Program-made: the position numbers and the translations under genes
NCBI RefSeq assembly: GCF_018408855.1
Contig: NZ_AP024322.1
Location: 124,001 to 188,000 of the forward strand
Origin: Caballeronia sp. NK8
GTDB lineage: Bacteria > Pseudomonadota > Gammaproteobacteria > Burkholderiales > Burkholderiaceae
Direction: 5' to 3'
DNA length: 64,000 nucleotides
Notes under the pieces: generated by a model
Told to the model about the DNA's origin: nothing
The model's input: the letters and a program-made list of their open reading frames with translations, nothing else
The model's database searches: none
Shown: positions 1 through 64,000 of the stretch, piece by piece
Layout: every line of letters begins with the position of its first letter
Position numbering within the stretch: position 1 is the stretch's first letter

Positions 1-1
1 G

Positions 2-415
2 CCGCCGAAGGGCATGCTGCCGTTCTCGACCGACTGGTTCATGACCTGGCAGCCGAACATCCATTCGTCGCTGTTTCACGCGATTTTTCGTTTCGTCGAT
101 ACGCACGGCGGCGTGAATTCGACGATTCAGAAGATCGTCAAAAGCTACCGTCTTTACCTCGAACATCTCGAGATGCACGGCGACGAACCCGTGCTCTCGC
201 TCACGCGCGCCTGGACACTCGTGCGCTACTTCGAATCCGGCATGCTGCAGACCAACGCCTGCACGCGCTGCGGGGGGCGCTTCGTCGCGCACGCGTACGA
301 GCTGCGCGCGGGCTACGTCTGCGGCCTGTGCCAGCCGCCGTCGCGCGCGGGCAAGACCCGCAAGGCGTCGATGCCGCCGGGCGTCACGGCGCACGCGCCG
401 CGCATCGCGGCCTGA
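2..415 (+). CDS. flhC: Flagellar transcriptional activator FlhC (C-terminal part, 5' end outside window)
   Basis: The reading frame is open from base 2, so this is the C-terminal part of a gene starting upstream. FlhC pairs with FlhD to form the master activator of flagellar class II promoters. The visible 137 residues include the family stretch PFSTDWFMTWQPN and a four-cysteine zinc site (CTRC, then CGLC about 22 residues later), as in FlhC. The following motAB-che operon is the usual Burkholderiaceae neighbour and a likely direct or indirect target. A perfect hairpin follows the stop codon. The identification is firm; only the start is missing. Confidence 0.95.
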   Translation, partial: PPKGMLPFSTDWFMTWQPNIHSSLFHAIFRFVDTHGGVNSTIQKIVKSYRLYLEHLEMHGDEPVLSLTRAWTLVRYFESGMLQTNACTRCGGRFVAHAYELRAGYVCGLCQPPSRAGKTRKASMPPGVTAHAPRIAA

Positions 416-416
416 T

Positions 417-436
417 GCCGCAGCCCTTGCTGCGGC
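417..436 (+). terminator. Hairpin after flhC
   Basis: A perfect 8-bp stem (GCCGCAGC / GCTGCGGC) with a CCTT loop lies directly behind the flhC stop. Only a short GGGGTTT follows, so it is a weak or partial terminator, or an mRNA-stabilising hairpin, between flhC and motA. Confidence 0.5.
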
Positions 437-545
437 GCGGGGTTTAGCGTTTGCCGCGCCTCTGGATTTGCCCCAAAGTTTTTCAGTCGAGTGCCGTAAA
501 CCACTTAACGGCGGTCTAACCGCACCCACAAGTGAGGACTCGACT

Positions 546-1406
546 GTGCTGATTTTCGTAGGATCGCTCGTGACATTGCTGTCCGTGTTCGGCGGTTACG
601 CGCTCGAAGGCGGCCACCTTGGCGCGCTCATGCAACCTGTCGAAATCTTGATGATCGCGGGCGCGGGCGTCGGAGCGTTCATCCTCGGCAACAACGTCAA
701 GACCATCAAGGCGACCATCCAGGTGCTTCCGACGCTCTTCAAGGGCGCGAAGTACGACAAGAGCATGTACATGGAGCTGATGGGCCTGCTCTACGTGCTG
801 CTCGCGAAGGCGCGCAAGGAAGGCACGCTTGCGCTCGAAGCGGATATCGAAGACCCGTCGAAGAGCCCGGTCTTCAGCCAGTACCCCAAGATTCTCGCGG
901 ATCACCACATCGTCGAATTCCTGACGGATTATCTGCGCCTCATGGTCAGCGGCAACATGAACGCGTTCGAGATCGAAAGCCTCATGGACGAGGAGATCGA
1001 GACGCATCACGTCGAAGGCGAAGCGCCCGCGCACGCGCTCACCAAGGTCGGCGACGCGATGCCCGCGTTCGGTATCGTCGCGGCGGTGATGGGCGTCGTC
1101 CACACGATGGCCTCCGCCGATCAGCCGCCCGCGATTCTCGGCGAGATGATCGCGCAGGCGCTCGTCGGCACTTTCCTCGGCATTCTGCTTTCCTACGGCT
1201 TCATCGGCCCGCTCGCGAACGTCGCGGAACAGCGCGTCGCGGAGCAGACCAAGATGTTCCAGTGCATCAAGGTGACGATCCTCGCGAGCCTGAACGGCTA
1301 CGCGCCCGCTATCGCGGTGGAGTTCGGCCGCAAGGTGCTGTTCTCGACGGAGCGCCCGTCGTTCTCCGAACTGGAAGAACACGTGCGCCGGGTCAAGTCG
1401 AAGTGA
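546..1406 (+). CDS. motA: Flagellar motor stator protein MotA
   Basis: MotA forms, with MotB, the proton-conducting stator of the flagellar motor in the inner membrane. The protein starts VLIFVGSLVTLLSVFGG with a GTG codon, chosen because GAGG (534-537) sits 8 bases upstream and the resulting 286 residues match the family length. An upstream ATG at 468 would add 26 uncharacteristic residues. Four membrane segments are visible. The third holds the conserved PAFGIVAAVMGVV proline motif, and the fourth is near IAQALVGTFLGILLSYGF. The large cytoplasmic loop between segments 2 and 3 carries the charged residues that contact FliG. It is followed 25 bases later by motB. Confidence 0.96.
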   Translation: MLIFVGSLVTLLSVFGGYALEGGHLGALMQPVEILMIAGAGVGAFILGNNVKTIKATIQVLPTLFKGAKYDKSMYMELMGLLYVLLAKARKEGTLALEADIEDPSKSPVFSQYPKILADHHIVEFLTDYLRLMVSGNMNAFEIESLMDEEIETHHVEGEAPAHALTKVGDAMPAFGIVAAVMGVVHTMASADQPPAILGEMIAQALVGTFLGILLSYGFIGPLANVAEQRVAEQTKMFQCIKVTILASLNGYAPAIAVEFGRKVLFSTERPSFSELEEHVRRVKSK

Positions 1407-1431
1407 CTTCCTCATCATTCGAGACACAGCG

Positions 1432-2430
1432 ATGAGCACCGAACGCGAACGTCCGATCTTCATCAAGCGCATCGTCGCCGGCAAGAAGGGCCATCACGGC
1501 GGCGCGTGGAAGCTCGCCTATGCGGACTTCATGACCGCGATGATGGCGTTCTTCCTGCTGATGTGGCTGCTTTCGTCGACCTCGCCGGTGCAGCGGCGCG
1601 GCATCGCCGAGTACTTCAACATGCCGCTCAAGGCGGCGATGGTCGGCGGCAAGACCGTCGGCATGGACAACAGCATCCTGACCGGCGGCGGACGCGACAT
1701 CTCCAGCAGCGAAGCGGGCGCGGCGCGCAAGACCAATGGCAGCACGCAGCTCGCGCAACGCGCCTCGTCCGACGCCGACGAAGAATTGCTCAAGGCCGCG
1801 CAAGGCGAGCTGGAACGGCGCGAACAGGTGCGCCTGCACGATCTTCAGGTGAAGCTCATGGCCGCGATCGAGGCCAATCCCACGTTGCGCCAGTTCAGGC
1901 AGCAGATCCGCATCGAATCGACGCAGCAGGGCTTGCGCATCGAGATCGTCGATACCCAGAAGCGCCCGATGTTCGCGCTCTCCAGCGACGCCGTGCAGCC
2001 CTACATGCGCGACATCCTGCGCGAGATCGGCAGGACGTTGAACGACGTGCCGAACCGCATCGTCGTGCAGGGGCACACCGACGCCGTGAAGTACGCCGGC
2101 GGCGACAAGGGCTACAGCAACTGGGAGCTGTCGGCGGACCGCGCCAACGCGTCACGGCGCGAGCTGGTTGCGGGCGGCATGGACGAGGCGAAAGTGCTGC
2201 GCGTGCTCGGCCTTTCATCGACGCAGAACCTGAACAAAAAGGACCCGCTCGATCCGGAGAACCGGCGCATCAGCGTCATCGTGCTCAACCGGCGGGCGGA
2301 AATGTCGATGTTGCGCGACGACGGCTCGCCCGGCGCGACGCTCGACAACGGCACGGACGAGCAAGGCGCGCCCACGACTGCGCTCGGCCAGCTTATTCCC
2401 GGTGTCGCGGCTCGGCCTGCGGCGCATTGA
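1432..2430 (+). CDS. motB: Flagellar motor stator protein MotB
   Basis: MotB anchors the stator to peptidoglycan and carries the proton-binding aspartate. The single transmembrane helix (about residues 30-48) begins AYADFMTAMMAFFLLMWL. Asp32 is the proton-conducting residue. The C-terminal half (about 180-300) is an OmpA-like peptidoglycan-binding domain with VQGHTDAVKY and the motif NWELSADRANASRR. At 332 residues it is slightly longer than the E. coli protein because of a variable tail. The gene lies 25 bases after motA and belongs to the same transcript. Confidence 0.96.
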   Translation: MSTERERPIFIKRIVAGKKGHHGGAWKLAYADFMTAMMAFFLLMWLLSSTSPVQRRGIAEYFNMPLKAAMVGGKTVGMDNSILTGGGRDISSSEAGAARKTNGSTQLAQRASSDADEELLKAAQGELERREQVRLHDLQVKLMAAIEANPTLRQFRQQIRIESTQQGLRIEIVDTQKRPMFALSSDAVQPYMRDILREIGRTLNDVPNRIVVQGHTDAVKYAGGDKGYSNWELSADRANASRRELVAGGMDEAKVLRVLGLSSTQNLNKKDPLDPENRRISVIVLNRRAEMSMLRDDGSPGATLDNGTDEQGAPTTALGQLIPGVAARPAAH

Positions 2431-2497
2431 GCAGATTGCTCGAAAAAGACGCTCAAGACTCGACACGTTTTGACCGTCATCCCGGCAAGAGACAAAC

Positions 2498-2875
2498 ATG
2501 ATCAAACACATTCTGGCAATCGACGATTCCGCCGCGATGCGGCAAATCCTCTCGGCGACGCTGTCGACGGCGGGTTACGAAGTGACCGTCGCGTCGGACG
2601 GCGACGAAGGCCTGGAGTGGGCGCTCGCGGAGCGCTTCGATCTCGTTCTGACCGACCAGCACATGCCGGGCAGAAGCGGGCTCGATCTGATCGTGGCGCT
2701 GCGCGGCAACCCCGCTTACAAGGCGACGCCGATTCTCGTGCTGACGACCGAAGGCGGCGAGCCGTTCAAGGACGCGGCGCGTTCGGCGGGCGCGACGGGC
2801 TGGATCGAGAAGCCGCTCGATCCGGACCTGCTGACCGAACTCGTCGCCGCGCTCTCGGAAGACACGCAGCACTGA
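2498..2875 (+). CDS. Single-domain CheY-like response regulator
   Basis: A 125-residue stand-alone receiver domain. The acidic pocket is Asp9-Asp10, the phospho-acceptor is Asp53 (LTDQHMPG), and the conserved lysine is in WIEKPLD near residue 104. There is no output domain, so it probably works by protein contact or as a phosphate sink for CheA, encoded 51 bases downstream. A second, more canonical CheY is encoded at 10553. Burkholderiaceae che operons often hold this first receiver just upstream of cheA. Which of the two binds the flagellar switch cannot be told from sequence; the second resembles E. coli CheY more closely. Confidence 0.92.
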   Translation: MIKHILAIDDSAAMRQILSATLSTAGYEVTVASDGDEGLEWALAERFDLVLTDQHMPGRSGLDLIVALRGNPAYKATPILVLTTEGGEPFKDAARSAGATGWIEKPLDPDLLTELVAALSEDTQH

Positions 2876-2926
2876 AGCCGAAGCCCAAGACAACCCGCGC
2901 AAGCACGCGCCGATGGTGACTCAAGC

Positions 2927-5203
2927 ATGACACTCGACATTACCCAGTTCTACCAGACCTTCTTCGACGAAGCGGACGAACTGCTCGCGCAGATGGAGCA
3001 GCTGCTGCTCGTTCTGGATATCGCGAATCCGGACCCGGAAGACCTCGCGGCGATCTTTCGCGCGGCGCACTCGATCAAGGGCGGCGCGGCGACCTTCGGC
3101 TTCACCGCGCTCACCGAAACGACGCACATTCTCGAATCGCTGCTGGACCGCGCACGCAACAACGAGCTGGTCCTGCGCCGCGACATGATCGACACCTTCC
3201 TCGCGACCAAGGACGTGCTCTCGGACCAGCTCGCCGCCTATCGCGCGAGCGCCGAGCCGGATGCGGCCGCGGCCGCCGCGATCTGCGCGAAGCTGGAACG
3301 CCTGAAGAACGAGACCGCCGAAGCCGGCGATGCGCCCGCGAAGATCGAGCCGCCCGCGCTGCCGGGCACGCAGCAAGTCGCGTCGAACGCGAGCGTCGCG
3401 CCCGCCTACGAAGGACCGAACGCCGCGCCCGCGCACGTGGTCGCGCAGGCGATGGACGCGATCGAGGACGACGGCAACTGGGACGGCGCGTTCGAGCTCA
3501 CCGATGGAATCACGCATGCAGGAACCGCTGCCGATGCAACGCCGGGACACACCGGCGCACCGGTGGCGGAAGTTGGACCCCACCTGAAAATTACGCTACG
3601 GGGGGTGGGCGAGAAGGACCTGGCAACGCTGATCGGCGAGCTGGGGAATCTGGGAAGCATCGTCGGAGAAAAGAAGACGGACGCCGAGTACGTGGTATGG
3701 CTCGACTCGGACGTCCCGGCCGACGATATCGTCGCTGTGTGCTGTTTCGTGATTGATGAAGCGCAGATCACGATCGGCCGTGGCGACGCGGCGGCGCAAT
3801 CCGCCGAAGCAACGCCGGCAGTGGAAGAAGCACGACCCACGCTACGGGAAGAGCCGAAGCAATCGCAGGCGCAGGCAGCGCCCGCATCCGCGGCCAGCAA
3901 GGAAGCAGCAAAAGAAGAAGCGGCGGCGGCGGGTGTACAACACCCGTCCGCCCAGCCGTCCAGAACCGCCGCGAGCGATGCCGACAAGAAGGCGCGCCCG
4001 CAGGCCGCCGCATCGGCGGAAGGCAGCTCGATTCGCGTCGGCGTGGAGAAGGTCGATCAGCTCATCAATCTGGTGGGTGAACTCGTCATCACGCAGGCGA
4101 TGCTCGCGGAAACCACGAGCACGTTCGATCCCGCCTTGCACGACCGCCTTTTCAACGGCATGGCGCAGCTCGAGCGCAACGCGCGCGATCTGCAAGAGGC
4201 CGTCATGTCCATCCGCATGATGCCGATGGACTACGTATTCAGCCGCTTCCCGCGCCTCGTGCGCGATATCGCCGGCAAGCTCGGCAAGGAAGTGGAACTC
4301 GTCACGTTCGGTCAGGCGACCGAGCTCGACAAGAGCCTGATCGAGCGCATCATCGATCCGCTCACGCACCTCGTGCGCAACTCGCTCGATCACGGCATCG
4401 AGACCGTGGAAGCGCGCCGCGCGGCGGGCAAGTCGACCACCGGCCAGCTCGTGCTGTCGGCGGCGCATCACGGCGGCAACATCGTCATCGAAGTAAGCGA
4501 CGACGGCGCCGGCCTGCGCCGCGACAAGATTCTCGCGAAGGCGCAGAAGCAGGGCATGCAGGTGTCCGATTCGATGAGCGATGAAGAAGTCTGGCAACTC
4601 ATCTTCATGCCGGGCTTTTCGACCGCCGAACAGGTGACCGATATCTCCGGCCGCGGTGTGGGCATGGACGTGGTGAAGCGCAACATCCAGTCGATGGGCG
4701 GCCACGTCGAAATCATGTCGCGCCAGGGCGCGGGCACGACGACGAAGATCGTGCTGCCGCTCACGCTCGCGATTCTCGACGGCATGTCGGTGAAGGTCGG
4801 CAACGAGATCTTCATCTTGCCGCTGAACTTCGTGATGGAGTCGCTGCAGCCGGTCGCCGAAGACATCTACACGGTCGCGAACGGCGAGCGCGTGGTGCGC
4901 GTGCGCGGTGAATATCTGCCGCTCGTCGCGTTGCATCGCGTGTTCGATGTCGAAGGCGCGCGCACCGAGCCGACGCAAGGCATCGTCACGATCATGCAGA
5001 CCGAGGGACGGCGTTTCGCCATGCTGATCGACGAACTCGTCGGCCAGCAGCAGGTCGTCGTGAAGAACCTCGAAACCAATTACCGCAAGGTGCACGGCAT
5101 CTCCGCCGCGACCATCCTGGGCGATGGCAGCGTCGCGCTGATCGTCGACGTGGCCGCGCTCAACCGCGAATCGCGCGCACAGCACGGCGCGCACTCTCAT
5201 TGA
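2927..5203 (+). CDS. cheA: Chemotaxis sensor histidine kinase CheA
   Basis: The 758-residue CheA takes signals from receptor-CheW arrays and phosphorylates CheY and CheB. The N-terminal HPt domain has phospho-His48 in [16 protein letters not shown]2-like CheY-docking segment (about 220-285) follows a long Ala/Pro linker. The P3 dimerisation helix ([18 protein letters not shown]) leads to the ATPase domain with the N box ([12 protein letters not shown]), G1 (VSDDGAGL) and G2 ([10 protein letters not shown]). The C-terminal P5 domain is CheW-like. Codon choice in the linker and P2 stretch (about 3500-3990) is less GC-biased and includes a run of six G, which suits a fast-drifting region. The stop is followed by the cheW ribosome site. 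Confidence 0.97.
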
Positions 5204-5220
5204 TACCGAAGGAGCCTCTC

Positions 5221-5739
5221 ATGGCAGACGTTCAAACGATTCATACCGCTGCGCCTTCGCGACGTGATGCGGGTCACGCCGAAGCGGCCGGACAGGAATT
5301 TCTGGTGTTCACGCTCGGCGCCGAGGAATACGGCATCGACATTCTGAAGGTGCAGGAAATTCGCGGCTACGACAACGTTACGCGCATCGCGAATGCGCCC
5401 GCGTTCATCAAGGGCGTGATCAATCTGCGCGGCATCATCGTGCCGATCGTCGATATGCGCATCAAGTTCAATCTGGGCCGCGTCGAGTACGACAACCAGA
5501 CGGTCGTGATCATCCTGAACGTCGCGCATCGCGTGGTCGGCATGGTGGTCGATGGCGTGTCGGACGTGCTCACGCTCACGCAGGAACAAGTGATGCCCGC
5601 GCCCGAATTCGGCGGCACGCTCGCAACGGAATATCTCACGGGCCTCGGCACGGTCGACGGCCGCATGCTGATCCTGATGGACATCGAAAAGCTCATGACG
5701 AGCCGCGAGATGGAGTTGATCGACTCCGTCGCCGCATAA
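5221..5739 (+). CDS. cheW: Chemotaxis coupling protein CheW
   Basis: CheW links chemoreceptors to CheA in the polar array. The start [10 protein letters not shown] was chosen because a strong AAGGAG (5210-5215) lies just upstream; an ATA/ATC-region start at 5200 would overlap the cheA stop and lacks such a site. The 172 residues cover the two-subdomain CheW fold with [22 protein letters not shown] and the conserved segment [14 protein letters not shown]. It sits between cheA and the MCP gene in the same transcript. Confidence 0.96.
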
Positions 5740-5761
5740 CGAGCGAAGCGAGAAATAAGCC

Positions 5762-7591
5762 ATGTTGAAGAAGTTGTCGATCCGCACGACGCTCACGCTC
5801 GTCGGCCTGCTGTTCACCGGATGCGCGGCGCTGATCGGCGCGCTCGCGCTCGTCGGCCTCAATTCCGCCGGCGCATCGCTTGCGTCGCTCGCGCAGGAAG
5901 ACATGGTCGCGATGCGCGCGCTGGCCGAGACATCGTCGTATCTGCTGCGTTCGCGCATCACGCTCGACCGCGTGCGCTCGCTCGCCGAAGCGGGCAGCAC
6001 GGAAGAAGCGAAGAAGGCGATCGATCGCGGCCAGTATCTGCTCGACAAGAGCAACGAAAACTGGAAGCTCTATCTCGATACGCCGAAGCCGATGCTGCCG
6101 AAGGAGACGCTCGACGCGCTCGTCGCGCAACGCGACGCGCTCGTGAAAACCGGCGTTGAGCCGGAGTTCGCCGCGATCCGCGCGAACGACATGGCCGCGT
6201 ATCACGCAATCGCCGACACGAAGATCAGCCCGATGTTCGTCGCGTTCGATCAGGCCGTGACGGCCGCTGTCGCATCGCATCAGGAACACGCGGAACAATC
6301 GCGCGCCGGCACGGCATCGCATATCGCGGCGCTCAACCTGACGATCGGCGCGGTGCTCGTGCTCGCGGTGCTGATGCTCATCGGCACGCGCATGGCGCTC
6401 TCCAGCCTCATCGTGAAGCCGATCAACGACGCCGTCGATCACTTCGACCGCATCTCGCGCGGCGATCTCACGCAGTCCACGCACACCGACAGGACCAACG
6501 AAATCGGCCGCCTGTTCGCGGGTATCGAGCGCATGCGCGGCAATCTGACCACGATGGTCGGTTCGGTGCGTCACGGCGCGGAATCGATCGATGTCGGCGC
6601 GCATGAAATCGCGAGCGGCAACACGGATCTGTCGCAGCGCACGGAAGAGCAGGCGGCGTCGCTGCAGGAAACGGCGTCGAGCATGGAAGAGCTGACGAGC
6701 ACGGTGAAGCAGAACGCCGACAACGCGCGCCAGGCGAGCCAGCTCGCGGTGAACGCGTCGGATATCGCGTCGCGCGGCGGCGTGGTCGTCGAGCAGGTCG
6801 TCGAGACGATGCATGCGATCGCGTCGAGTTCGAACAAGGTCGTCGACATCATCGGCGTGATCGAAGGCATTGCGTTCCAGACCAACATTCTCGCGTTGAA
6901 CGCGGCCGTCGAAGCGGCGCGCGCGGGCGAGGAGGGGCGCGGCTTCGCGGTGGTCGCGGGCGAAGTGCGCTCGCTCGCGCAACGCAGCGCGGCGGCGGCG
7001 AAGGAAATCAAGACTCTGATCGGCGATTCGGCCGCGAAGGTCGACAGCGGCACGGAACTCGTCGCACGCGCCGGCCAGACGATGGGCGAGATCGTGCAGG
7101 CAGTGCGCCGCGTGACCGACATCATGGGCGAGATCAGCGCGGCGTCGGAGGAGCAGTCCGACGGCATCGAGCAGGTCAATCGCGCCGTCACCCAGATGGA
7201 CAGCGTGACGCAGCAGAACGCCGCGCTCGTCGAGCAGGCGGCTGCGGCTGCGGCGTCGCTCGAAGAGCAGACGCGCCAGTTGAAGGACGTGGTCGCGCAA
7301 TGGCGTCTGGAGAGCGGGGCGCCGGTGCGCGCGAGCGCATCGACGGCGGCCGCGCGCATCAAGGCGTCGGCGCCGGCTGCGCGTGTCGAGCCTTCATCGA
7401 AGAGCGTCGTCAAGCACGCGAACTCTGTCGAGAACGCAAAAGTTGCGGCGGAAGCAGCCGTTATCAAGGAAACAGGCAAGGAAGCGGGCAAGGAAGTGGC
7501 CAAGGCTGCGATCAAGCCGGCCAGCGTCGCGAAACCCGCACCGCGCGCCAAGGCAACCACCGCCGATGACGGCGACTGGGAAACCTTCTAA
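5762..7591 (+). CDS. Methyl-accepting chemotaxis protein (Tsr/Tar type)
   Basis: A 609-residue transmembrane chemoreceptor. TM1 lies at about 10-35, followed by a roughly 150-residue periplasmic four-helix-type sensor. TM2 is near [19 protein letters not shown], then HAMP ([19 protein letters not shown]) and a long signalling coiled coil. The hairpin tip is canonical ([20 protein letters not shown]). The far C-terminus is DWETF, a variant of the NWETF pentapeptide that tethers CheR and CheB on high-abundance receptors, after an Ala/Lys-rich flexible linker. The ligand cannot be read from sequence. Its place inside the che operon suggests it is the principal receptor. Confidence 0.95.
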
Positions 7592-7748
7592 ACGAAACCG
7601 AAACGACAACGACCATGCTGGCCTCGCGCGACACGACTGATTACCGGCGTTTCATCGAAACGCACGGACGACGCGAGTCCGCATGGTCACGCGCGACGAA
7701 CACGCCACATCGGGCGCGGCTGAGCGCGCCAAGGAAGCACGAGACATC

Positions 7749-8672
7749 ATGATGGCAACGCGCAACCCGCGCGTCGACCTGGCCCCGAGTGTGCGGGGCC
7801 CGGAAGTCGAGCGCGATTTCGAATTCACGGTGGCGGATTTCGCCCGCATTCGCGAGCTGATTCATCGGCGCGCGGGCATCTCGCTGTCGGACCATAAACG
7901 CGACATGGCGTACAGCCGCCTCGCGCGCCGTCTGCGCGCATGCGGCATCGATACGTTCAAGCAGTATCTCGATCGCCTCGAAACGAACGAGGACAACGCC
8001 GAGTGGGAAGCGTTCGTCAACGCGCTGACCACCAACCTGACGGCGTTCTTCCGCGAGTCGCATCACTTTCCGATTCTCGCGGAGTTCGTGAAGCGCCGGC
8101 AGCAGCCGTTCTCGGTGTGGTGCTCGGCGGCGTCGACGGGCGAGGAGCCGTATTCCATCGCGATGACGCTCGTCGAAGCGCTCGGCGAGCACGCCGCGCG
8201 CCAGTGCACGGTGTTCGCGAGCGACATCGACAGTCAGGTGCTCGCCAAGGCCGAAGCGGGCGTGTATTCGCTCGATCAGGTGAAGGCATTGTCCGTCGAG
8301 CGTCTCAAGCGCTTCTTCCTGAAGGGCACCGGTTCGCACGCGGGTCTCGTGAAAGTGCGCCCCGAATTGCGCGCGATGGTGAACTTCGGCCGCGTGAATC
8401 TGACCGACGCGCGCTACGACCTGAAAGGCCCGTTCGACGCGATCTTCTGCCGCAACGTGATGATCTACTTCGACAAGCCGACGCAAGGCCAGGTGCTCTC
8501 GCGCTTCGAGCCGCTGATGAAGCCGGGCGGCCTGTTGTTCGCGGGACATTCGGAGAATTTCACGTACGTGTCGCAGGCGTTCAGGTTGCGCGGCCAGACC
8601 GTGTATGAGCTGTCGCGCGACCTCAAGCCGGCGGCGAAGCCGCAGCGCGCGCTCGCGGGAGAGACGGCATGA
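7749..8672 (+). CDS. cheR: Chemotaxis protein methyltransferase CheR
   Basis: CheR methylates receptor glutamates with S-adenosylmethionine. The N-terminal helical domain ([19 protein letters not shown]) precedes the methyltransferase domain with the SAM-binding motif [16 protein letters not shown] and [15 protein letters not shown] chose the ATG at 7749 because AAGGAAG (7731-7737) precedes it. A longer form from 7683 adds 22 residues without a good ribosome site. The length is then 307 residues, normal for the family. The stop overlaps the start of cheD by 4 bases (ATGA), indicating translational coupling. Confidence 0.95.
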
Positions 8673-9403
8673 GCGGGCTGCCCATCGCGTCGAATCTTTA
8701 CTTCGACAATCATTTCAAGAAGCCGGGCGTGAAGCTCCTGCCGAACGAGTTCTACATGACGAGCGAAGACATGGTGCTCGTCACCGTGCTCGGCTCGTGC
8801 GTGGCGGCGTGCATCAACGATCGCACGGCGGGCATCGGCGGCATGAATCATTTCATGCTGCCCGACGACGGCTCCGACGCATCGCACGCATCGTCCGATT
8901 CGATGCGCTACGGCGCGTACGCGATGGAAGTGCTCATCAACGAGCTCATCAAGCGTGGCGGGCGGCGCGAACGCTTCGAAGCAAAAGTGTTCGGCGGCGG
9001 CGCGGTGCTCGCGGGCATGACGACCATCAACATCGGCGATCGCAATTCGGAATTCGTGCGGCGCTATCTCGCGCTGGAGAAGATCCGCATCGTCGCCGAG
9101 GACTTGCAGGGCATGCATCCGCGCAAGGTCGCGTTCATGCCGCGCTCGGGCCAGGTGATGGTGAAGAAACTGAAGACCGCGCATGACCCGGTCGTGGTCG
9201 AACGCGAGCAGGCGCTCGTGCAGCGCACGCCGGAAGAGCGCGCCGAACGGCTCGCGAAGGCGCGTGCGCGTGTCGAGCTGTTCCAGTCGAACACGGCGAG
9301 CACGAAACCGCGCGCGGAATTGTTCACGACGAATGCGTCGGGCGTGAAGCGCCCGCGTGCGGAACTGTTCACGTCGCGTATGAAGATCGTGGAGGAAGCA
9401 TGA
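8669..9403 (+). CDS. cheD: Receptor glutamine deamidase CheD with repeat tail
   Basis: CheD deamidates receptor glutamines and can interact with phosphatases in some bacteria. The core holds the catalytic cysteine and histidine regions: [15 protein letters not shown], then [10 protein letters not shown]. At 244 residues it is longer than usual. The extra C-terminal 45 residues contain three copies of R(V/A)ELF followed by Gln/Thr and Ser/Thr, coded at 9269, 9311 and 9356. The function of this tail is unknown. It overlaps both cheR and cheB by 4 bases, so the three modification enzymes are translationally coupled. Confidence 0.94.
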
Positions 9404-10503
9404 CACTCAGCCACGCGCCGAAAATCAAGGTGCTGTGCGTCGACGACTCGGCGCTCGTGCGCAGCCTGATGACCGAAATCATCAACTCGCAGCCCGACAT
9501 GCACGTCTGCGCGACCGCGCCCGATCCGCTCGTCGCGCGCGAGCTGATCAAGCTGCACAACCCGGACGTGCTGACGCTCGACGTCGAAATGCCGCGCATG
9601 GACGGCCTCGACTTTCTCGAAAAGCTGATGCGCCTGCGGCCGATGCCGGTCGTGATGGTGTCGTCGCTGACCGAGCGCGGCAACGAAATCACGCTGCGCG
9701 CCCTGGAACTCGGCGCGGTCGATTTCGTCACGAAGCCGAAAGTCGGCATTCGCGACGGCATGCTCGATTACGCCGAAAAGCTCGCCGACAAGATTCGCGC
9801 CGCGTCGCGCGCGCGCGTCAAGCAGGCGGCGCACGCGTCGAGCGTTCCCGCGAACGCGAACGCGGCTGCGCACAAGCCCGCGCCGCATTTCAACAACCCG
9901 CTCGTGTCGACGGAAAAGCTCGTGATCGTCGGCGCATCGACGGGCGGCACGGAAGCGATCCGCGAAGTGCTCGTGCCGCTGCCGCCCGATGCGCCCGCGG
10001 TGCTCATCGCGCAGCACATGCCGCCGGGCTTCACGAAATCGTTCGCGCAGCGCCTGAACGGGCTGTGCCGCATCACCGTGAAGGAAGCGGAGCACGGCGA
10101 GCGCGTGCTGCCGGGTCACGCGTATATCGCGCCGGGCCACGCGCATCTGTTGCTCGCGAGAAGCGGCGCGAACTATGTCGCGCATCTGTCGGATGCGGCG
10201 CCGGTGAACCGGCATCGGCCTTCGGTCGACGTGCTGTTCCGCTCGGCGGCGCAGCACGCGGGCAAGAACGCGATCGGCGTGATCCTGACCGGCATGGGCC
10301 GCGACGGCGCCGCCGGTCTTCTGGAGATGCAGCAGGCGGGCGCATACACGCTCGCGCAGGACGAAGCGAGTTGCGTGGTGTTCGGCATGCCGCGCGAAGC
10401 GATTGCAATGGGCGGCGCAAGCGAGATCGCGCCGCTCTCTGAAATGAGCCGGCGCGTGATGGCGCGGCTTGCCTCGATGGGCGAACGCGTGCAGCGCGTC
10501 TGA
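9400..10503 (+). CDS. cheB: Chemotaxis methylesterase/deamidase CheB
   Basis: CheB removes receptor methyl groups and is activated by CheA-dependent phosphorylation. The receiver domain (1-125) has phospho-Asp61 ([10 protein letters not shown]). An Ala-rich linker leads to the methylesterase domain with the Ser motif [14 protein letters not shown], the His motif [16 protein letters not shown] and the Asp motif GMGRDGAAG, which together give the Ser-His-Asp triad. At 367 residues it is a normal length. It follows cheD with a 4-base overlap and precedes cheY by 49 bases. Confidence 0.97.
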
Positions 10504-10552
10504 ACTTTGGAATTGAGCGGCGCCGCCGCATTGAGAACTCAAGGGAGTAAAG

Positions 10553-10948
10553 ATGGACAAGAACATGAAGATCCTCGTCGTCGACGATTTTCCGACGATG
10601 CGCCGTATCGTGCGCAACCTGCTCAAGGAACTGGGCTACGGCAACGTCGACGAAGCCGAAGACGGCGCGGCGGGCCTCGCGCGTCTGCGTGGCGGCGGCT
10701 TCGACTTCGTGATCACCGACTGGAACATGCCGAACCTCGACGGCCTCTCGATGTTGCAGCAGATCCGCGCGGACGCGGCGCTCGCGCATCTGCCGGTGCT
10801 GATGGTGACGGCGGAATCGAAGAAGGAAAACATCATCGCGGCGGCGCAGGCGGGCGCGAACGGTTACGTGGTGAAGCCCTTCACGGCCGCCACGCTCGAC
10901 GAGAAGCTCACCAAGATTCTCGAGAAGATGGCCAAAGCCGGGAGCTGA
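10553..10948 (+). CDS. cheY: Chemotaxis response regulator CheY
   Basis: A 131-residue CheY that, when phosphorylated, binds FliM and changes flagellar rotation. Asp11-Asp12, phospho-Asp56 ([11 protein letters not shown]), Thr86 (LMVTAESKK) and Lys108 (YVVKPF) are all present and arranged as in E. coli CheY, including the WNMP signature. A good ribosome site (AAGGGAG) precedes the start. The gene lies directly before cheZ, which encodes its phosphatase. Confidence 0.97.
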
Positions 10949-10950
10949 TC

Positions 10951-11658
10951 GTGAACGATCTGACCACTGAACTGGCAGCCGCGGTTGCCGAAGCTGAAGC
11001 CGATCCGTCGAGCGACCGCATCCTCGCGCGCATCGGACAGCTCACGCGCACGCTGCGCGACTCGATGCGCGAGCTGGGCCTCGACAAGCAGGTCGAAGCC
11101 GCCGCGCAGGCCGTGCCCGACGCGCGCGACCGGTTGAAATATGTCGCGACGATGACCGAGCAGGCCGCCGAACGCGCGCTCAACGCGATCGAGCTCGCCA
11201 AGCCGATGCAGGAAGCGATGCAGACCGAAGCGCAGGCGCTCGACGCGCGCTGGGCCAAATGGTACGACGCGCCGCTCGCGCAGGGCGAGGCCGGCGAATT
11301 GCTCGCGCAAACCCGCACGTTCCTGCAAAGCGTGCCGCAACGCACCCAGGCGACCAACGCGCAACTGCTGGAAATCATGCTCGCGCAGGACTTCCAGGAT
11401 CTGACCGGCCAGGTTATCAAGAAGATTACGGACGTCGTGTATCTGATCGAACAGCAATTGCTGGGCGTGCTGCTCGAGAACATCGCGCCCGAGCGGCGCG
11501 AGCAGTTCGCGGCATCGGCGGCGGCGCTGATGTCGTCGGTGGCGAGCGGCAGTCCGGAAAGCCTGCTCAACGGGCCGCAGATCAATCCCGAAGGCCGCAG
11601 CGACGTCGTGCAGGATCAGTCGCAAGTGGACGATCTGCTCGCCAGTCTGGGCTTCTGA
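10951..11658 (+). CDS. cheZ: CheY-P phosphatase CheZ
   Basis: CheZ dephosphorylates CheY-P. Translation most likely begins at GTG 10951 (VNDLTTELAAAVAEAEA), two bases after the cheY stop, giving 235 residues. The active-site signature AQDFQDLTGQVIKKI carries the catalytic Asp and Gln, and the protein ends VDDLLASLGF, the typical C-terminal CheY-docking peptide. The long central helix is Ala/Glu/Gln-rich. It is the last gene of the operon and is followed by an intrinsic terminator. Confidence 0.95.
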   Translation: MNDLTTELAAAVAEAEADPSSDRILARIGQLTRTLRDSMRELGLDKQVEAAAQAVPDARDRLKYVATMTEQAAERALNAIELAKPMQEAMQTEAQALDARWAKWYDAPLAQGEAGELLAQTRTFLQSVPQRTQATNAQLLEIMLAQDFQDLTGQVIKKITDVVYLIEQQLLGVLLENIAPERREQFAASAAALMSSVASGSPESLLNGPQINPEGRSDVVQDQSQVDDLLASLGF

Positions 11659-11708
11659 CGCACGTTAAAAGAAAGACTCATTTCGACGTACTCAACGTTG
11701 CACGACGA

Positions 11709-11743
11709 CGCGGAGCGCATACCATTGCGCTTCGCGTTTTTTC
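11709..11743 (+). terminator. Intrinsic terminator after cheZ
   Basis: An 11-bp imperfect stem (CGCGGAGCGCA / TGCGCTTCGCG) with a 6-base loop is followed by six T. It ends the motAB-che transcript. Confidence 0.85.
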
Positions 11744-11910
11744 TTATGTGCGCTTGCGAACGTTAGGACTATTCGCTGTGGCTGGCATACTAGACGCTAT
11801 TCACGCCGCACGAAGCGGCGTAAGAAATGAGTGACGCATCGGTCATTCAATCGTCAGGAGCCGGCCGGGAGCGAGAGCGCGTGGGCGGCCGACAACCGAT
11901 AGGAGGCCCA

Positions 11911-12435
11911 GTGAAGGCACCGAAGCAACCCCGTCATGGGCATCTGGTAAGCGCGCTGGCGTTCGTGGCCGGCGCGTTGAGCGTGTGCGCCGCGGCGCCC
12001 GCCTACGCCGTGCTCGGCGGCGATCCGATGAGCGCGCCGCAGGGCGCCACATCCGCCAATGCCGTCGCGCGTGCGGCGGTCGCGAGCGGTGCGTCGAACG
12101 CATCGTCGACATCGGCGTCGAACTACACGGTTCGCTCGACGACGCTCGCGAGCGGCACCGTCATCAACGAATATCTGTCCTCGGAAGGCGTCGTGTTCGG
12201 GATCGCGTGGCACGGGCCGCGCGTGCCGGACCTCGCAAGCCTGCTCGGCAGCTACTTCCCGCAATATCAGCAGGGCCTGAAGGCGCAGCGCGCCGCGCGC
12301 GGCGGGCGCGGGCCCGTGAGCGTGCAGGATTCGGGGCTCGTCGTGGAGTCGAGCGGCCATATGGGCGCATTCGCGGGCAGCGCGTATCTGCCGCAATCGT
12401 TGCCGGCCGGCGTGTCCGCCAGCGATATCCAGTAA
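11911..12435 (+). CDS. DUF2844 family exported protein
   Basis: Function is unknown. The start is a GTG with a strong AGGAGG (11901-11906) just upstream; an ATG at 11827 would add a charged leader that hides the signal peptide. From the GTG the protein begins with a basic N-terminus and a hydrophobic stretch ending AAAPAYA, a convincing Sec signal with a signal peptidase I site. The conserved DUF2844 segment is VVFGIAWHGPRVPDLASLLGSYF. It lies 18 bases before the DUF3443 gene. The two families commonly occur together in Burkholderiaceae, so a shared envelope role is inferred. Confidence 0.85.
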   Translation: MKAPKQPRHGHLVSALAFVAGALSVCAAAPAYAVLGGDPMSAPQGATSANAVARAAVASGASNASSTSASNYTVRSTTLASGTVINEYLSSEGVVFGIAWHGPRVPDLASLLGSYFPQYQQGLKAQRAARGGRGPVSVQDSGLVVESSGHMGAFAGSAYLPQSLPAGVSASDIQ

Positions 12436-12453
12436 GCGACGGGAGACTTTAGT

Positions 12454-13764
12454 ATGCATCGAACGACACTCGGCCTTCCCGCCTCCTCCACCCGACGCGG
12501 CGGCTTCGCCCGCTGGCTCGGCGTGCTTTGTCTTTCCGTCATGCTCGCGGCCTGCGGCGGCGGCGACGACAGTTCCAGTTCCAGCAGCGGCGGCGGTTCG
12601 TCGGGCGGCGGCTCCGGCGGCGGTTCGGGCGGCGGCAGCTCGGGCACCAGCACGGCCAATGCGCAGCCGATCGCGGCCAACGGCACGAACGCGGTACCGA
12701 TCAACGTCAACGCCGGCGTCGCGAACTTCGTCAACATCCCGAACGTGTCGGTGACGGTGTGCGCGCCGGGCTCGTCGGTGTGCCAGACCATCGACAACGT
12801 CCAGGTCGACACGGCGTCCTTCGGCCTGCGCATTCTCGGCTCGGCCGCGCAGTCCGTGCTCGGCAGCCTGCCGGTCACGCGCGCATCCACCGGTGGCCAG
12901 CTTGCCGAATGCGCGGGCTTCGCCGACGGCTACACGTGGGGCACGGTGCGTACGGCCGACGTGAAGATGGGCACGGAAGTGGCGTCGGGCGTGCCGATCC
13001 AGATCATCGGCGATCTGAATGCATCGGCGGCGCCGACCGGCACCAACGGCTGCCCGTCCGGCAACGACGAAAACACCGTCGGCGATATCGGCGCGAACGG
13101 CATTCTCGGCATCGGCCCGCAGACCTACGATTGCGGCTCGGGCTGCGTGAGCACGTCGCTCAACGCGATGTACTTCTCGTGCACGAATGGCGCGAATTGC
13201 ACGGGCGTCGCGGTGCCGCTCGCGCAGCAGGTCGCCAATCCGGTCGCGAAGTTCGCGGTCGACAACAACGGCGTGATCGTGCAGTTGCCGCCGGTTCCCG
13301 ATAACGGCGCGGCGACCGCGACCGGCGTGCTGATATTCGGTATCGGCACACAGAGCAACAATGCGATCAGCGGCGTGACGAAGTACGGCACCGACCCCTA
13401 CGGCGATCTGACCGGCACGTACAAGGGGCAGACGTACAAGACGTTCTTCGATTCCGGATCGAACGGCAACTTCTTCCAGGACAGCTTCCCGCTGTGCTCG
13501 AGTTCGAGCGCGTTCTATTGCCCGAGCTCGGAGCAGTCGCTTTCGACGACGATCCGCGGCACCGAAGGCAACAGCGCGACCGTGCCGTTCCAGCTCGTCA
13601 GCGCGCGCACGCTGACGCAGGGCGGCAGCAAGTTCGCGTTCAACAGTCTCGGCGGCCAGCTCGGCATGTCCAACTTCTTCGACTTCGGCCTGCCGTTCTT
13701 CTTCGGACGACACGTCTACGTCGGATTCGAGTTGCCGAACAGCCCGGCGTATGTGGCGTTCTGA
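12454..13764 (+). CDS. DUF3443 family lipoprotein
   Basis: A 436-residue predicted lipoprotein of unknown function. The signal sequence ends in a lipobox (MLAACGGG) followed by a Ser/Gly-rich flexible spacer of about 40 residues. The mature part has the DUF3443 opening NVSVTVCAPGSSVCQTIDNVQVDTASFGLR and an aspartic-protease-like DTxSxGLR start. A second segment, KTFFDSGSNGNFFQ, reads like the paired D(S/T)G motif. This two-lobed pepsin-like layout is my inference; no protease activity is claimed. It is paired with the preceding DUF2844 gene and followed by a strong terminator. Confidence 0.85.
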   Translation: MHRTTLGLPASSTRRGGFARWLGVLCLSVMLAACGGGDDSSSSSSGGGSSGGGSGGGSGGGSSGTSTANAQPIAANGTNAVPINVNAGVANFVNIPNVSVTVCAPGSSVCQTIDNVQVDTASFGLRILGSAAQSVLGSLPVTRASTGGQLAECAGFADGYTWGTVRTADVKMGTEVASGVPIQIIGDLNASAAPTGTNGCPSGNDENTVGDIGANGILGIGPQTYDCGSGCVSTSLNAMYFSCTNGANCTGVAVPLAQQVANPVAKFAVDNNGVIVQLPPVPDNGAATATGVLIFGIGTQSNNAISGVTKYGTDPYGDLTGTYKGQTYKTFFDSGSNGNFFQDSFPLCSSSSAFYCPSSEQSLSTTIRGTEGNSATVPFQLVSARTLTQGGSKFAFNSLGGQLGMSNFFDFGLPFFFGRHVYVGFELPNSPAYVAF

Positions 13765-13812
13765 CGCACTGCTCTGACCGGAGACGTTTTCCGGTTGGGT
13801 GGTCCGCAAAGC

Positions 13813-13848
13813 AAAACCGGCTGCGTTTCTGGCGCAGCCGGTTTTTTT
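13813..13848 (+). terminator. Intrinsic terminator after the DUF3443 gene
   Basis: A 9-bp perfect stem (CCGGCTGCG / CGCAGCCGG), a 7-base loop and a T7 tract, with a matching A tract on the 5' side. It can stop transcription from the left and, less well, from the right. Confidence 0.92.
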
Positions 13849-13965
13849 ATGGTGCGCCCGACATGTGCGCAATTTTGTGGCAAGCCCAATCCTGAGTTGA
13901 GCACAGGAGGCGAAGCGAAGTGCAGACAGGAGTCGTGCGCGCTGAAGCCTAACGTACTGATGAGA

Positions 13966-14220
13966 TCACACCGTCGGACCGCCACCTGCCACAATCAGGG
14001 TCGCGCCGCAGGTGGTGCTGCTACCGTGATGCGCGATATTGCGGCCTTCGATTGCGCCGAGACCGCCACCGGTGATGACGCCTGGACCGTGCAAAGGACA
14101 TGTGACGGTATCGCCGACGCGCGCGGCGGGACGGCCGTCGATTACCAGATTGGAACTGGCGGTGGTTACCATGCCGCCGTGGGTGGTGGGGGTGCCGAGG
14201 GTTGCGATTGGGGTTGTCAT
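13966..14220 (-). CDS. Free-standing PAAR-domain protein
   Basis: An 84-residue PAAR protein, the conical cap that sharpens the VgrG spike of a type VI secretion system. The PAAR fold shows as repeated short Gly/His motifs: GTPTTHGGMVTTAS, then RPAARVGDTVTCPLHGPG, and a later His/Cys pair (AHHGSSTTCGA) that can hold zinc. I start at the ATG at 14220 (MTTPIATLG); a GTG at 14256 would add 12 residues. It is last on the minus-strand series vgrG, rhs, putative immunity, PAAR, and probably caps that VgrG. In many Rhs systems the PAAR is instead fused to the Rhs N-terminus. Confidence 0.85.
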   Translation of the reverse strand: MTTPIATLGTPTTHGGMVTTASSNLVIDGRPAARVGDTVTCPLHGPGVITGGGLGAIEGRNIAHHGSSTTCGATLIVAGGGPTV

Positions 14221-14439
14221 GAGAGGGCTATGAATGTTCCGTCGGCTCGTGAGCACGGGGAAAACAGCAAGGATAAGAGTGCTGCGATTTCCGACGAGGA
14301 TGCGGCATCAACTCCACAGAACTCGAGATCGAAGAGTACTGTCTACTGATAGGTTACCGCTTCTTGCCTTGCAGACGCATTCAACGTCAGGCGCATGCAA
14401 AGCAATAAAGCTTGTCTTGGCCTTGGCACTTGGTCGGTA
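14221..14439. other. AT-rich gap between the PAAR and putative immunity genes
   Basis: 219 bases without a convincing gene on either strand. The short open frames here overlap the AT-rich immunity region antisense and have no ribosome site. It may be decayed DNA left by exchange of Rhs tip cassettes. Confidence 0.4.
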
Positions 14440-14952
14440 TTACACCCTGCATCTTAGAATTCTGCGTATTTCAGAATCGATCACATTCTCATCTCTGCTA
14501 GATAAAGCCATGCAAAACCTAATGAATGAAAATATTGCAAATAGTATGGTCAGAAGTGCAATTGAAAATGCAATGATTTTCGCCTCCGACACCTCACCGA
14601 ATTTCGCCAATAACATCATCATGAAGATTGAAAAACATGAAAACAATGCAAAACTAAAATTAACCGCCCGACTCACGTATGACTTTCGATAGAACCCAGT
14701 TAATCGAGAGCCGTCGTCAGAGGCAATCATTTTACCAACAAATACCACGTACCACGCGTTAAGCAGATTCGAATGCATATACGCCAATCGAACTTCATTA
14801 TTTTTCAAATAACCAGTAAGCCCTTCGGTCCGCCGTAAGCCAGATACCTGAACGCAGAGTGATTGATGGATCGCACCGCGAGCCTCTTGCAATGGCATGG
14901 ATGAATAAAATTCTCGCGTTTCACTTTTATAAAAGAAGAATTGCTTTAACAT
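14440..14952 (-). CDS. Putative Rhs immunity protein, membrane-bound
   Basis: A 170-residue protein I cannot assign to a named family. The N-terminal 95 residues look like a beta-rich soluble domain (LTGYLKNNEVRLAYMH, then WYVVFVGKMI and a GSRLTGFYR strand). Two hydrophobic helices follow: NFSFALFSCFSIFMMMLLA and IIAFSIALLTILFAIFSFI. Its ATG directly abuts the rhs stop (TAAATG), so the two are translationally coupled. The DNA is strikingly AT-rich against a GC-rich chromosome, a mark of horizontally acquired immunity genes. Position, coupling and composition support an immunity role against the Rhs tip. A membrane immunity protein fits a membrane- or periplasm-acting toxin, but this is inference. 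Confidence 0.7.
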   Translation of the reverse strand: MLKQFFFYKSETREFYSSMPLQEARGAIHQSLCVQVSGLRRTEGLTGYLKNNEVRLAYMHSNLLNAWYVVFVGKMIASDDGSRLTGFYRKSYVSRAVNFSFALFSCFSIFMMMLLAKFGEVSEAKIIAFSIALLTILFAIFSFIRFCMALSSRDENVIDSEIRRILRCRV

Positions 14953-17900
14953 TTAATGTCTGAGGCATAGTGAATATTGTTGAGATGCTATCAATCCAGC
15001 AGCGGTACCAGCGCCTACTCCCACGCTTCCGGAGATAGATCCGCTCGTCGCGTTTAACAGATTAACGCTGTCCGTCTGAACAGAGCCCCCCCCTTTTGCT
15101 AACAGCCCTCCTGTGGCGAACCCGCCGTATGACAGACTTCTCCCCGTTATAGTCGGTGAGGAACTGAGGGTAGTGCTTACAGCAAGTCCACCGGCCGCAC
15201 CTGGACCAGCAGTCTGAGAAAGATTCAGATACAAACAAGCATCCGGCAGTGCATCCTCGCGTGCTTTGCTGAATGCGATGCCGACAGCTGCCCCACCGCC
15301 AGCGGCAACATGACCTGAGATGCCCCCATCGACGGACACTGATCCGTGAAAATCCCGCCAAGCATCACCGATTGATCGAGCGCCGGGATTGGGTGAGGAA
15401 GCGAGCACCTTGCCAATGTCATCCTGACTGGCACCGTTATCCTGCATCCATTGGGCGAGTGATACTTGTTGCCGTATTGCTTCGGCTCCGGAAAACCCCG
15501 CGAGAGCCTGCAGACCTAGCGGATCGACTCGTCGTACGGGGAGACTTCGAACATAGGCATATTTGTTTGCCCCCCCTAACAACCCAATCGGATCCTGATT
15601 AACATACCTCCCCGCCTGCGCATCGTAATACCTGAACCGGTTGTAACACAGCCCGCTCTCCACATCGTAATACTGGCCGGGAAGCCGTATCGGATTTTCC
15701 ACCTCGCGCGCGAAGCAATGCCGCATCTTTCCGTACGCGCTGAACTCCGCCGCCCACACCACCTTGCGCTGGTCATCATAGAGTTCCTGTGGCGTGCCCA
15801 GATGATCCGTAACGTAGTGGAACACCACCCCGCCCTCGAGTTTCGCGAGCGGCCCCGCGTGATCGGGATGCGGCACATACACGATCTGACGATCATCACG
15901 CGCCGTATCGCCTGCATGCACCTCCTGCATCATCCAGTCGCCATCCCATACGAACAGCGTTGTCTTCTGCACGCCATCGGCCGATGCATGTTCCTTCGCG
16001 ATACGTCGCCCCAGCGCATCGTACGTGTAGCGACTGCGCGCGCCATCGTCGTGATCGATGGCTGCAAGCTGGTGAGCGCCGTCGTAGCGGTAGCGCGTCA
16101 CGTGCGGCCGGGGTTCGGGCGTCGCCTTCGGTTGCACACCTGTGATCGTATCCATCACCCGGATGAAGCTGTCCTTCGCCGTCGGTTCTGGCACGGGCGG
16201 CAACGGCACCGTGCGCGTAGTCCGGTTGCCGTGACCATCGTGCTCATACAGCAGCGCCTGCGGCGCGGCCACCTCCGGCGTCACCAACGCCTGCAACCGG
16301 TCGCCTTCGGCCCGACCGATCCATCCCGCGTGACCCACCGCGAGCAGATTGCCCGCCGCATCGTAGGCGAACGCCTCGTCCCCGGCGCGCCCGCCGTTCA
16401 CGCTGATCAACCGCGCGAGCGGATCGTAGCGATACTGCTTCTCGCCGCGCCATGCATCGCGCAACGCTGTGATCTGGCCGCTCTCGTCGTGGCTCCAGTT
16501 GCGCCACGCACGCGGCGACTCCAGCGCACGGCCACGCGCGTCCAGATTCTGCCACTGATGTTGCGCGAGCTGTCCCGTCGGCCCATAGCCATAGTGATGC
16601 GCCGCCGGTCCCTGCACACGCACCGTTTCACGGTGCAGCGCATCGCGCTCGAAGCTCGCGAGCGCCGCGCCATCGAGCAGCACGCCATGCACATGTCCCG
16701 ATCCATAGCGCTGCCACGCCAGCGTGCCCACGCCGGGCATCCGGCTCGCCGTGCGATGACCCAGCGCATTCAGCTCATGCGCAAGCCGCCACACGCGCCC
16801 ATGATGCGCCTGCACTTCCGCCGTGCGCCGCCCCCCGGCATCGTATTCGAACGTGATCTGGCTCGGCGTCTGACCCGGCGATGACGCCTGCGCCTGCGTG
16901 AGCAGCCCGCGCGCGTCGTAACGATAGCTCGCCTGGCTGCCATCGCTCGCGCGACGCTCGATCGCGCGGCCCAGCACGTCATACGTGATGTCGGTGATGA
17001 TCTGGCCATCGTCGCCGTGATCGGTGCGCGTGGTCATCTCGCCCGCCGCGTTGTAGCGGAACGACTGTCTGCGTCCGTCGAAGCCCGTCTGTTCGATCAG
17101 GCGATCGCGGCTATCGTAGGTGAAGGTCGTCGTGTCGCCGTTCGCGTTGTGCAATGCGGTCACACGGCCGATCGGATCGTACTCGAACCGCTGCGCACCG
17201 CCCGCCGGGTCGATGACCGCGAGCCGCTGGTCGTAGGCATCCCACTCGGTGCGCGTGATCCGCTTCAGCGGATCGCGATGCGCGACCGCGCGGCCCGCCT
17301 CGTCGTAGTCGATGCGCCACCAGCCCATGCCCGCCGGCTGGTAGCCCGTGAAGCGTCCTGCGCCACTCGTTGCGTAGAAGCTGGCGTGGCCGAGCGCATC
17401 GGTGGTCTGCGTGAGGTTGCCGAGCGTGTCGTAGTCGTATCGCGTCGTATGGCCCGAGCAATCGGTACGGGCGATCATCTGGCCCGCGCCATCCCATTGC
17501 ATGCGCGTGACGTTGCCGAGCGCATCGGTGCGCGTAACCGGCATGCCGTCGCGATACGCATAGGACGTCGTGTTGCCCAGTGGATCGGTCTCGGTGACGA
17601 GATGGCCCGCATCGTCGTACGCGCGTTGCCAGAGCTGGCCCGCCGGATCGGCGATCTGTATCGGCTGATTCAACTCGTCGTAGCTCACGCGCGTGACGTT
17701 GCCCGCAGCGTCGATGATCGTCGTCGCGTTGCCGCGCGTGTCGTTGACGATGCGCGTCGCGCGGCCGAGTTCGTCGGTGTAGCCGCTTATGCTGCCGGTT
17801 TCGTCGAAGTGCGTCTGACGGATCGCGCCATCGGAATACAGCACGCGGTCCACCGCCCACAGGCCGTTGTAGTGGTATTCGGTTGTGCGCCCCAGGCCAT

Positions 17901-19128
17901 CGGTGACGCGCGTGGTGCTCGCGCCCGGCAGATAGGTGAAGCGCGTGTCGCGGGTGATTCTCTTGTTGTCATCGACATAGGCGAAGGTGCGTGTCACGCG
18001 TGCCTGTGGCGTATCGCCAGCCCACTCGCAGATGTGCGTCGCGCCCGCCGGCGTGCGGTAGTGCGTGAGCAGATGGCGTCGATACGCATAGCGCCATGTA
18101 AGTCCCGCACGATTGGTCGCCTCAATCAGGTCGCCTTGCGCATCGTAGACGTAGCTGGCGAGACACATATCGCCCAGCAGCACCTGCGTGATGCGGCCCG
18201 CGTCATCGAGTATGCAATGCACCGCATGGACGTTGTTGCGTACTTCCCGCAGATAACCCTTCGGCGTGTAGCCGAGCAGCAGCACGTGGCCATCGCGGTT
18301 CGTGACACGTTGCAGTTGCCAGCGCGCGTCGTCGTTCGGATGCGGCGCATAGTGCTCCTCGACGCCGTTGCCAAAGCGCACGATGAACGTCGCGCTGTCC
18401 ACGTCGCGCACGAGCGTGTACTTCTCGATCGCATGAAAGTGATCCTGTCCGGCCTCCAGTGCCGGAAACTGCAGTTGCCGGCCATCGGCATCGAAGTAGA
18501 CGAGGCCCGTCGCGCTGCGTCGAATCTCGGTGGCGTACGGCAGCTTCCATGCGATGCCCAGACTACCCGCGCGCTGATCCGCGCTGCGATAGCTGCGCCC
18601 CCAGCGAATCGGTATCCGTCCCGGCAACGTGAAGTCGTGCTGCACCAGCACCTTCTGACCGGTCGCGACATCGACGGGATGGCTGCTCGTCGTCTTCTTC
18701 GCGCACTCGGCGCAGTCCGCTTCGGTCACCGGCGGAAGGCCGTCCGCGCCGCCGCCCGTCATGCTGATCACCGGCGACTTCAGGCGAATGCTGACGCCCT
18801 CGATCGTGATGCCGGATGCATCGATCGTCACCTTGCCACCGGGCCCGACCAACTGCGCCTGCTTCGCGCCCGACAGATGCGCGTCGCCAGCATCGGTGAT
18901 GCGCAACTGGTTCGACTCCGCGCTCGACACCGGCGCGGGCAACTGCGCCGCAAACTCCGGCGATACATCAACGGGCCGGGCCAGATCCGCCTTGACCGCG
19001 TCGCTCACCGCCTTGCCGCGCACGGTCACGGCATACGTATGCCCGACGTCCGACGTCCATTCGTGCGCCACGCGATCGGTGCGGCTCATGCCCACCGTGC
19101 TCGCCATCTGCAGCGCGACGTTGCGCAA
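14953..19128 (-). CDS. Rhs-family type VI cargo protein with variable C-terminal tip
   Basis: A 1,391-residue Rhs protein. The first 130 residues are not Rhs: they are the tail of a VgrG (TIDASGITIEGVSIRLKS spike repeats), showing that this frame was once continuous with the vgrG upstream. The YD-repeat shell starts near SHPVDVATGQKV and runs to the core end DPIGLLGGANKYAYV, closing with RRVDPLGL. After that comes a 185-residue tip very rich in Gly, Ser and Ala (for example SISGSVGVGAGTAAGLIAS). I recognise no nuclease, deaminase or ADP-ribosyltransferase motif in it. Translation would have to use TTG 19128 or an internal ATG unless a frameshift joins it to vgrG. Confidence 0.88.
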   Translation of the reverse strand: MRNVALQMASTVGMSRTDRVAHEWTSDVGHTYAVTVRGKAVSDAVKADLARPVDVSPEFAAQLPAPVSSAESNQLRITDAGDAHLSGAKQAQLVGPGGKVTIDASGITIEGVSIRLKSPVISMTGGGADGLPPVTEADCAECAKKTTSSHPVDVATGQKVLVQHDFTLPGRIPIRWGRSYRSADQRAGSLGIAWKLPYATEIRRSATGLVYFDADGRQLQFPALEAGQDHFHAIEKYTLVRDVDSATFIVRFGNGVEEHYAPHPNDDARWQLQRVTNRDGHVLLLGYTPKGYLREVRNNVHAVHCILDDAGRITQVLLGDMCLASYVYDAQGDLIEATNRAGLTWRYAYRRHLLTHYRTPAGATHICEWAGDTPQARVTRTFAYVDDNKRITRDTRFTYLPGASTTRVTDGLGRTTEYHYNGLWAVDRVLYSDGAIRQTHFDETGSISGYTDELGRATRIVNDTRGNATTIIDAAGNVTRVSYDELNQPIQIADPAGQLWQRAYDDAGHLVTETDPLGNTTSYAYRDGMPVTRTDALGNVTRMQWDGAGQMIARTDCSGHTTRYDYDTLGNLTQTTDALGHASFYATSGAGRFTGYQPAGMGWWRIDYDEAGRAVAHRDPLKRITRTEWDAYDQRLAVIDPAGGAQRFEYDPIGRVTALHNANGDTTTFTYDSRDRLIEQTGFDGRRQSFRYNAAGEMTTRTDHGDDGQIITDITYDVLGRAIERRASDGSQASYRYDARGLLTQAQASSPGQTPSQITFEYDAGGRRTAEVQAHHGRVWRLAHELNALGHRTASRMPGVGTLAWQRYGSGHVHGVLLDGAALASFERDALHRETVRVQGPAAHHYGYGPTGQLAQHQWQNLDARGRALESPRAWRNWSHDESGQITALRDAWRGEKQYRYDPLARLISVNGGRAGDEAFAYDAAGNLLAVGHAGWIGRAEGDRLQALVTPEVAAPQALLYEHDGHGNRTTRTVPLPPVPEPTAKDSFIRVMDTITGVQPKATPEPRPHVTRYRYDGAHQLAAIDHDDGARSRYTYDALGRRIAKEHASADGVQKTTLFVWDGDWMMQEVHAGDTARDDRQIVYVPHPDHAGPLAKLEGGVVFHYVTDHLGTPQELYDDQRKVVWAAEFSAYGKMRHCFAREVENPIRLPGQYYDVESGLCYNRFRYYDAQAGRYVNQDPIGLLGGANKYAYVRSLPVRRVDPLGLQALAGFSGAEAIRQQVSLAQWMQDNGASQDDIGKVLASSPNPGARSIGDAWRDFHGSVSVDGGISGHVAAGGGAAVGIAFSKAREDALPDACLYLNLSQTAGPGAAGGLAVSTTLSSSPTITGRSLSYGGFATGGLLAKGGGSVQTDSVNLLNATSGSISGSVGVGAGTAAGLIASQQYSLCLRH

Positions 19129-20909
19129 GTACAGCCCACCGACACGTTCATGTTGTACGCCAGCCCGACGTTGAGCATATGCCCGAGCCCGACGTTCTGC
19201 ACCGCCGCGAGATCGATGGTCTCGAACTTGTAGCCGCCCGTATGCAGCGTCCAGTTGCGTCCGATCCGGTCCGACTCGTCGTGACCGATGCGCTTCGTGC
19301 GGTCGTGACCCACCGTGTGCGTTTCGTCGTGCTCGACCTCGGTATCGAGGTTGCGCTCAGCCTGAATCCAGACCTGCTCGGCGCCGCGCTTGTCCTCGAA
19401 GCGGATCGCGTTGGCGTTCTCGTAACCCGCGCCTTTTGACGAGCGTGTGAGCAGGCCGCTTTGCGTCGCATTGGCCGGCAAATCCCACGGCGGCATCGTT
19501 TGCGCGTTGTAGACGCGCCCGATCACCACAGGCCGGTCCGGATCGCCATTCTCGAAATCGACGATGACTTCGGTCCCCACGCGCGGAATGTGGATGCCCC
19601 CGAAGTTACTGCCCGCCCACGGGTACGACACCCGCACCCAGCACGACGAACGATGATCCTTCGCGCCGTGGCGGTCCCAATGGAAAGCCAGCTTCACGCG
19701 CCCGTACTGGTCCGTCCAGATTTCGCTATTCGGCGCACCGGTCACCACTGCGGTCTGCGGTCCGGTGGTGCGCGGCTTCGGATAGCGTTCGCGCGACGGG
19801 CGGAACACGGTCGTGGCCGGCTGTGCATCGAACTCGACCCGGATGCGGAAGCGTTCACCGGTGCCGGTTGCATCGGCGAGTTCCTGCGCATCCAGCTTCG
19901 CGCGAAGCACCAGATACTCACGGTTCGCGTTCGGCTGGGGATGGCCCGTCAGCGTAAAGGTCGTGCCGCATACGACGGCGCGCAGATTGCCCTCACCGGC
20001 GGCACCTTCGCTCTGTGCGTGCAGTGCTTCCATGCGAAGCCGCGCAACCTGTTCGCCCTCGTCGCGTTCGGTGTAGTCGCCGGGCCACTCATAGCGTTCG
20101 AGCCGGTTGTGCGCGGTATCGCGTGGCAGTTCGCTGCTGGCTTCGAGTTGCGCTGCGGGTTTCTTGAAGTGGTAGTCGTCGGTCGCCCAGATGCCTGTCT
20201 GGATACGCTCGGTGAGCGTGAAGTGATCGATATACTCGCGGTCGATCTTGTGATCAGGCGGGTAGTACCACAGCGTGTGATAGGCGGCGCTGTCGACCGG
20301 CTTGTGTGCGCCCACATGATCGACCAGCACCATCCGGTGAAAGCTGTTCGAGTGCTCGAAGAACCAGTAGATGCCGTGTTCGGCCATCAGGCGCTGGATG
20401 AAGCGGTAATCCGTCTCTCCGTATTGCACCTGATAGTCGATCGCGGGGTAGGCGCTGCTCAGCCGCAGATCGTACGAATAGAGGTAGTTGCCCAACACCT
20501 CTTCGATGATCTCGACGACGGTTTTGCGTTGATAAATTCGGTAGTCCGAACGCAAGTCCGCAAGGGCAAGCCAGGGTTGCAGCACGACCCGATAGCGTGA
20601 TATACGGTTCAACCGATCCACGAATCCGGCTTCCGTCACGATGCCGCTGATCTCGCGTGTGCCCGCGCTCATGCCGTCGAGCTGAATGGTTACCGTCAGC
20701 TCCTTGCCGATCAGAGTCTTCAGATCGATCGATGCCGCCAGCGCCTCGGGCATCTCCAGCGACGTGGAGAGAAGCAACTCGTATCGGTAGAGGGTCGAGA
20801 GTTTTTCCTCGCCCTTGATGGCGCTCAATCGAAGGGCCGATGAGCCATCGGGCAGCGTGGGCAACGCAGCGCCGCTGACGGACAACGTGCGGGACGGGGG
20901 GAAGATCAT
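19086..20909 (-). CDS. vgrG: Type VI secretion spike protein VgrG, frameshifted at its end
   Basis: VgrG forms the trimeric needle tip of the type VI machine. The 607-residue frame has the phage gp27-like region (LSAIKGEEKLSTLYRYELLL, then YGETDYRFIQRLMAEHGIYW) and the gp5 OB/needle part (DQYGRVKLAFHWDRHG, SSCWVRVSYPWAG, GTEVIVDFENGDPDRPVV). True VgrG similarity ends near NVGLAYNMNV; the last 15 residues are out-of-frame noise before a stop at 19086. The expected continuation, GLYLRNVALQMAST, is found in the overlapping rhs frame, so VgrG and Rhs appear to be one coding unit split by a frameshift. No other type VI genes are in the window. Confidence 0.88.
   Translation of the reverse strand: MIFPPSRTLSVSGAALPTLPDGSSALRLSAIKGEEKLSTLYRYELLLSTSLEMPEALAASIDLKTLIGKELTVTIQLDGMSAGTREISGIVTEAGFVDRLNRISRYRVVLQPWLALADLRSDYRIYQRKTVVEIIEEVLGNYLYSYDLRLSSAYPAIDYQVQYGETDYRFIQRLMAEHGIYWFFEHSNSFHRMVLVDHVGAHKPVDSAAYHTLWYYPPDHKIDREYIDHFTLTERIQTGIWATDDYHFKKPAAQLEASSELPRDTAHNRLERYEWPGDYTERDEGEQVARLRMEALHAQSEGAAGEGNLRAVVCGTTFTLTGHPQPNANREYLVLRAKLDAQELADATGTGERFRIRVEFDAQPATTVFRPSRERYPKPRTTGPQTAVVTGAPNSEIWTDQYGRVKLAFHWDRHGAKDHRSSCWVRVSYPWAGSNFGGIHIPRVGTEVIVDFENGDPDRPVVIGRVYNAQTMPPWDLPANATQSGLLTRSSKGAGYENANAIRFEDKRGAEQVWIQAERNLDTEVEHDETHTVGHDRTKRIGHDESDRIGRNWTLHTGGYKFETIDLAAVQNVGLGHMLNVGLAYNMNVSVGCTCATSRCRWRARWA
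19142..19145 (-). other. Frameshift point between vgrG and rhs (apparent GT duplication)
   Basis: On the minus strand the sequence reads AACGTGTCGGTGGGCTG. Removing one GT gives AAC GTC GGT GGG CTG (NVGGL), which restores the usual VgrG sequence and joins the two frames without loss. A one-base deletion in the nearby GGG would be an alternative. It may be a real mutation, a slippage site or a sequencing error. Confidence 0.7.
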
Positions 20910-20991
20910 CGGGTTCCAATGCGGGTGAACTGTCCCTCACTGTCTGCGATGACGCGCTCTATCGTCTACACGGTTTGTCTTAAACCTAGCA

Positions 20992-21035
20992 ATCCATATT
21001 GGATCATTGACAAGAATTCAGAGAATTTTTTGTCA
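20992..21035. promoter_or_regulatory. AT-rich inverted repeats upstream of vgrG
   Basis: The gap between the SDR gene and vgrG holds a palindrome ATCCATATTGGAT (20992-21004) and an inverted pair TGACAA / TTGTCA (21008-21035). It is clearly more AT-rich than the flanks. It is a plausible promoter and operator region for the minus-strand vgrG-rhs module; the controlling protein is unknown. Confidence 0.4.
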
Positions 21036-21108
21036 TACATTGCGCGCGTGACGGTGACTGGACGATCAGTTCGACGTCCTCCGCCTCACTGAACCCTAAC
21101 CTCCCGAT

Positions 21109-21882
21109 TTACTCTCCCGCGCGTGGCTTGCGCGGCGCGCGCTCGGCGAGCGCGTCGTAGAGCCAGCGGGGCAGCGCGTGCATCAGCATGCCCGCGACGC
21201 GCATCTGCCATGGAAACGTCGCGTAGCGGACCTTGCGCGCGATGGCGTCGGCGGCTTTCGTGGCGAAGCGGTCGGCGTCCATCAGAAAGGGCATCCGATA
21301 CGGATTGTGCGCGGTCATCTCCGAGCGCACGTAGCCCGGCGCGATCGTGACGACGGCGACGCCGAGCGGCCGCATTTCGACGCGCAACGCTTCCAGATAC
21401 TTTGCCACCGCCGCTTTCGACGCGCTGTATGCGCCGCCGCCCGGCAACCCGCGCACGCCCGCGACGCTCGCGATGCCGACGAGCGTGCCGCGCCGCGCCG
21501 CCGTCATCGACGCGACGAAGGGCTCGAACGTCGCGGCCATGCCGAAGTAGTTCACGTCCATGACGGTGCGGAAGGTGTCGAGATCGCCGTGGCCCGTCAG
21601 CGCGCCTCGGCTCATGCCCGCGTTCGCGATGACGATATCCGCCGGGCCATGCTCCGCGATGAAACGGCGCGCGGCATCGGCGAGCGCGTCGGCGTCGCGC
21701 ACGTCGGCGGGATAGATCGAAATGACGCTTCGAGGATGGCGGGCCGCGAAGGCCGCGAGGGAATCGGCGCGGCGGGCGACGAGGCCGAGCACGGCCCCGC
21801 GCTTCACATATTCCTCGGCCAGTGCGAGGCCGATGCCGCTCGATGCGCCGGTGATGAAAATCTTCAGTCGAACCTCGGTCAT
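21109..21882 (-). CDS. Short-chain dehydrogenase/reductase
   Basis: A 257-residue classical SDR using NAD(P). It shows the cofactor motif TGASSGIG at about 11-18, the NAG motif (IANAGMSRG) and the catalytic Tyr-Lys pair in YSASKAAVAKY. The substrate is not predictable. The acidic residue expected for NAD preference is absent around RRADSL, so NADP is more likely. It lies 16 bases downstream of dsbA on the same strand and probably shares its transcript. Confidence 0.9.
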   Translation of the reverse strand: MTEVRLKIFITGASSGIGLALAEEYVKRGAVLGLVARRADSLAAFAARHPRSVISIYPADVRDADALADAARRFIAEHGPADIVIANAGMSRGALTGHGDLDTFRTVMDVNYFGMAATFEPFVASMTAARRGTLVGIASVAGVRGLPGGGAYSASKAAVAKYLEALRVEMRPLGVAVVTIAPGYVRSEMTAHNPYRMPFLMDADRFATKAADAIARKVRYATFPWQMRVAGMLMHALPRWLYDALAERAPRKPRAGE

Positions 21883-21898
21883 GCCGGCGCGGGAGGGT

Positions 21899-22546
21899 TT
21901 AAAGCTTCTTGTCGCGGACTTGCTGGACGAGGAAGTCCATCACCTGCGTGGTGCCCGGCAGGCTGTTGGTCATCGCCGGGCCGGTTTCGTACTTGCCCTG
22001 CACGACGATCGTCGGCACGCCGTCGATCTTGTAGTCCTGCAGGAGCTTGGCGTCGCGCTGCACGGCGCTCTGCGTCGAGAACGAGTTATAGGCGTCCATG
22101 TACTTCTTCGGATCGACGCCCTGCGTCTTGAGGAAATCCGCTTGCGCCTGCGGCGTCAGCAGATAGTTCTTCTTCACGTGGATCTCGTTGAACACGGCGG
22201 GCGTGACCTTGTCGGCGACACCGAGCGCGTCGAGCGCGTGATACATCTTCGAATGGGGAATGAAGTCGTCGCGGAACGCCACCGGCACGCGCTTGAACAC
22301 GACGTCAGGCCCTTGCTTCTTCGCCCATGCCTCGAGGTACGGCTCGAACTCGTTGCAGTGCGGGCAGCCATACCAGAAGAACTCGATGACCTCGACCTTG
22401 CCCGCGGGCGCGGCGATCGGCTGAGCCGCCTGCAGCACCGTGTAGTCCTTGCCGGCGGCGGGCGCGGCCATCGCCGAACTCGCGACGCTCATCGAAGCGG
22501 CTGCGACGCCGAGGGAAAGAGCCAACGCGCTAAACAGTTTTTTCAT
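21899..22546 (-). CDS. dsbA: Periplasmic thiol:disulfide interchange protein DsbA
   Basis: DsbA introduces disulfides into exported proteins. From the ATG at 22546 the 215-residue precursor has a signal peptide (MKKLFSALALSLGVA ... AMA) and a thioredoxin fold with active site FFWYGCPHCNEFEP (CPHC) and a cis-proline loop at VDGVPTIVVQGKY. I reject the longer frame to 22606 because its extra residues break the signal peptide. It lies between the SPOR protein and SDR genes, the usual order downstream of argS in this family. Confidence 0.95.
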   Translation of the reverse strand: MKKLFSALALSLGVAAASMSVASSAMAAPAAGKDYTVLQAAQPIAAPAGKVEVIEFFWYGCPHCNEFEPYLEAWAKKQGPDVVFKRVPVAFRDDFIPHSKMYHALDALGVADKVTPAVFNEIHVKKNYLLTPQAQADFLKTQGVDPKKYMDAYNSFSTQSAVQRDAKLLQDYKIDGVPTIVVQGKYETGPAMTNSLPGTTQVMDFLVQQVRDKKL

Positions 22547-22659
22547 GATTGGAAAGAGAAGCAATGGATACGCGACGGAACAAAAGCAGGTCCATAAGTG
22601 GGACACACGACGCTTAAGCCACGCTTAAACGCCGCGTGCATGTGGACTTCGTTGCTGCG

Positions 22660-23412
22660 TTATTGCTTGGAGAAACGGATCACGGCCGTATCGACACCCG
22701 CATCGGACAGCCGCTGACGCGCCGTGTTCATGTCCTCGAACTTCGCGAAGGGCCCGATGCGCACACGATAGTACGTCACGCCGCCCGCATCGCGCTGCGT
22801 GACCTTCGATTCGAAGCCCTGGAAGCCAAGACGCGCGCGCTGCTGTTCGGCATCCGCTTGTGTCTTGTACGCGCCCACCTGGAGGAAGTAGCCGGTATTG
22901 GGCTCGCCGGGCGCGGGCGGCGTGGTCTTTGCCGTCGTGGGCGCCGAGCCGCCCTTCGGCGGCGTGGCGTTGGCGTTGCTGGTGGCGTTAGGCGCGGCCT
23001 CGGGCTTCTTGGCGGGCGTCGTGCTCGCCGTCTTCGGCGCGGACGCAGTCCCGCCCGACGGCGGCACTTCGACGATCTGCGGCTCGTCGAGCACGCCCGA
23101 CGACTGCGTCTGATTGTTGGTCTGACCCGGCGCGGTGTTCGGCGGCGTGGGCTGCGCGGCCTGCGGCACGGCCTGACCCGGCGTCTTGCCTTGCAGCGGA
23201 CGGTTCGGATCGTACGGCTGCGCGGCGGCGGGCGCGGAGTTGGCTTCCGACGGCGGCGGCGCGACCTTCGCCACGAACGGCGTGGGTGCGCGCGTGATGT
23301 ACAGCGCGACGATCACGGCAATCGCGAGGCCGACGATCAGGCCCAGCACGATGCCGATAAACGTTCCCCCGGTTTGCTTCGACTGCTTCGATGTGCGGCG
23401 TGGTTTTGCCAT
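22660..23412 (-). CDS. SPOR-domain membrane protein (FtsN-like)
   Basis: A 250-residue bitopic protein. A basic cytoplasmic N-terminus (MAKPRRTSKQSKQ) is followed by one membrane helix (FIGIVLGLIVGLAIAVIVALYI). A long Pro/Ala/Thr-rich periplasmic linker leads to a C-terminal SPOR domain (about 170-250) beginning GYFLQVGAYKTQADAEQQ. SPOR domains bind septal peptidoglycan stripped of stem peptides. The layout matches FtsN or DedD-like division proteins, but the FtsN essential segment cannot be recognised confidently. It lies 140 bases downstream of argS. Confidence 0.88.
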   Translation of the reverse strand: MAKPRRTSKQSKQTGGTFIGIVLGLIVGLAIAVIVALYITRAPTPFVAKVAPPPSEANSAPAAAQPYDPNRPLQGKTPGQAVPQAAQPTPPNTAPGQTNNQTQSSGVLDEPQIVEVPPSGGTASAPKTASTTPAKKPEAAPNATSNANATPPKGGSAPTTAKTTPPAPGEPNTGYFLQVGAYKTQADAEQQRARLGFQGFESKVTQRDAGGVTYYRVRIGPFAKFEDMNTARQRLSDAGVDTAVIRFSKQ

Positions 23413-23552
23413 CGTATGAATCACCTGCGAGAAAGTCTTCTGGTTGGGCGACGATTATAGCCGTGGGGCAAGGCACACCCGCGCCATGCTCCCGTCCGCA
23501 CACGCCGGAATAATCCGATTTGCGTGCGCGTCGGGCGAGAGGCAACGGGCGA

Positions 23553-25337
23553 TTACATCTTTTGAGGAGCGGAGACGCCGATGGTCGCGAGACCGTTTTC
23601 GAGAACCTGGCGCGTCGCGGCAAGCAGCGCGATGCGGGCCGTGCGCTCTTTCTCATCGTCCACGAGCACGCGCTCCGCATTGTAGAACGAGTGAAATTCG
23701 CCAGCGAGATCGCGCAGATAGAACGCGACCGCGTGCGGCGCGAGTTCGTGGGCGGCGTGCGAGAGCATCTCGGGGAACTCGGCGAGCTTGTTGAGCAATG
23801 CCATCGCGCGGTCGCTCGACAACGGCGAGAGATCGGCCTGCGCCACCTTCGACAGATCGCCGCCGTAGCGTTCCTTCCAGTCGTTGAGAATCGTGCAGAT
23901 GCGCGCGTGCGCGTATTGCACGTAGTAGACCGGATTCTCGTCGTTCTGCTTGAGCGCGAGGTCGATGTCGAATACGAATTCGGTATCCGCCTTGCGCGAG
24001 ATGAGGAAGAAGCGCACCGCGTCGCGGCCGCGGCGGATGGTGTCTTCGTCGATCTGATCGGGTGCGGTTTCGTGACCCGGCGCGAGGCCGCCCGACCATT
24101 CGATCAGGTCACGCACGGTGACGTAACTGCCCGCGCGTTTCGAGATTTTCACTTCCTGACCGTCGCGCATGACGGTGACCATCTTGTGCAGCACGTAGTC
24201 GGGATAGCCTTTCGGAATGCCGACGCCGAGACCTTGCAGGCCGGCGCGCACGCGCGCGATCGTGCCGTGATGGTCCGAGCCCTGGATATTGATGACCTTC
24301 GTGTAGCCGCGCTCCCACTTGGTTACGTGATACGCGACGTCCGGCACGAAGTACGTGTACGTGCCGTCGGACTTCTTCATGACGCGGTCCTTGTCGTCGC
24401 CGTCGTCGGTGGTGCGCAGCCACAGCGCGCCGTCCTGCTCGTAGGTCTTGCCGGCATCGACGAGCGACGCGACCGTCTTCTCGACGCGGCCTTCCTTGTA
24501 CAGCGCAGACTCCAGATAGAACTGGTCGAACTTCACGCCGAACGCGGTCAGATCCATGTCCTGTTCGTGGCGCAGATACGCGACCGCAAAATGGCGGATG
24601 GCTTCGAGATCCTCGACGTCGCCCGTGCCCTTGACCGGCTCGCCGTCCTTTGCTGCGACGGTTTCGCCCGCCATGTAATCGCGCGCGATATCGGCGATGT
24701 ACTCGCCGTTGTAGGCGCCTTCCGGCCAGCCGGCGTCGCCCGGCTTGAGGCCGCGCGCGCGTAACTGGGTCGAGGCGGCGAGGTTGGCGATCTGCACGCC
24801 GGCGTCGTTGTAGTAGAACTCGCGGTGCACGTCGTAGCCCTGCGTTTCGAGCAGGTTCGAGAGCGCATCGCCGAGCGCGGCCTGACGGCCGTGGCCGACG
24901 TGCAGCGGACCGGTCGGATTCGCCGACACGAACTCGACCAGCACGTGTCTGCCCGCTTCACGCGTCGAGCGGCCGAAGGCGGCGCCTTCGCTCAGCACGG
25001 CCGGGATCGCTGCTTGCTTGGCGGTGGCGGCAAGACGCAGATTGATGAAGCCGGGACCCGCCACTTCGGCGCCCTCGACGAGACCCTGCGCCGCCGGAAG
25101 GCCGAGCACCGCATCGACGATCTGCTGCGCGAGCTGGCGCGGATTCGCGCGCAGCGGCTTGGCGAGCTGCATCGCGACATTCGATGCGACATCGCCGTGC
25201 GCCGCGACTTTCGGCCGTTCGAGGACGATCGTGGGCGCGACGAAAGCGGCTTCGCCTGCCGCCAGAGTGCCTTGCGCGACCTGCTGGACCGCGTCGGTAA
25301 GGAGCGTTTCGAGAGTGTGTTTGTGTGCGGGCAGCAT
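23553..25337 (-). CDS. argS: Arginyl-tRNA synthetase
   Basis: A class I synthetase charging tRNA-Arg, 594 residues from the ATG at 25337 ([13 protein letters not shown]). The frame is open a further 43 codons upstream, but that part is Arg/Pro-rich and unlike the family. The N-terminal Add1 domain precedes the HIGH-type motif [18 protein letters not shown]-type loop reads [12 protein letters not shown], and the anticodon-binding domain ends the protein. Its promoter region is shared with the divergent DUF1840 gene. Confidence 0.97.
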
Positions 25338-25477
25338 GCTGAATGTGATCCAGTGGAGCGAGGGCTGACGGGGCGCTGATCGGCGTCTGCCCCGACTCGG
25401 ACGGCGGCTTCGCGACGCGTCGGCCCCGGTATGCGGTGTTGGCAGCCGAACAGAATCGACTACCACATGAAGTGGGG

Positions 25478-25494
25478 ATTTTAGCAGGTGCTAA
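25478..25494. promoter_or_regulatory. Palindrome in the argS / DUF1840 divergent promoter region
   Basis: A perfect inverted repeat TTAGCA-GG-TGCTAA (25481-25494) overlaps a TAAAAT that could be the -10 of argS on the minus strand. It may be an operator. No regulator is obvious nearby. Confidence 0.4.
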
Positions 25495-25596
25495 TATGTC
25501 GAATCAGGGTGTCGTCATGTTGTCAGGGAGACCGGCTCGTCTGCGTGTTTCGTTAGCAAACCGCCTATGACCCAATTCAAACAAAAGGACCATGCC

Positions 25597-25923
25597 ATGC
25601 TCATCACATTCAAAAGCCCGGCCTCACCGGACGTCATCATGCTGGAAAACCTCGCGGAATACTTGCTCGGCATCATCGGCAAGCAATTGACCGCACGGGG
25701 CGTCATCACGCACGAAGATATTCCGGCGGCCATCCAGAAACTCGAAGCGGCCGTTGCCACCGACAAGAAAGAGCGCGCGGAGCACGAGGGCCATTTTCAC
25801 GAAGGTGAAGAAGGTCATGTGCCGCACGAGCATCCGGTCGGACTCGCGCAGCGCGCGTTTCCGTTCATCGACATGCTGCGGCTCGCCCAGAAAGACAACA
25901 AGGATATTCTCTGGGGCGTCTGA
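25597..25923 (+). CDS. DUF1840 family protein
   Basis: A 108-residue soluble protein of unknown function. The start MLITFKSPASPDVIML is set by AAAGGA seven bases upstream; a longer start at 25567 is unlikely. It shows a helical middle with a His/Glu-rich stretch (EHEGHFHEGEEGHVPHEH) that could bind metal, which is only suggestive. The family is common and conserved in Burkholderiales. It is transcribed divergently from argS and ends at a strong bidirectional terminator. Confidence 0.85.
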   Translation: MLITFKSPASPDVIMLENLAEYLLGIIGKQLTARGVITHEDIPAAIQKLEAAVATDKKERAEHEGHFHEGEEGHVPHEHPVGLAQRAFPFIDMLRLAQKDNKDILWGV

Positions 25924-25954
25924 GCGTCACGTGCCTGAGGCGCTGCCACGAATG

Positions 25955-25989
25955 AAAAAACCCGCACCGGCGACGATGCGGGTTTTTTT
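25955..25989. terminator. Bidirectional intrinsic terminator
   Basis: The stem CCCGCA / TGCGGG is flanked by A6 and T7. It lies between the converging DUF1840 gene and the small exported peptide gene and can serve both. Confidence 0.9.
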
Positions 25990-26006
25990 CTTCCGATGAA
26001 ACCGTC

Positions 26007-26204
26007 TTACTGCGATTGACCGCCCATCGAAGATTTCGGCGCGGGCGCCTTCTTGGGCTTCTTGGGCTTCTTCTTGTGCTCGGTCTGCGGCGGCGAGTAC
26101 GACGACGCAGTGGTGCTGCTGGCCGGCTGCGCGATCGCTGCCGAGCTTGCGGCGAGAACGGCGGCTGCGATCGCAACGCTTACGGCGGACGTCAGCTTCT
26201 TCAT
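26007..26204 (-). CDS. Small exported Lys/Pro-rich peptide
   Basis: A 65-residue hypothetical protein. Translation from the ATG at 26204 follows a GGAGAT ribosome site. A classic signal peptide (MKKLTSAVSVAIAAAVLAAS ... AIAQ) is followed by a 40-residue mature peptide containing EHKKKPKKPKKAPAPKSS. The mature part is strongly basic and probably disordered. Similar short PKK-rich periplasmic peptides are seen in Burkholderiaceae, but I know of no function. It sits alone between two terminators. Confidence 0.75.
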   Translation of the reverse strand: MKKLTSAVSVAIAAAVLAASSAAIAQPASSTTASSYSPPQTEHKKKPKKPKKAPAPKSSMGGQSQ

Positions 26205-26279
26205 GCGACTTATCTCCGTGACGAAAAATGCGTGTCCGTCGTCGTGACGGCGCATCGCAGGAGCAAGTCTACGAAAACT

Positions 26280-26306
26280 AAAAAATTCCCGCCGATTACG
26301 CGGCGC
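26280..26306 (-). terminator. Possible terminator after metH
   Basis: On the minus strand CGCCG-CGTAAT-CGGCG is followed by GGAA and a T6 run, downstream of the metH C-terminal gene. The short stem makes this a weak call. Confidence 0.4.
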
Positions 26307-26380
26307 TTTTTTTCGCCATCACACGCCGCGTATGTTTTTTTCCAACGCTCTCGCGAAAGCCCTACTACCGCCGCATTTTT

Positions 26381-29098
26381 TTAGCGCTGCGGCGCGAGCG
26401 CGCGTTCGGCATCCTTGAGGGACATTTCCATGCGTTGCGCGTAGCTCGCGAGCTGATCGTCGCCGATCTTGCCGACCGAGAAGTACGTGCTGTCCGGATG
26501 CGCGAGATAGAAGCCCGAAACGCTCGCGGCCGGCAGCATCGCGAGGGATTCGGTGACGCTCATGCCGACCTCGTCTGCCTGAAGCACTTCGAACATATCG
26601 CGCTTCACGAGGTGATCCGGGCATGCCGGATAGCCGGGCGCGGGACGAATGCCGGCGTACTTTTCCGCGATCAGCGCATCGTTGTCGAGCGTTTCGTTCT
26701 GCGCATAACCCCACAGTTCGCGGCGCACGCGCGCGTGCAGCGCTTCGGCGAACGCTTCCGCGAAACGGTCGGCGAGCGCCTTGAGCATGATCGCGCTGTA
26801 GTCGTCGTGATCGGCCTCGAACTGTCGTTCCTTTTTGTCGACGCCGAGGCCCGCCGTCACCGCGAAGATGCCGATATAGTCCTTCACGCCTGAATCCTTC
26901 GGCGCGATGAAATCGGCGAGCGAGCGGTTCGGACGCATCACGCCATCGACCACCGGACGCACGCTCTGCTGACGCAGATTGCGCCACGTCATCGCGACCT
27001 GCGAGCGCGATTCATCCGTGTAGATCTCGATGTCGTCGTCGTTCACGGTGTTCGCGGGCAGCAGCATCACGACGCCATTGGCCGTCAGCCAGCGGCCCTG
27101 AATCAGGCGCGCGAGCATCGACTTGCCGTCCGAGAACACGCGCCGCGCCGATTCGCCGACGATCTCGTCGTTGAGAATCGCGGGATAGGGGCCCGCGAGA
27201 TCCCAGGTCTGGAAGAACGGAGCCCAGTCGATGTATTTCGCCAGATCGGCGAGGTCGTAGTTCTTGAACACGCGCCGCCCGATGAAGGTTGGCTTCTTCG
27301 GCGTGTACGCGCTCCAGTCGATCTTCGTCTTGTTGGCGCGCGCTTCGTCGTAGGTGACCATCGGCTGCGCCTTGCGGTTCGCGTGCTGCGTGCGGATGCG
27401 GTCGTAGTCGCTTTTGAGTTCGTCGAGATACTTCGCCGCGCCTTCGTCCGACAGGAGGCTCGAAGCCACCGACACCGACCGCGACGCATCCGGCACGTAG
27501 ACCACGGGCCCTTCATAGTGCGGCGCGATCTTGACGGCCGTATGCACGCGCGACGTCGTCGCGCCGCCGATGAGCAAGGGCGTCTGCTTGCCGCGGAAGT
27601 ATTCGTCACGCTGCATTTCGGAGGCGACGTAAGCCATTTCCTCGAGACTCGGCGTGATGAGTCCCGACAGCCCGATGATGTCCGCGCCTTCTTCCTTCGC
27701 CTTCTGCAGGATGGTCGCGCAGGGCACCATCACGCCCATGTTGACCACTTCGAAGTTGTTGCACTGAAGCACGACCGACACGATGTTCTTGCCGATGTCG
27801 TGCACATCGCCCTTCACGGTCGCGATGACGATCTTGCCTTTCGGACGCACGTCCGCGCCGGCATCGGCGAGACGCTTCTTCTCTTCTTCGATGAACGGAA
27901 TCAGATGCGCGACCGCCTGCTTCATCACGCGCGCCGACTTCACCACTTGCGGCAGGAACATCTTGCCCGCGCCGAACAGGTCGCCGACGATGTTCATGCC
28001 ATCCATCAGCGGCCCTTCGATGACGTTGATCGGACGCCCGCCTGCCTTTTCGATCTTCGCGCGCACTTCCTCGGTATCTTCGACGATGAAGTTCGTGATG
28101 CCGTGCACGAGCGCATGCGACAGACGCGCCTCGACCGGCTGATTGCGCCATTCGAGGTTCTCTTCCTTTTTCGCCGCGCCGGTCTTGAACTTGTCGGCGA
28201 CTTCCAGCAGGCGGTCCGTGCCGTCGTCGCGGCGGTTGAGCACGACGTCTTCCACGCGCTCGCGCAACTCGGCGTCGAGATCGGCGTATACGCCGAGCAT
28301 GCCCGCGTTGACGATGCCCATGTCCATGCCGGCCTGGATCGCGTGATACAGGAACACGGTATGGATGGCCTCGCGCACGGGATCATTGCCGCGAAACGAG
28401 AACGACACGTTCGACACGCCGCCGCTTACCTTCGCGTGGGGCAGGTTCTGCTTGATCCAGCGCGTCGCGTTGATGAAATCGACCGCGTAGTTGTTGTGTT
28501 CCTCGATGCCCGTCGCGATCGCGAAGATGTTCGGGTCGAAGATGATGTCTTCCGGCTCGAAGCCGACTTTGTTCACGAGGATGTCGTAGGAGCGCTTGCA
28601 GATTTCGGTCTTGCGCTGGAACGTGTCTGCCTGACCCTTTTCGTCGAACGCCATCACGACCGATGCCGCGCCGTATCGGCGGATCAGCTTCGCGTGATGT
28701 TTGAACGCGTCTTCGCCCTCCTTTAGAGAGATGGAGTTGACGATCGCCTTGCCTTGCACGCACTTCAGGCCCGCTTCGATCACGTCCCACTTCGACGAGT
28801 CGATCATGATCGGCACGCGCGCGATATCCGGTTCCGATGCGATCAGATTCAGAAAGCGCACCATCGCGGCTTTCGAATCGAGCATGGCTTCGTCCATATT
28901 GATATCGATGACCTGCGCGCCGTTTTCGACCTGCTGCCGCGCGACCGCGAGCGCTTCGTCGAACTGGCCGTTCAGGATCATGCGCGCGAACGCTTTCGAG
29001 CCGGTCACGTTGGTGCGCTCGCCGACGTTGATGAAAAGCGAGCCGTCGGTGACGTTGAACGGCTCGAGGCCGGAAAGGCGCATGGTGTGATCGGTCAT
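26381..29098 (-). CDS. metH: Methionine synthase, folate/cobalamin/activation part (MetH C-terminal protein)
   Basis: About 905 residues covering MetH modules 2-4, which move a methyl group from methyltetrahydrofolate through cobalamin. The pterin-binding domain opens with [14 protein letters not shown]. The cobalamin domain has the lower-ligand motif GDVHDIGKN (DxHxxG). The SAM-dependent reactivation domain ends the protein ([15 protein letters not shown]). The homocysteine/zinc module is missing here and is encoded by the gene just upstream. I start at the ATG at 29098 ([10 protein letters not shown]); an earlier ATG at 29140 would overlap the upstream stop. Confidence 0.95.
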
Positions 29099-29132
29099 GT
29101 CTGGTATCTCTTGTTCGATGTCAGGCGCGCTT

Positions 29133-30194
29133 TTACGCAACCTCGCGATATTGCGACGGAAAAGCGCGCGGCTTCACTTCCGCGAGCGCCTTCGCGATCT
29201 CGGCGATATGCTCCGGCGTCGTGCCGCAGCAGCCGCCCGCGATGTTCACGAGGCCCGCCGTCGCGAATTCCTTCAGCAATCCCGAGGTCACGTCGGGCGT
29301 TTCGTCGAAGCCGGTGTCGCTCATCGGATTCGGCAGGCCGGCGTTCGGATAGCAGGACACGTACGTGTCGCACAGCTTCGACAGCTCGGCGATATACGGC
29401 CGCATCAGCGCAGCGCCCAGCGCGCAGTTCAGGCCGAAGGTCAGCGGCTTCGCGTGACGCAGCGAGTTCCAGAACGCTTCCACCGTCTGACCGGAGAGAA
29501 TGCGGCCCGAGGCGTCGGTGACCGTGCCCGAGATCATGATCGGCACGAGTTCGCCGGTGTCGTCGAACAGCTGGTCGAGCGCGAACAGCGCCGCTTTCGC
29601 GTTCAGCGTGTCGAAGATCGTCTCGACGAGAAACAGATCGCAGCCCGCGTCGAGCAGCGCCTTCGCCTGTTCGTAGTACGTGTCGCGCAGTTCGTCGAAG
29701 GACACGTTGCGTGCGCCCGGATCGTTGACGTCGGGCGAGATGCTCGCGGTCTTCGGCGTCGGTCCGATCGCGCCCGCGACGAAACGCGGTTTGTCCGGCG
29801 TCGAATACTTTTCGCAGGCTTCGCGCGCGACCTTTACGGACTCGATGTTCATCTCGGCGGCGAGGTCTTCCATGCCGTAATCGGCCTGGGCCACGCGCGT
29901 CGCGCCGAATGTGTTCGTCTCGATGATGTCCGCGCCCGCCGCGAGGTATTGCTCGTGAATCTCGCGGATGATCTGCGGCTGCGTGATCGACAGCAACTCG
30001 TTGTTGCCCTTGATGTCGCGGCCATAGTCCTTGAAGCGCTCGCCGCGATACGCGGCTTCGTCGAGCTTGTAGCGCTGGATCATCGTGCCCATCGCGCCGT
30101 CGAGAATCAGGATGCGCTTTTGCAGCAGCGCGGGCAGCGCGGCGCCGCGCGTGTAGGCCCGCGCGGGGGCTTTCGGAAGGGCGTTCTGGGTCAT
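29133..30194 (-). CDS. Methionine synthase, homocysteine-binding part (MetH N-terminal protein)
   Basis: A 353-residue homocysteine S-methyltransferase domain matching MetH module 1. It contains [21 protein letters not shown], the zinc cysteines in FGLNCALGA and [11 protein letters not shown], and the Asn/Glu substrate region [17 protein letters not shown]. Start ATG 30194. The two metH pieces are 34 bases apart on the same strand, an arrangement frequent in Burkholderiales, so the split is probably ancestral and the proteins work as a complex. I see no cobalamin or SAM riboswitch in the short leader. Confidence 0.93.
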
Positions 30195-30296
30195 GACGGA
30201 CGAGGCCTGCACCAAATGTGAAATAGCCTGACATTGTAGCCGCAGCGCGGGGCGGTCGCTCTCGGGGCGGGCTTCGCGGACCGGAATCTGTCGGGC

Positions 30297-30331
30297 AAAA
30301 AAGAACCCCGCCAGTTGCGGGGCGGGGTCTT
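30297..30331 (-). terminator. Intrinsic terminator after the DUF3567 gene
   Basis: An 8-bp perfect stem (ACCCCGCC / GGCGGGGT) with an 8-base loop, followed on the minus strand by a TTCTTTTTT tract. It separates the DUF3567 gene from metH. Confidence 0.85.
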
Positions 30332-30417
30332 TAGGAAATGGCGAGTGTCGCCTTCAGCCGCGAGTCCGGGCGGCGGCGGGCGCGGACGGCGGCGAGCCGC
30401 CCGCGCGCGTGCATGCA

Positions 30418-30675
30418 TCAGTGGAGCACGACGGGTTGGGTCATCAGAATATCGAACTGACCGAGGAATTCATCGACATCTTCGAGCGACGGCTCTTCCG
30501 CGATCAACTGTTGCACGTGCTCGCGAAACTTCGCGGCGAGCGCGCCGTCGATGAAAATTTCCCGTTGCGTGTTCTTGTCGACGATCTCGTAGCCGCCCGC
30601 CTTCATGGCGAGATGGTTGTCCTGCGGCGGAAATTCGACGACGCAATAGTTGGGGCTGTTGTAGATCATTTGCAT
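30418..30675 (-). CDS. DUF3567 family protein
   Basis: An 85-residue protein of unknown function starting MQMIYNSPNYCVVEF, with an AAGGAGT ribosome site nearby. The middle reads GYEIVDKNTQREIFIDGALAAKFREHV, typical of this small Betaproteobacterial family. It has no signal peptide or membrane segment. Upstream of the split metH but separated by a terminator, so co-regulation with metH is unlikely. Confidence 0.85.
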   Translation of the reverse strand: MQMIYNSPNYCVVEFPPQDNHLAMKAGGYEIVDKNTQREIFIDGALAAKFREHVQQLIAEEPSLEDVDEFLGQFDILMTQPVVLH

Positions 30676-30811
30676 GGCGACACTCCTTATTCCTTGTTTG
30701 CTCCGTGGCAATCCTGACGCTTAGTTGGAGCGATTGGGTTGGAATTCAAGGGGTGGCCTCGACGTGATGCCAGTGGTATCGAGGCTTTCTCTGCAACAAA
30801 AACAGGAAAAA

Positions 30812-31600
30812 TCAGGTGGAACCGCGTAAGAAATCTCCCAAAAGCGCGGAAAAGCGCTGCGATTCCTCCACCGGTGACAAGTGAGCCGCATTGAGAAGTT
30901 CGAATCGCGCGCCCGGCACTACGTCTGCAACAACCTTTGAGGCAGCATGCGGCGTGCCAACATCGTGCTGACCCGCGACGACGAGCGTGCGCTTCGTCAC
31001 AGTTGGCAGTTTGTCGCGCGCATCGAAACGGCTGACGGCTTCGGCGGCACGTGCAAAGCCCTCTGCGGGCGTGTTTGAGATGGTATCGGCGATCTGCTCG
31101 ACCACTTCGGGATGCGCCTTGCGGAAGTCAGGCGTGAGCCAGCGCTCGAGCGTTGTGTCCACGATACTCGCAGTCCCGTTTTCGCGCACGGAAGCTGCCC
31201 GTTGCGCGAAGGTCGGGCGCGCGTCCTCCGGAATAAAGGCCGGCGCGCCGACGACTGTCAGAGTCTCCACTTTGTCGGCATGGTTGATCGCGAGTTTCTG
31301 CGCGACCATGCCGCCGATCGACAGCCCGACCACATGCGCCGACGGCGCGCCGAGCTTGTCGAGCAGCGTCGCGAGATCGTCGGCGAGATCGTCGATCGTG
31401 AAGGCGTCGGGCGAGACGGCCGTTTCGCCGTGCCCGCGCAGGTCGTAGCGCAGCACGGTGAAGCCGTGGCGAAAGTAGCCGGCCATCTGGTCCCACACCG
31501 AGAGATCGCCGGCAAGTTGATGGATGAAGACGAGCCAGGGACCGCCGCCTTCGTTGTCGAGAACATAGCGTGTATCGATGCGATTGATCGTCAACTGCAT
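30812..31600 (-). CDS. pcaD: Alpha/beta hydrolase, 3-oxoadipate enol-lactonase type
   Basis: A 262-residue alpha/beta hydrolase. The oxyanion region is GPWLVFIHQLAGDLSVWDQ, the nucleophile elbow GLSIGGM, the acid AGQHDVG and the base NAAHLSP. The closest family I can name is 3-oxoadipate enol-lactonase (PcaD), which acts in the beta-ketoadipate pathway. No other pca genes are in the window, so the assignment is moderate. The open frame runs 130 codons further upstream, but MQLTINRIDTRYVL at 31600 is the natural start. Confidence 0.75.
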   Translation of the reverse strand: MQLTINRIDTRYVLDNEGGGPWLVFIHQLAGDLSVWDQMAGYFRHGFTVLRYDLRGHGETAVSPDAFTIDDLADDLATLLDKLGAPSAHVVGLSIGGMVAQKLAINHADKVETLTVVGAPAFIPEDARPTFAQRAASVRENGTASIVDTTLERWLTPDFRKAHPEVVEQIADTISNTPAEGFARAAEAVSRFDARDKLPTVTKRTLVVAGQHDVGTPHAASKVVADVVPGARFELLNAAHLSPVEESQRFSALLGDFLRGST

Positions 31601-31700
31601 GTCGGCTCCGTAAAGAATGCGGTTTGCGATGCTGTTTCCGATTGACTGCACGCGATGCCGCGTTTCGCTGTCCCGGGTGTCACGGAGTGTGACGGCGGCG

Positions 31701-32927
31701 TTACGGTTTGTCCGCCTCGGGCGTTGCGGGCGCGGCTGGCGCGGATTCCTCAGGCGCAGCTTGCGTGCCCGGTGTGACATCTTGTGCCGCCGACGGCGGC
31801 GGCGCGGTGGTGAGCTTGCCGGCCCAGAGCAGTTCGACCTGCATGCCGTTCGGCTCGGTTTGCAGAATCCGCACGGGCAGCCAGCCGATGGACGGCGCGA
31901 GCCAGATGTCCAGCCTGCGGCGGTCGCCTTCCTTGCGCGGCAGGCGCGTGAAATGGCGCGCCGTCGTGAAGCCGCCGCGCGCCTGCACGGTTTCGTCGCC
32001 GACGGTTTCAATCGGCCAGATTTCGCTGCTGTCGTTGTCCGCGACGCTGAACTGACGCGTCACGCCCGGCTTGTACTTGTCCGGCGCGCCGCGCACGAGG
32101 CTCGCGAGCTGCATGACGACGCTGAAGCGGTCCTGCGCGCCGTCGGCGAGCGGCTGGCTTTGCGGCGTCTTCGTGTAGACGATCTGCTTCGTGTCGCGGT
32201 TGAAGATGGCGACATCGGCGGCGCGGCGGCCGCGCTGCTCGGAATACTGCTCCGGCGCGATGCCGAATCCGTCGATATGGCCCTTGCTCGAATACACGAA
32301 CGGACCGACGAAAGGGATGGGAATCGAGACGACCATCTCGTAGCGCTGGCCGTCGTTGATCCAGTGGATCGTGCCGGTCTGATTCATCATGCCGTTGACG
32401 AGCGTGTCGTAACGCAACTCGCCCGTAGGCGGAACACTGAACCTGTCACCCGATGCGGCGGCAGCGGCTTGCGATGCGGGCGCTGGCGCCGCCGCAGGAC
32501 TTGACGCGGGCGTCGTCGTCGCCGGCGCGGACGCAGCGACGCCGGACGCAGCGACGGGCGCATCCGGTTGAGGCGTCGCCGCGCTCAGCACCGGCGCGGG
32601 CGCGGGCGCGGCGGGCTTCGATGGCGCGTGTGCTGGCACGGGCGTCGGTGCGGCCGGTTTCGGCGGCGTGGGCGCGGGCGGCTGCGGCGTGGGCGGGGCG
32701 ATCGGCTTCGGCGTCAGCAGTTCCACCTGCACGGGCGGCGTCTCGGGCGGCGCGTTGGTCGGCTGGCGATTGTGTTCGATCCACCGCATCGCGCTCAGGT
32801 GCAGGCCCGCGACGATCAGCACGGCCAGCGCCCAGCGCCCCCAACGGCGCGGCGTGGCGGATTCGGGGGCGGCGTCGGGCGGCTCGCCCGACGCGAGGCG
32901 AGGACGGCGGAATTGAAACAGTGACAT
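31701..32927 (-). CDS. DUF3108 family membrane-anchored protein
   Basis: A 408-residue protein of unknown function. A single N-terminal membrane helix (WALAVLIVAGLHLSAM) is followed by a roughly 120-residue Pro/Ala-rich linker in TonB style. The C-terminal DUF3108 domain (from about 170) includes GELRYDTLVNGMMNQTG and RRLDIWLAPSIGWLPVRI. The domain is thought to be a beta-barrel-like periplasmic fold. The linker suggests that it reaches across the periplasm. It lies upstream of the enol-lactonase-like gene, with a 100-base gap. Confidence 0.82.
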   Translation of the reverse strand: MSLFQFRRPRLASGEPPDAAPESATPRRWGRWALAVLIVAGLHLSAMRWIEHNRQPTNAPPETPPVQVELLTPKPIAPPTPQPPAPTPPKPAAPTPVPAHAPSKPAAPAPAPVLSAATPQPDAPVAASGVAASAPATTTPASSPAAAPAPASQAAAAASGDRFSVPPTGELRYDTLVNGMMNQTGTIHWINDGQRYEMVVSIPIPFVGPFVYSSKGHIDGFGIAPEQYSEQRGRRAADVAIFNRDTKQIVYTKTPQSQPLADGAQDRFSVVMQLASLVRGAPDKYKPGVTRQFSVADNDSSEIWPIETVGDETVQARGGFTTARHFTRLPRKEGDRRRLDIWLAPSIGWLPVRILQTEPNGMQVELLWAGKLTTAPPPSAAQDVTPGTQAAPEESAPAAPATPEADKP

Positions 32928-33020
32928 CGTGCTGGGAGAAGGAAGCGCGTGGCGGGGAGGCGAAACGCGTAAGACACGCGCGATGGAAACGATGTTCCTC
33001 GCCCACGTCGACGAACGCGC

Positions 33021-33881
33021 TCAGCGCTCGCCCGCTTTATACCCCAATTCGTAAGACAGCTCGCGCGCGCACTCGCGCAACGCGGAATCGATTTCACCGC
33101 CCCAGCGCGTATCGAACGTGCCTTCGTGCCCGAGCGCGATGAGGCCGAGCGCGAGCTCACCGGTCGAATCGAACACCGGCGTGCAGAACGCGTGGATCGT
33201 CGGCAGCAGCATGCCTTCGACGCGCGCCGCGCCGTGCTCGCGCACTTCGGCGAAAAGCGGCTCGACATCGGCCATGGTTTGCTTCATCGCGATGAGTTCG
33301 CGCTCCAGCATCGGCTGCGTCTTGCTGCGCGGCAGATACGCGGCGAAGAGCAGACCGGTGGCCGACGTGAGCAGCGGCATCACGTCGCCCAGTTTGAGCG
33401 ATGCCTTCGCCGGATGGCTCGATTCCATCCAGTGCACGACGGTCGGCCCCTGATTGCCCCATACCGCGATCCCGACCGTCTGATCCAGCCGGTCGCGCAT
33501 CTGCGCGAGCGCGATGCGCGCGAGCCTCACGCCATCGACGCGCGCAAGCCGCGCGAGACCCATCTGCAACGCGAAGCCGCCGAGTTCATAGCGCCCGGAA
33601 ACCGGGTCCTGCGATGCAACCCCGAGCCGCAGGAAACTCACCAGATAGCGATGCGCCTTTGCCGGACTCATGCCCGCGCGCTGCGCGAGGTCGCGCAGCA
33701 TCATCGCGCGCGGCTCGTTGGTGAGCACGTCGAGCAGCCGGAAGCCGACTTCGATCGATTGAATGCCGGAGCGTGTTTTCTCCTCGGCGGCGTCGTTGGC
33801 GTCGAGGTTGTCTTCGTCGTCGGGACCAGCGGATGGGATCGATTGCATGAAGCGCGAAAGCACGGCAAGGGGATTCACCAT
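33021..33881 (-). CDS. IclR-family transcriptional regulator
   Basis: A 286-residue regulator with an N-terminal winged helix (IEVGFRLLDVLTNEPRAM, then AGMSPAKAHRYLVSFLRLG) and a C-terminal effector-binding GAF-like IclR domain (TVGIAVWGNQGPTVVHWMESS). The start at ATG 33881 follows AGGGAA on the minus strand; MQSIPSAG at 33848 is an alternative. It is divergent from the FAH-family gene with only about 50 bases between them, so it probably controls that gene and possibly the following binding-protein and enoyl-CoA hydratase genes. Confidence 0.9.
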   Translation of the reverse strand: MVNPLAVLSRFMQSIPSAGPDDEDNLDANDAAEEKTRSGIQSIEVGFRLLDVLTNEPRAMMLRDLAQRAGMSPAKAHRYLVSFLRLGVASQDPVSGRYELGGFALQMGLARLARVDGVRLARIALAQMRDRLDQTVGIAVWGNQGPTVVHWMESSHPAKASLKLGDVMPLLTSATGLLFAAYLPRSKTQPMLERELIAMKQTMADVEPLFAEVREHGAARVEGMLLPTIHAFCTPVFDSTGELALGLIALGHEGTFDTRWGGEIDSALRECARELSYELGYKAGER

Positions 33882-33930
33882 CGTAAAATAGATTTCCCTT
33901 AACGTCATCCCAAGTCACCGACCCCGCGCC

Positions 33931-34917
33931 ATGAAACTCGCAACATTGAAGGACGGCACACGCGACGGCCAGCTCGTCGTCGTATCGCGCGATCTGCGCA
34001 CGGCGGCCATCGCCGATGGAATCGTCTCGACGCTGCAACGCGCGCTCGATGACTGGACCTTCTACGCGCCGCAACTCATGGACCTCTACGAGGCGCTGAA
34101 CACCGGCCACGCGCGCAATACTTTCCCGTTCGATCCGAAAGCCTGCATGGCGCCGCTGCCGCGCGCGTTTCAGTGGGCGGATGGCTCGTCGTATGTGAAT
34201 CACGTCGAATTGGTGCGAAAGGCGCGCAAAGCGGATATGCCGCCCGAATTCTGGACCGATCCGCTGATGTATCAGGGCGGCAGCGACGACTTCATCGGCC
34301 CGACGGACGACATCGTGTGCGCGACGGAATCGTATGGCATCGACTTCGAAGCAGAAGTCGCGGTGATCACGTCCGACGTCCACATGGCCGCGATGCCCGA
34401 CGAAGCGCTGCGCAGCGTGCGTCTGCTGATGCTCGTGAACGACGTGTCGCTGCGCAATCTCATTCCCGCCGAGCTCGCGAAGGGTTTCGGCTTCTTCCAG
34501 AGCAAGCCCGCGACGGCGTTTTCGCCGGTCGCCGTCACGCCCGACGAACTCGGCGACGCGTGGCGCGAAGGCCGCGTGCATCGCCCGATGATCGTGCACT
34601 GGAACGGCAAGAAAGTCGGCCAGCCGGATTGCGGCACGGACATGGTGTTCCACTTCGGGCAACTGATCGCGCACGCGGCGAAGACGCGCAACCTGCGCGC
34701 GGGCTCGATCGTCGGTTCGGGCACGATCTCCAACAAGGACGCGAAGCGCGGCTACTGCTGCATCGCCGAGAAGCGCTGTCTGGAAACCATCGAGCACGGC
34801 GCGCCGCAGACGGAATTCATGAAGTTCGGCGACGGCGTGAAGATCGAGATGTTCGATGAAGACGGCAAGTCGATCTTCGGCGCGATCGATCAGGCGGTCG
34901 TGCAGCCGGAGCATTGA
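33931..34917 (+). CDS. Fumarylacetoacetate hydrolase family protein
   Basis: A 328-residue FAH-superfamily enzyme, likely cleaving or decarboxylating a beta-diketone or oxo-acid from aromatic breakdown. Metal-binding acids appear in YGIDFEAEVAVITSDV, and family stretches include FFQSKPATAFSPVAVTP and GSIVGSGTISNKDAKRGY. The domain fills the C-terminal 230 residues, after an N-terminal lid-like segment found in bacterial FAH proteins of this length. The true substrate is unclear. The divergent IclR gene suggests induction by an aromatic compound. Confidence 0.88.
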   Translation: MKLATLKDGTRDGQLVVVSRDLRTAAIADGIVSTLQRALDDWTFYAPQLMDLYEALNTGHARNTFPFDPKACMAPLPRAFQWADGSSYVNHVELVRKARKADMPPEFWTDPLMYQGGSDDFIGPTDDIVCATESYGIDFEAEVAVITSDVHMAAMPDEALRSVRLLMLVNDVSLRNLIPAELAKGFGFFQSKPATAFSPVAVTPDELGDAWREGRVHRPMIVHWNGKKVGQPDCGTDMVFHFGQLIAHAAKTRNLRAGSIVGSGTISNKDAKRGYCCIAEKRCLETIEHGAPQTEFMKFGDGVKIEMFDEDGKSIFGAIDQAVVQPEH

Positions 34918-35013
34918 ACGGGTTTAGCCCGATGCGGCGTGCGCAAGCCTCGCCTTACACTTTGCCGGGCTGCGTTCGCGCAGCAATAAAACGATCAAAA
35001 AAAGGAGACTTCG

Positions 35014-36183
35014 ATGGCGGCAGGCAAGTGGACATTCCTAGCGGGCGCGGCATTCGCGCTCGCCGCGACGACGGCGGCATTCGCGCAGACGGCGCAGCAC
35101 GTGAAGATCGGCCTCGTGCTCTCGCTCACGGGACCGGCCGCGTCGCTCGGCATTCCCGCGCGCGACACCGTCGCGCTCCTGCCGAAGGAAATGGGCGGCA
35201 AGCCGGTCGATTACATCGTGCTCGACGATGCATCCGACACCACGCAGGCCGTGCAAACCACGAAGAAGCTCATCAGCGAAGATCAGGTCGATGCGATCAT
35301 CGGCTCGTCGATCACGCCGAACTCGCTCGCGATGATCGATGTCGTAGCGCAAGGGCAAACGCCGATGATCTCGCTCGCGTCGTCGTCGAAGATCATCGAG
35401 CCGGTCGACGACAAGCGCCGCTGGGTCTTCAAGACGCCGCAAACCGACGCGATGATGGCCTCCGCCATCGCCGAACATGCGAGCAATCATGGCGTGAAGA
35501 CGCTTGCGTATATCGGTCAGGCGGACGCGCTCGGCGAGACCTTCTATGCCGAAGTCGCGAAATTCGCGCAGTTGCACAAGATCGAAGTGGTCGCGAACGA
35601 GCGCTTCAATCGCACCGATCCGAGCGTGACCGGGCAGATTCTCAAGATTCTCGCGGCGAAGCCGGATGCGGTCGTCGTCGGCGCGGCCGGCACGCCCGCG
35701 GCGTTGCCGCCGAAGACGCTCGCGCAGCGCGGCTTCAAGGGCAAGGTGTATCACAATCACGGTGTGGGCAATCGCGACTTCCTGCGCGTGTGCGGCGCGG
35801 ATTGCAACGGCACCTTCCTTCCCGCGAGCCCGGTGCTCGTCGCCGCGCAGCTGCCCGACGATCATCCGGCCAAACGTCTCGCGCTCGAATACATCAAACT
35901 GTATGAGGCGAAGCAGGGGGCGGGCACCGTATCGGCGTTCGGCTCGTATGCGTGGGACGCGGGCATGCTGCTCAATCGCGCGGTGCCCATCGCGATGAAA
36001 GCGGGCGCGCCCGGTACGCCGGCATTTCGCAGCGCGCTGCGCGATGCGCTCGAAGGCACGAAGAATTTTTCCGACACCAACGGGCAGGTCAACATGACGC
36101 CCAACGATCACATCGGCCTCGACCAGCGCGCGCGCGTGATGGTCGAGATCCGCGACGGCAAGTGGATATACCAGCCGCGCTAA
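35014..36183 (+). CDS. ABC transporter periplasmic binding protein (branched-chain amino acid type)
   Basis: A 389-residue type I periplasmic binding protein (LivJ/Peripla_BP_6). A signal peptide ([17 protein letters not shown] ... AFAQ) is followed by [17 protein letters not shown] and the domain-hinge sequence [13 protein letters not shown]. The strong AAAGGAGAC site sets the start. No permease or ATPase gene is adjacent, so it is an orphan binding subunit. Similar proteins bind aromatic acids as well as amino acids, which would fit the FAH and enoyl-CoA hydratase neighbours. Confidence 0.9.
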
Positions 36184-36202
36184 CCCTTCAGTGAACAGAA
36201 CC

Positions 36203-37030
36203 ATGAGCGATCTCTCTCTTTACGCGAGCTACAAATCGCTGGAGTTGCGCCGCCATCCGCACGGCGTGCTCGAAGTGGTGATGCCCGGCGCGGGCGCGAA
36301 CAAGAGCGGCCTGTCCACCGCCGACGCCAACATGCATCGCGAGCTCGCGGACATCTGGCGCGACATCGATCGCGATCCCGATACGCGCGTCGCGCTGATC
36401 CGCGGCGAAGGCAAGGGTTTTTCGGCGGGCGGCGATCTCGGCCTCGTCGAGGAGATGGCGAACGACTTCGACGTGCGCGCGCGCGTGTGGCGCGAGGCAC
36501 GCGATCTCGTCTATAACGTGATCAACTGCGGCAAGCCGATCGTCTCCGCGATGCACGGTCCGGCAGTCGGCGCGGGGCTGGTCGCGGGCCTGCTCGCCGA
36601 TATCTCGATCGCATCGAAGTCGGCGCGCATCATCGACGGGCACACGCGGCTCGGCGTCGCGGCGGGCGATCACGCGGCAATCGTATGGCCGCTGCTGTGC
36701 GGCATGGCGAAGGCCAAGTACTATCTGCTGCTGTGCGAGCCGGTGAGCGGTGAGGAGGCGGAGCGCATCGGACTGGTGTCGCTCGCCGTCGAAGAGAACG
36801 AACTGATGCCGAAGGCGATCGAAGTGGCGAACCGTCTCGCACAAGGCTCGCAGACTGCGATCCGCTGGACCAAGTACGCGCTCAACAACTGGCTGCGCTC
36901 GGCGGGGCCGACCTTCGATACGTCGCTCGCGCTGGAATTCATGGGCTTCGCGGGCCCTGACGTGCACGAAGGCATGCGCTCGTTGCGCGAGCGGCGCGCG
37001 CCGGATTTTCCGGGCGGCGCGCCGTTCTGA
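36203..37030 (+). CDS. Enoyl-CoA hydratase/isomerase family protein
   Basis: A 275-residue crotonase-fold protein. The oxyanion-hole segments are [12 protein letters not shown] and [20 protein letters not shown]. The helix [21 protein letters not shown] is typical. It probably hydrates an enoyl-CoA. The acids at the two usual catalytic positions cannot be assigned with confidence, so isomerase or other crotonase chemistry is possible. I start at ATG 36203; a GTG at 36191 is in frame. It follows the binding-protein gene by about 20 bases. Confidence 0.88.
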
Positions 37031-37070
37031 GCGGCGCGAATCTCACACGCAAGAAAACAAGGAGAGTCGA

Positions 37071-37844
37071 ATGACCGACAACACTGGCGGTACGCCGCCC
37101 TACACGATTCCCGGTTTTCCCGGATTCGGCCAGGCCGACATGATGGGCAAGATGTGGGAACTGATGCGTCTGAATCCGTTCGCCGCCGCGATGCCGGGCG
37201 GCGGGCAGGGCATGGGTCCCTCACTCTCGATGATGTCGGACATGCTCGCTCCGCTCACCAACATCGAAGAACTCGACAAGCGCGTGACGGACATGCGCGC
37301 CGTCGAGCACTGGCTGAAGCTCAATCTCAACATGCTGCAATCGGCGATCCAGGCGCTCGAAGTGCAGCGCGCGACGCTCGCGACGCTGCGCGCGTTCGGC
37401 GCGTTTGCGCAGACATCGGTAGAAAGCGCGCACAACGCCGCGACGGAGAACGCGAAAGCGGCGAGCGCGGGCTGGCCGATGAGCGGTGCGGCGAAGCCGG
37501 AAGCGCCGAAGCAGGCGGCGGCAAGCGTTGCGCCCGCGAGCGAGACATCGGCTGAAGGCGAGGAAGCCAGCGAGACGGCGTCCGCGCCGCCGCCCGGTTT
37601 CGATCCGACCGGCTGGTGGAACGTGCTGCAATCGCAGTTCAATCAGCTTGCGCATCTCGCGATGCTTCAGCCCGGCATGACCGGCCCGCTCGACCCGACG
37701 GGCGCTGGCCAGCCTGCCGCCGCTGCTGGCGAGAACAGCGCCGGGCAGCCGGCGGACGGCGCCGAGGATAAAACCGACGCCGCCTCCGCGGCTGCGAAGA
37801 AAGCGGCAGCACGCAAGGCCGCGCCGCGCAAGAAACCCGTCTGA
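37071..37844 (+). CDS. phaM: Polyhydroxyalkanoate granule regulator PhaM
   Basis: A 257-residue protein matching PhaM, which activates PHA synthase and ties granules to the nucleoid. The N-terminal part is characteristic: [20 protein letters not shown], then [20 protein letters not shown]. The middle is Ala-rich, and the C-terminus ends in a lysine/alanine DNA-binding tail ([15 protein letters not shown]) resembling histone H1. No phaC or phaP is nearby. A good AAGGAGAG site precedes the ATG. Two hairpins follow the stop. Confidence 0.88.
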
Positions 37845-37853
37845 CTCCCGTTC

Positions 37854-37908
37854 TTCAGGGATTCCCTCCCTGAAACTACGCTCGGCGGCGCACCACGTTC
37901 CGCCGAGC
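37854..37908 (+). terminator. Tandem hairpins after phaM
   Basis: Two perfect stems: TTCAGGGA-N5-TCCCTGAA (37854-37874) and GCTCGGCGG / CCGCCGAGC (37880-37908). Neither has a T tract, so Rho-dependent ending or mRNA protection is more likely than simple intrinsic termination. Confidence 0.5.
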
Positions 37909-38008
37909 CTGCCGATTCCCTTCGATGCGCGAAGCGTCATCGAACCGCGTCATTGGTGTCCGTTTGTCTCGACGAAACGCATCTCAGCACCGACGACCGT
38001 TGTAATTT

Positions 38009-38115
38009 TGTCTATGATGAAACATCGACGACGCTCGAATTTGTCCACCTTCGGCGTCGGGCATGCAATCTGCATCGTACATGGTGTCTATGATTCCAAT
38101 CGATCTGTCCATGAC
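38009..38115 (+). promoter_or_regulatory. Repeated TGTCTATGAT motifs before the CarH-like gene
   Basis: TGTCTATGAT occurs exactly at 38009-38018 and 38085-38094, with a variant TGTCCATGAC at 38106-38115. Each exact copy contains TATGAT, a fair -10 hexamer. The last site overlaps the proposed ATG of the regulator. The spacing (76 and 21 bases) suggests operators for self-regulation; this is inference. Confidence 0.5.
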
Positions 38116-39112
38116 AAACTCATCAGAACAAGACTTCGATTCCGAACCGTTCTCGGCTGACGCGGAAACGCCGGAGCCCGCGCCACGGGCTGACGCGGCA
38201 TCGGGCACGACGGGAATCGGCATTGGTGCGATCGCTCAGGAAATTGGTCTGACGAAGGACACATTGCGCGTCTGGGAACGCCGCTACGGTTTTCCGCAGC
38301 CGATGCGGACGGCGGGCGGCGAGCGGCTGTATCCGCAGGAACAGGTGACGAAGCTGCGGCTGGTCAAGCGCCTGCTGGATGCGGGACATCGCCCGAGCAA
38401 GGTGCTCGCGCAACCGATCGACCTGCTGCAGCAACTGGCCGAAAGCTCCGGCGTCGGACAGGATGCGCCGGACGTCGAGCTCGATCACCTGATTTCGCTG
38501 TTGCGCAAGAGCGCGTATGAAGAGTTTCGCTTCGGCCTGCTGAAGCGCGCCACGCGCGACGGGCTCGAACGCTTCGTGCTCGATGTCGCGGCGCCGCTGT
38601 CGGCGCGCGTCGGCAATGCATGGGCTGCGGGCACTTTGCAGGTCTATCACGAACATTTGTTCAGCGAAGCGATCCAGGCGTCGATGCGTACGCTCATGCG
38701 GCCACTCTCCGATGCCGTGCGTGGACGCGGCAGCCGGCCGCGCGTTCTGCTCACCACGCTATCGGGCGAAGGCCACGGCCTCGGCATCCTGATGGCCGAA
38801 GCGATGTTCACGCTCTCCGAATGCGAGTGCGTCCAGCTCGGCTTGCAGACGCCGCTGCACGATATCGTCGATGCCGTGGCGGCGCATAACGTCGATATCG
38901 TCGCGCTTTCCTTCACGGCGGTGCTGCCCGCGCAGGCCATCGCGAACGGGCTGACCGATCTGCGCAATCTGTTGCCACCGCACGTGCGGATCTGGGCGGG
39001 CGGCAGCAGTCCGGCGCTGCGCCGCAAGTTCAGCGACGGCATACAACACGTCGGCGGCTTGACGCCGATCGACGAAACTGTCGCGGATTGGCGTCAATCG
39101 GCCATGTTATGA
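38111..39112 (+). CDS. MerR-family regulator with cobalamin-binding domain (CarH/LitR type)
   Basis: About 333 residues. A MerR DNA-binding helix-turn-helix is near the N-terminus (AIAQEIGLTKDTLRVWERRYGFPQP). It is followed by a helical cap and a B12-binding Rossmann domain. Residues used by CarH to hold adenosylcobalamin are present: W-x9-EH (WAAGTLQVYHEH) in the cap and the lower-ligand motif GEGHGLG in the B12 domain. CarH proteins bind DNA in the dark and let go when light breaks the Co-C bond. The start is uncertain: in-frame ATGs at 38063, 38081, 38090 and 38111 all lack a clear ribosome site. Target genes are unknown; the next gene encodes a diiron desaturase-like protein. Confidence 0.85.
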   Translation: MTNSSEQDFDSEPFSADAETPEPAPRADAASGTTGIGIGAIAQEIGLTKDTLRVWERRYGFPQPMRTAGGERLYPQEQVTKLRLVKRLLDAGHRPSKVLAQPIDLLQQLAESSGVGQDAPDVELDHLISLLRKSAYEEFRFGLLKRATRDGLERFVLDVAAPLSARVGNAWAAGTLQVYHEHLFSEAIQASMRTLMRPLSDAVRGRGSRPRVLLTTLSGEGHGLGILMAEAMFTLSECECVQLGLQTPLHDIVDAVAAHNVDIVALSFTAVLPAQAIANGLTDLRNLLPPHVRIWAGGSSPALRRKFSDGIQHVGGLTPIDETVADWRQSAML

Positions 39113-39508
39113 TCGATTGCGCTCGCTGCGGCGAGCATTGGCGCGCAAGTTCGCGGCGCATGCATATCGCATTGCTGTCACGCGAGCAGGGCATACTGCG
39201 CGGCCGGCGCCGTATCGGCGGCGGTCAAGGCGCCACTTGAACATACCTCAGGCACAGGTTTCGCTCCTCACCCACGGTAGAACAAGACGCACAACACGCA
39301 ACATTTGCACGGGGAGTGCAGTGTTTCAGCGGGACGCGAGGCCATGCCGCCGCGCCCTATTTGCGCGCTCGTTGTCGTTTTTCGTCTTTGGCCGACCGAA
39401 TCCCGCGTAAAATTGAAAGCTTGGCTGCTTGCATGCAAGCACTTACGCACGCGCCGGCCGAAAGTCAACACAGATATAACGTCGCATAAGTGGCATCAGG
39501 GGTGGACT
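39113..39508. other. Gene-free region before the diiron protein gene
   Basis: 396 bases with no supported gene; short open frames here lack ribosome sites and sensible composition. It contains TAAAAT (39408-39413) as a possible -10, a perfect 16-bp palindrome at 39426-39441, and a second TATAAC just before 39480. It is probably the promoter and control region of the gene starting at 39509. Confidence 0.55.
39426..39441. promoter_or_regulatory. 16-bp perfect palindrome upstream of the diiron protein gene
   Basis: TGCTTGCATGCAAGCA is a perfect palindrome about 70 bases before the ATG and just downstream of a TAAAAT. This is the usual place for a repressor operator, for example of a TetR-type lipid regulator. 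The binding protein is unknown. Confidence 0.5.
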
Positions 39509-40384
39509 ATGAACACCATGCTTTATCCGGAACTTTATAAATCGCTGGAATCCGTCCGCTGGGATATGGAGAAGGATATCCCGTGGGACAAATTCGATGT
39601 TTCCCTGCTCACCGACGAGCAGGCCAAGACCATCAAGATGAACGCGATCACCGAATGGTCCGCTCTTCCCGCAACCGAGATGTTCCTGCGTGACAACCAC
39701 CATGACAGCGATTTCTCCGCTTTCATGAGCGTGTGGTTCTTCGAGGAGCAGAAGCATTCGCTCGTGCTGATGGAGTATCTGCGGCGCTTCAAGCCCGACA
39801 TGGTGCCGTCGGAAGAGGAATTGCACGCGGTGCGCTTCGAATTCGATCCCGCGCCGCCGCTGGAAACACTGATGCTGCACTTCTGCGGTGAGATCCGTCT
39901 GAACCACTGGTATCGCCGCGCGGCCGAGTGGCACACCGAACCGGTGATCAAGCACATCTACGAAACCATTTCGCGCGACGAAGCCCGCCACGGCGGCGCG
40001 TATCTGCGCTACATGAAGAAGGCGCTCACGAATGCAGGCGACACCGCGCGCGCGGCGTTCGCGAAGATCGGCGTGCTGATGGCGTCCGCGCGCCGCACGG
40101 AAAAACCGCTGCATCCGACCAACCTGCACGTGAATCAGGCGCTGTTTCCGCGCGACACCGTGCAGTCGCGCCTGCCCGATCCGGAATGGCTCGAACGCTG
40201 GCTGGACGACCAGATCCGCTTCGACGACAGTTGGGAAAAGAAGGTCGTCGAGCGCATTCTGCACAACCTGTCGATTCTGTTCGAGCGTTCGTTCGCGACC
40301 GCGCAGGAATTGAACCGCTATCGCAAGGAAGTGACGCAACGTCTGCAAGCGGCGCCGGGCGGAACGGCCGAGCAGCCGGCCTGA
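39509..40384 (+). CDS. Ferritin-like diiron protein, acyl-ACP desaturase-like
   Basis: A 291-residue helical protein with two iron-binding motifs of the ferritin-like diiron class: FFEEQKHSLVL (EExxH) and ISRDEARHGG (DExRH), plus further acids in ATEMFLRDNHHDSDF and CGEIRLNHWYRR. Length and layout resemble soluble acyl-ACP desaturases, but the specific oxidation is not established. The start ATG 39509 follows an AGGGG. The upstream frame continues to 39305 but is not protein-like. It ends at a strong hairpin. Its place after the CarH-like gene raises the idea of light- or stress-dependent lipid change. Confidence 0.82.
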   Translation: MNTMLYPELYKSLESVRWDMEKDIPWDKFDVSLLTDEQAKTIKMNAITEWSALPATEMFLRDNHHDSDFSAFMSVWFFEEQKHSLVLMEYLRRFKPDMVPSEEELHAVRFEFDPAPPLETLMLHFCGEIRLNHWYRRAAEWHTEPVIKHIYETISRDEARHGGAYLRYMKKALTNAGDTARAAFAKIGVLMASARRTEKPLHPTNLHVNQALFPRDTVQSRLPDPEWLERWLDDQIRFDDSWEKKVVERILHNLSILFERSFATAQELNRYRKEVTQRLQAAPGGTAEQPA

Positions 40385-40412
40385 GGTTTCAGGCCGCAGG
40401 TTCTGACGATCG

Positions 40413-40445
40413 AACGGCCCGCCGGGTAAAACCGGCGGGCCGTTT
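40413..40445 (+). terminator. Terminator after the diiron protein gene
   Basis: A 13-bp perfect stem (AACGGCCCGCCGG / CCGGCGGGCCGTT) with a 6-base loop. The T run is short, but the stem is very stable. Confidence 0.75.
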
Positions 40446-40523
40446 GCATTTCATCGCTACCGATTCGCTTGCAGGGTGTCGTGGCACAATGCGCGCTTTC
40501 AGCACATCGCAACGAGCGCCGTC

Positions 40524-41006
40524 ATGCCCGCTATTTTCGAACGCAAGATCATCACGCGCGAAGCGCTTGCCGCGCGCCGCTCCACGCTCGCCGGTCCGGT
40601 CGTATTCACGAACGGCGTCTTCGACATTCTTCATCGCGGCCACGTGACCTATCTCGCGGATGCGAAAGCGCTTGGCGCCACGCTCATCGTCGGCGTGAAC
40701 AGCGATGCGTCCGTGCGTACGCTCGGCAAGGGCGACGACCGGCCGATCAATCGCGAGGACGATCGCATGGCGCTGCTCGCGGCACTGGAAAGCGTCGACT
40801 GGGTCGTGAAGTTCGAGGAATCGACACCGCTGCAACTGATCGAGGCCGTGCATCCCGATGTGCTCGTGAAGGGCGGCGACTACGACATGGACAAGCTCGC
40901 CGAATCGGCGCTCGTGCGCAGTTGGGGCGGCAAGGCGCTTGCCATCGCGTTCGAGCACGACCGGTCGACAACCGCGCTGCTCAGAAAGGTTCGCGCGCAG
41001 TCCTGA
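40524..41006 (+). CDS. rfaE2: D-glycero-beta-D-manno-heptose 1-phosphate adenylyltransferase
   Basis: A 160-residue nucleotidyltransferase that makes ADP-heptose for the LPS core. The nucleotide-binding motif is GVFDILHRGHVTYL (HxGH type), followed by VGVNSDASVRTLGKGDDRPIN and VKGGDYD. It corresponds to the C-terminal half of E. coli HldE, here a separate protein as is usual in Burkholderia. Start ATG 40524 (MPAIFERKI). It converges on the small membrane protein gene at 41022. Confidence 0.94.
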   Translation: MPAIFERKIITREALAARRSTLAGPVVFTNGVFDILHRGHVTYLADAKALGATLIVGVNSDASVRTLGKGDDRPINREDDRMALLAALESVDWVVKFEESTPLQLIEAVHPDVLVKGGDYDMDKLAESALVRSWGGKALAIAFEHDRSTTALLRKVRAQS

Positions 41007-41021
41007 CTGATCTGCGCCGGC

Positions 41022-41261
41022 TCACTGCCCGAGCGGCGCAGTCTGCACGTTGGCGGCCGGCGCCGGTCCGCCGACGCGCGGCTGATCGAACGATTCCTCC
41101 GGCCGGAGCGGACGCGTTGCGAGCGCTTCGGGATGCACTTGCTGCAAGAGATGGTACGGCTCGCGTGCGCCCGCCGCGGGCAGCGGACCGAACATGCCGC
41201 GCATGACCGCGAACATCAGCAAGTTGGCGAGAATCAGGAGGGCGATCAGCCAGCGCAGCAT
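41022..41261 (-). CDS. Small single-helix membrane protein
   Basis: A 79-residue protein of unknown function with an N-terminal membrane helix (MLRWLIALLILANLLMFAV) and a periplasmic Pro-rich tail (VHPEALATRPLRPEES). It sits 29 bases downstream of coaX in the birA-coaX series. In related genomes a longer SPOR protein often occupies this place. This one lacks a visible SPOR domain and could be a shortened form of that protein. Confidence 0.7.
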   Translation of the reverse strand: MLRWLIALLILANLLMFAVMRGMFGPLPAAGAREPYHLLQQVHPEALATRPLRPEESFDQPRVGGPAPAANVQTAPLGQ

Positions 41262-41290
41262 TCCTGGGCTCCGTCAATCAGGTAAGGGAA

Positions 41291-42112
41291 TCAGGATGAA
41301 TGGCGCGCCGTCGCGTCGCGCGCGATGAGCGCGAGGCCGGACAGCACGAGGGAATCGTGTCGAGTATGCGGCACGTCGAGCGCGCCCGCGATTTCATTCG
41401 CGGCGCCGCCGCCGAGCACGAGCCGGACGTCGGCATGCAAGTCCGCTTGCAGATCGTGCCACGCGCGCTCGATCAGACTCGCCTGTGCGAGCAGGCATCC
41501 GGACGACAGCGCGGCGGCCGTGTCGGTGGCGAAGAGGCTGCGCGTCTGACTCAGCGCTTCGCGTGCGGATGCGGCGTCGAGCGTCGGCAGTTGTGCGGTG
41601 TGGCTGCCGAGCGACTCCATCATCAGCGACCAGCCCGGCGCGATCAAACCGCCGATGAAGACGCCGTCGGCGCGCAGCGCTTCGAGCGTCGTCGCGGTGC
41701 CGAAGGTCGCGACGAGCAGATGCTCGCCCGGATAGGCAGCGCGCGCCGCGATCATGCCGGCCCAGCGATCGCTGCCGAGGCGCGTCGGATCGGCGTAGGT
41801 GTTGACCACGCCGCACTGTTCGGCGCGCGCGCGCACGACGGTGCGCGGCAACGATGGCCAGCGCGCGTCGATCAGTCGCTGGATGCGGTTCTGCACCGGC
41901 ATGCCCGCGACGTTCGAAATCCACGCGCTCGCCGGCACGGGCAAAGCGGACCAGTCGCCGAGCGCGGCGTCGTCGGCGGCGGTCGAGTGATGCGCGTGCT
42001 CGAATGCGCCGTTGGTCAGCGACGCGCCGTGGGCATCGACGAGCGACCACTTGATGCGGCTGTTGCCCGCGTCGATGAGCAGATACGGCGCTTCATCGCC
42101 GGACGTTTTCAC
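41291..42112 (-). CDS. coaX: Type III pantothenate kinase
   Basis: CoaX phosphorylates pantothenate, the first step to coenzyme A, and is not feedback-inhibited. The 273 residues show the ASKHA-fold phosphate-1 motif [17 protein letters not shown], the conserved [14 protein letters not shown], and the phosphate-2 region [16 protein letters not shown]. Its ATG overlaps the birA stop by 4 bases, so both are translated from one message. Confidence 0.95.
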
Positions 42113-42996
42113 GGGCGTTCCCTTGCGAGGCGCAGCGTCAGTTCGCCGGTCGCGACGGCGCGCGGGCCTTCGGGTGCGTCGATCAGCAACTGGCCGCTGT
42201 CATCGACGCCTGCTGCGATGCCGCGCGTCACTTCCATGCCCTGATCGATCAACGCGACTTCGCGTCCTGCCCAGGCGTGCGCGTCGAGCCAGCGCTGGCG
42301 AAACGGCTTGAAGCCCTCGGCTTCGAAACGCGGCAGCGCGGCGTCGAGCGCGTTGAGGAGCGCGGCGAGAGCCTCGGTGAGATTGGCGTCGGGCCAGGCG
42401 CGTGCGAGCGCGGCCGGCGCGGCGGCGGGCGCGGATGACGCGGCGAGCCGATTCGCGTCGTCGACCTGCGCGGCGAGCTGTTCCGCGCCGTGCAGGTTCA
42501 GGCCGATGCCGATCACGACCGCCGTCGCGTCCGGCGTGTTCCACGCGGTTTCGATGAGAATGCCGGCGAGCTTGCCGTCATCGAGCAGGACGTCGTTCGG
42601 CCATTTCAACGCGGGTCGCGCCGATGGCGCGAGCGGCAGACGCGCGAGCGCATCGAGCACGGCGGTGCCGATGGCGAGACTCAGGCCCGACAATCCTTCG
42701 ATCGGTCGCTTCAGCACGCAGCCAACCGACATCAGCAGCGCATTGCCCGGTTCGGCGAGCCACGCGCGGCCGCGCCGTCCGCGTCCTGCTGTTTGCGAAT
42801 ACACGATGCGGGCGACGGGCGCGGGCGTGCCGTCGCGCCGTGACGTGCGCAGTTGCGCCATCAGGTCCGCGTTCGTAGAGCCCGTTTCATCGACGATGTC
42901 GATGGTCCAGTCGCGAACGGGCCGCTCGGCGAGTGCCGCGAGCCGGGTGCGATCGATGCGCCAGGGCGCGTCGGGGGCGAAGGGGGAGGAGGTCAT
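42109..42996 (-). CDS. birA: Biotin-[acetyl-CoA-carboxylase] ligase, monofunctional
   Basis: BirA activates biotin to biotinyl-AMP and attaches it to the carboxyl carrier protein. The 295 residues have the biotin/ATP-binding loop [15 protein letters not shown] and the motif [18 protein letters not shown], plus a short C-terminal SH3-like domain. There is no N-terminal helix-turn-helix, so it is a ligase only and not a repressor of biotin genes. First gene of birA-coaX. Confidence 0.95.
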
Positions 42997-43043
42997 GGCG
43001 GGTATTGTAGCCGTGGGTTCGGCGAGCTACACCTGCCGGCGAG

Positions 43044-43376
43044 TCACACGAATGAGATCCGCAGTGTCTTGCCGCAGGCTGCTGCGTATTTGTGGAGCGT
43101 ATCGAGCGAAGGTGAATGCTTTCCGCTGATCAGCGAGCCTTCGAGTCGCGCCACGGCCGACGCGGTCGTCTTCATGTGCTCGGCCACTTGCGCTTGCGTC
43201 AGACCTGCTTCCTTGCGCGCGCGAAGCAGCGCATCGAGCGCTTCGTACTTGGGACCCAGAGCGTCATATGCCGCCTTGAATTCCGGGTCGGCGAGCATGC
43301 GACGGGTGTCTTCGTCGGTGTGAGCGACCGGTTCATATCGCCGTTCCAGTTCGCGTTGCAGTCGGGTTTTAGCCAT
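43044..43376 (-). CDS. XRE-family antitoxin (HigA-like)
   Basis: A 110-residue protein with a C-terminal helix-turn-helix of the Cro/CI type: ARKEAGLTQAQVAEHMKTTASAVARLEGSLI. The N-terminal half is charged and helical and probably wraps the toxin. Its start overlaps the end of the toxin gene by 8 bases, so the toxin is encoded first, as in higBA. It likely neutralises the toxin and represses the pair. Confidence 0.88.
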   Translation of the reverse strand: MAKTRLQRELERRYEPVAHTDEDTRRMLADPEFKAAYDALGPKYEALDALLRARKEAGLTQAQVAEHMKTTASAVARLEGSLISGKHSPSLDTLHKYAAACGKTLRISFV

Positions 43377-43716
43377 TTCTTTTCACCTCCTTCATTCGCT
43401 CTCGCGCAATTCGCAGTTCATCGTCGGGCGTTCGCCTGGTCTTCTTGACGAAGGCATGCAGCATGACGATCCGTCTGCCAATGGTCATGCAATAAAAGAC
43501 GCGGCCCACGCCTTCCTTACCGTGTGGCCGGAGTTCGAACAGTCCTTTCCCCATCGATTTTGAATGGGGCATTCGCAAATTCGCACCGTGGATTTTCATG
43601 AGATCCACCAGCCGCCAGTAGTCCGAGCGAATTCCGGCCGGCAGGTCGTAAATTTCATCGCGAAGTTGTTCGTCGAAGTACGTTATGGTCCAACCGTGGT
43701 CATAAGATGTTAGCAT
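43369..43716 (-). CDS. RelE/HigB-type toxin (Gp49-like)
   Basis: A 115-residue protein of the phage-derived Gp49-like/HigB toxin family, predicted to be a ribosome-dependent mRNA interferase. The core is RMPHSKSMGKGLFELRPHGKEGVGRVFYC, followed by RIVMLHAFVKKTRRTP, matching the RelE-fold pattern with basic catalytic residues. The ATG at 43716 (MLTSYDHGW) is the likely start because the longer frame is not family-like. It is coupled to the antitoxin gene, and the pair lies between birA and the Mce operon. Confidence 0.85.
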   Translation of the reverse strand: MLTSYDHGWTITYFDEQLRDEIYDLPAGIRSDYWRLVDLMKIHGANLRMPHSKSMGKGLFELRPHGKEGVGRVFYCMTIGRRIVMLHAFVKKTRRTPDDELRIARERMKEVKRNG

Positions 43717-43901
43717 ATTTGCTATGTTGCTCAAGGATGCGAAGCACCTCAGTCTTCTCGATCCTGTGACTCTGCGGAATCCAGCCATTGGATATAAGCC
43801 GATATCCAGATGCAGCACGCACCACCATCCCCGCGCCCCCGCTACACACTTCGCTACAATGTCCTCTCCCCATTAACCGCGTCTCATCGCGCCATCGATC
43901 C

Positions 43902-45029
43902 TTGGACTTCGACACGCCGCCGCGCCTACGGGTGGAAGCTGGTCAGCAGGGCAAGGTGGTCCGGCTCTCGGGCCAGTGGACCGCGCTCGCGCTCGCCCGC
44001 GACCGCGCGAAGAGCGGCGTCACGCGGCGGCTGCGCGCCATCGGGCGCGAAGCGATCAGCCAGTGGGATCTGCTGTCCGTCGAGCGGCTCGATCACGTCG
44101 GCGGACAGGCGCTCTGGCGCGTCTGGGGCCGCAAGATGCCCGCGACCATCGCGCTGTCCGACACTCAGCGCGAAATCTTCGAGCGCGTCGCGCTGCTCGA
44201 TGCCGAGCGCGAGGAACCCGAGCCCGTCGATCGCGTCGATCCGGTCACGCGCCTCGGTCAGCTGATCTTCACGTTCTTCGATCATCTCTACGGCGGCCTC
44301 GCACTGTTCGGCGGCTTCATGCTCGATCTCTTCGGGCTCGTTCGGCGTCCGCAGCGAATCCCGTGGACGGAAATCTCCGCGAACATCTATAGCGCCGGCG
44401 CGCAGGCGCTCGCGATCACCGCGCTCGTCGCGTTCCTGATCGGCATCGTGCTGAGCTATCTGTCCGCGCAACAGTTGCAGGCGTTCGGCGCGAACCAGTA
44501 CATCGTGAACATTCTCGGGCTGTCCGTGATCCGCGAACTCGGGCCGGTGCTCTCCGCGATTCTCGTCGCCGGGCGCTCGGGCTCCGCGATCACCGCGCAG
44601 ATCGGCGTGATGCGCGTCACCGAGGAACTCGACGCGATGCAGGTCATGGGCATTCCGCACGGCCTGCGGCTCGTGCTGCCGCGCGTGATCGCGCTCGGCA
44701 TCGCGATGCCGCTGCTCGTCATGTGGACCAACATCGTCGCGTTGACGGGCGGCGCGCTCGCGGCGAAGCTCGTGCTGTCCATCGACATGAACTTCTTCAT
44801 TCGCTCGCTGCCGTCGGTCGTGCCGATCGCGAATCTGTGGATCGGGCTCGGCAAGGGCGTCGTGTTCGGTATGCTGATCGCGCTCGCCGCGTGTCATTTC
44901 GGCTTCCGCATCAAGGCGAATTCGCAGAGTCTCGGCGAAGGCACGACGACCTCCGTCGTCACGTCGATCACCATCGTCATTCTCGCGGACGCCGTGTTCG
45001 CGATCCTGTTCCAGAACGTCGGGCTCTGA
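43902..45029 (+). CDS. Mce-type lipid ABC transporter permease with N-terminal STAS-like region (MlaE-like)
   Basis: About 375 residues from a TTG start (LDFDTPPRLRVEAG). The first 110 residues resemble a STAS domain (VVRLSGQWTALALARDR), fused here to the permease, whereas in Mla it is the separate MlaB. The membrane part has the MlaE signature IRELGPVLSAILVAGRSGSA and five to six helices. It works with the ATPase and MCE protein encoded just downstream to move lipids between the membranes. The TTG start is my inference from protein similarity; upstream ATGs give non-family sequence. Confidence 0.88.
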   Translation: MDFDTPPRLRVEAGQQGKVVRLSGQWTALALARDRAKSGVTRRLRAIGREAISQWDLLSVERLDHVGGQALWRVWGRKMPATIALSDTQREIFERVALLDAEREEPEPVDRVDPVTRLGQLIFTFFDHLYGGLALFGGFMLDLFGLVRRPQRIPWTEISANIYSAGAQALAITALVAFLIGIVLSYLSAQQLQAFGANQYIVNILGLSVIRELGPVLSAILVAGRSGSAITAQIGVMRVTEELDAMQVMGIPHGLRLVLPRVIALGIAMPLLVMWTNIVALTGGALAAKLVLSIDMNFFIRSLPSVVPIANLWIGLGKGVVFGMLIALAACHFGFRIKANSQSLGEGTTTSVVTSITIVILADAVFAILFQNVGL

Positions 45030-45034
45030 CCGCC

Positions 45035-45913
45035 ATGTCGACCACGCTCGCCACCGCCGTGCGCCACCAGCCGCCGCCCGTCATCGCGGAACCGGTGATC
45101 GAAGTGCGCGATCTCACCAAGCGCTACGGACGCACGGTGATCCACGAGCATCTGAATCTGGACGTCCGGCGCGGCGAGATCGTCGCGCTCCTGGGCGGTT
45201 CCGGCTCGGGCAAGACCACGCTCGTGCGGCAGATGCTCGGGCTGGAATCGCCGAGCTCGGGCACCATCCGCGTGCTCGGCGAGGAATGGGCGAACATGGA
45301 CGAAGAAACCGCGAAGATGCTGCGCACGCGCTCCGGCATGATGTTCCAGCAGGGCGCGCTGTTCTCGTCGCTGACCGTGTATGACAACATCGCGCAGCCG
45401 TTTCGCGAACTCGGCAAGATTCCCGAGGATCTGATCCGCGAGTTCGTGATGCTGAAGCTCGAAATGGTCGGGCTGTCGTGCAAGCACGCGAGCAAGATGC
45501 CATCCGCGCTGTCGGGCGGGATGGTCAAGCGCGTGGGCATCGCGCGGGCGATCGCGCTCGAGCCCGAACTGCTGTTTCTCGACGAACCCACCGCCGGTCT
45601 CGATCCCAAGGCGTCGGACGAATTCGTCGATCTGATCGCGACGCTGCATCGCGCGCTCGGGCTGACCGTTGTGCTGGTCACGCACGATCTCGATACGATG
45701 GTCGCGCTTTCCACGCGCGTCGCCGTGCTGGCGGAGCGGCGCGTGCTGGTCGCCGCGCCCGTGGAGGAAGCGTGCGCGGTGGACCATCCGTTCATCCGCG
45801 AGTATTTTCTCGGACGGCGCGGGCGGCGCGCGTTGCAGGCCCTGCCGCCCGAGCGTCGCGCGAAGCTGCCGCCGGCCGCGCTCGAGGACGCGCCGATCAC
45901 CGTCAACAAATAG
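45035..45913 (+). CDS. Mce-type ABC transporter ATP-binding protein (MlaF-like)
   Basis: A 292-residue ABC ATPase with Walker A (GGSGSGKTTLVRQ), Q loop (MMFQQGALFSSLTV), signature (ALSGGMVKRVGIARA), Walker B (LLFLDEPTAGLDP) and switch His (LVTHDLDT). The sequence MVKRVGIARAIALEP is typical of the MlaF/Mkl family. Start ATG 45035, 5 bases after the permease stop. It powers the lipid transporter in this operon. Confidence 0.93.
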   Translation: MSTTLATAVRHQPPPVIAEPVIEVRDLTKRYGRTVIHEHLNLDVRRGEIVALLGGSGSGKTTLVRQMLGLESPSSGTIRVLGEEWANMDEETAKMLRTRSGMMFQQGALFSSLTVYDNIAQPFRELGKIPEDLIREFVMLKLEMVGLSCKHASKMPSALSGGMVKRVGIARAIALEPELLFLDEPTAGLDPKASDEFVDLIATLHRALGLTVVLVTHDLDTMVALSTRVAVLAERRVLVAAPVEEACAVDHPFIREYFLGRRGRRALQALPPERRAKLPPAALEDAPITVNK

Positions 45914-45961
45914 CCGCACGACGCGCCGCCGACGCCGCCAGGAAGTCAAAGGAACCCGCCG

Positions 45962-46921
45962 ATGGAAAACAAATCACATGCGTTCTGGACTGGGCTTTTC
46001 ACGATCGCCCTCGTGCTGGCCATCGCGTTCGCCGTGTTCTTCTTCAACGTGGATCGCACCGTGCGCGTGCCGTACGATCTGATCGCCCGCACCAATGTCA
46101 CCGGGCTGTTCACGGACGCGGCCGTGCGCTATCGCGGCCTGGGCGTCGGCAAGGTGCAGTCGATCAGTTTCGACAAGTCGCATCCGGGGCAGATCCGCAT
46201 CCGCATTCTGGTCGATAAAAACGCGCCCATGACGCATTCCACCTATGCGACGCTCGGCTTTCAGGGCGTGACGGGCATCGCGTTCGTGCAGCTCGACGAC
46301 ACGGGCAAGGACACGGAAGCGCTGGCGTCGTCGCCGCAGCACATCGCCGAAGTGCCGATGCGCCCGGGCCTGTTCGAGCAGTTGCAGCAGCGCGGCGACG
46401 TGATCCTGCGCAAGTTCGAGCGCCTCGCGGACGACGCCGACAAGTTCCTCTCCGACGACGTGCGCGATCAGCTCCTGGCGACCACGAAGAGCCTGCAGGG
46501 CGCAGCCGACGGCATCGCGACGCTCGCGAGCCAGGTCCAGCCCGCCACGGCGCAGTTACCGCAGACGCTCAAGCAGATCAACACCACGCTCGCGTCCACC
46601 AATCAACTCGTGCAGAACCTGAATCGTCCGGACGGCCCGTTGTTCACCAATCTGAACAAGGCGGGCAAGGCCGCGGAAGACGCGGGCGCGGCGCTCGCCG
46701 ACATGAACGAGTCGCTGCGCTTCGTGACCGCGCGCGTCGGCTTCGAGGCGCTGCCGCGCTTCTACTCGTTCAGCGACGACGTGAGCGCGGCTGCCCGCTC
46801 GGTCGATCGCGCCGCCGACACCTTCAGCACCAATCCGCGCAGCGTGCTCTTCGGCGCGCCGCAGAAGGAGCCGGGACCGGGCGAGCCGGGCTTCACGTGG
46901 CCCGCGAAAGCCGCGCATTGA
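45962..46921 (+). CDS. MCE-domain lipid transport protein (MlaD family)
   Basis: A 319-residue protein with one N-terminal membrane helix (FWTGLFTIALVLAIAFAVFFF) and a periplasmic MCE domain (about 40-120; NVTGLFTDAAVRYRGLGVGKVQSI). A long helical C-terminal part rich in Gln/Thr/Leu follows. The MCE ring is the lipid-binding element of these transporters. The extended helical tail differs from short MlaD and is closer to proteins that build a trans-periplasmic channel. Followed 18 bases later by the auxiliary lipoprotein gene. Confidence 0.92.
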   Translation: MENKSHAFWTGLFTIALVLAIAFAVFFFNVDRTVRVPYDLIARTNVTGLFTDAAVRYRGLGVGKVQSISFDKSHPGQIRIRILVDKNAPMTHSTYATLGFQGVTGIAFVQLDDTGKDTEALASSPQHIAEVPMRPGLFEQLQQRGDVILRKFERLADDADKFLSDDVRDQLLATTKSLQGAADGIATLASQVQPATAQLPQTLKQINTTLASTNQLVQNLNRPDGPLFTNLNKAGKAAEDAGAALADMNESLRFVTARVGFEALPRFYSFSDDVSAAARSVDRAADTFSTNPRSVLFGAPQKEPGPGEPGFTWPAKAAH

Positions 46922-46939
46922 TCGAATCGAGAGAACGAC

Positions 46940-47563
46940 ATGGCAAAGATCGACATGAAAGGAGCGGCCGCGGCGTTGGCACTCGCCTGCGTCACGATGC
47001 TCGCGGGCTGCGGGTCGACCTCGACCGCGATGCCGGACGCGCATTACGACCTCGGCGCGACGCCTGTGACCAGCGCTGCCAACGGGTTGCCGACGCCGCC
47101 GGTGAAGGTGCTCGCGGTGGGCGCGCCGCGCAATCTCGAAACCGATGCGTTCGTGTATCGCCTGAGCTATGTCGATGCGCAGCGCACCGGCAGCTATTCG
47201 AACAGCCACTGGACGATGCCGCCCGCGCAACTCCTGACGCAGCGTCTGCGCGAAGCGCTCGCGGCGCGCGGCCCGATTCTCTCGGGCGCCGATCCGGTGC
47301 GCGCCGTGCCGCTGCTCGAAGTCGAGCTGACGGGTTTCGAACAGGTCTTCGACGCGCCCGAGCAAAGCCACGGCCTCGTATCCGTGCGCGCGACGCTCAC
47401 GCAGCAGGGCCGCGTGGTCGGCCAGCGCAGCTTCACCGCGAGCGCGCCTGCGGCGAGCGCCGACGCGTCCGGCGGCGCGCGGGCGCTCGCTGCCGCATCG
47501 GACGATGTGATCGCGCAACTTTCCGCGTGGCTCGCCGCACAACCGCTGACCGCATCGCGATGA
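46940..47563 (+). CDS. ABC-type transport auxiliary lipoprotein (PqiC-like)
   Basis: A 207-residue lipoprotein with a lipobox (VTMLAGCGS). The mature protein fits the ABC-type transport auxiliary component family: VKVLAVGAPRNLETDAFVYRLSY, then SNSHWTMPPAQLLTQRLREAL. PqiC of E. coli belongs to this group and forms the outer-membrane end of the Pqi lipid channel. Here it is the fourth gene of the Mce operon, so it probably anchors the MCE tube to the outer membrane. Confidence 0.87.
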   Translation: MAKIDMKGAAAALALACVTMLAGCGSTSTAMPDAHYDLGATPVTSAANGLPTPPVKVLAVGAPRNLETDAFVYRLSYVDAQRTGSYSNSHWTMPPAQLLTQRLREALAARGPILSGADPVRAVPLLEVELTGFEQVFDAPEQSHGLVSVRATLTQQGRVVGQRSFTASAPAASADASGGARALAAASDDVIAQLSAWLAAQPLTASR

Positions 47564-47612
47564 CCTTCGGCAGTTTCATTAACCGCCCAGCAAGGAGGCG
47601 CCCGGGCGGCTC

Positions 47613-48785
47613 ATGACGATCAAGCAATGGCAGCGCCGCCCGTCGGCGTTTTCCCGGCAGGCGCTCGCCGCGTACGCGGCGCTCGTCGTGTATGGCTCGC
47701 TCTATCCGTTCTCCGGCTGGCGTTCGCTGGGTCTGAGCCCGTTCGCGTACCTCCTCGATCCGCTGCCGCAATACCTGACCGCCTTCGATGTCGTCACCAA
47801 CGTGCTCGGCTACATGCCGCTCGGCGTGTTGATCGTGCTCGCGCTGTATCCGCGCTTTCGCGGCACGCTCGCCGTCGGTGCGGCGCTCTTCGGCGGCGCG
47901 CTGCTCTCCGGCACGATGGAGGCGATTCAGACGTATTTGCCTACACGCGTCGCCTCCAATCTCGATCTCGCCGCCAATGCGTTCGGCGCGCTTCTGGGCG
48001 GCGTGCTGATCGCGCCCGCGACGAGCGCGCTGCTCGACCGGGGCGTGCTGCGGCGCATCCGCTTCACGTGGTTCGAGCGCGATGCGGCGTATGTCATCGG
48101 ACTGTCGGCGCTGTGGCCGTTCGCGGCGATGTTCCCCGCGCCCTATCTGTTCGGCGGCGGCGATCTGCCGCGCGTGCTGTGGGACGAGCTCGACCCGTCG
48201 ATGCAGGACGCGATTCTCGCGTGGACGCCCGCGCCATGGGACGTCGAAAGCTGGCCGGACCGGCTCGGCGCGCTCTTGCCCGACGACGCGTGGGAAGCGC
48301 TCATCACCTCGACGGCGCTCTTTGCGGCGCTCGTGCTCGCGACGCTGCTCACGCGCAAGCGCGCGCCGCGCATGCGGCTGATGCTCGGTCTCATCGCGAT
48401 CACGCTCTTCGCGAAAGCGGGCGCGACCTTTCTGCAATCGCGCGCGGGCCTGACCTTCGACTGGGCGACCGACGGCGCGCTCGAAGGCATCGCGCTCGCG
48501 ACGCTCGCGGGCGTGCTGTCGGTGTCGCTGCCGCGCGGCTTGCGGGCGGCGCTCGCGGGCGCGGCGCTGGTCCTCTCGCTCGCGCTCGTCAATCTGCTGC
48601 CGGTGAATCCGTATTTCGACATCGTGCTCGCCGACTGGCGGCAAGGGCGCTATCTGCATTTCAACGGGCTTGCGCACTGGCTCGCGTGGGTGTGGCCGTA
48701 CGCGGCGCTCGGCTGGCTCGCATCGGCGGCGGAGCGCGCGTGGCTCGCGCGGCGGCGCGCGAGACGGGCCAGCGGCGCGGGGTGA
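47613..48785 (+). CDS. VanZ-family integral membrane protein
   Basis: A 390-residue membrane protein. The N-terminal 130 residues are VanZ-like: VVYGSLYPFSGWRSLG, then NVLGYMPLGVLIVLALYP and MEAIQTYLPTRVASNLDLAANAFGALLG. About ten hydrophobic segments are visible. The function is unknown; the family name comes from a teicoplanin resistance gene and does not imply drug resistance. It follows the Mce operon by 50 bases and may be co-transcribed. Confidence 0.85.
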   Translation: MTIKQWQRRPSAFSRQALAAYAALVVYGSLYPFSGWRSLGLSPFAYLLDPLPQYLTAFDVVTNVLGYMPLGVLIVLALYPRFRGTLAVGAALFGGALLSGTMEAIQTYLPTRVASNLDLAANAFGALLGGVLIAPATSALLDRGVLRRIRFTWFERDAAYVIGLSALWPFAAMFPAPYLFGGGDLPRVLWDELDPSMQDAILAWTPAPWDVESWPDRLGALLPDDAWEALITSTALFAALVLATLLTRKRAPRMRLMLGLIAITLFAKAGATFLQSRAGLTFDWATDGALEGIALATLAGVLSVSLPRGLRAALAGAALVLSLALVNLLPVNPYFDIVLADWRQGRYLHFNGLAHWLAWVWPYAALGWLASAAERAWLARRRARRASGAG

Positions 48786-48842
48786 GGGCGGGCACGAACA
48801 TCGCTCGCTATAATCGACCGACACTTCTCATCGCACCCGCTC

Positions 48843-49172
48843 ATGGATTCCTTCTACAAGTACCACGTGTTTTTCTGCCTGAATCAGCGCGACGCCGACG
48901 CGCCGCGCCCGAGCTGCGCGAACTGCAACGCGCAGGCCATGCAGGAGCACGCGAAGAAGCGCGTGAAGCAACTGGGCCTCGCGGGCGACGGCAAGGTGCG
49001 AATCAACAAGGCCGGTTGTCTCGACCGCTGCGAGCTGGGGCCGGTGGTCGTCGTGTATCCGGAAGGCACCTGGTACACGTATATCGATGAAACCGACATC
49101 GACGAAATCGTCGATTCGCATCTGGCCAACGGCAAAATCGTCGAACGTCTTCTGATCGATCAACCGGCATGA
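48843..49172 (+). CDS. Thioredoxin-like 2Fe-2S ferredoxin
   Basis: A 109-residue protein with four cysteines arranged as in thioredoxin-like ferredoxins: HVFFCLNQRD, SCANCNAQAM, then KAGCLDRCELGPVVVVYPEG. The iron-sulfur cluster would sit near the loop holding these. It is a soluble electron carrier whose partner is unknown. It overlaps the hydrolase gene by 4 bases, which suggests a functional link. Confidence 0.9.
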   Translation: MDSFYKYHVFFCLNQRDADAPRPSCANCNAQAMQEHAKKRVKQLGLAGDGKVRINKAGCLDRCELGPVVVVYPEGTWYTYIDETDIDEIVDSHLANGKIVERLLIDQPA

Positions 49173-49795
49173 ACGCGCAAACCGAAAAATTCCTGATCGA
49201 CGGGCCGGTCGGCAAGATCGAATGCGCGCTCGACCGTCCTGAAGCAACGCCGCGCGGCATCGCGCTGGTGGCGCATCCGCATCCGCTCTTCGGCGGCACG
49301 ATGGACAACAAGGTCGCGCAGACGCTCGCGCGCACCATGGTCCAGTTGGGCTACGTGACGTACCGCTCGAATTTTCGCGGCGTCGGCGCGACGGGCGGCG
49401 AGCATGACAACGGCATCGGCGAACAGGACGACCTGCTCGCGCTGATCGACCACATGCGCGCGCAACCCGGCCACGCCGACGTGCCGATCGTGCTCGCGGG
49501 CTTTTCGTTCGGCACCTTCGTGCTGTCGCACGTCGCGAAGCGCATGCTTGATGCGGGCAAGGACATCGAGCGCATGGTGTTCGTCGGCACGGCGGCGAGC
49601 CGCTGGGAAGTCGCGCCCGTGCCCGACACCACGCTCGTGATCCACGGCGAAGTGGACGAGACCGTGCCGATTCAATCCGTGTACGACTGGGCGCGGCCGC
49701 AGGAATTGCCTGTGGTCGTGATTCCGGGCGGCGAGCACTTCTTCCATCGCAAGCTGCATATTCTCAAGCGCGTGATCGTCGACGCATGGCGCTGA
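49169..49795 (+). CDS. Alpha/beta hydrolase
   Basis: A 208-residue serine hydrolase. The oxyanion segment is ALVAHPHPLFGGTMDNKVAQTLAR, the nucleophile elbow AGFSFGTFV, the acid VIHGEVDETVP and the base PGGEHFFHRKL. This HPHP-type family is widely conserved in Proteobacteria with unknown substrates. It is translated together with the preceding ferredoxin. Confidence 0.9.
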   Translation: MNAQTEKFLIDGPVGKIECALDRPEATPRGIALVAHPHPLFGGTMDNKVAQTLARTMVQLGYVTYRSNFRGVGATGGEHDNGIGEQDDLLALIDHMRAQPGHADVPIVLAGFSFGTFVLSHVAKRMLDAGKDIERMVFVGTAASRWEVAPVPDTTLVIHGEVDETVPIQSVYDWARPQELPVVVIPGGEHFFHRKLHILKRVIVDAWR

Positions 49796-50161
49796 GCCGC
49801 TTCTCGATCGATCGGTAAAACCGGCTAAGCGTCGCCTGAAAAACGTTAAAACGGGCGTGAACCACGCAGATACAAAGGAAATCGGACGCGGCCCACGCGT
49901 ATAATAGCGCAGAATTTTTTTGCTGCTTCAGACCGCGCGAAGCTGTAGTCGAGCATCTCGCGGTCATCGAAACCCGGCTTCCGAGAACCGTTTTCGCGTC
50001 CGTCTGTCGAACGAGCGCTTTTTGCCGCGGCGCCGCGCGCGCCGCTGTCATGGCGAAAAGCCCGACCAGCAGCGACGGTCTGCCCGTTCAACCCGTGCTC
50101 CGCCGATCTGCCGATCCCTGATCGCCGTCGTCGCAGCCTGCTTTTTCCGCCGATCGATCCT
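49796..50161. other. Gene-free region before dacC
   Basis: 366 bases between the hydrolase gene and dacC. A TATAAT (49900-49905) could be the -10 of dacC, but no good -35 is visible. Short open frames here are Arg/Ser-rich and look like shadows. I see no structured RNA or repeat. Confidence 0.5.
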
Positions 50162-51364
50162 ATGCGCTTTGTCCCTTCCGGCCTGTCTCTTCCTTCTGTT
50201 TCCGTTTCCGCCAAAGCCGCTTTCGTTCTGCCTGCCGTGCTGGCGGCAGCAAGCGCTTTCGCTCAGGTTCCGCCGCCCGACGTGACCGCGCGTTCGTGGG
50301 TGCTCGTCGACGCCACCAGCAATCAGGTGCTCGCGTCCGGCAATCCCGATGAGCGCGTCGAACCGGCGTCGCTCACCAAGCTGATGACCGCGTATCTCGT
50401 CTTCGACGCGCTGAAGTCGAAGAAGATCAACATGGATCAGACCGTCATGCCGAGCGAGGCCGTGCGCCGCGTACGCACCGACGAGTCGCGCATGTTCATC
50501 GAGGCGAACAAGCCGGTGACCGTCCACGATCTCGTGTACGGCATGATCGTGCAGTCGGGCAACGACGCGGCCATCGCGCTCGCGGAGCTCGTCGGCGGTA
50601 GCGAGGGCAACTTCGTGACGCTGATGAACGCGGCGGCGAAGCGTATCGGCATGAAGCACACGAATTTCGCCGATGTGAACGGCATGCCCGATCCGCAGCA
50701 TTACACGACCGCCGGCGATCTCGCCGTGCTGTCCACGCGGCTGATCCGCGACTTCCCCGAGTACTACAGCATCTTCTCGGTGAAGGATTTCACGTACAAC
50801 AAGATCAAGCAGCCGAACCGCAACCGCCTGCTGTGGCTCGATCCGACCGTCGATGGTCTCAAGACCGGCCACACCAAGGCCGCGGGCTACTGCCTGATCG
50901 CCACCGCGCAGCGTCCGCTCGCCGGCATGCCGGACGCGAAACGCCGTCTCGTCGCCGTGATGATGGGCGAGCCGAAAGAGCACAATCGCGTGCAGGACAG
51001 CCTGAAGATGCTGAACTACGGCTACACCGCGTACGACGCGCTGCGCCTGTACAAGGCGGATCAGGTGGTCGATTCGCCGCGCGTGTACAAGGGCACGGCC
51101 GACAGCGTGCAGGCGGGCGTCACGACCGACCAGTACATCACCGTGCCGAAGGGCCTGGGCGAGAAGGTCAAGCCGACCGTCACGCACAGCGACCTGCTCG
51201 TCGCGCCGATCAAGAAGGGCCAGCAGATCGGCACCGTCAAGATGATGGCGGACGGCAAGGAAGTCGCGCAGTTCCCGCTCGTCGCGCTGCAGGACGTGCC
51301 GGAAGCCGGTATCTTTGGCCGCCTGTGGGATTCGGCCCTGTTGTGGTGGCAAAAGCGCAAGTAA
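50162..51364 (+). CDS. dacC: D-alanyl-D-alanine carboxypeptidase (PBP5/6 type)
   Basis: A 400-residue low-molecular-weight penicillin-binding protein that trims the terminal D-Ala of peptidoglycan stem peptides. A signal peptide (ending AASAFAQ) is followed by the SxxK motif PASLTKLMTAYL, the SxN motif (VQSGNDAAIALAE) and the KTG motif (DGLKTGHTKAAG). The C-terminal beta-domain and amphipathic end (IFGRLWDSALLWWQKRK) attach it to the inner membrane. It is followed by the D-amino acid transaminase gene. The letter C is by family resemblance; dacA is equally defensible. Confidence 0.92.
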   Translation: MRFVPSGLSLPSVSVSAKAAFVLPAVLAAASAFAQVPPPDVTARSWVLVDATSNQVLASGNPDERVEPASLTKLMTAYLVFDALKSKKINMDQTVMPSEAVRRVRTDESRMFIEANKPVTVHDLVYGMIVQSGNDAAIALAELVGGSEGNFVTLMNAAAKRIGMKHTNFADVNGMPDPQHYTTAGDLAVLSTRLIRDFPEYYSIFSVKDFTYNKIKQPNRNRLLWLDPTVDGLKTGHTKAAGYCLIATAQRPLAGMPDAKRRLVAVMMGEPKEHNRVQDSLKMLNYGYTAYDALRLYKADQVVDSPRVYKGTADSVQAGVTTDQYITVPKGLGEKVKPTVTHSDLLVAPIKKGQQIGTVKMMADGKEVAQFPLVALQDVPEAGIFGRLWDSALLWWQKRK

Positions 51365-51392
51365 TTCGAGTGTCTGAAAAGGAGCGGTTGCG

Positions 51393-52304
51393 ATGAGTCA
51401 AGCCGAAGTTTTCGATCCGACGGTCTACCTGAACGGCGAGTGGGGGCCGCTTTCCGAAGCGCGCATTCCCGTGCTCGACCGCGGGTTCATCTTCGGCGAC
51501 GGCGTGTATGAAGTCGTGCCGCTCTACGCGCAGGCCGATGGCGCGCGCCTGCCGTTTCGCCTGCAGCAGCATCTCGCGCGGCTCAATCGCAGTCTCGGCA
51601 AGATCCGCATCGACAATCCGTTCGACGAAGCCGGCTGGCGCGCGCTGATCGACCGCGTGATTCAGGAAAACGCCGGCAACGGCGACGCGCTCGTCTACAT
51701 TCAGGTCACGCGCGGCGTCGCGAAGCGGCGCGGGCATGCGTTTCCGGCGGGCATCACGCCGACCGTGTTCCTCATGCTCGGCCAGCTCGTGTTTCCGAGC
51801 GTGGCGGATCGCGCGCGCGGCGCGGTGGCGGTGACCGCCGAAGACAAGCGCTGGCTGCATTGCGACATCAAATCAGTGTCGCTGCTCGGCAACGTGCTGA
51901 TGGCGCAGCACGCCGCCGAAAACGACGCGCTCGAAACCATCCAGTTGCGCGACGGTTTGCTGACGGAAGGTTCGTCGTCGAACGTGTGGGTCGTGAAGGG
52001 CGGCACGCTGCTCGGCGCGCCGCGCGGACCGCGCATTCTGGAGGGCATCCGCTACGGGCTCATCGAGGAACTGGCGCGCGAAGCAGGCATTGCGTTCGAG
52101 GAACGCGACATCACCGAAGCCGAATTGCGTTCGGCCGACGAAATCATGATCAGCTCCGCGACCAAGGAAGTCATGCCGATCACGACGCTCGACGGAAAAA
52201 GCGTCGGCGACGGCGCCCCCGGTCCGGTCTATGCTGCACTGTACGAAGCCTACCAGCGGGCCAAGGCGCGTGAATTCGCGCAAGAGGCCACGCGCGCCCG
52301 ATGA
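51393..52304 (+). CDS. dat: D-amino acid aminotransferase
   Basis: A 303-residue PLP enzyme of fold type IV. It shows FDPTVYLNGEWGPLSEARIPV, the strand RGFIFGDGVYEVVP, the catalytic Lys in HCDIKSVSLLGNVLMAQ, and the PLP-phosphate segment LTEGSSSNVWVV. It interconverts D-alanine, D-glutamate and oxo-acids and probably supplies cell-wall D-amino acids. Branched-chain aminotransferases share the fold, but the motif set fits Dat better. It lies 28 bases after dacC with a good AAGGAG and overlaps the region just upstream of ybeD. Confidence 0.9.
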   Translation: MSQAEVFDPTVYLNGEWGPLSEARIPVLDRGFIFGDGVYEVVPLYAQADGARLPFRLQQHLARLNRSLGKIRIDNPFDEAGWRALIDRVIQENAGNGDALVYIQVTRGVAKRRGHAFPAGITPTVFLMLGQLVFPSVADRARGAVAVTAEDKRWLHCDIKSVSLLGNVLMAQHAAENDALETIQLRDGLLTEGSSSNVWVVKGGTLLGAPRGPRILEGIRYGLIEELAREAGIAFEERDITEAELRSADEIMISSATKEVMPITTLDGKSVGDGAPGPVYAALYEAYQRAKAREFAQEATRAR

Positions 52305-52327
52305 CGCGCGAAGTGAAGGAGAAAGCC

Positions 52328-52636
52328 ATGTCCGACAAGCCGCAACCTACCGATCCGACCGATTCCGCCGCTCACAGCGCCGACGAACTGTTCGACTTCC
52401 CCTGTGATTTCCCGATCAAGGTGATGGGCAAGTCGCATCCGGAATTTCACGACACGATCGTCGACGTGCTCAAGGCCTTCGACAAGGATTTCGACGCATC
52501 GCGTGTCGAAACCCGGCCGTCGTCCGGCGGCAATTACACGGGCCTCACGTGTACCGTGCGCGCGCAGAATCGCGCGCATCTCGACGATATCTATCGCGCG
52601 CTCACCGGCCATCCGATGGTCAAGGTAGTGCTCTGA
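52328..52636 (+). CDS. ybeD: YbeD family protein (DUF493)
   Basis: A 102-residue ACT-like small protein. The core is FDFPCDFPIKVMGKSHPEFHDTI and RPSSGGNYTGLTCTVRAQNR. In many bacteria it lies between a dac gene and lipB, and a role near lipoate metabolism has been proposed. Start ATG 52328 after AAGGAG; an earlier ATG at 52301 overlaps dat. Its 3' end overlaps the convergent lysR gene by 17 bases. Confidence 0.92.
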   Translation: MSDKPQPTDPTDSAAHSADELFDFPCDFPIKVMGKSHPEFHDTIVDVLKAFDKDFDASRVETRPSSGGNYTGLTCTVRAQNRAHLDDIYRALTGHPMVKVVL

Positions 52637-53573
52637 GCTTGCCCGCGGGCGCATCGCACACCGCCGGCGTGCGCTCGTAGAGCAGCCTGAACTGCTCGGC
52701 TTCCTCGAAGACCCATTCCCTGAAAGCCTGCACGCGCTTGGTCTGAAGCAGCGCTGTGGGGCACACGAAGTAGTACTTCCACGGACTCGGGCCGTCGACA
52801 TTGAACAGCCGCACGAGCCGTCCCGCACCGATTTCCTGCATCGAGAGCGAGCGGCGCACGAGCGCGATGCCCTGACCATCGATGGCCGCCTGCAGCAGAT
52901 TCGACGAATCCTCATACAGAACGCCGCGCCTGGGTTCCTCGATGTCGGTGAGTCCGGCCGCGTCGAACCACGGGCGCCAACGTTCATCTTCCGAGCGCAA
53001 GAGCGGCAGATTCGCCAGATCGCGCGGTGTCCGTGGCAACTCGCCGCCGCGAAAATTCGGCGCGCACGCGGGGAAGAACACCTCGTCGAGCAATTCCTCC
53101 GAGTGCAGGCCCGCGTACTTGCCAAAACCGAAGCGGATCGCGACATCCACGTCGTCGCGGTTGAAGTCGGTGAGCGCGTTCGTCGACAGCAATTCGAGAT
53201 CGATTTCCGGATGCTTTTCGATAAACCTGCCGACGCGCGTCGTCAGCCAGCGCGCCGAAAACGACGACAGCATCGACACGATCAGCCGCCGGTCGCGATC
53301 GCCGGAACGGATGCGGCGCGTCGATTCCGCCAGCGCGACGAGCGCCGCGCGCACTTCCGCCGCGTACTGCCTGCCGCGATCGGTGAGGCGCACGCGTTTG
53401 CCGTCGCGCGCGAACAGCGACACGCCGAGCTCGGCCTCCAGCGCGCGAATCTGATGACTGACCGCGCCGTGCGTGACGAAAAGTTCGTCGGCGGCGCGGG
53501 AAAAGCTCTCGTGACGGGCGGCGGCCTCGAAGGCGCGCAACGCATTCAGGGCGGGAAGTTGTCGGAGGTCCAT
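52620..53573 (-). CDS. LysR-family regulator, GcvA-like
   Basis: A 317-residue LysR protein with N-terminal winged helix (LPALNALRAFEAAARHESFSRAADELFVTHGAVSHQIRAL begins and fills residues 5-45). The C-terminal two-lobe effector domain includes IDLELLSTNALTDFNRDDVDVAIRFGFG, typical of the GcvA subgroup. It is divergent from the DUF2917 gene and convergent with ybeD, and interrupts the usual ybeD-lipB adjacency. The effector is unknown. The start MDLRQLPALN at 53573 fits a GGAGGT-like sequence less well than 53600, but matches the family. Confidence 0.88.
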   Translation of the reverse strand: MDLRQLPALNALRAFEAAARHESFSRAADELFVTHGAVSHQIRALEAELGVSLFARDGKRVRLTDRGRQYAAEVRAALVALAESTRRIRSGDRDRRLIVSMLSSFSARWLTTRVGRFIEKHPEIDLELLSTNALTDFNRDDVDVAIRFGFGKYAGLHSEELLDEVFFPACAPNFRGGELPRTPRDLANLPLLRSEDERWRPWFDAAGLTDIEEPRRGVLYEDSSNLLQAAIDGQGIALVRRSLSMQEIGAGRLVRLFNVDGPSPWKYYFVCPTALLQTKRVQAFREWVFEEAEQFRLLYERTPAVCDAPAGKLRALP

Positions 53574-53696
53574 GTGGATTGTCGGCGTTGTCGTTGTCAA
53601 TACAGCTCACATAGCGATGAAAATTGATCGTTTTGCCAGATGCCTTGCCACGCCTAGGATTGTAGTCATCGAAACGTTCCTTTGGCGGAGTGGATC

Positions 53697-54023
53697 ATGC
53701 GAGAAATATCAACAAGCGTCACGTTCGAAATCAAGCCCGGCGAAACCGTGCCGATGCGAATCGCGCGCGGCACGCGCCTGATGGTTCACGGCAACCCGGT
53801 CTGGGCGACGCGCAGCAACGACATCGAGGATTACTGGCTCGTTCCCGGCGACAAGCTCAAGCTGCGCGAGCGCGAGCGGCTCTGGCTCTCCGTCGAGGGC
53901 GACCGGCCGGCCTATGTCGTCTTCACGATCCTGCCGCGCTGCGACGAACGCGCGATGCACTGGCTTTCGACGGGCATCGAGCGCCTGGCTCAGCGTTTTC
54001 GCTCCGGATGGCGCGTGGTCTGA
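53697..54023 (+). CDS. DUF2917 family protein
   Basis: A 108-residue protein of unknown function, probably a small cupin-like beta fold. It shows VPMRIARGTRLMVHGNPVWATRS, then DIEDYWLVPGDKLKLRERERLWLSVEG, typical of DUF2917. GGAG lies 6 bases before the ATG. It is divergent from the GcvA-like lysR gene and is often found beside such a regulator, so it is a likely target. Confidence 0.85.
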   Translation: MREISTSVTFEIKPGETVPMRIARGTRLMVHGNPVWATRSNDIEDYWLVPGDKLKLRERERLWLSVEGDRPAYVVFTILPRCDERAMHWLSTGIERLAQRFRSGWRVV

Positions 54024-54106
54024 CTTCAACTATTCGAATTTGCCATCGAAGGCATGCAAATTCACCATCGGCGGGCATGGGTCGATTTCGGTAAACTACC
54101 GGCACC

Positions 54107-54889
54107 ATGTCCGCCACACCGCTCGCCGTCCCACAGGCAATCCACGACGCATCCGACACCGTGCTCAGTTCCGGTGAGTTTCCGGTCGCGTTGCGCTGGC
54201 GCGGCCGCGAGCCGTACGGCCAGAGCTTCGACGCGATGCGCGCCTTCACCGACGCCCGCACGCCCGAGACGCAGGACGAAATCTGGCTCGTCGAGCATCC
54301 GCCCGTCTTCACGCTGGGCCTCGCGGGCGATCCCGCCCATTTGCTGCTCGCCGGGAGCGGCATTCCGCTCGTCAAGGTAGATCGAGGCGGGCAGATCACG
54401 TATCACGGGCCGGGGCAGATCGTCGCTTATCTTCTGATCGATTTGCGTAGGCGCAAGCTGATGGTGCGCGAGCTGGTGCGCCGCATCGAAGAGGCCGTGA
54501 TCGAAACCCTTGCGACGTATAATCTCGCGACCGACCGCAAGCCTGGCGCGCCCGGCATCTATGTCGCCGGACCGTCCGCGCGGCAGGCGGACCGCGGCGC
54601 GAACGTTCGTTTGCACGAATTGCATCAGGGCGCGAAGATCGCCGCGCTCGGACTCAAGATTCGCAACGGCTGCAGCTATCACGGCGTGAGCCTGAATGTG
54701 AACATGGACCTGCAGCCGTTCCTCGCCATCAACCCGTGCGGCTACGCGGGGCTCGAAACAGTCGACATGGCGACGCTCGGCGTCGCAGCCGACTGGCGCG
54801 ACGTAGCTCTCGTGCTGGCCGAACGGCTGGCACTTCAAATCGGCGGCCTCCCCGCAATTGCCGCTGCAACAACCGGATCGACCGAATGA
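54107..54889 (+). CDS. lipB: Octanoyl-[ACP]:protein octanoyltransferase
   Basis: LipB moves the octanoyl group from ACP to lipoate-dependent enzymes. The 260 residues show [22 protein letters not shown], the catalytic Lys in [20 protein letters not shown] and the catalytic Cys in [16 protein letters not shown]. It overlaps lipA by 4 bases (ATGA), so the two enzymes of lipoate assembly are translated together. Confidence 0.96.
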
Positions 54890-55887
54890 CTGACGCAACC
54901 GCAAACCTGGCTGGCGAACCCGCCGCTTCTGCTTCGTCGCCCACCGCTTACGACGCCACTGCCAAGCAGAAGGCGCAAGCGAAGACGTCGCGCATTCCGA
55001 TCAAGGTCATCCCGATCGAGAAGCTGAAGAAGCCGGAATGGATCCGCGTACGCACGGCGACGGGCAATTCGCGCTTCAACGAGATCAAGCAGATCCTGCG
55101 CGAGCACAATCTGCATACGGTTTGCGAGGAAGCGAGCTGTCCGAACATCGGCGAATGTTTCGGCAAAGGCACCGCGACGTTCATGATCATGGGCGACAAG
55201 TGCACGCGCCGCTGCCCGTTCTGCGACGTCGGCCACGGCCGCCCCGATCCGCTCGATGCGGAAGAGCCGCTGAATCTCGCGCGCACGATCGGCGCGCTGA
55301 AGCTGAAGTATGTGGTGATCACGTCGGTGGACCGCGACGATCTGCGCGATGGCGGCGCGGCGCATTTCGTCGAGTGCATCCGTCACGTTCGCGAGCATTC
55401 GCCGGAAACGCGCATCGAGATCCTGACGCCGGACTTCCGCGGCCGGCTGGATCGCGCGATCGGCATCCTGACCGCCGCTCCGCCCGATGTGATGAACCAC
55501 AATCTGGAAACGGTGCCGCGTCTCTACAAGGAAGCGCGTCCGGGTTCGGATTACCACCATTCACTGAAGTTGCTGAAGGACTTCAAGGCACTGCATCCGG
55601 AAGTCGCGACGAAGTCGGGCCTGATGGTCGGTCTCGGCGAAACGGAAGAGGAAATCCTGCAGGTGATGCGCGATCTGCGCGCGCACGACGTGGACATGCT
55701 GACGATCGGTCAGTATCTGCAGCCGTCGGAGCACCATCTGCCGGTGCGCGCTTATGTGCATCCGGATACGTTCAAGATGTACGAGGAAGAGGCGTACAAG
55801 ATGGGCTTCACGCATGCGGCGGTCGGCGCGATGGTGCGGTCGAGCTATCACGCGGATCTGCAGGCGCATGGGGCGGGGGTGGTTTGA
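54886..55887 (+). CDS. lipA: Lipoyl synthase
   Basis: LipA inserts two sulfurs into the octanoyl chain by radical SAM chemistry. The 333 residues carry the auxiliary cluster cysteines ([13 protein letters not shown]), the radical SAM CxxxCxxC ([11 protein letters not shown]) and the C-terminal RSSYHAD serine that ligates the auxiliary cluster. Start ATG 54886 is inside the lipB stop. A strong terminator follows. Confidence 0.97.
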
Positions 55888-55915
55888 GCGGTTTTGCGCT
55901 GGCTCTGCTTCCGGG

Positions 55916-55946
55916 AAAAACCCACGGAATATCGTGGGTTTTTTTT
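55916..55946 (+). terminator. Intrinsic terminator after lipA
   Basis: A 6-bp GC stem (CCCACG / CGTGGG), extended by A5/T pairs, with a 6-base loop and a T8 tract. Confidence 0.93.
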
Positions 55947-55998
55947 CGAACGCCTGTGCCCGGGGCCGCAACCCCGTCCAGATCACCGGACATCCCCA

Positions 55999-56014
55999 TT
56001 CCGGATTTCCGGAA
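55999..56014. promoter_or_regulatory. Possible DctD upstream activator site
   Basis: TTCCGGATTTCCGGAA, about 70 bases upstream of the sigma-54 -24 element, is a near-palindromic repeat at the usual place for an enhancer-binding activator. DctD, encoded downstream, is the obvious candidate. The assignment rests on position and symmetry. Confidence 0.45.
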
Positions 56015-56083
56015 ACTCAGATTCCGCCTACCCGCGCATCAAAAAATACCGCGACAAATCAGAGGCTTAAAAAGATCTCAAGC

Positions 56084-56099
56084 TGGCATCGCCCTTGCA
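56084..56099 (+). promoter_or_regulatory. Sigma-54 promoter of dctA
   Basis: TGGCATCGCCCTTGCA matches the sigma-54 consensus TGGCAC-N5-TTGCW, with GG (56085-56086) and GC (56097-56098) exactly ten bases apart. It lies about 230 bases before the dctA start, and the gene cluster includes the sigma-54 activator DctD. Confidence 0.88.
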
Positions 56100-56151
56100 C
56101 TATAAACGGCACGGCCCGCGAGCCGCCCATAATATTCAAGGAGACAAACCG

Positions 56152-56181
56152 ATGACCCCTCTCGCATCCAAACGTCCCTGA
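56152..56181 (+). CDS. Possible leader peptide ORF before dctA
   Basis: A 9-codon ORF (MTPLASKRP) with a strong AAGGAGAC site lies in the dctA 5' leader. The dctA start itself has only a weak site. It could regulate dctA translation or be a relic of an upstream gene. There is no evidence that the peptide is made. Confidence 0.35.
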   Translation: MTPLASKRP

Positions 56182-56329
56182 ATCCGTCGACGAAGCGGCT
56201 AACGCTTTCGCGGCGCGATTCGGCGTGCGCGTCCCACAGACTTACCGTGCACGGCAGAAACGCTCCCGCGCGCCAAGGCTCGCCGCTGGCTGACCTTCCG
56301 CCAACCGCTTGTTACTGTCTGGAACCATC
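56182..56329. other. dctA 5' leader
   Basis: 148 bases between the short ORF and dctA, transcribed from the sigma-54 promoter. I see no recognised riboswitch. In a shifted frame (from 56156) an open stretch reads on for about 40 codons, so a decayed small gene is possible. Confidence 0.35.
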
Positions 56330-57619
56330 GTGAAAAAACCTCTTTATAAAGTCCTGTACGTGCAGGTGATCGTGGCCATCATCATCGGCATCGCGCTCGG
56401 GCACTTCTATCCGGCTCTCGCCGCGGACATGAAGCCGCTCGGCGACGGGTTCATCAAACTCATCAAGATGGTGATCGGGCCGATCATCTTCTGTACCGTC
56501 GTGACCGGCATCGCCGGGATGGAGGACATGAAGAAGGTCGGACGCGTCGGCGGCAAGGCGCTGCTTTACTTCGAAGTCGTATCGACGTTCGCGCTGATCC
56601 TCGGCCTCGCCGCGACGCACATCCTGCGGCCCGGCGTCGGCTTCAACGTCGATCCGGCCACGCTCGATCACAAGGCCGTCGACTCGTTCGCGACCAAGGC
56701 GCACGGCCAGAGCACGGTCGACTTCTTCCTGCACCTGATCCCGGACACGCTGGTTTCGGCATTCGCGCAAGGTGAAATCCTGCAGATCCTGCTGATCGCG
56801 CTGCTGTTCGGCTCGGTGCTCGCGCATATCGGCGAGCGCGGCAAGGTGGTGACGACGTTCATCGAAGGTCTGTCGAGCATCCTGTTCGGCATGGTCGGCA
56901 TCATCACCAAGCTCGCCCCGATCGGCGCGTTCGGCGCGATGGCGTTCACCATCGGCAAGTACGGCATCGGCTCGCTGCTCCCGATGCTCAAGCTCATCGG
57001 CACGTTCTATCTGACCTCGATCATCTTCGTCGTCTTCGTGCTCGGCGCGATCGCGCGCATGGTCGGCTTCTCGATCCTGAAATTCGTCGCGTACATCAAG
57101 GAAGAGATGCTGATCGTGCTCGGCACGAGCTCGTCGGAAGCCGCGCTGCCGCAACTGATGCTCAAGCTCGAAAAGCTCGGCTGCTCGCGCTCGGTCGTGG
57201 GTCTCGTCGTGCCGACCGGCTACTCGTTCAATCTCGACGGCACCAACATCTACATGACGATGGCCGTGCTCTTCATCGCGCAGGCGACCAACACCGATCT
57301 CACGTGGGGCCAGCAGCTGACGCTGCTCGCGGTGACCATGCTCACGTCGAAGGGCGCGAGCGGGGTGACGGGCGCGGGCTTCATCACGCTGGCGGCGACG
57401 CTGGCCGTGGTGCCGACGATTCCGCTCGCGGGCATGGTGCTGATTCTCGGCATCGACCGCTTCATGTCGGAATGCCGCGCGCTGACGAACATCGTTGGCA
57501 ACGGCGTGGCGACGGTCGTCGTGTCGGCGTGGGAGAAGGAGCTGGATCGCAGCAAGCTGAAAGCGGCGTTGTCGCGCGATGTCGACGTGACCGATACCGA
57601 AGAAGCGAAGTCGGTCTAA
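56330..57619 (+). CDS. dctA: C4-dicarboxylate transporter DctA
   Basis: A 429-residue sodium- or proton-coupled symporter for succinate, fumarate and malate in the inner membrane (DAACS family). It opens [17 protein letters not shown] from a GTG. Conserved family stretches include [23 protein letters not shown], the serine-rich re-entrant loop [14 protein letters not shown], and [20 protein letters not shown]. Its promoter is sigma-54 type. The dctB and dctD genes follow on the same strand, a sensor-regulator pair for external C4-dicarboxylates. Confidence 0.95.
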
Positions 57620-57646
57620 ACGCGTTCGGCATCCGGACACGCGATC

Positions 57647-59656
57647 ATGCAAGCGGTGAAGCCTCAGTCTGCGAGTGCTTCGCCGCAGTCGTCCGTGGTG
57701 TCCGTGGCGTCCGGCGGGCCGTATCCCGAAGGCGCGTATGCCACAATGACAGATCCTCAACCGCGGGAATCTGCTCACGTGACGCGCCGTATCCTCGTGT
57801 TCTTCGCGCTGTTCGCCGCGCTCGTGGCGTGCTGCGCGCTCACGTGGCATGTCGCGTGGCAAAGCGGCATCGACGAACTCCGGCTCAACGCCGCCGCGCG
57901 CGTCGATCGCACGACCAACACGCTCAAGAGCACGCTCGACCGCTACGAATATCTGCCGTATCTGCTGTCGCGGCATCCTGTCGTGCAGAACGCGCTCGAT
58001 CATCCCGATCCGGCCAACGTCGAACGCGCGAATCGCTATCTCGAAGACCTCAACGCGCGCGCCCACGCGACCGTCACCTACCTGATCCGCGCGAACGGAA
58101 TCAGCGTCGCCGCGAGCAACTGGAACGCCACGGACAGCTTCGTCGGCGTGGACTATAACTTCCGGCCGTATTTCATCGATGCGATGAAAGGCGGCGTCGG
58201 CCGGTTCTTCGGCATCGGCACGATCTCGACGGAACCGGGGTATTACATTTCGCAGCCTGTCTTTCGTGAAGGCACGCGCGAGATCATCGGCGTGGCGGTA
58301 GTGAAGCTCAATCTCGAATGGCTGCAAGGCGCCGATGCGTCCGAGCCGCTCATCGTCACCGATGACCACGGCGTGATCTTTCTCTCGTCGCTGCCGGCGT
58401 GGAAATATCACACGGTGCGGCCGCTGCCGCAGAACATCGAGGCGTCCGTCTACGCGACACGCCAGTACGCGCAGCAAGCGATCACGCCGCTGCCGATGAC
58501 TATCGTGAAGGCGCTCGAAGGCGGCGCGCAGATCGTGCGCGTCGGCGGCGGCGGCAACGGACGTCATGCGCCGGCGTATCTCGCGACATACCGTTCGATC
58601 GGCGAACCCGACTGGCAACTGATCACCATGGCGGCGCTCGATCCCGTCGAGAGCGCCGCGCAGAACGCGGTGATCGTCACGGCGCTCGTGTTCGTGTCGC
58701 TGTGTCTGCTCGCGTTCTACTGGCGCATGCGCCGCGCGCGCGTGCGCGAGATGATCCGCAGCCGCGAGTTGTTGCAGACGGCGTATGCCGAACTGAATCA
58801 GCGGGTCGCGGAGCGCACGGCGGATCTGTCGGAAGCGAACGCGCAGCTCACGAAGGAAGTGAACGAGCGCACGCGCGCGGAGCAGGATTTGCGCGCCGCG
58901 CACGACGAACTCATCCAGGCTAGCAAACTCGCCGCGCTCGGCCAGATGGCGGCGGGCATCACACACGAACTGAATCAGCCGCTGGCCGCGCTGCGCAGCT
59001 TTTCCGACAACACGCGCGTGCTGATCGACCGCGGCGATCAGGCGGCGGCGCGCGAGAATCTCGAAGCGATCGCGTCGCTGACCGAGCGCATGGGCAACAT
59101 CACGAACCAGTTGAAGCTGTTCGTCACGAAAGCGCGGCCGAAGAACGCGCGCGCGGACGTCGCGCGGGCGCTGCGCCAGGTGTTCTCGATGCTGCGTCCG
59201 CGCATGAAGAACGTCGCGATCGAGGTCGCGCCCGAACTGGCGGAGGGCAGCGCGCCCGTGTTCGTGCGCTGCGAGGATCTGCGGCTCGAACAGGTGTTCA
59301 TCAACCTGATCGGCAATGCGCTCGATGCGGTCGCCTCCTGCGACAGGCCGCGCATTGTCGTTGAACTGGAAGCGCGCGAGAACGCGATCGAGATCATCGT
59401 GCGCGACAACGGCCCCGGCATTCCCGCCGACGCGCTGCCGCGTCTGTTCGAACCGTTCTTCACGACGAAGGAAATGGGGCAGGGCCTGGGTCTCGGGCTC
59501 GCGATTTCATCGGCGATAGCGCGTGATTACGGCGGCGCGCTCAGCGCGCGCAATCGCGTCGCGCCGATTGTCGCGGACGGCCCCGAAGGCGGCACGCAAG
59601 CCGACGCGGACGGCTCGTACGGCGCAGAATTCGTATTGACGCTGCGCCGTGCGTAA
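57647..59656 (+). CDS. dctB: C4-dicarboxylate sensor histidine kinase DctB
   Basis: A 669-residue sensor kinase. After a variable N-terminus (another possible start is MTDPQPRES at 57746), TM1 (ILVFFALFAALVACCALTW) leads to a periplasmic double-PAS (PDC) sensor with YNFRPYFIDAMKGGVGRFFGIG, then TM2 near 350. The coiled coil ends in the H box GITHELNQPLAALRSF. The ATPase has IGNALDAV, VRDNGPGIP and GQGLGLGLAIS. It phosphorylates DctD. The coupling to dctD is by overlap of the two frames (59649-59656). Confidence 0.93.
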   Translation: MQAVKPQSASASPQSSVVSVASGGPYPEGAYATMTDPQPRESAHVTRRILVFFALFAALVACCALTWHVAWQSGIDELRLNAAARVDRTTNTLKSTLDRYEYLPYLLSRHPVVQNALDHPDPANVERANRYLEDLNARAHATVTYLIRANGISVAASNWNATDSFVGVDYNFRPYFIDAMKGGVGRFFGIGTISTEPGYYISQPVFREGTREIIGVAVVKLNLEWLQGADASEPLIVTDDHGVIFLSSLPAWKYHTVRPLPQNIEASVYATRQYAQQAITPLPMTIVKALEGGAQIVRVGGGGNGRHAPAYLATYRSIGEPDWQLITMAALDPVESAAQNAVIVTALVFVSLCLLAFYWRMRRARVREMIRSRELLQTAYAELNQRVAERTADLSEANAQLTKEVNERTRAEQDLRAAHDELIQASKLAALGQMAAGITHELNQPLAALRSFSDNTRVLIDRGDQAAARENLEAIASLTERMGNITNQLKLFVTKARPKNARADVARALRQVFSMLRPRMKNVAIEVAPELAEGSAPVFVRCEDLRLEQVFINLIGNALDAVASCDRPRIVVELEARENAIEIIVRDNGPGIPADALPRLFEPFFTTKEMGQGLGLGLAISSAIARDYGGALSARNRVAPIVADGPEGGTQADADGSYGAEFVLTLRRA

Positions 59657-59675
59657 CACTTTGCAGAGGCAAGAC

Positions 59676-61010
59676 ATGACCACCGGTTTGCAGGTGATCT
59701 TTATCGAAGACGACGAACTCGTGCGCCGGGCGAGCGTGCAGAGCCTGCAGCTCGCGGGTTTCGACGTGACCGGCCACGGCAGCGTCGAATCGGCCGCGCG
59801 CGCGATCGACGCGAGTTTCCCCGGCGTGATCGTGAGCGATATCCGCCTGCCCGGCGCGAGCGGCCTCGATCTGCTCGCACAATGCCGCGAACGCGCGCCG
59901 GAAGTGCCGGTGCTTCTCGTCACCGGCCACGGCGACATCTCCATGGCCGTGCAGGCGATGCGCGATGGCGCGTATGACTTCATCGAGAAGCCGTTCGCGT
60001 CCGAACGGCTGATCGAAGCGGTGCGTCGCGCGCTGGAGCGCAGATCGCTGGTGCTCGAAAATCAGGCGCTGCGGCGCGAACTGGCGGGACAAAGCCGCAT
60101 CATCGGGCGCAGTCCGGCGATCGAACAGGTGCGCCGGCTGATCGCGAACATCGCGCCGACGGATGCCTCCGTGCTCATCAACGGCGATACCGGCGCGGGC
60201 AAGGAGCTGATCGCGCGTAGCCTGCATGAAATGTCGCCGCGTCGCGACAAGCCGTTCATCGCGGTGAATTGCGGCGCGCTGCCGGAGCAGATGTTCGAAT
60301 CGGAGATGTTCGGCTACGAGGCCGGCGCGTTCACCGGCGCGCAGAAACGGCGCGTCGGCAAGCTGGAGCACGCATCGGGCGGCACGCTCTTTCTCGATGA
60401 AATCGAAAGCATGCCGCTCTCGCTTCAGGTGAAACTGCTGCGCGTGCTTCAGGACGGCGTGCTGGAGCGGCTCGGCTCGAATCAGCCGGTGCGCGCGAAT
60501 CTGCGCGTCGTCGCGGCCGCCAAGGGCGACATGAACGAGCACGTCGCCGATGGCACGTTCCGTCGCGATTTGTTGTACCGGCTGAACGTGGTGACGATCA
60601 CGCTGCCGCCGCTCAACGAGCGCCGTGAAGATGTCGTGCCGCTCTTCGAGCACTTTCTGCTCGATGCCGCCGTGCGCTACGAGCGGCCCGCGCCGCTCAT
60701 CACGGATCGACAGCGCGCGGAACTGATGCAGCGCGACTGGCCCGGCAATGTGCGCGAACTGCGCAACGCGGCGGACCGCATGGTGCTCGGCATCGTCGAT
60801 GACGGCGGCGCCGCGTTGCTCGATACCTCGACGCAATCGCTCAAGGAGCGCACCGAGCTATTCGAGCGCGCGGTAATTTCAGAAGCGCTGGAGCAGTGCG
60901 GCGGCGCGGTCGCGGTGGCGGCGGATCGGCTGCAACTCGGCAAGGCGACGCTGTACGAGAAGATCAAGCGCTATGGAATCGTCGTGAAGGGCGATTCGTC
61001 CGAGCGATAA
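59676..61010 (+). CDS. dctD: Sigma-54-dependent response regulator DctD
   Basis: A 444-residue NtrC-type activator. Receiver domain: FIEDDELVRRA, phospho-Asp in VIVSDIRLPGASG and Lys in FIEKPFAS. AAA+ domain: Walker A GDTGAGKELIA, the sigma-54 contact loop EAGAFTGAQKRR and Walker B GGTLFLDEIE. C-terminal Fis-type HTH: GGAVAVAADRLQLGKATLYEKIKRY. The start MTTGLQVIF follows GAGG; a GTG at 59649 is in frame. It activates the sigma-54 promoter before dctA. Confidence 0.95.
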   Translation: MTTGLQVIFIEDDELVRRASVQSLQLAGFDVTGHGSVESAARAIDASFPGVIVSDIRLPGASGLDLLAQCRERAPEVPVLLVTGHGDISMAVQAMRDGAYDFIEKPFASERLIEAVRRALERRSLVLENQALRRELAGQSRIIGRSPAIEQVRRLIANIAPTDASVLINGDTGAGKELIARSLHEMSPRRDKPFIAVNCGALPEQMFESEMFGYEAGAFTGAQKRRVGKLEHASGGTLFLDEIESMPLSLQVKLLRVLQDGVLERLGSNQPVRANLRVVAAAKGDMNEHVADGTFRRDLLYRLNVVTITLPPLNERREDVVPLFEHFLLDAAVRYERPAPLITDRQRAELMQRDWPGNVRELRNAADRMVLGIVDDGGAALLDTSTQSLKERTELFERAVISEALEQCGGAVAVAADRLQLGKATLYEKIKRYGIVVKGDSSER

Positions 61011-61040
61011 AAAAGCCCGCTGGTTGTCGCCAGCGGGCTT
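61008..61040. terminator. Terminator between dctD and the TlpA-like gene
   Basis: A 9-bp perfect stem (GCCCGCTGG / CCAGCGGGC) with an A6 run on its left, so it is strongest for the minus-strand gene at 61061. It can also end the dctD transcript. Confidence 0.8.
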
Positions 61041-61060
61041 CGTGTCGGTGTCGAAAGCGC

Positions 61061-61597
61061 TCAGGCCGAACCGAGCGCCTTGTCGAGCAGTTGGTCCAGC
61101 TCCGCGAACGTCGGCTCGCCGACATAGCGCTTCAAAATCTTCCCGTTCTTGTCGATGACGAAGGTCGTCGGCGTCAGTTGCACGTTGCCGAACTGCTTCG
61201 CCGCGCTGCCGTCGTCCATCGCGACCTTGAAGGGCAGGTTGCGCGTCTGCGCGTAATTGCTGACGTACATCGGCGCGTCGTAGTTCATCGCTACCGCGAC
61301 GAATTCCAGGCCGCGGCCCTTGAACTTGTTGTACGTGTCGATCATCTGCGGCATTTCCTTCATGCAGGTCTCGCAGCTCGTCGCCCAGAAGTTGACGAGA
61401 TAGACCTTGCCTTTCAGATCGCCGGACGTGGATATCTTCTGCCCCGAGAGCAGCGTGAAGGTCGCGTCCGGCACTTTCTGCTGGCCGCCGAAGGCGAAAT
61501 ACCCGGTACAGGCGATCACGCCCGCGACGAGCGCCATCACGATATAGCGCAGCGGGCTCTTGGCGCGCGTGGATGTGTCTTGCGTGGCTTGGGACAT
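61061..61597 (-). CDS. TlpA/ResA-like membrane-anchored thioredoxin
   Basis: A 178-residue thiol-disulfide reductase anchored by an N-terminal helix (IVMALVAGVIACTGYFAF). The thioredoxin fold has the active site VNFWATSCETCMKEMPQM (CETC) and a cis-Pro in QLTPTTFVIDKNG. Such proteins reduce periplasmic cysteines, for example during cytochrome c or oxidase assembly. No ccm genes are in view. Start ATG 61597 (MSQATQDTS). Confidence 0.9.
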   Translation of the reverse strand: MSQATQDTSTRAKSPLRYIVMALVAGVIACTGYFAFGGQQKVPDATFTLLSGQKISTSGDLKGKVYLVNFWATSCETCMKEMPQMIDTYNKFKGRGLEFVAVAMNYDAPMYVSNYAQTRNLPFKVAMDDGSAAKQFGNVQLTPTTFVIDKNGKILKRYVGEPTFAELDQLLDKALGSA

Positions 61598-61734
61598 GTG
61601 AAACCTCGGATTGCTCTCCCGCAAACGGCGGAGACTGCTGCGTATTCTAGCGCCAATTTCGGGATGAGTTCGTGACGCGCCGATAGGTCCGGCATTGCAG
61701 CGCGATAATGATGGTTTTCACGCTGCGATTCGTC

Positions 61735-62337
61735 ATGAAGCGAGTTTTATCTGTGGTTCCTGTCTGCTTTGGGCGCGCGGCCGCGCGCTTTCTTCCGATG
61801 ATTGCTTCGCCCGCGCGATTGCTGTGCGGATCTGTCGCATGCGCCGCGTTGCTCGCGTGCACGCCGTCGTATGACTGGCGCACGGTGATGAACAACGACG
61901 ACGGCTACGAAGTGACATTGCCCGCGAAGCCGCGCGCGAACGAACGGAAAATCGAAATCGCCGGCCAGCCGATGACCATGCGTATGCAGACCGCCGAAGC
62001 CGGCGATGCGGTGTTCGCCGTCGGCGCCGTGGTATTGCCGAGCGCCGATCCGGCATTGCAGCGCGCGACGCTCGACTTTCTTCAGCAAGGCCTCGCGCGC
62101 AACGTGAACGCGACGCCATCCGCGCGCGCGACGCAAATCGAACTGGCGGCGGGCGGTCGCGTGCTCGGCAGCGAGATCGAAGTGAAGGGAGAAAGCGGAG
62201 AGAAGCGCGAAGCGCGAACGATCCATGCGCGGTTCGTCGCGCGCGGCGCGCATGTTTATCAGCTTGTGATCGTGTCTGACAAGCCGCCGCCCCGGGAGCA
62301 GGCCGACCAGTTCTTTACGTCCTTCAAACTGTTTTAG
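61735..62337 (+). CDS. Hypothetical lipoprotein
   Basis: About 200 residues. A long hydrophobic N-terminus ends in a lipobox (ALLACTPSYDW), so it is probably lipidated. The mature part reads NNDDGYEVTLPAKPRANERKIEI and VYQLVIVSDKPPPREQADQFFTSFKLF. It resembles proteins found once per genome in Burkholderia, but I cannot name a family or function. The start is uncertain: ATG 61798 (MIASPARLL) gives a tidier signal peptide. Confidence 0.65.
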   Translation: MKRVLSVVPVCFGRAAARFLPMIASPARLLCGSVACAALLACTPSYDWRTVMNNDDGYEVTLPAKPRANERKIEIAGQPMTMRMQTAEAGDAVFAVGAVVLPSADPALQRATLDFLQQGLARNVNATPSARATQIELAAGGRVLGSEIEVKGESGEKREARTIHARFVARGAHVYQLVIVSDKPPPREQADQFFTSFKLF

Positions 62338-62714
62338 AGGAAGCCTTCGAATTCTGCGAGCACTGACTTAACAAGGCCCTTAGGCTGTGTAAGAAAAGCA
62401 AAGTTCCTTCGTAAGTTTACGCGCTAATCCACGGATTCATATGGACTTTTTCCGCTATCCACAATGTCTGTGGATAACTGTGTGGAAAAGAGTGTGCGCT
62501 AGCGCCCAAAAGCCCAATTGATGCGGTTTACGTTACTTTGCCTGCGTTCGCGGCAAGTTAAATAATTCAATAAAATCAATGGTCTGCGAAATGAGCGCGA
62601 ATCAGGGGTTTGATCGGAGGAAAATGCGGCCCGGATCGCTTCAGTGTGCATAAGTCAAGTCTTGACAAGCAGTTTTCCACTAGCAGGGCTCGGGCCAGTT
62701 TCGCCGGATCGCCT
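62338..62714. other. AT-rich gene-free region with DnaA boxes
   Basis: 377 bases without a supported gene. It has an inverted pair of DnaA boxes, CTATCCACA (62455-62463, one mismatch) and a perfect TGTGGATAA (62469-62477), followed by TGTGTGGAA. AT-rich stretches lie on both sides (for example GTTAAATAATTCAATAAAAT). Nothing else recognisable. Confidence 0.6.
62455..62487. promoter_or_regulatory. DnaA box cluster
   Basis: CTATCCACA and TGTGGATAA face each other across 5 bases, and a third, weaker box (TGTGTGGAA) follows directly. The pair could also form a hairpin. DnaA may bind here. Confidence 0.6.
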
Positions 62715-64000
62715 TCAGGCGGCCGCCAGCACGCGCCGATACTGCACCGCCTCGGCGACGTGGGCGGCCTCGGGCATCTCGGCGCCGGCGAGATCCGCGA
62801 TCGTCCGCACGACTTTCAGCACGCGGTAGTACGCGCGCGCCGACCAGCCGAAGCGTTCGCCCGACGTGCGCAACAATGCTTCGCCTGCGGCATCGGGACG
62901 GCAGACCTGATCGGCTTCGCGGCCATCCAGCTCGCGATTGGTCTTGCCCTGACGCCGCGTCTGAACGTCCCGCGCCGCCGCGACGCGCGCCGCGACCACG
63001 GCGCTCGACTCGCCGCGCCGCGCGTCTCGCGCCGACAGTTCCGCAGGCGAGAGCGCCGGCAACTCGATCTGAATGTCGATGCGATCCATCAACGGCCCGG
63101 ACAATTTGCGCAGATAGCGCGCGGCGACATCGGGCGAGCAGCGGCAGCGTCCGCTCGGATCGCCACGCCAGCCGCACGGACACGGGTTCATCGCCGCGAC
63201 GAGCTGGCACGCGGCCGGAAAGTCGGCTTGCTGCGCGGCGCGCGAGATGGTGATCTGCCCGACTTCGAGCGGCTCGCGCAGGGTTTCGAGCACTTTGCGG
63301 TCGAATTCGGGAAGTTCGTCGAGAAACAGCACGCCGAGATGCGCCAGAGTAATTTCTCCGGGCTGCGGCGGATTGCGCCCGCCGACGAGCGCCGCCGCGC
63401 TCGACGAGTGATGCGGCGCGCGAAACGGCCTGCGCCGCCATTGCTCGGGCGTGAAGCCGATCGAACTCGCCGAGAGAATCGCGGCGGACGTGAGAGCTTC
63501 GTCGTCGTTCATCGGCGGAAGCAGGCCAGGCAGGCGCGCGGCGAGCATGGACTTGCCCGCGCCGGGCGGACCGACCATCAGCAGATGATGACCGCCCGCC
63601 GCCGCGACTTCCAGCGCGCGCCGCGCGGCGGGATGGCCGATGACATCGGCGAGATCGGCGAACGGCGCGGCGGCCGTGGGAAGCGGCACGGCGTGCACAG
63701 GCCGGAGCCGCGCGTCGGGCACGCCGTTCAAATGCGCGCAGAGCGCCCGCAGGTCCGCCGCGCCGAACACGTCGATGCCCGGCACCAGCGCGGCCTCCGG
63801 CGCGCTCGCGAGCGGCACGTAGATTTCCGGAATGCGGGTGTCTGCATCGCGCATCGATGCGTAATGGCGAGCCGCGCCGCAGACCATCGCGAAGGCGCCG
63901 CGCATCGGGCGCAGCGCGCCGGTCAGCGAAAGCTCCCCCGCGAACTCGCGATGCTCCAGCGCTTCAGCCGGAATCTGCCCACTCGCGGCGAGTATGCCGA
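62715..64000 (-). CDS. comM: YifB/ComM family Mg-chelatase-like AAA+ ATPase (5' end outside window)
   Basis: The frame stays open to the right edge, so the N-terminal part is missing; 428 residues are visible. ComM is a hexameric helicase that promotes branch migration during natural transformation. The N-terminal Lon-like part shows REFAGELSLTGALRPMRGAF. The AAA+ module has Walker A (GPPGAGKSMLAARLPGLLPP), Walker B (LFLDELPEF) and the zinc-type insertion CPCGWRGDPSGRCRC. The C-terminus (ARAYYRVLKVVRTIADLAG) is the ComM tail. Identification is firm. Confidence 0.94.
   Translation of the reverse strand, partial: GILAASGQIPAEALEHREFAGELSLTGALRPMRGAFAMVCGAARHYASMRDADTRIPEIYVPLASAPEAALVPGIDVFGAADLRALCAHLNGVPDARLRPVHAVPLPTAAAPFADLADVIGHPAARRALEVAAAGGHHLLMVGPPGAGKSMLAARLPGLLPPMNDDEALTSAAILSASSIGFTPEQWRRRPFRAPHHSSSAAALVGGRNPPQPGEITLAHLGVLFLDELPEFDRKVLETLREPLEVGQITISRAAQQADFPAACQLVAAMNPCPCGWRGDPSGRCRCSPDVAARYLRKLSGPLMDRIDIQIELPALSPAELSARDARRGESSAVVAARVAAARDVQTRRQGKTNRELDGREADQVCRPDAAGEALLRTSGERFGWSARAYYRVLKVVRTIADLAGAEMPEAAHVAEAVQYRRVLAAA

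Follow-up and report, generated by a model that had tools for sequence, protein, structure and literature searches.

What does the C-terminal tip of the Rhs protein encoded in the window do, and against which part of a target cell is it directed? The window is the whole stretch of 64,000 nucleotides that was analysed. Our preferred reading, held with a probability of roughly 0.58, is that the tip is an antibacterial toxin domain of an unmodelled family, is delivered by a type VI secretion system (T6SS) and, acting from the periplasm, permeabilises the inner membrane. From the sequences alone we infer the toxicity of the window tip, its cleavage, delivery, site of action, permeabilising activity and disulphides, and the immunity role of its neighbour.

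The Rhs locus and its paralogue

On the minus strand the genes run in the order VgrG, Rhs frame, 170-residue membrane protein and PAAR protein, as read from the open reading frames of the window and their family matches. VgrG (607 residues, 19086..20909) lies in a different frame from Rhs and overlaps it. The Rhs frame occupies 14953..19128 and ends at 14953; its core, with library matches to DUF6531, YD repeats and Rhs_assc_core, covers 15511..19128. At the boundary between Rhs and toxin (15514..15594) stands an aspartyl-protease-type motif, DPIG-X19-DPLG, recognised by its positions and spacing. The corresponding motif of Tse5, DPXGX19DPXG, is described as being cut right after DPXGL (PMC10684867).

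Self-cleavage at the same place in the window protein would leave a fragment of 18.0 kDa (14956..15510). The original prediction of a tip of 185 residues rich in Gly, Ser and Ala holds exactly: 185 residues follow DPLGL, and 45.9% of them are Gly, Ala or Ser, compared with a mean of 25.2% and a maximum of 32.4% in segments of that length taken every 5 residues along the core. Gly alone makes up 17.3% of the tip (core mean 9.9%, maximum 13.5%, in segments of equal length). The immunity protein had been proposed to be of membrane type, and the gene directly downstream (14440..14952) does encode a protein of 170 residues with two predicted transmembrane (TM) segments, at residues 97-115 and 126-144. 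Its ATG abuts the Rhs stop codon with a gap of 0. Beyond it lies the gene for a PAAR-motif protein of 96 residues (13966..14256; PF05488, E 1e-19). In GC content the tip (56.1%) and above all the immunity gene (40.2%) fall below the core (65.5%) and the PAAR gene (64.6%), a dip that would be expected if a cassette had been exchanged.

A second vgrG-rhs locus of this genome (L067, contig C4, 1911-9359) carries a different, Cys-rich tip and a protein that looks ankyrin-like by eye. Its Rhs protein is 95% identical to that of the window over the first 600 residues and stays similar up to residue 1210, which lies only a few positions beyond the cleavage motif; the PAAR proteins of the two loci share 92% identity (82 of 89). 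Because the same core carries another tip in the paralogue, we regard the window tip as an exchanged module on a common chassis. The window protein has the core, the DPxG cleavage motif and the variable C-terminal tip of a polymorphic Rhs effector. The T6SS sheath family TIGR03355, which we take to be TssC, has three matches in the genome, on other contigs, C3 and C4.

VgrG and Rhs of the paralogue form a single frame of 1955 residues, whereas those of the window are in different frames that overlap at 19086-19128; with the two split between frames, delivery of the effector is uncertain. This split, together with the absence of an inner pair of cysteines described below, could mean that the window effector is degenerate or silent, which we consider quite improbable. 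Against it, the frames of tip and immunity protein are open and abut exactly, and the sequence ATGA (19086-19089) contains both the stop of VgrG and an in-frame Rhs ATG, so that Rhs could be translated separately.

Beside the Rhs island, at 7683-11658 of the window, lie chemotaxis-like frames resembling, by eye, the CheR, CheD, CheB, CheY and CheZ types.

Relatives of the tip and their cysteine pattern

The tip had been called unrecognised and free of any enzyme motif, and profile searches bear this out: no family of Pfam, NCBIfam or PHROGs matched it at E<=1. The best match among PDB sequences had an E-value of 0.47, or 0.24 with the family profile described below. Used alone as a query against 5.8 billion proteins (8000 candidates sharing most words were scored), or against genome contigs, plasmids, phages and viral contigs, the tip returned only itself or nothing. 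The immunity protein had a single database match, 100% identical over 89%.

Relatives were found through a scan of 398 genomes of the same taxonomic family. Matches at E<=0.1 occurred in 55 genomes, one being the window's own, and the best E-value in the other 54 was 0.00146 or higher. Among 18 of 29 other loci that were inspected, L019 alone resembled a real relative, with a first weak match (E 0.025, 38%) at the end of a frame of 4341 residues. Searched in turn against the 398 genomes, the L019 tail matched four: itself, two with similar tails (57 and 60%), and the window, the reverse match to the window tip having an E-value of 2.8e-5. Profile scans then matched 7 of 398 genomes for the phylum, 5 of 369 for the class and 9 of 399 for the order, counts that include the window, repeats and weak rows later dropped; L040, L041, L042, L046 and L056 were kept. 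A protein database contributed P0003 (from Paraburkholderia sp. JHI869), P0004 (the L032/L038 locus) and P0005. The final set consists of the window and ten tails: L031 (the same place as L019), L032, L033, L040, L041, L042, L046, L056, P0003 and P0005.

The tails appear to come from two kinds of protein. We call L031, L032, L033, P0003 and P0005 CdiA-type, a provisional assignment made because an NRQLH-containing stretch before the tail is common to them. L031 has a haemagglutinin-repeat match, and none was found in L032 or L033; P0003 and P0005 matched no NCBIfam model. The LYN of the (E/Q)LYN pretoxin motif, described for Burkholderia in PMC9086364, is present in L031, L033 and P0003. Four of the five scan-derived tails (L040, L041, L046 and L056) belong to frames with Rhs_assc_core above cut-off, the fifth, L042, being a frame of 166 residues. 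About 30 residues separate the Rhs core from the tail in L041, and about 200 or more in L040 and L056. In L046 nothing separates the Rhs core from the domain, which makes up the entire tip; this argues that the domain is the toxin rather than a linker. In the window, 48 residues (15367..15510) intervene between the cleavage motif and the family domain, without counterpart in L046. The domain itself, supported by leave-one-out profile and reverse match, comprises 137 residues as cut (14956..15366).

At about 1989-2798 of L031, beyond the CdiA-type tail and a gene with three TM segments, LYNRQLHPDE recurs in frame, in the manner of an orphan CdiA-CT module.

Chance matches are to be expected among Gly-rich sequences; every target was therefore left out of the profile that scored it, and its score was set against 1000 shuffles. 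This was done for 7 of the 11 sequences, the similar CdiA-type tails L032, L033, P0003 and P0005 standing outside. The window scored 54.6 bits, with a maximum of 11.9 among its shuffles and 7.0 for its reversed sequence; omitting L041 as well left 48.9 bits versus a shuffle maximum of 6.3. Scores for the relatives were 128.2 bits for L031, 69.7 for L040, 61.9 for L041 (47.9 without the window too, shuffle maximum 15.8), 63.9 for L042 and 55.9 for L046, the weakest being L056 with 25.9 bits versus 7.1. The window thus belongs to the family by profile beyond what composition gives.

Rows dropped before counting were G609, G459 and G426 in the phylum scan, G929, G910 and G890 in the class scan, and G1164, G566, G1368 and G1226 in the order scan. 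When the 11 rows set aside, including L052, were rescored with the 11-row profile, 9 of 11 exceeded their own 200 shuffles; rows chosen as the best of a genome may do so. The highest besides L052 were L054 (18.9 bits), L047 (17.0) and L055 (15.3), whose frames are ordinary enzymes by eye. Since such rows reach 18.9 bits, scores below about 20 are no proof of membership. L056 (E 0.003) was kept because it ends an Rhs frame and has four cysteines and a neighbour with two TM segments. L052 (E 1.2e-8, 26.5 bits) was set aside as a family member, having no cysteine and no Rhs in view. Its frame of 237 Gly-rich residues (1159-1869 of L052), with no Rhs or CdiA context seen, is possibly a stand-alone distant relative.

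All ten relatives carry a four-cysteine set, C1-x5-C2 ... C3-x5-C4, with the exceptions that the second pair is spaced x6 in L056 and that L046 has a fifth cysteine. The window keeps cysteine at C1 (15235..15237) and C4 (14965..14967), by alignment and translation, and at the positions aligned by the profile with C2 (15217..15219) and C3 (14983..14985) has serine, encoded by TCT in both cases. Lacking the full set, it counts as a divergent relative through profile homology only. Of the two cysteines predicted near the end of the tip, both exist, at residues 95 and 185 of 188 counted from 15519, and only the latter is near the end. Loss of C2 and C3 as a pair would follow from nested disulphides C1-C4 and C2-C3; this bonding pattern is a prediction, with one such member known. 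Serine at both inner positions would also suit a degenerate effector, and against that reading the two substitutions fall as a set.

Taken together, these comparisons show the tip to be a divergent member of an unmodelled domain family, of about 125 residues, common to Rhs and CdiA-type proteins. The L031, L041 and L046 tails had no match among PHROGs. Relatives of the L041, L031, L046 and L056 tails were sought in plasmids, of the L041 tail in phages, and of the family tails in viral contigs, without a match; nor did L041 DNA find a relative in E. coli genomes. Among the matches listed for genome contigs, tail relatives came from one locus, L038, on the same contig as L032.

Strand-type periodicity and membrane-type neighbours

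If the tip acts on a membrane, it might do so through helices or through strands. An alpha-helical depolarising toxin, of the kind of the CDI ionophores, W-TIP or the glycine zippers, would account for a Gly-rich tip with a membrane immunity protein, a combination described for the glycine-zipper toxin EsxX (PMC12744356), and the loose pattern small-xxx-small-xxx-small is slightly more frequent in the tip than in shuffles (24 vs 16.9, P 0.054). We nevertheless judge a helical toxin highly improbable. None of the eleven tails has a 19-residue Kyte-Doolittle segment that reaches 1.6, the highest value being 1.50; the whole 185-residue window tip peaks at 1.21, and no TM helix is predicted in it. 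GxxxGxxxG occurs once in the tip, at chance level (shuffle mean 0.84, P 0.54), and the Gly-richness of the tip is not a glycine-zipper signature.

Periodicity points the same way. Hydrophobicity averaged over the alignment gave a z of 4.9 at 180 degrees and of -2.2 at the helical 100 degrees, relative to 500 column shuffles, that is, above and below chance, respectively. On two scales, and in three subsets (eight sequences sharing no more than about 50% identity; the set without the window; the set without Gly), the 180-degree z ranged from 2.5 to 5.6, with 150 shuffles each. In single sequences the 180-degree signal is weak or absent, with z of 1.5 for the window, 2.2 for L031, 0.7 for L041 and 0.2 for L046. 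A two-residue periodicity of the family suggests beta strands and is silent on whether they meet a membrane. We predict from the alignment a Gly-rich domain of about 125 residues composed mostly of beta strands, usually with two cysteine pairs.

An Asp is kept in all 11 sequences, a Tyr in 10 of 11 and a Gln in 9 of 11. These residues would suit an envelope enzyme with an unrecognised fold, to which we give a very small chance. Columns shared by 10 or more of the 11 sequences consist, Asp and Tyr aside, of Gly and Cys, and few polar columns are conserved; and the absence of a library match to the window tip at E<=1 and of a convincing PDB match likewise speaks against an enzyme. A strand-rich and Gly-rich domain with no TM helices and few conserved polar residues argues for a non-enzymatic toxin that inserts or binds.

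The target compartment is suggested by the genes that follow. In nine loci (the window, L031, L032, L033 and L068-L072), the nearest downstream frame of at least 60 residues, with the first possible start codon taken, begins between -29 and +14 nt from the stop codon of the tail in 9 of 9. In L068 a second frame, without TM segments, begins 36 nt downstream of the stop codon, and the count uses the frame nearest to the tail. In 8 of 9 the product of the next gene has two or three predicted TM segments and is 68-170 residues long. In L070, the ninth, the tail has a neighbour of 155 residues whose hydrophobic start ends in LSGC, read as a lipobox, and which is therefore a probable lipoprotein. 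All nine loci accordingly have an adjacent membrane or membrane-anchored protein, and the suggestion that the tip is possibly membrane-acting gains support from this distribution, multi-pass in eight and probably lipid-anchored in one. Beyond the lipoprotein gene of the L070 Rhs tail, at about 2124-3332 on the minus strand, is a frame that looks transposase-like by eye.

The neighbours of L031-L033 are mutually related, and that of L071 is weakly related to them, so the nine loci represent several, not nine, independent events. The window immunity protein is unrelated in sequence to the neighbours of its relatives. A small control (n=4) used Rhs proteins with other complete tips, L076 being left out as its frame ends without a tip: 3 of 4 neighbours have no TM segment, and the fourth, in the own-genome paralogue, has four, so other tips, too, can have membrane neighbours. 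Because several unrelated immunity genes all encode membrane-spanning or membrane-anchored proteins, a target in the envelope is the simplest reason.

An envelope target need not be the lipid bilayer. A beta-rich periplasmic toxin might instead block an inner-membrane target, such as a transporter, lipid II or the cell-wall machinery, without forming pores, and the immunity protein would then shield that target. Immunity proteins that are small, mostly unrelated and membrane-spanning, with one lipoprotein among them, would fit the protection of a periplasm-facing target, and a two-residue periodicity fits a soluble binding domain or beta sandwich as well. We consider blocking unlikely: immunity proteins differ among members, while one common target would favour a shared feature, and Gly-richness with long alternating stretches would be unusual for a binding domain. 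We rank permeabilisation first and blocking of an inner-membrane target second.

Proposed mode of action and known systems

Under the preferred reading of a permeabilising toxin, the T6SS would carry the Rhs effector on its VgrG/PAAR spike, and self-cleavage of the Rhs shell after DPLGL would free the 185-residue fragment at the target envelope. At the cytoplasmic membrane, which it would attack from the periplasm, the fragment would most likely insert beta strands or hairpins through which ions leak; the adjacent protein with two TM segments, seated in the producer's inner membrane, would guard that cell. We also entertain, tentatively, that such tips form a class of beta-strand, disulphide-stapled pore formers swapped between T6SS Rhs proteins and two-partner CdiA-type proteins, in contrast to CDI ionophores and W-TIP, which are helical. 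A fast-diverging domain found in both weapon classes, unmatched in Pfam, NCBIfam and PHROGs, flanked by membrane-type genes and with the periodicity of strands, is a testable candidate for a strand-based toxin class. Two papers describe pore-forming T6SS effectors as relatively few or rare (PMC12669606, PMC11148199).

Among known systems, Tse5-CT/Tsi5, a pore-forming Rhs toxin of P. aeruginosa and its immunity protein, is most alike in anatomy. As described in PMC9637101 and PMC10684867, it shares the Rhs shell, the DPXG-X19-DPXG motif, a similar tip size, the lack of a predicted enzyme activity, and an immunity protein with two predicted TM regions. In the PDB search only the Rhs core of the window protein matched the Tse5 chain, and Tse5 is absent among tip matches at E up to 10, a search in which the Tse5 tip may not be represented as a separate PDB chain.

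CDI ionophores resemble the tip family as C-terminal toxins of CdiA-type proteins with polymorphic immunity proteins, and are modelled as membrane-spanning bundles of five helices (PMC11630599), unlike a family with strand-type periodicity and without a predicted TM helix. EsxX, with its glycine zipper and polytopic membrane immunity proteins (PMC12744356), and TelE, which needs its glycine zipper (PMC10434224), are described as toxins with glycines in the toxic C-terminal domain, as here; both are delivered by the T7SS, unlike the window tip, whose glycine-zipper pattern does not exceed chance. Tox-WTIP, listed as pore-forming in the 2012 catalogue of polymorphic toxins, is likewise a non-enzymatic tip found with RHS repeats; the catalogue gives it two membrane-spanning helices with RxxR and W-TIP motifs (PMC3482391), compared with no predicted TM helix in the window tip. 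TpeV, a permeabilising T6SS effector of V. cholerae, is similar by description, containing cysteines, lacking extensive TM prediction and being toxic from the periplasm; it differs in having 11 cysteines, and the text of PMC8386463 available to us does not describe it as an Rhs tip.
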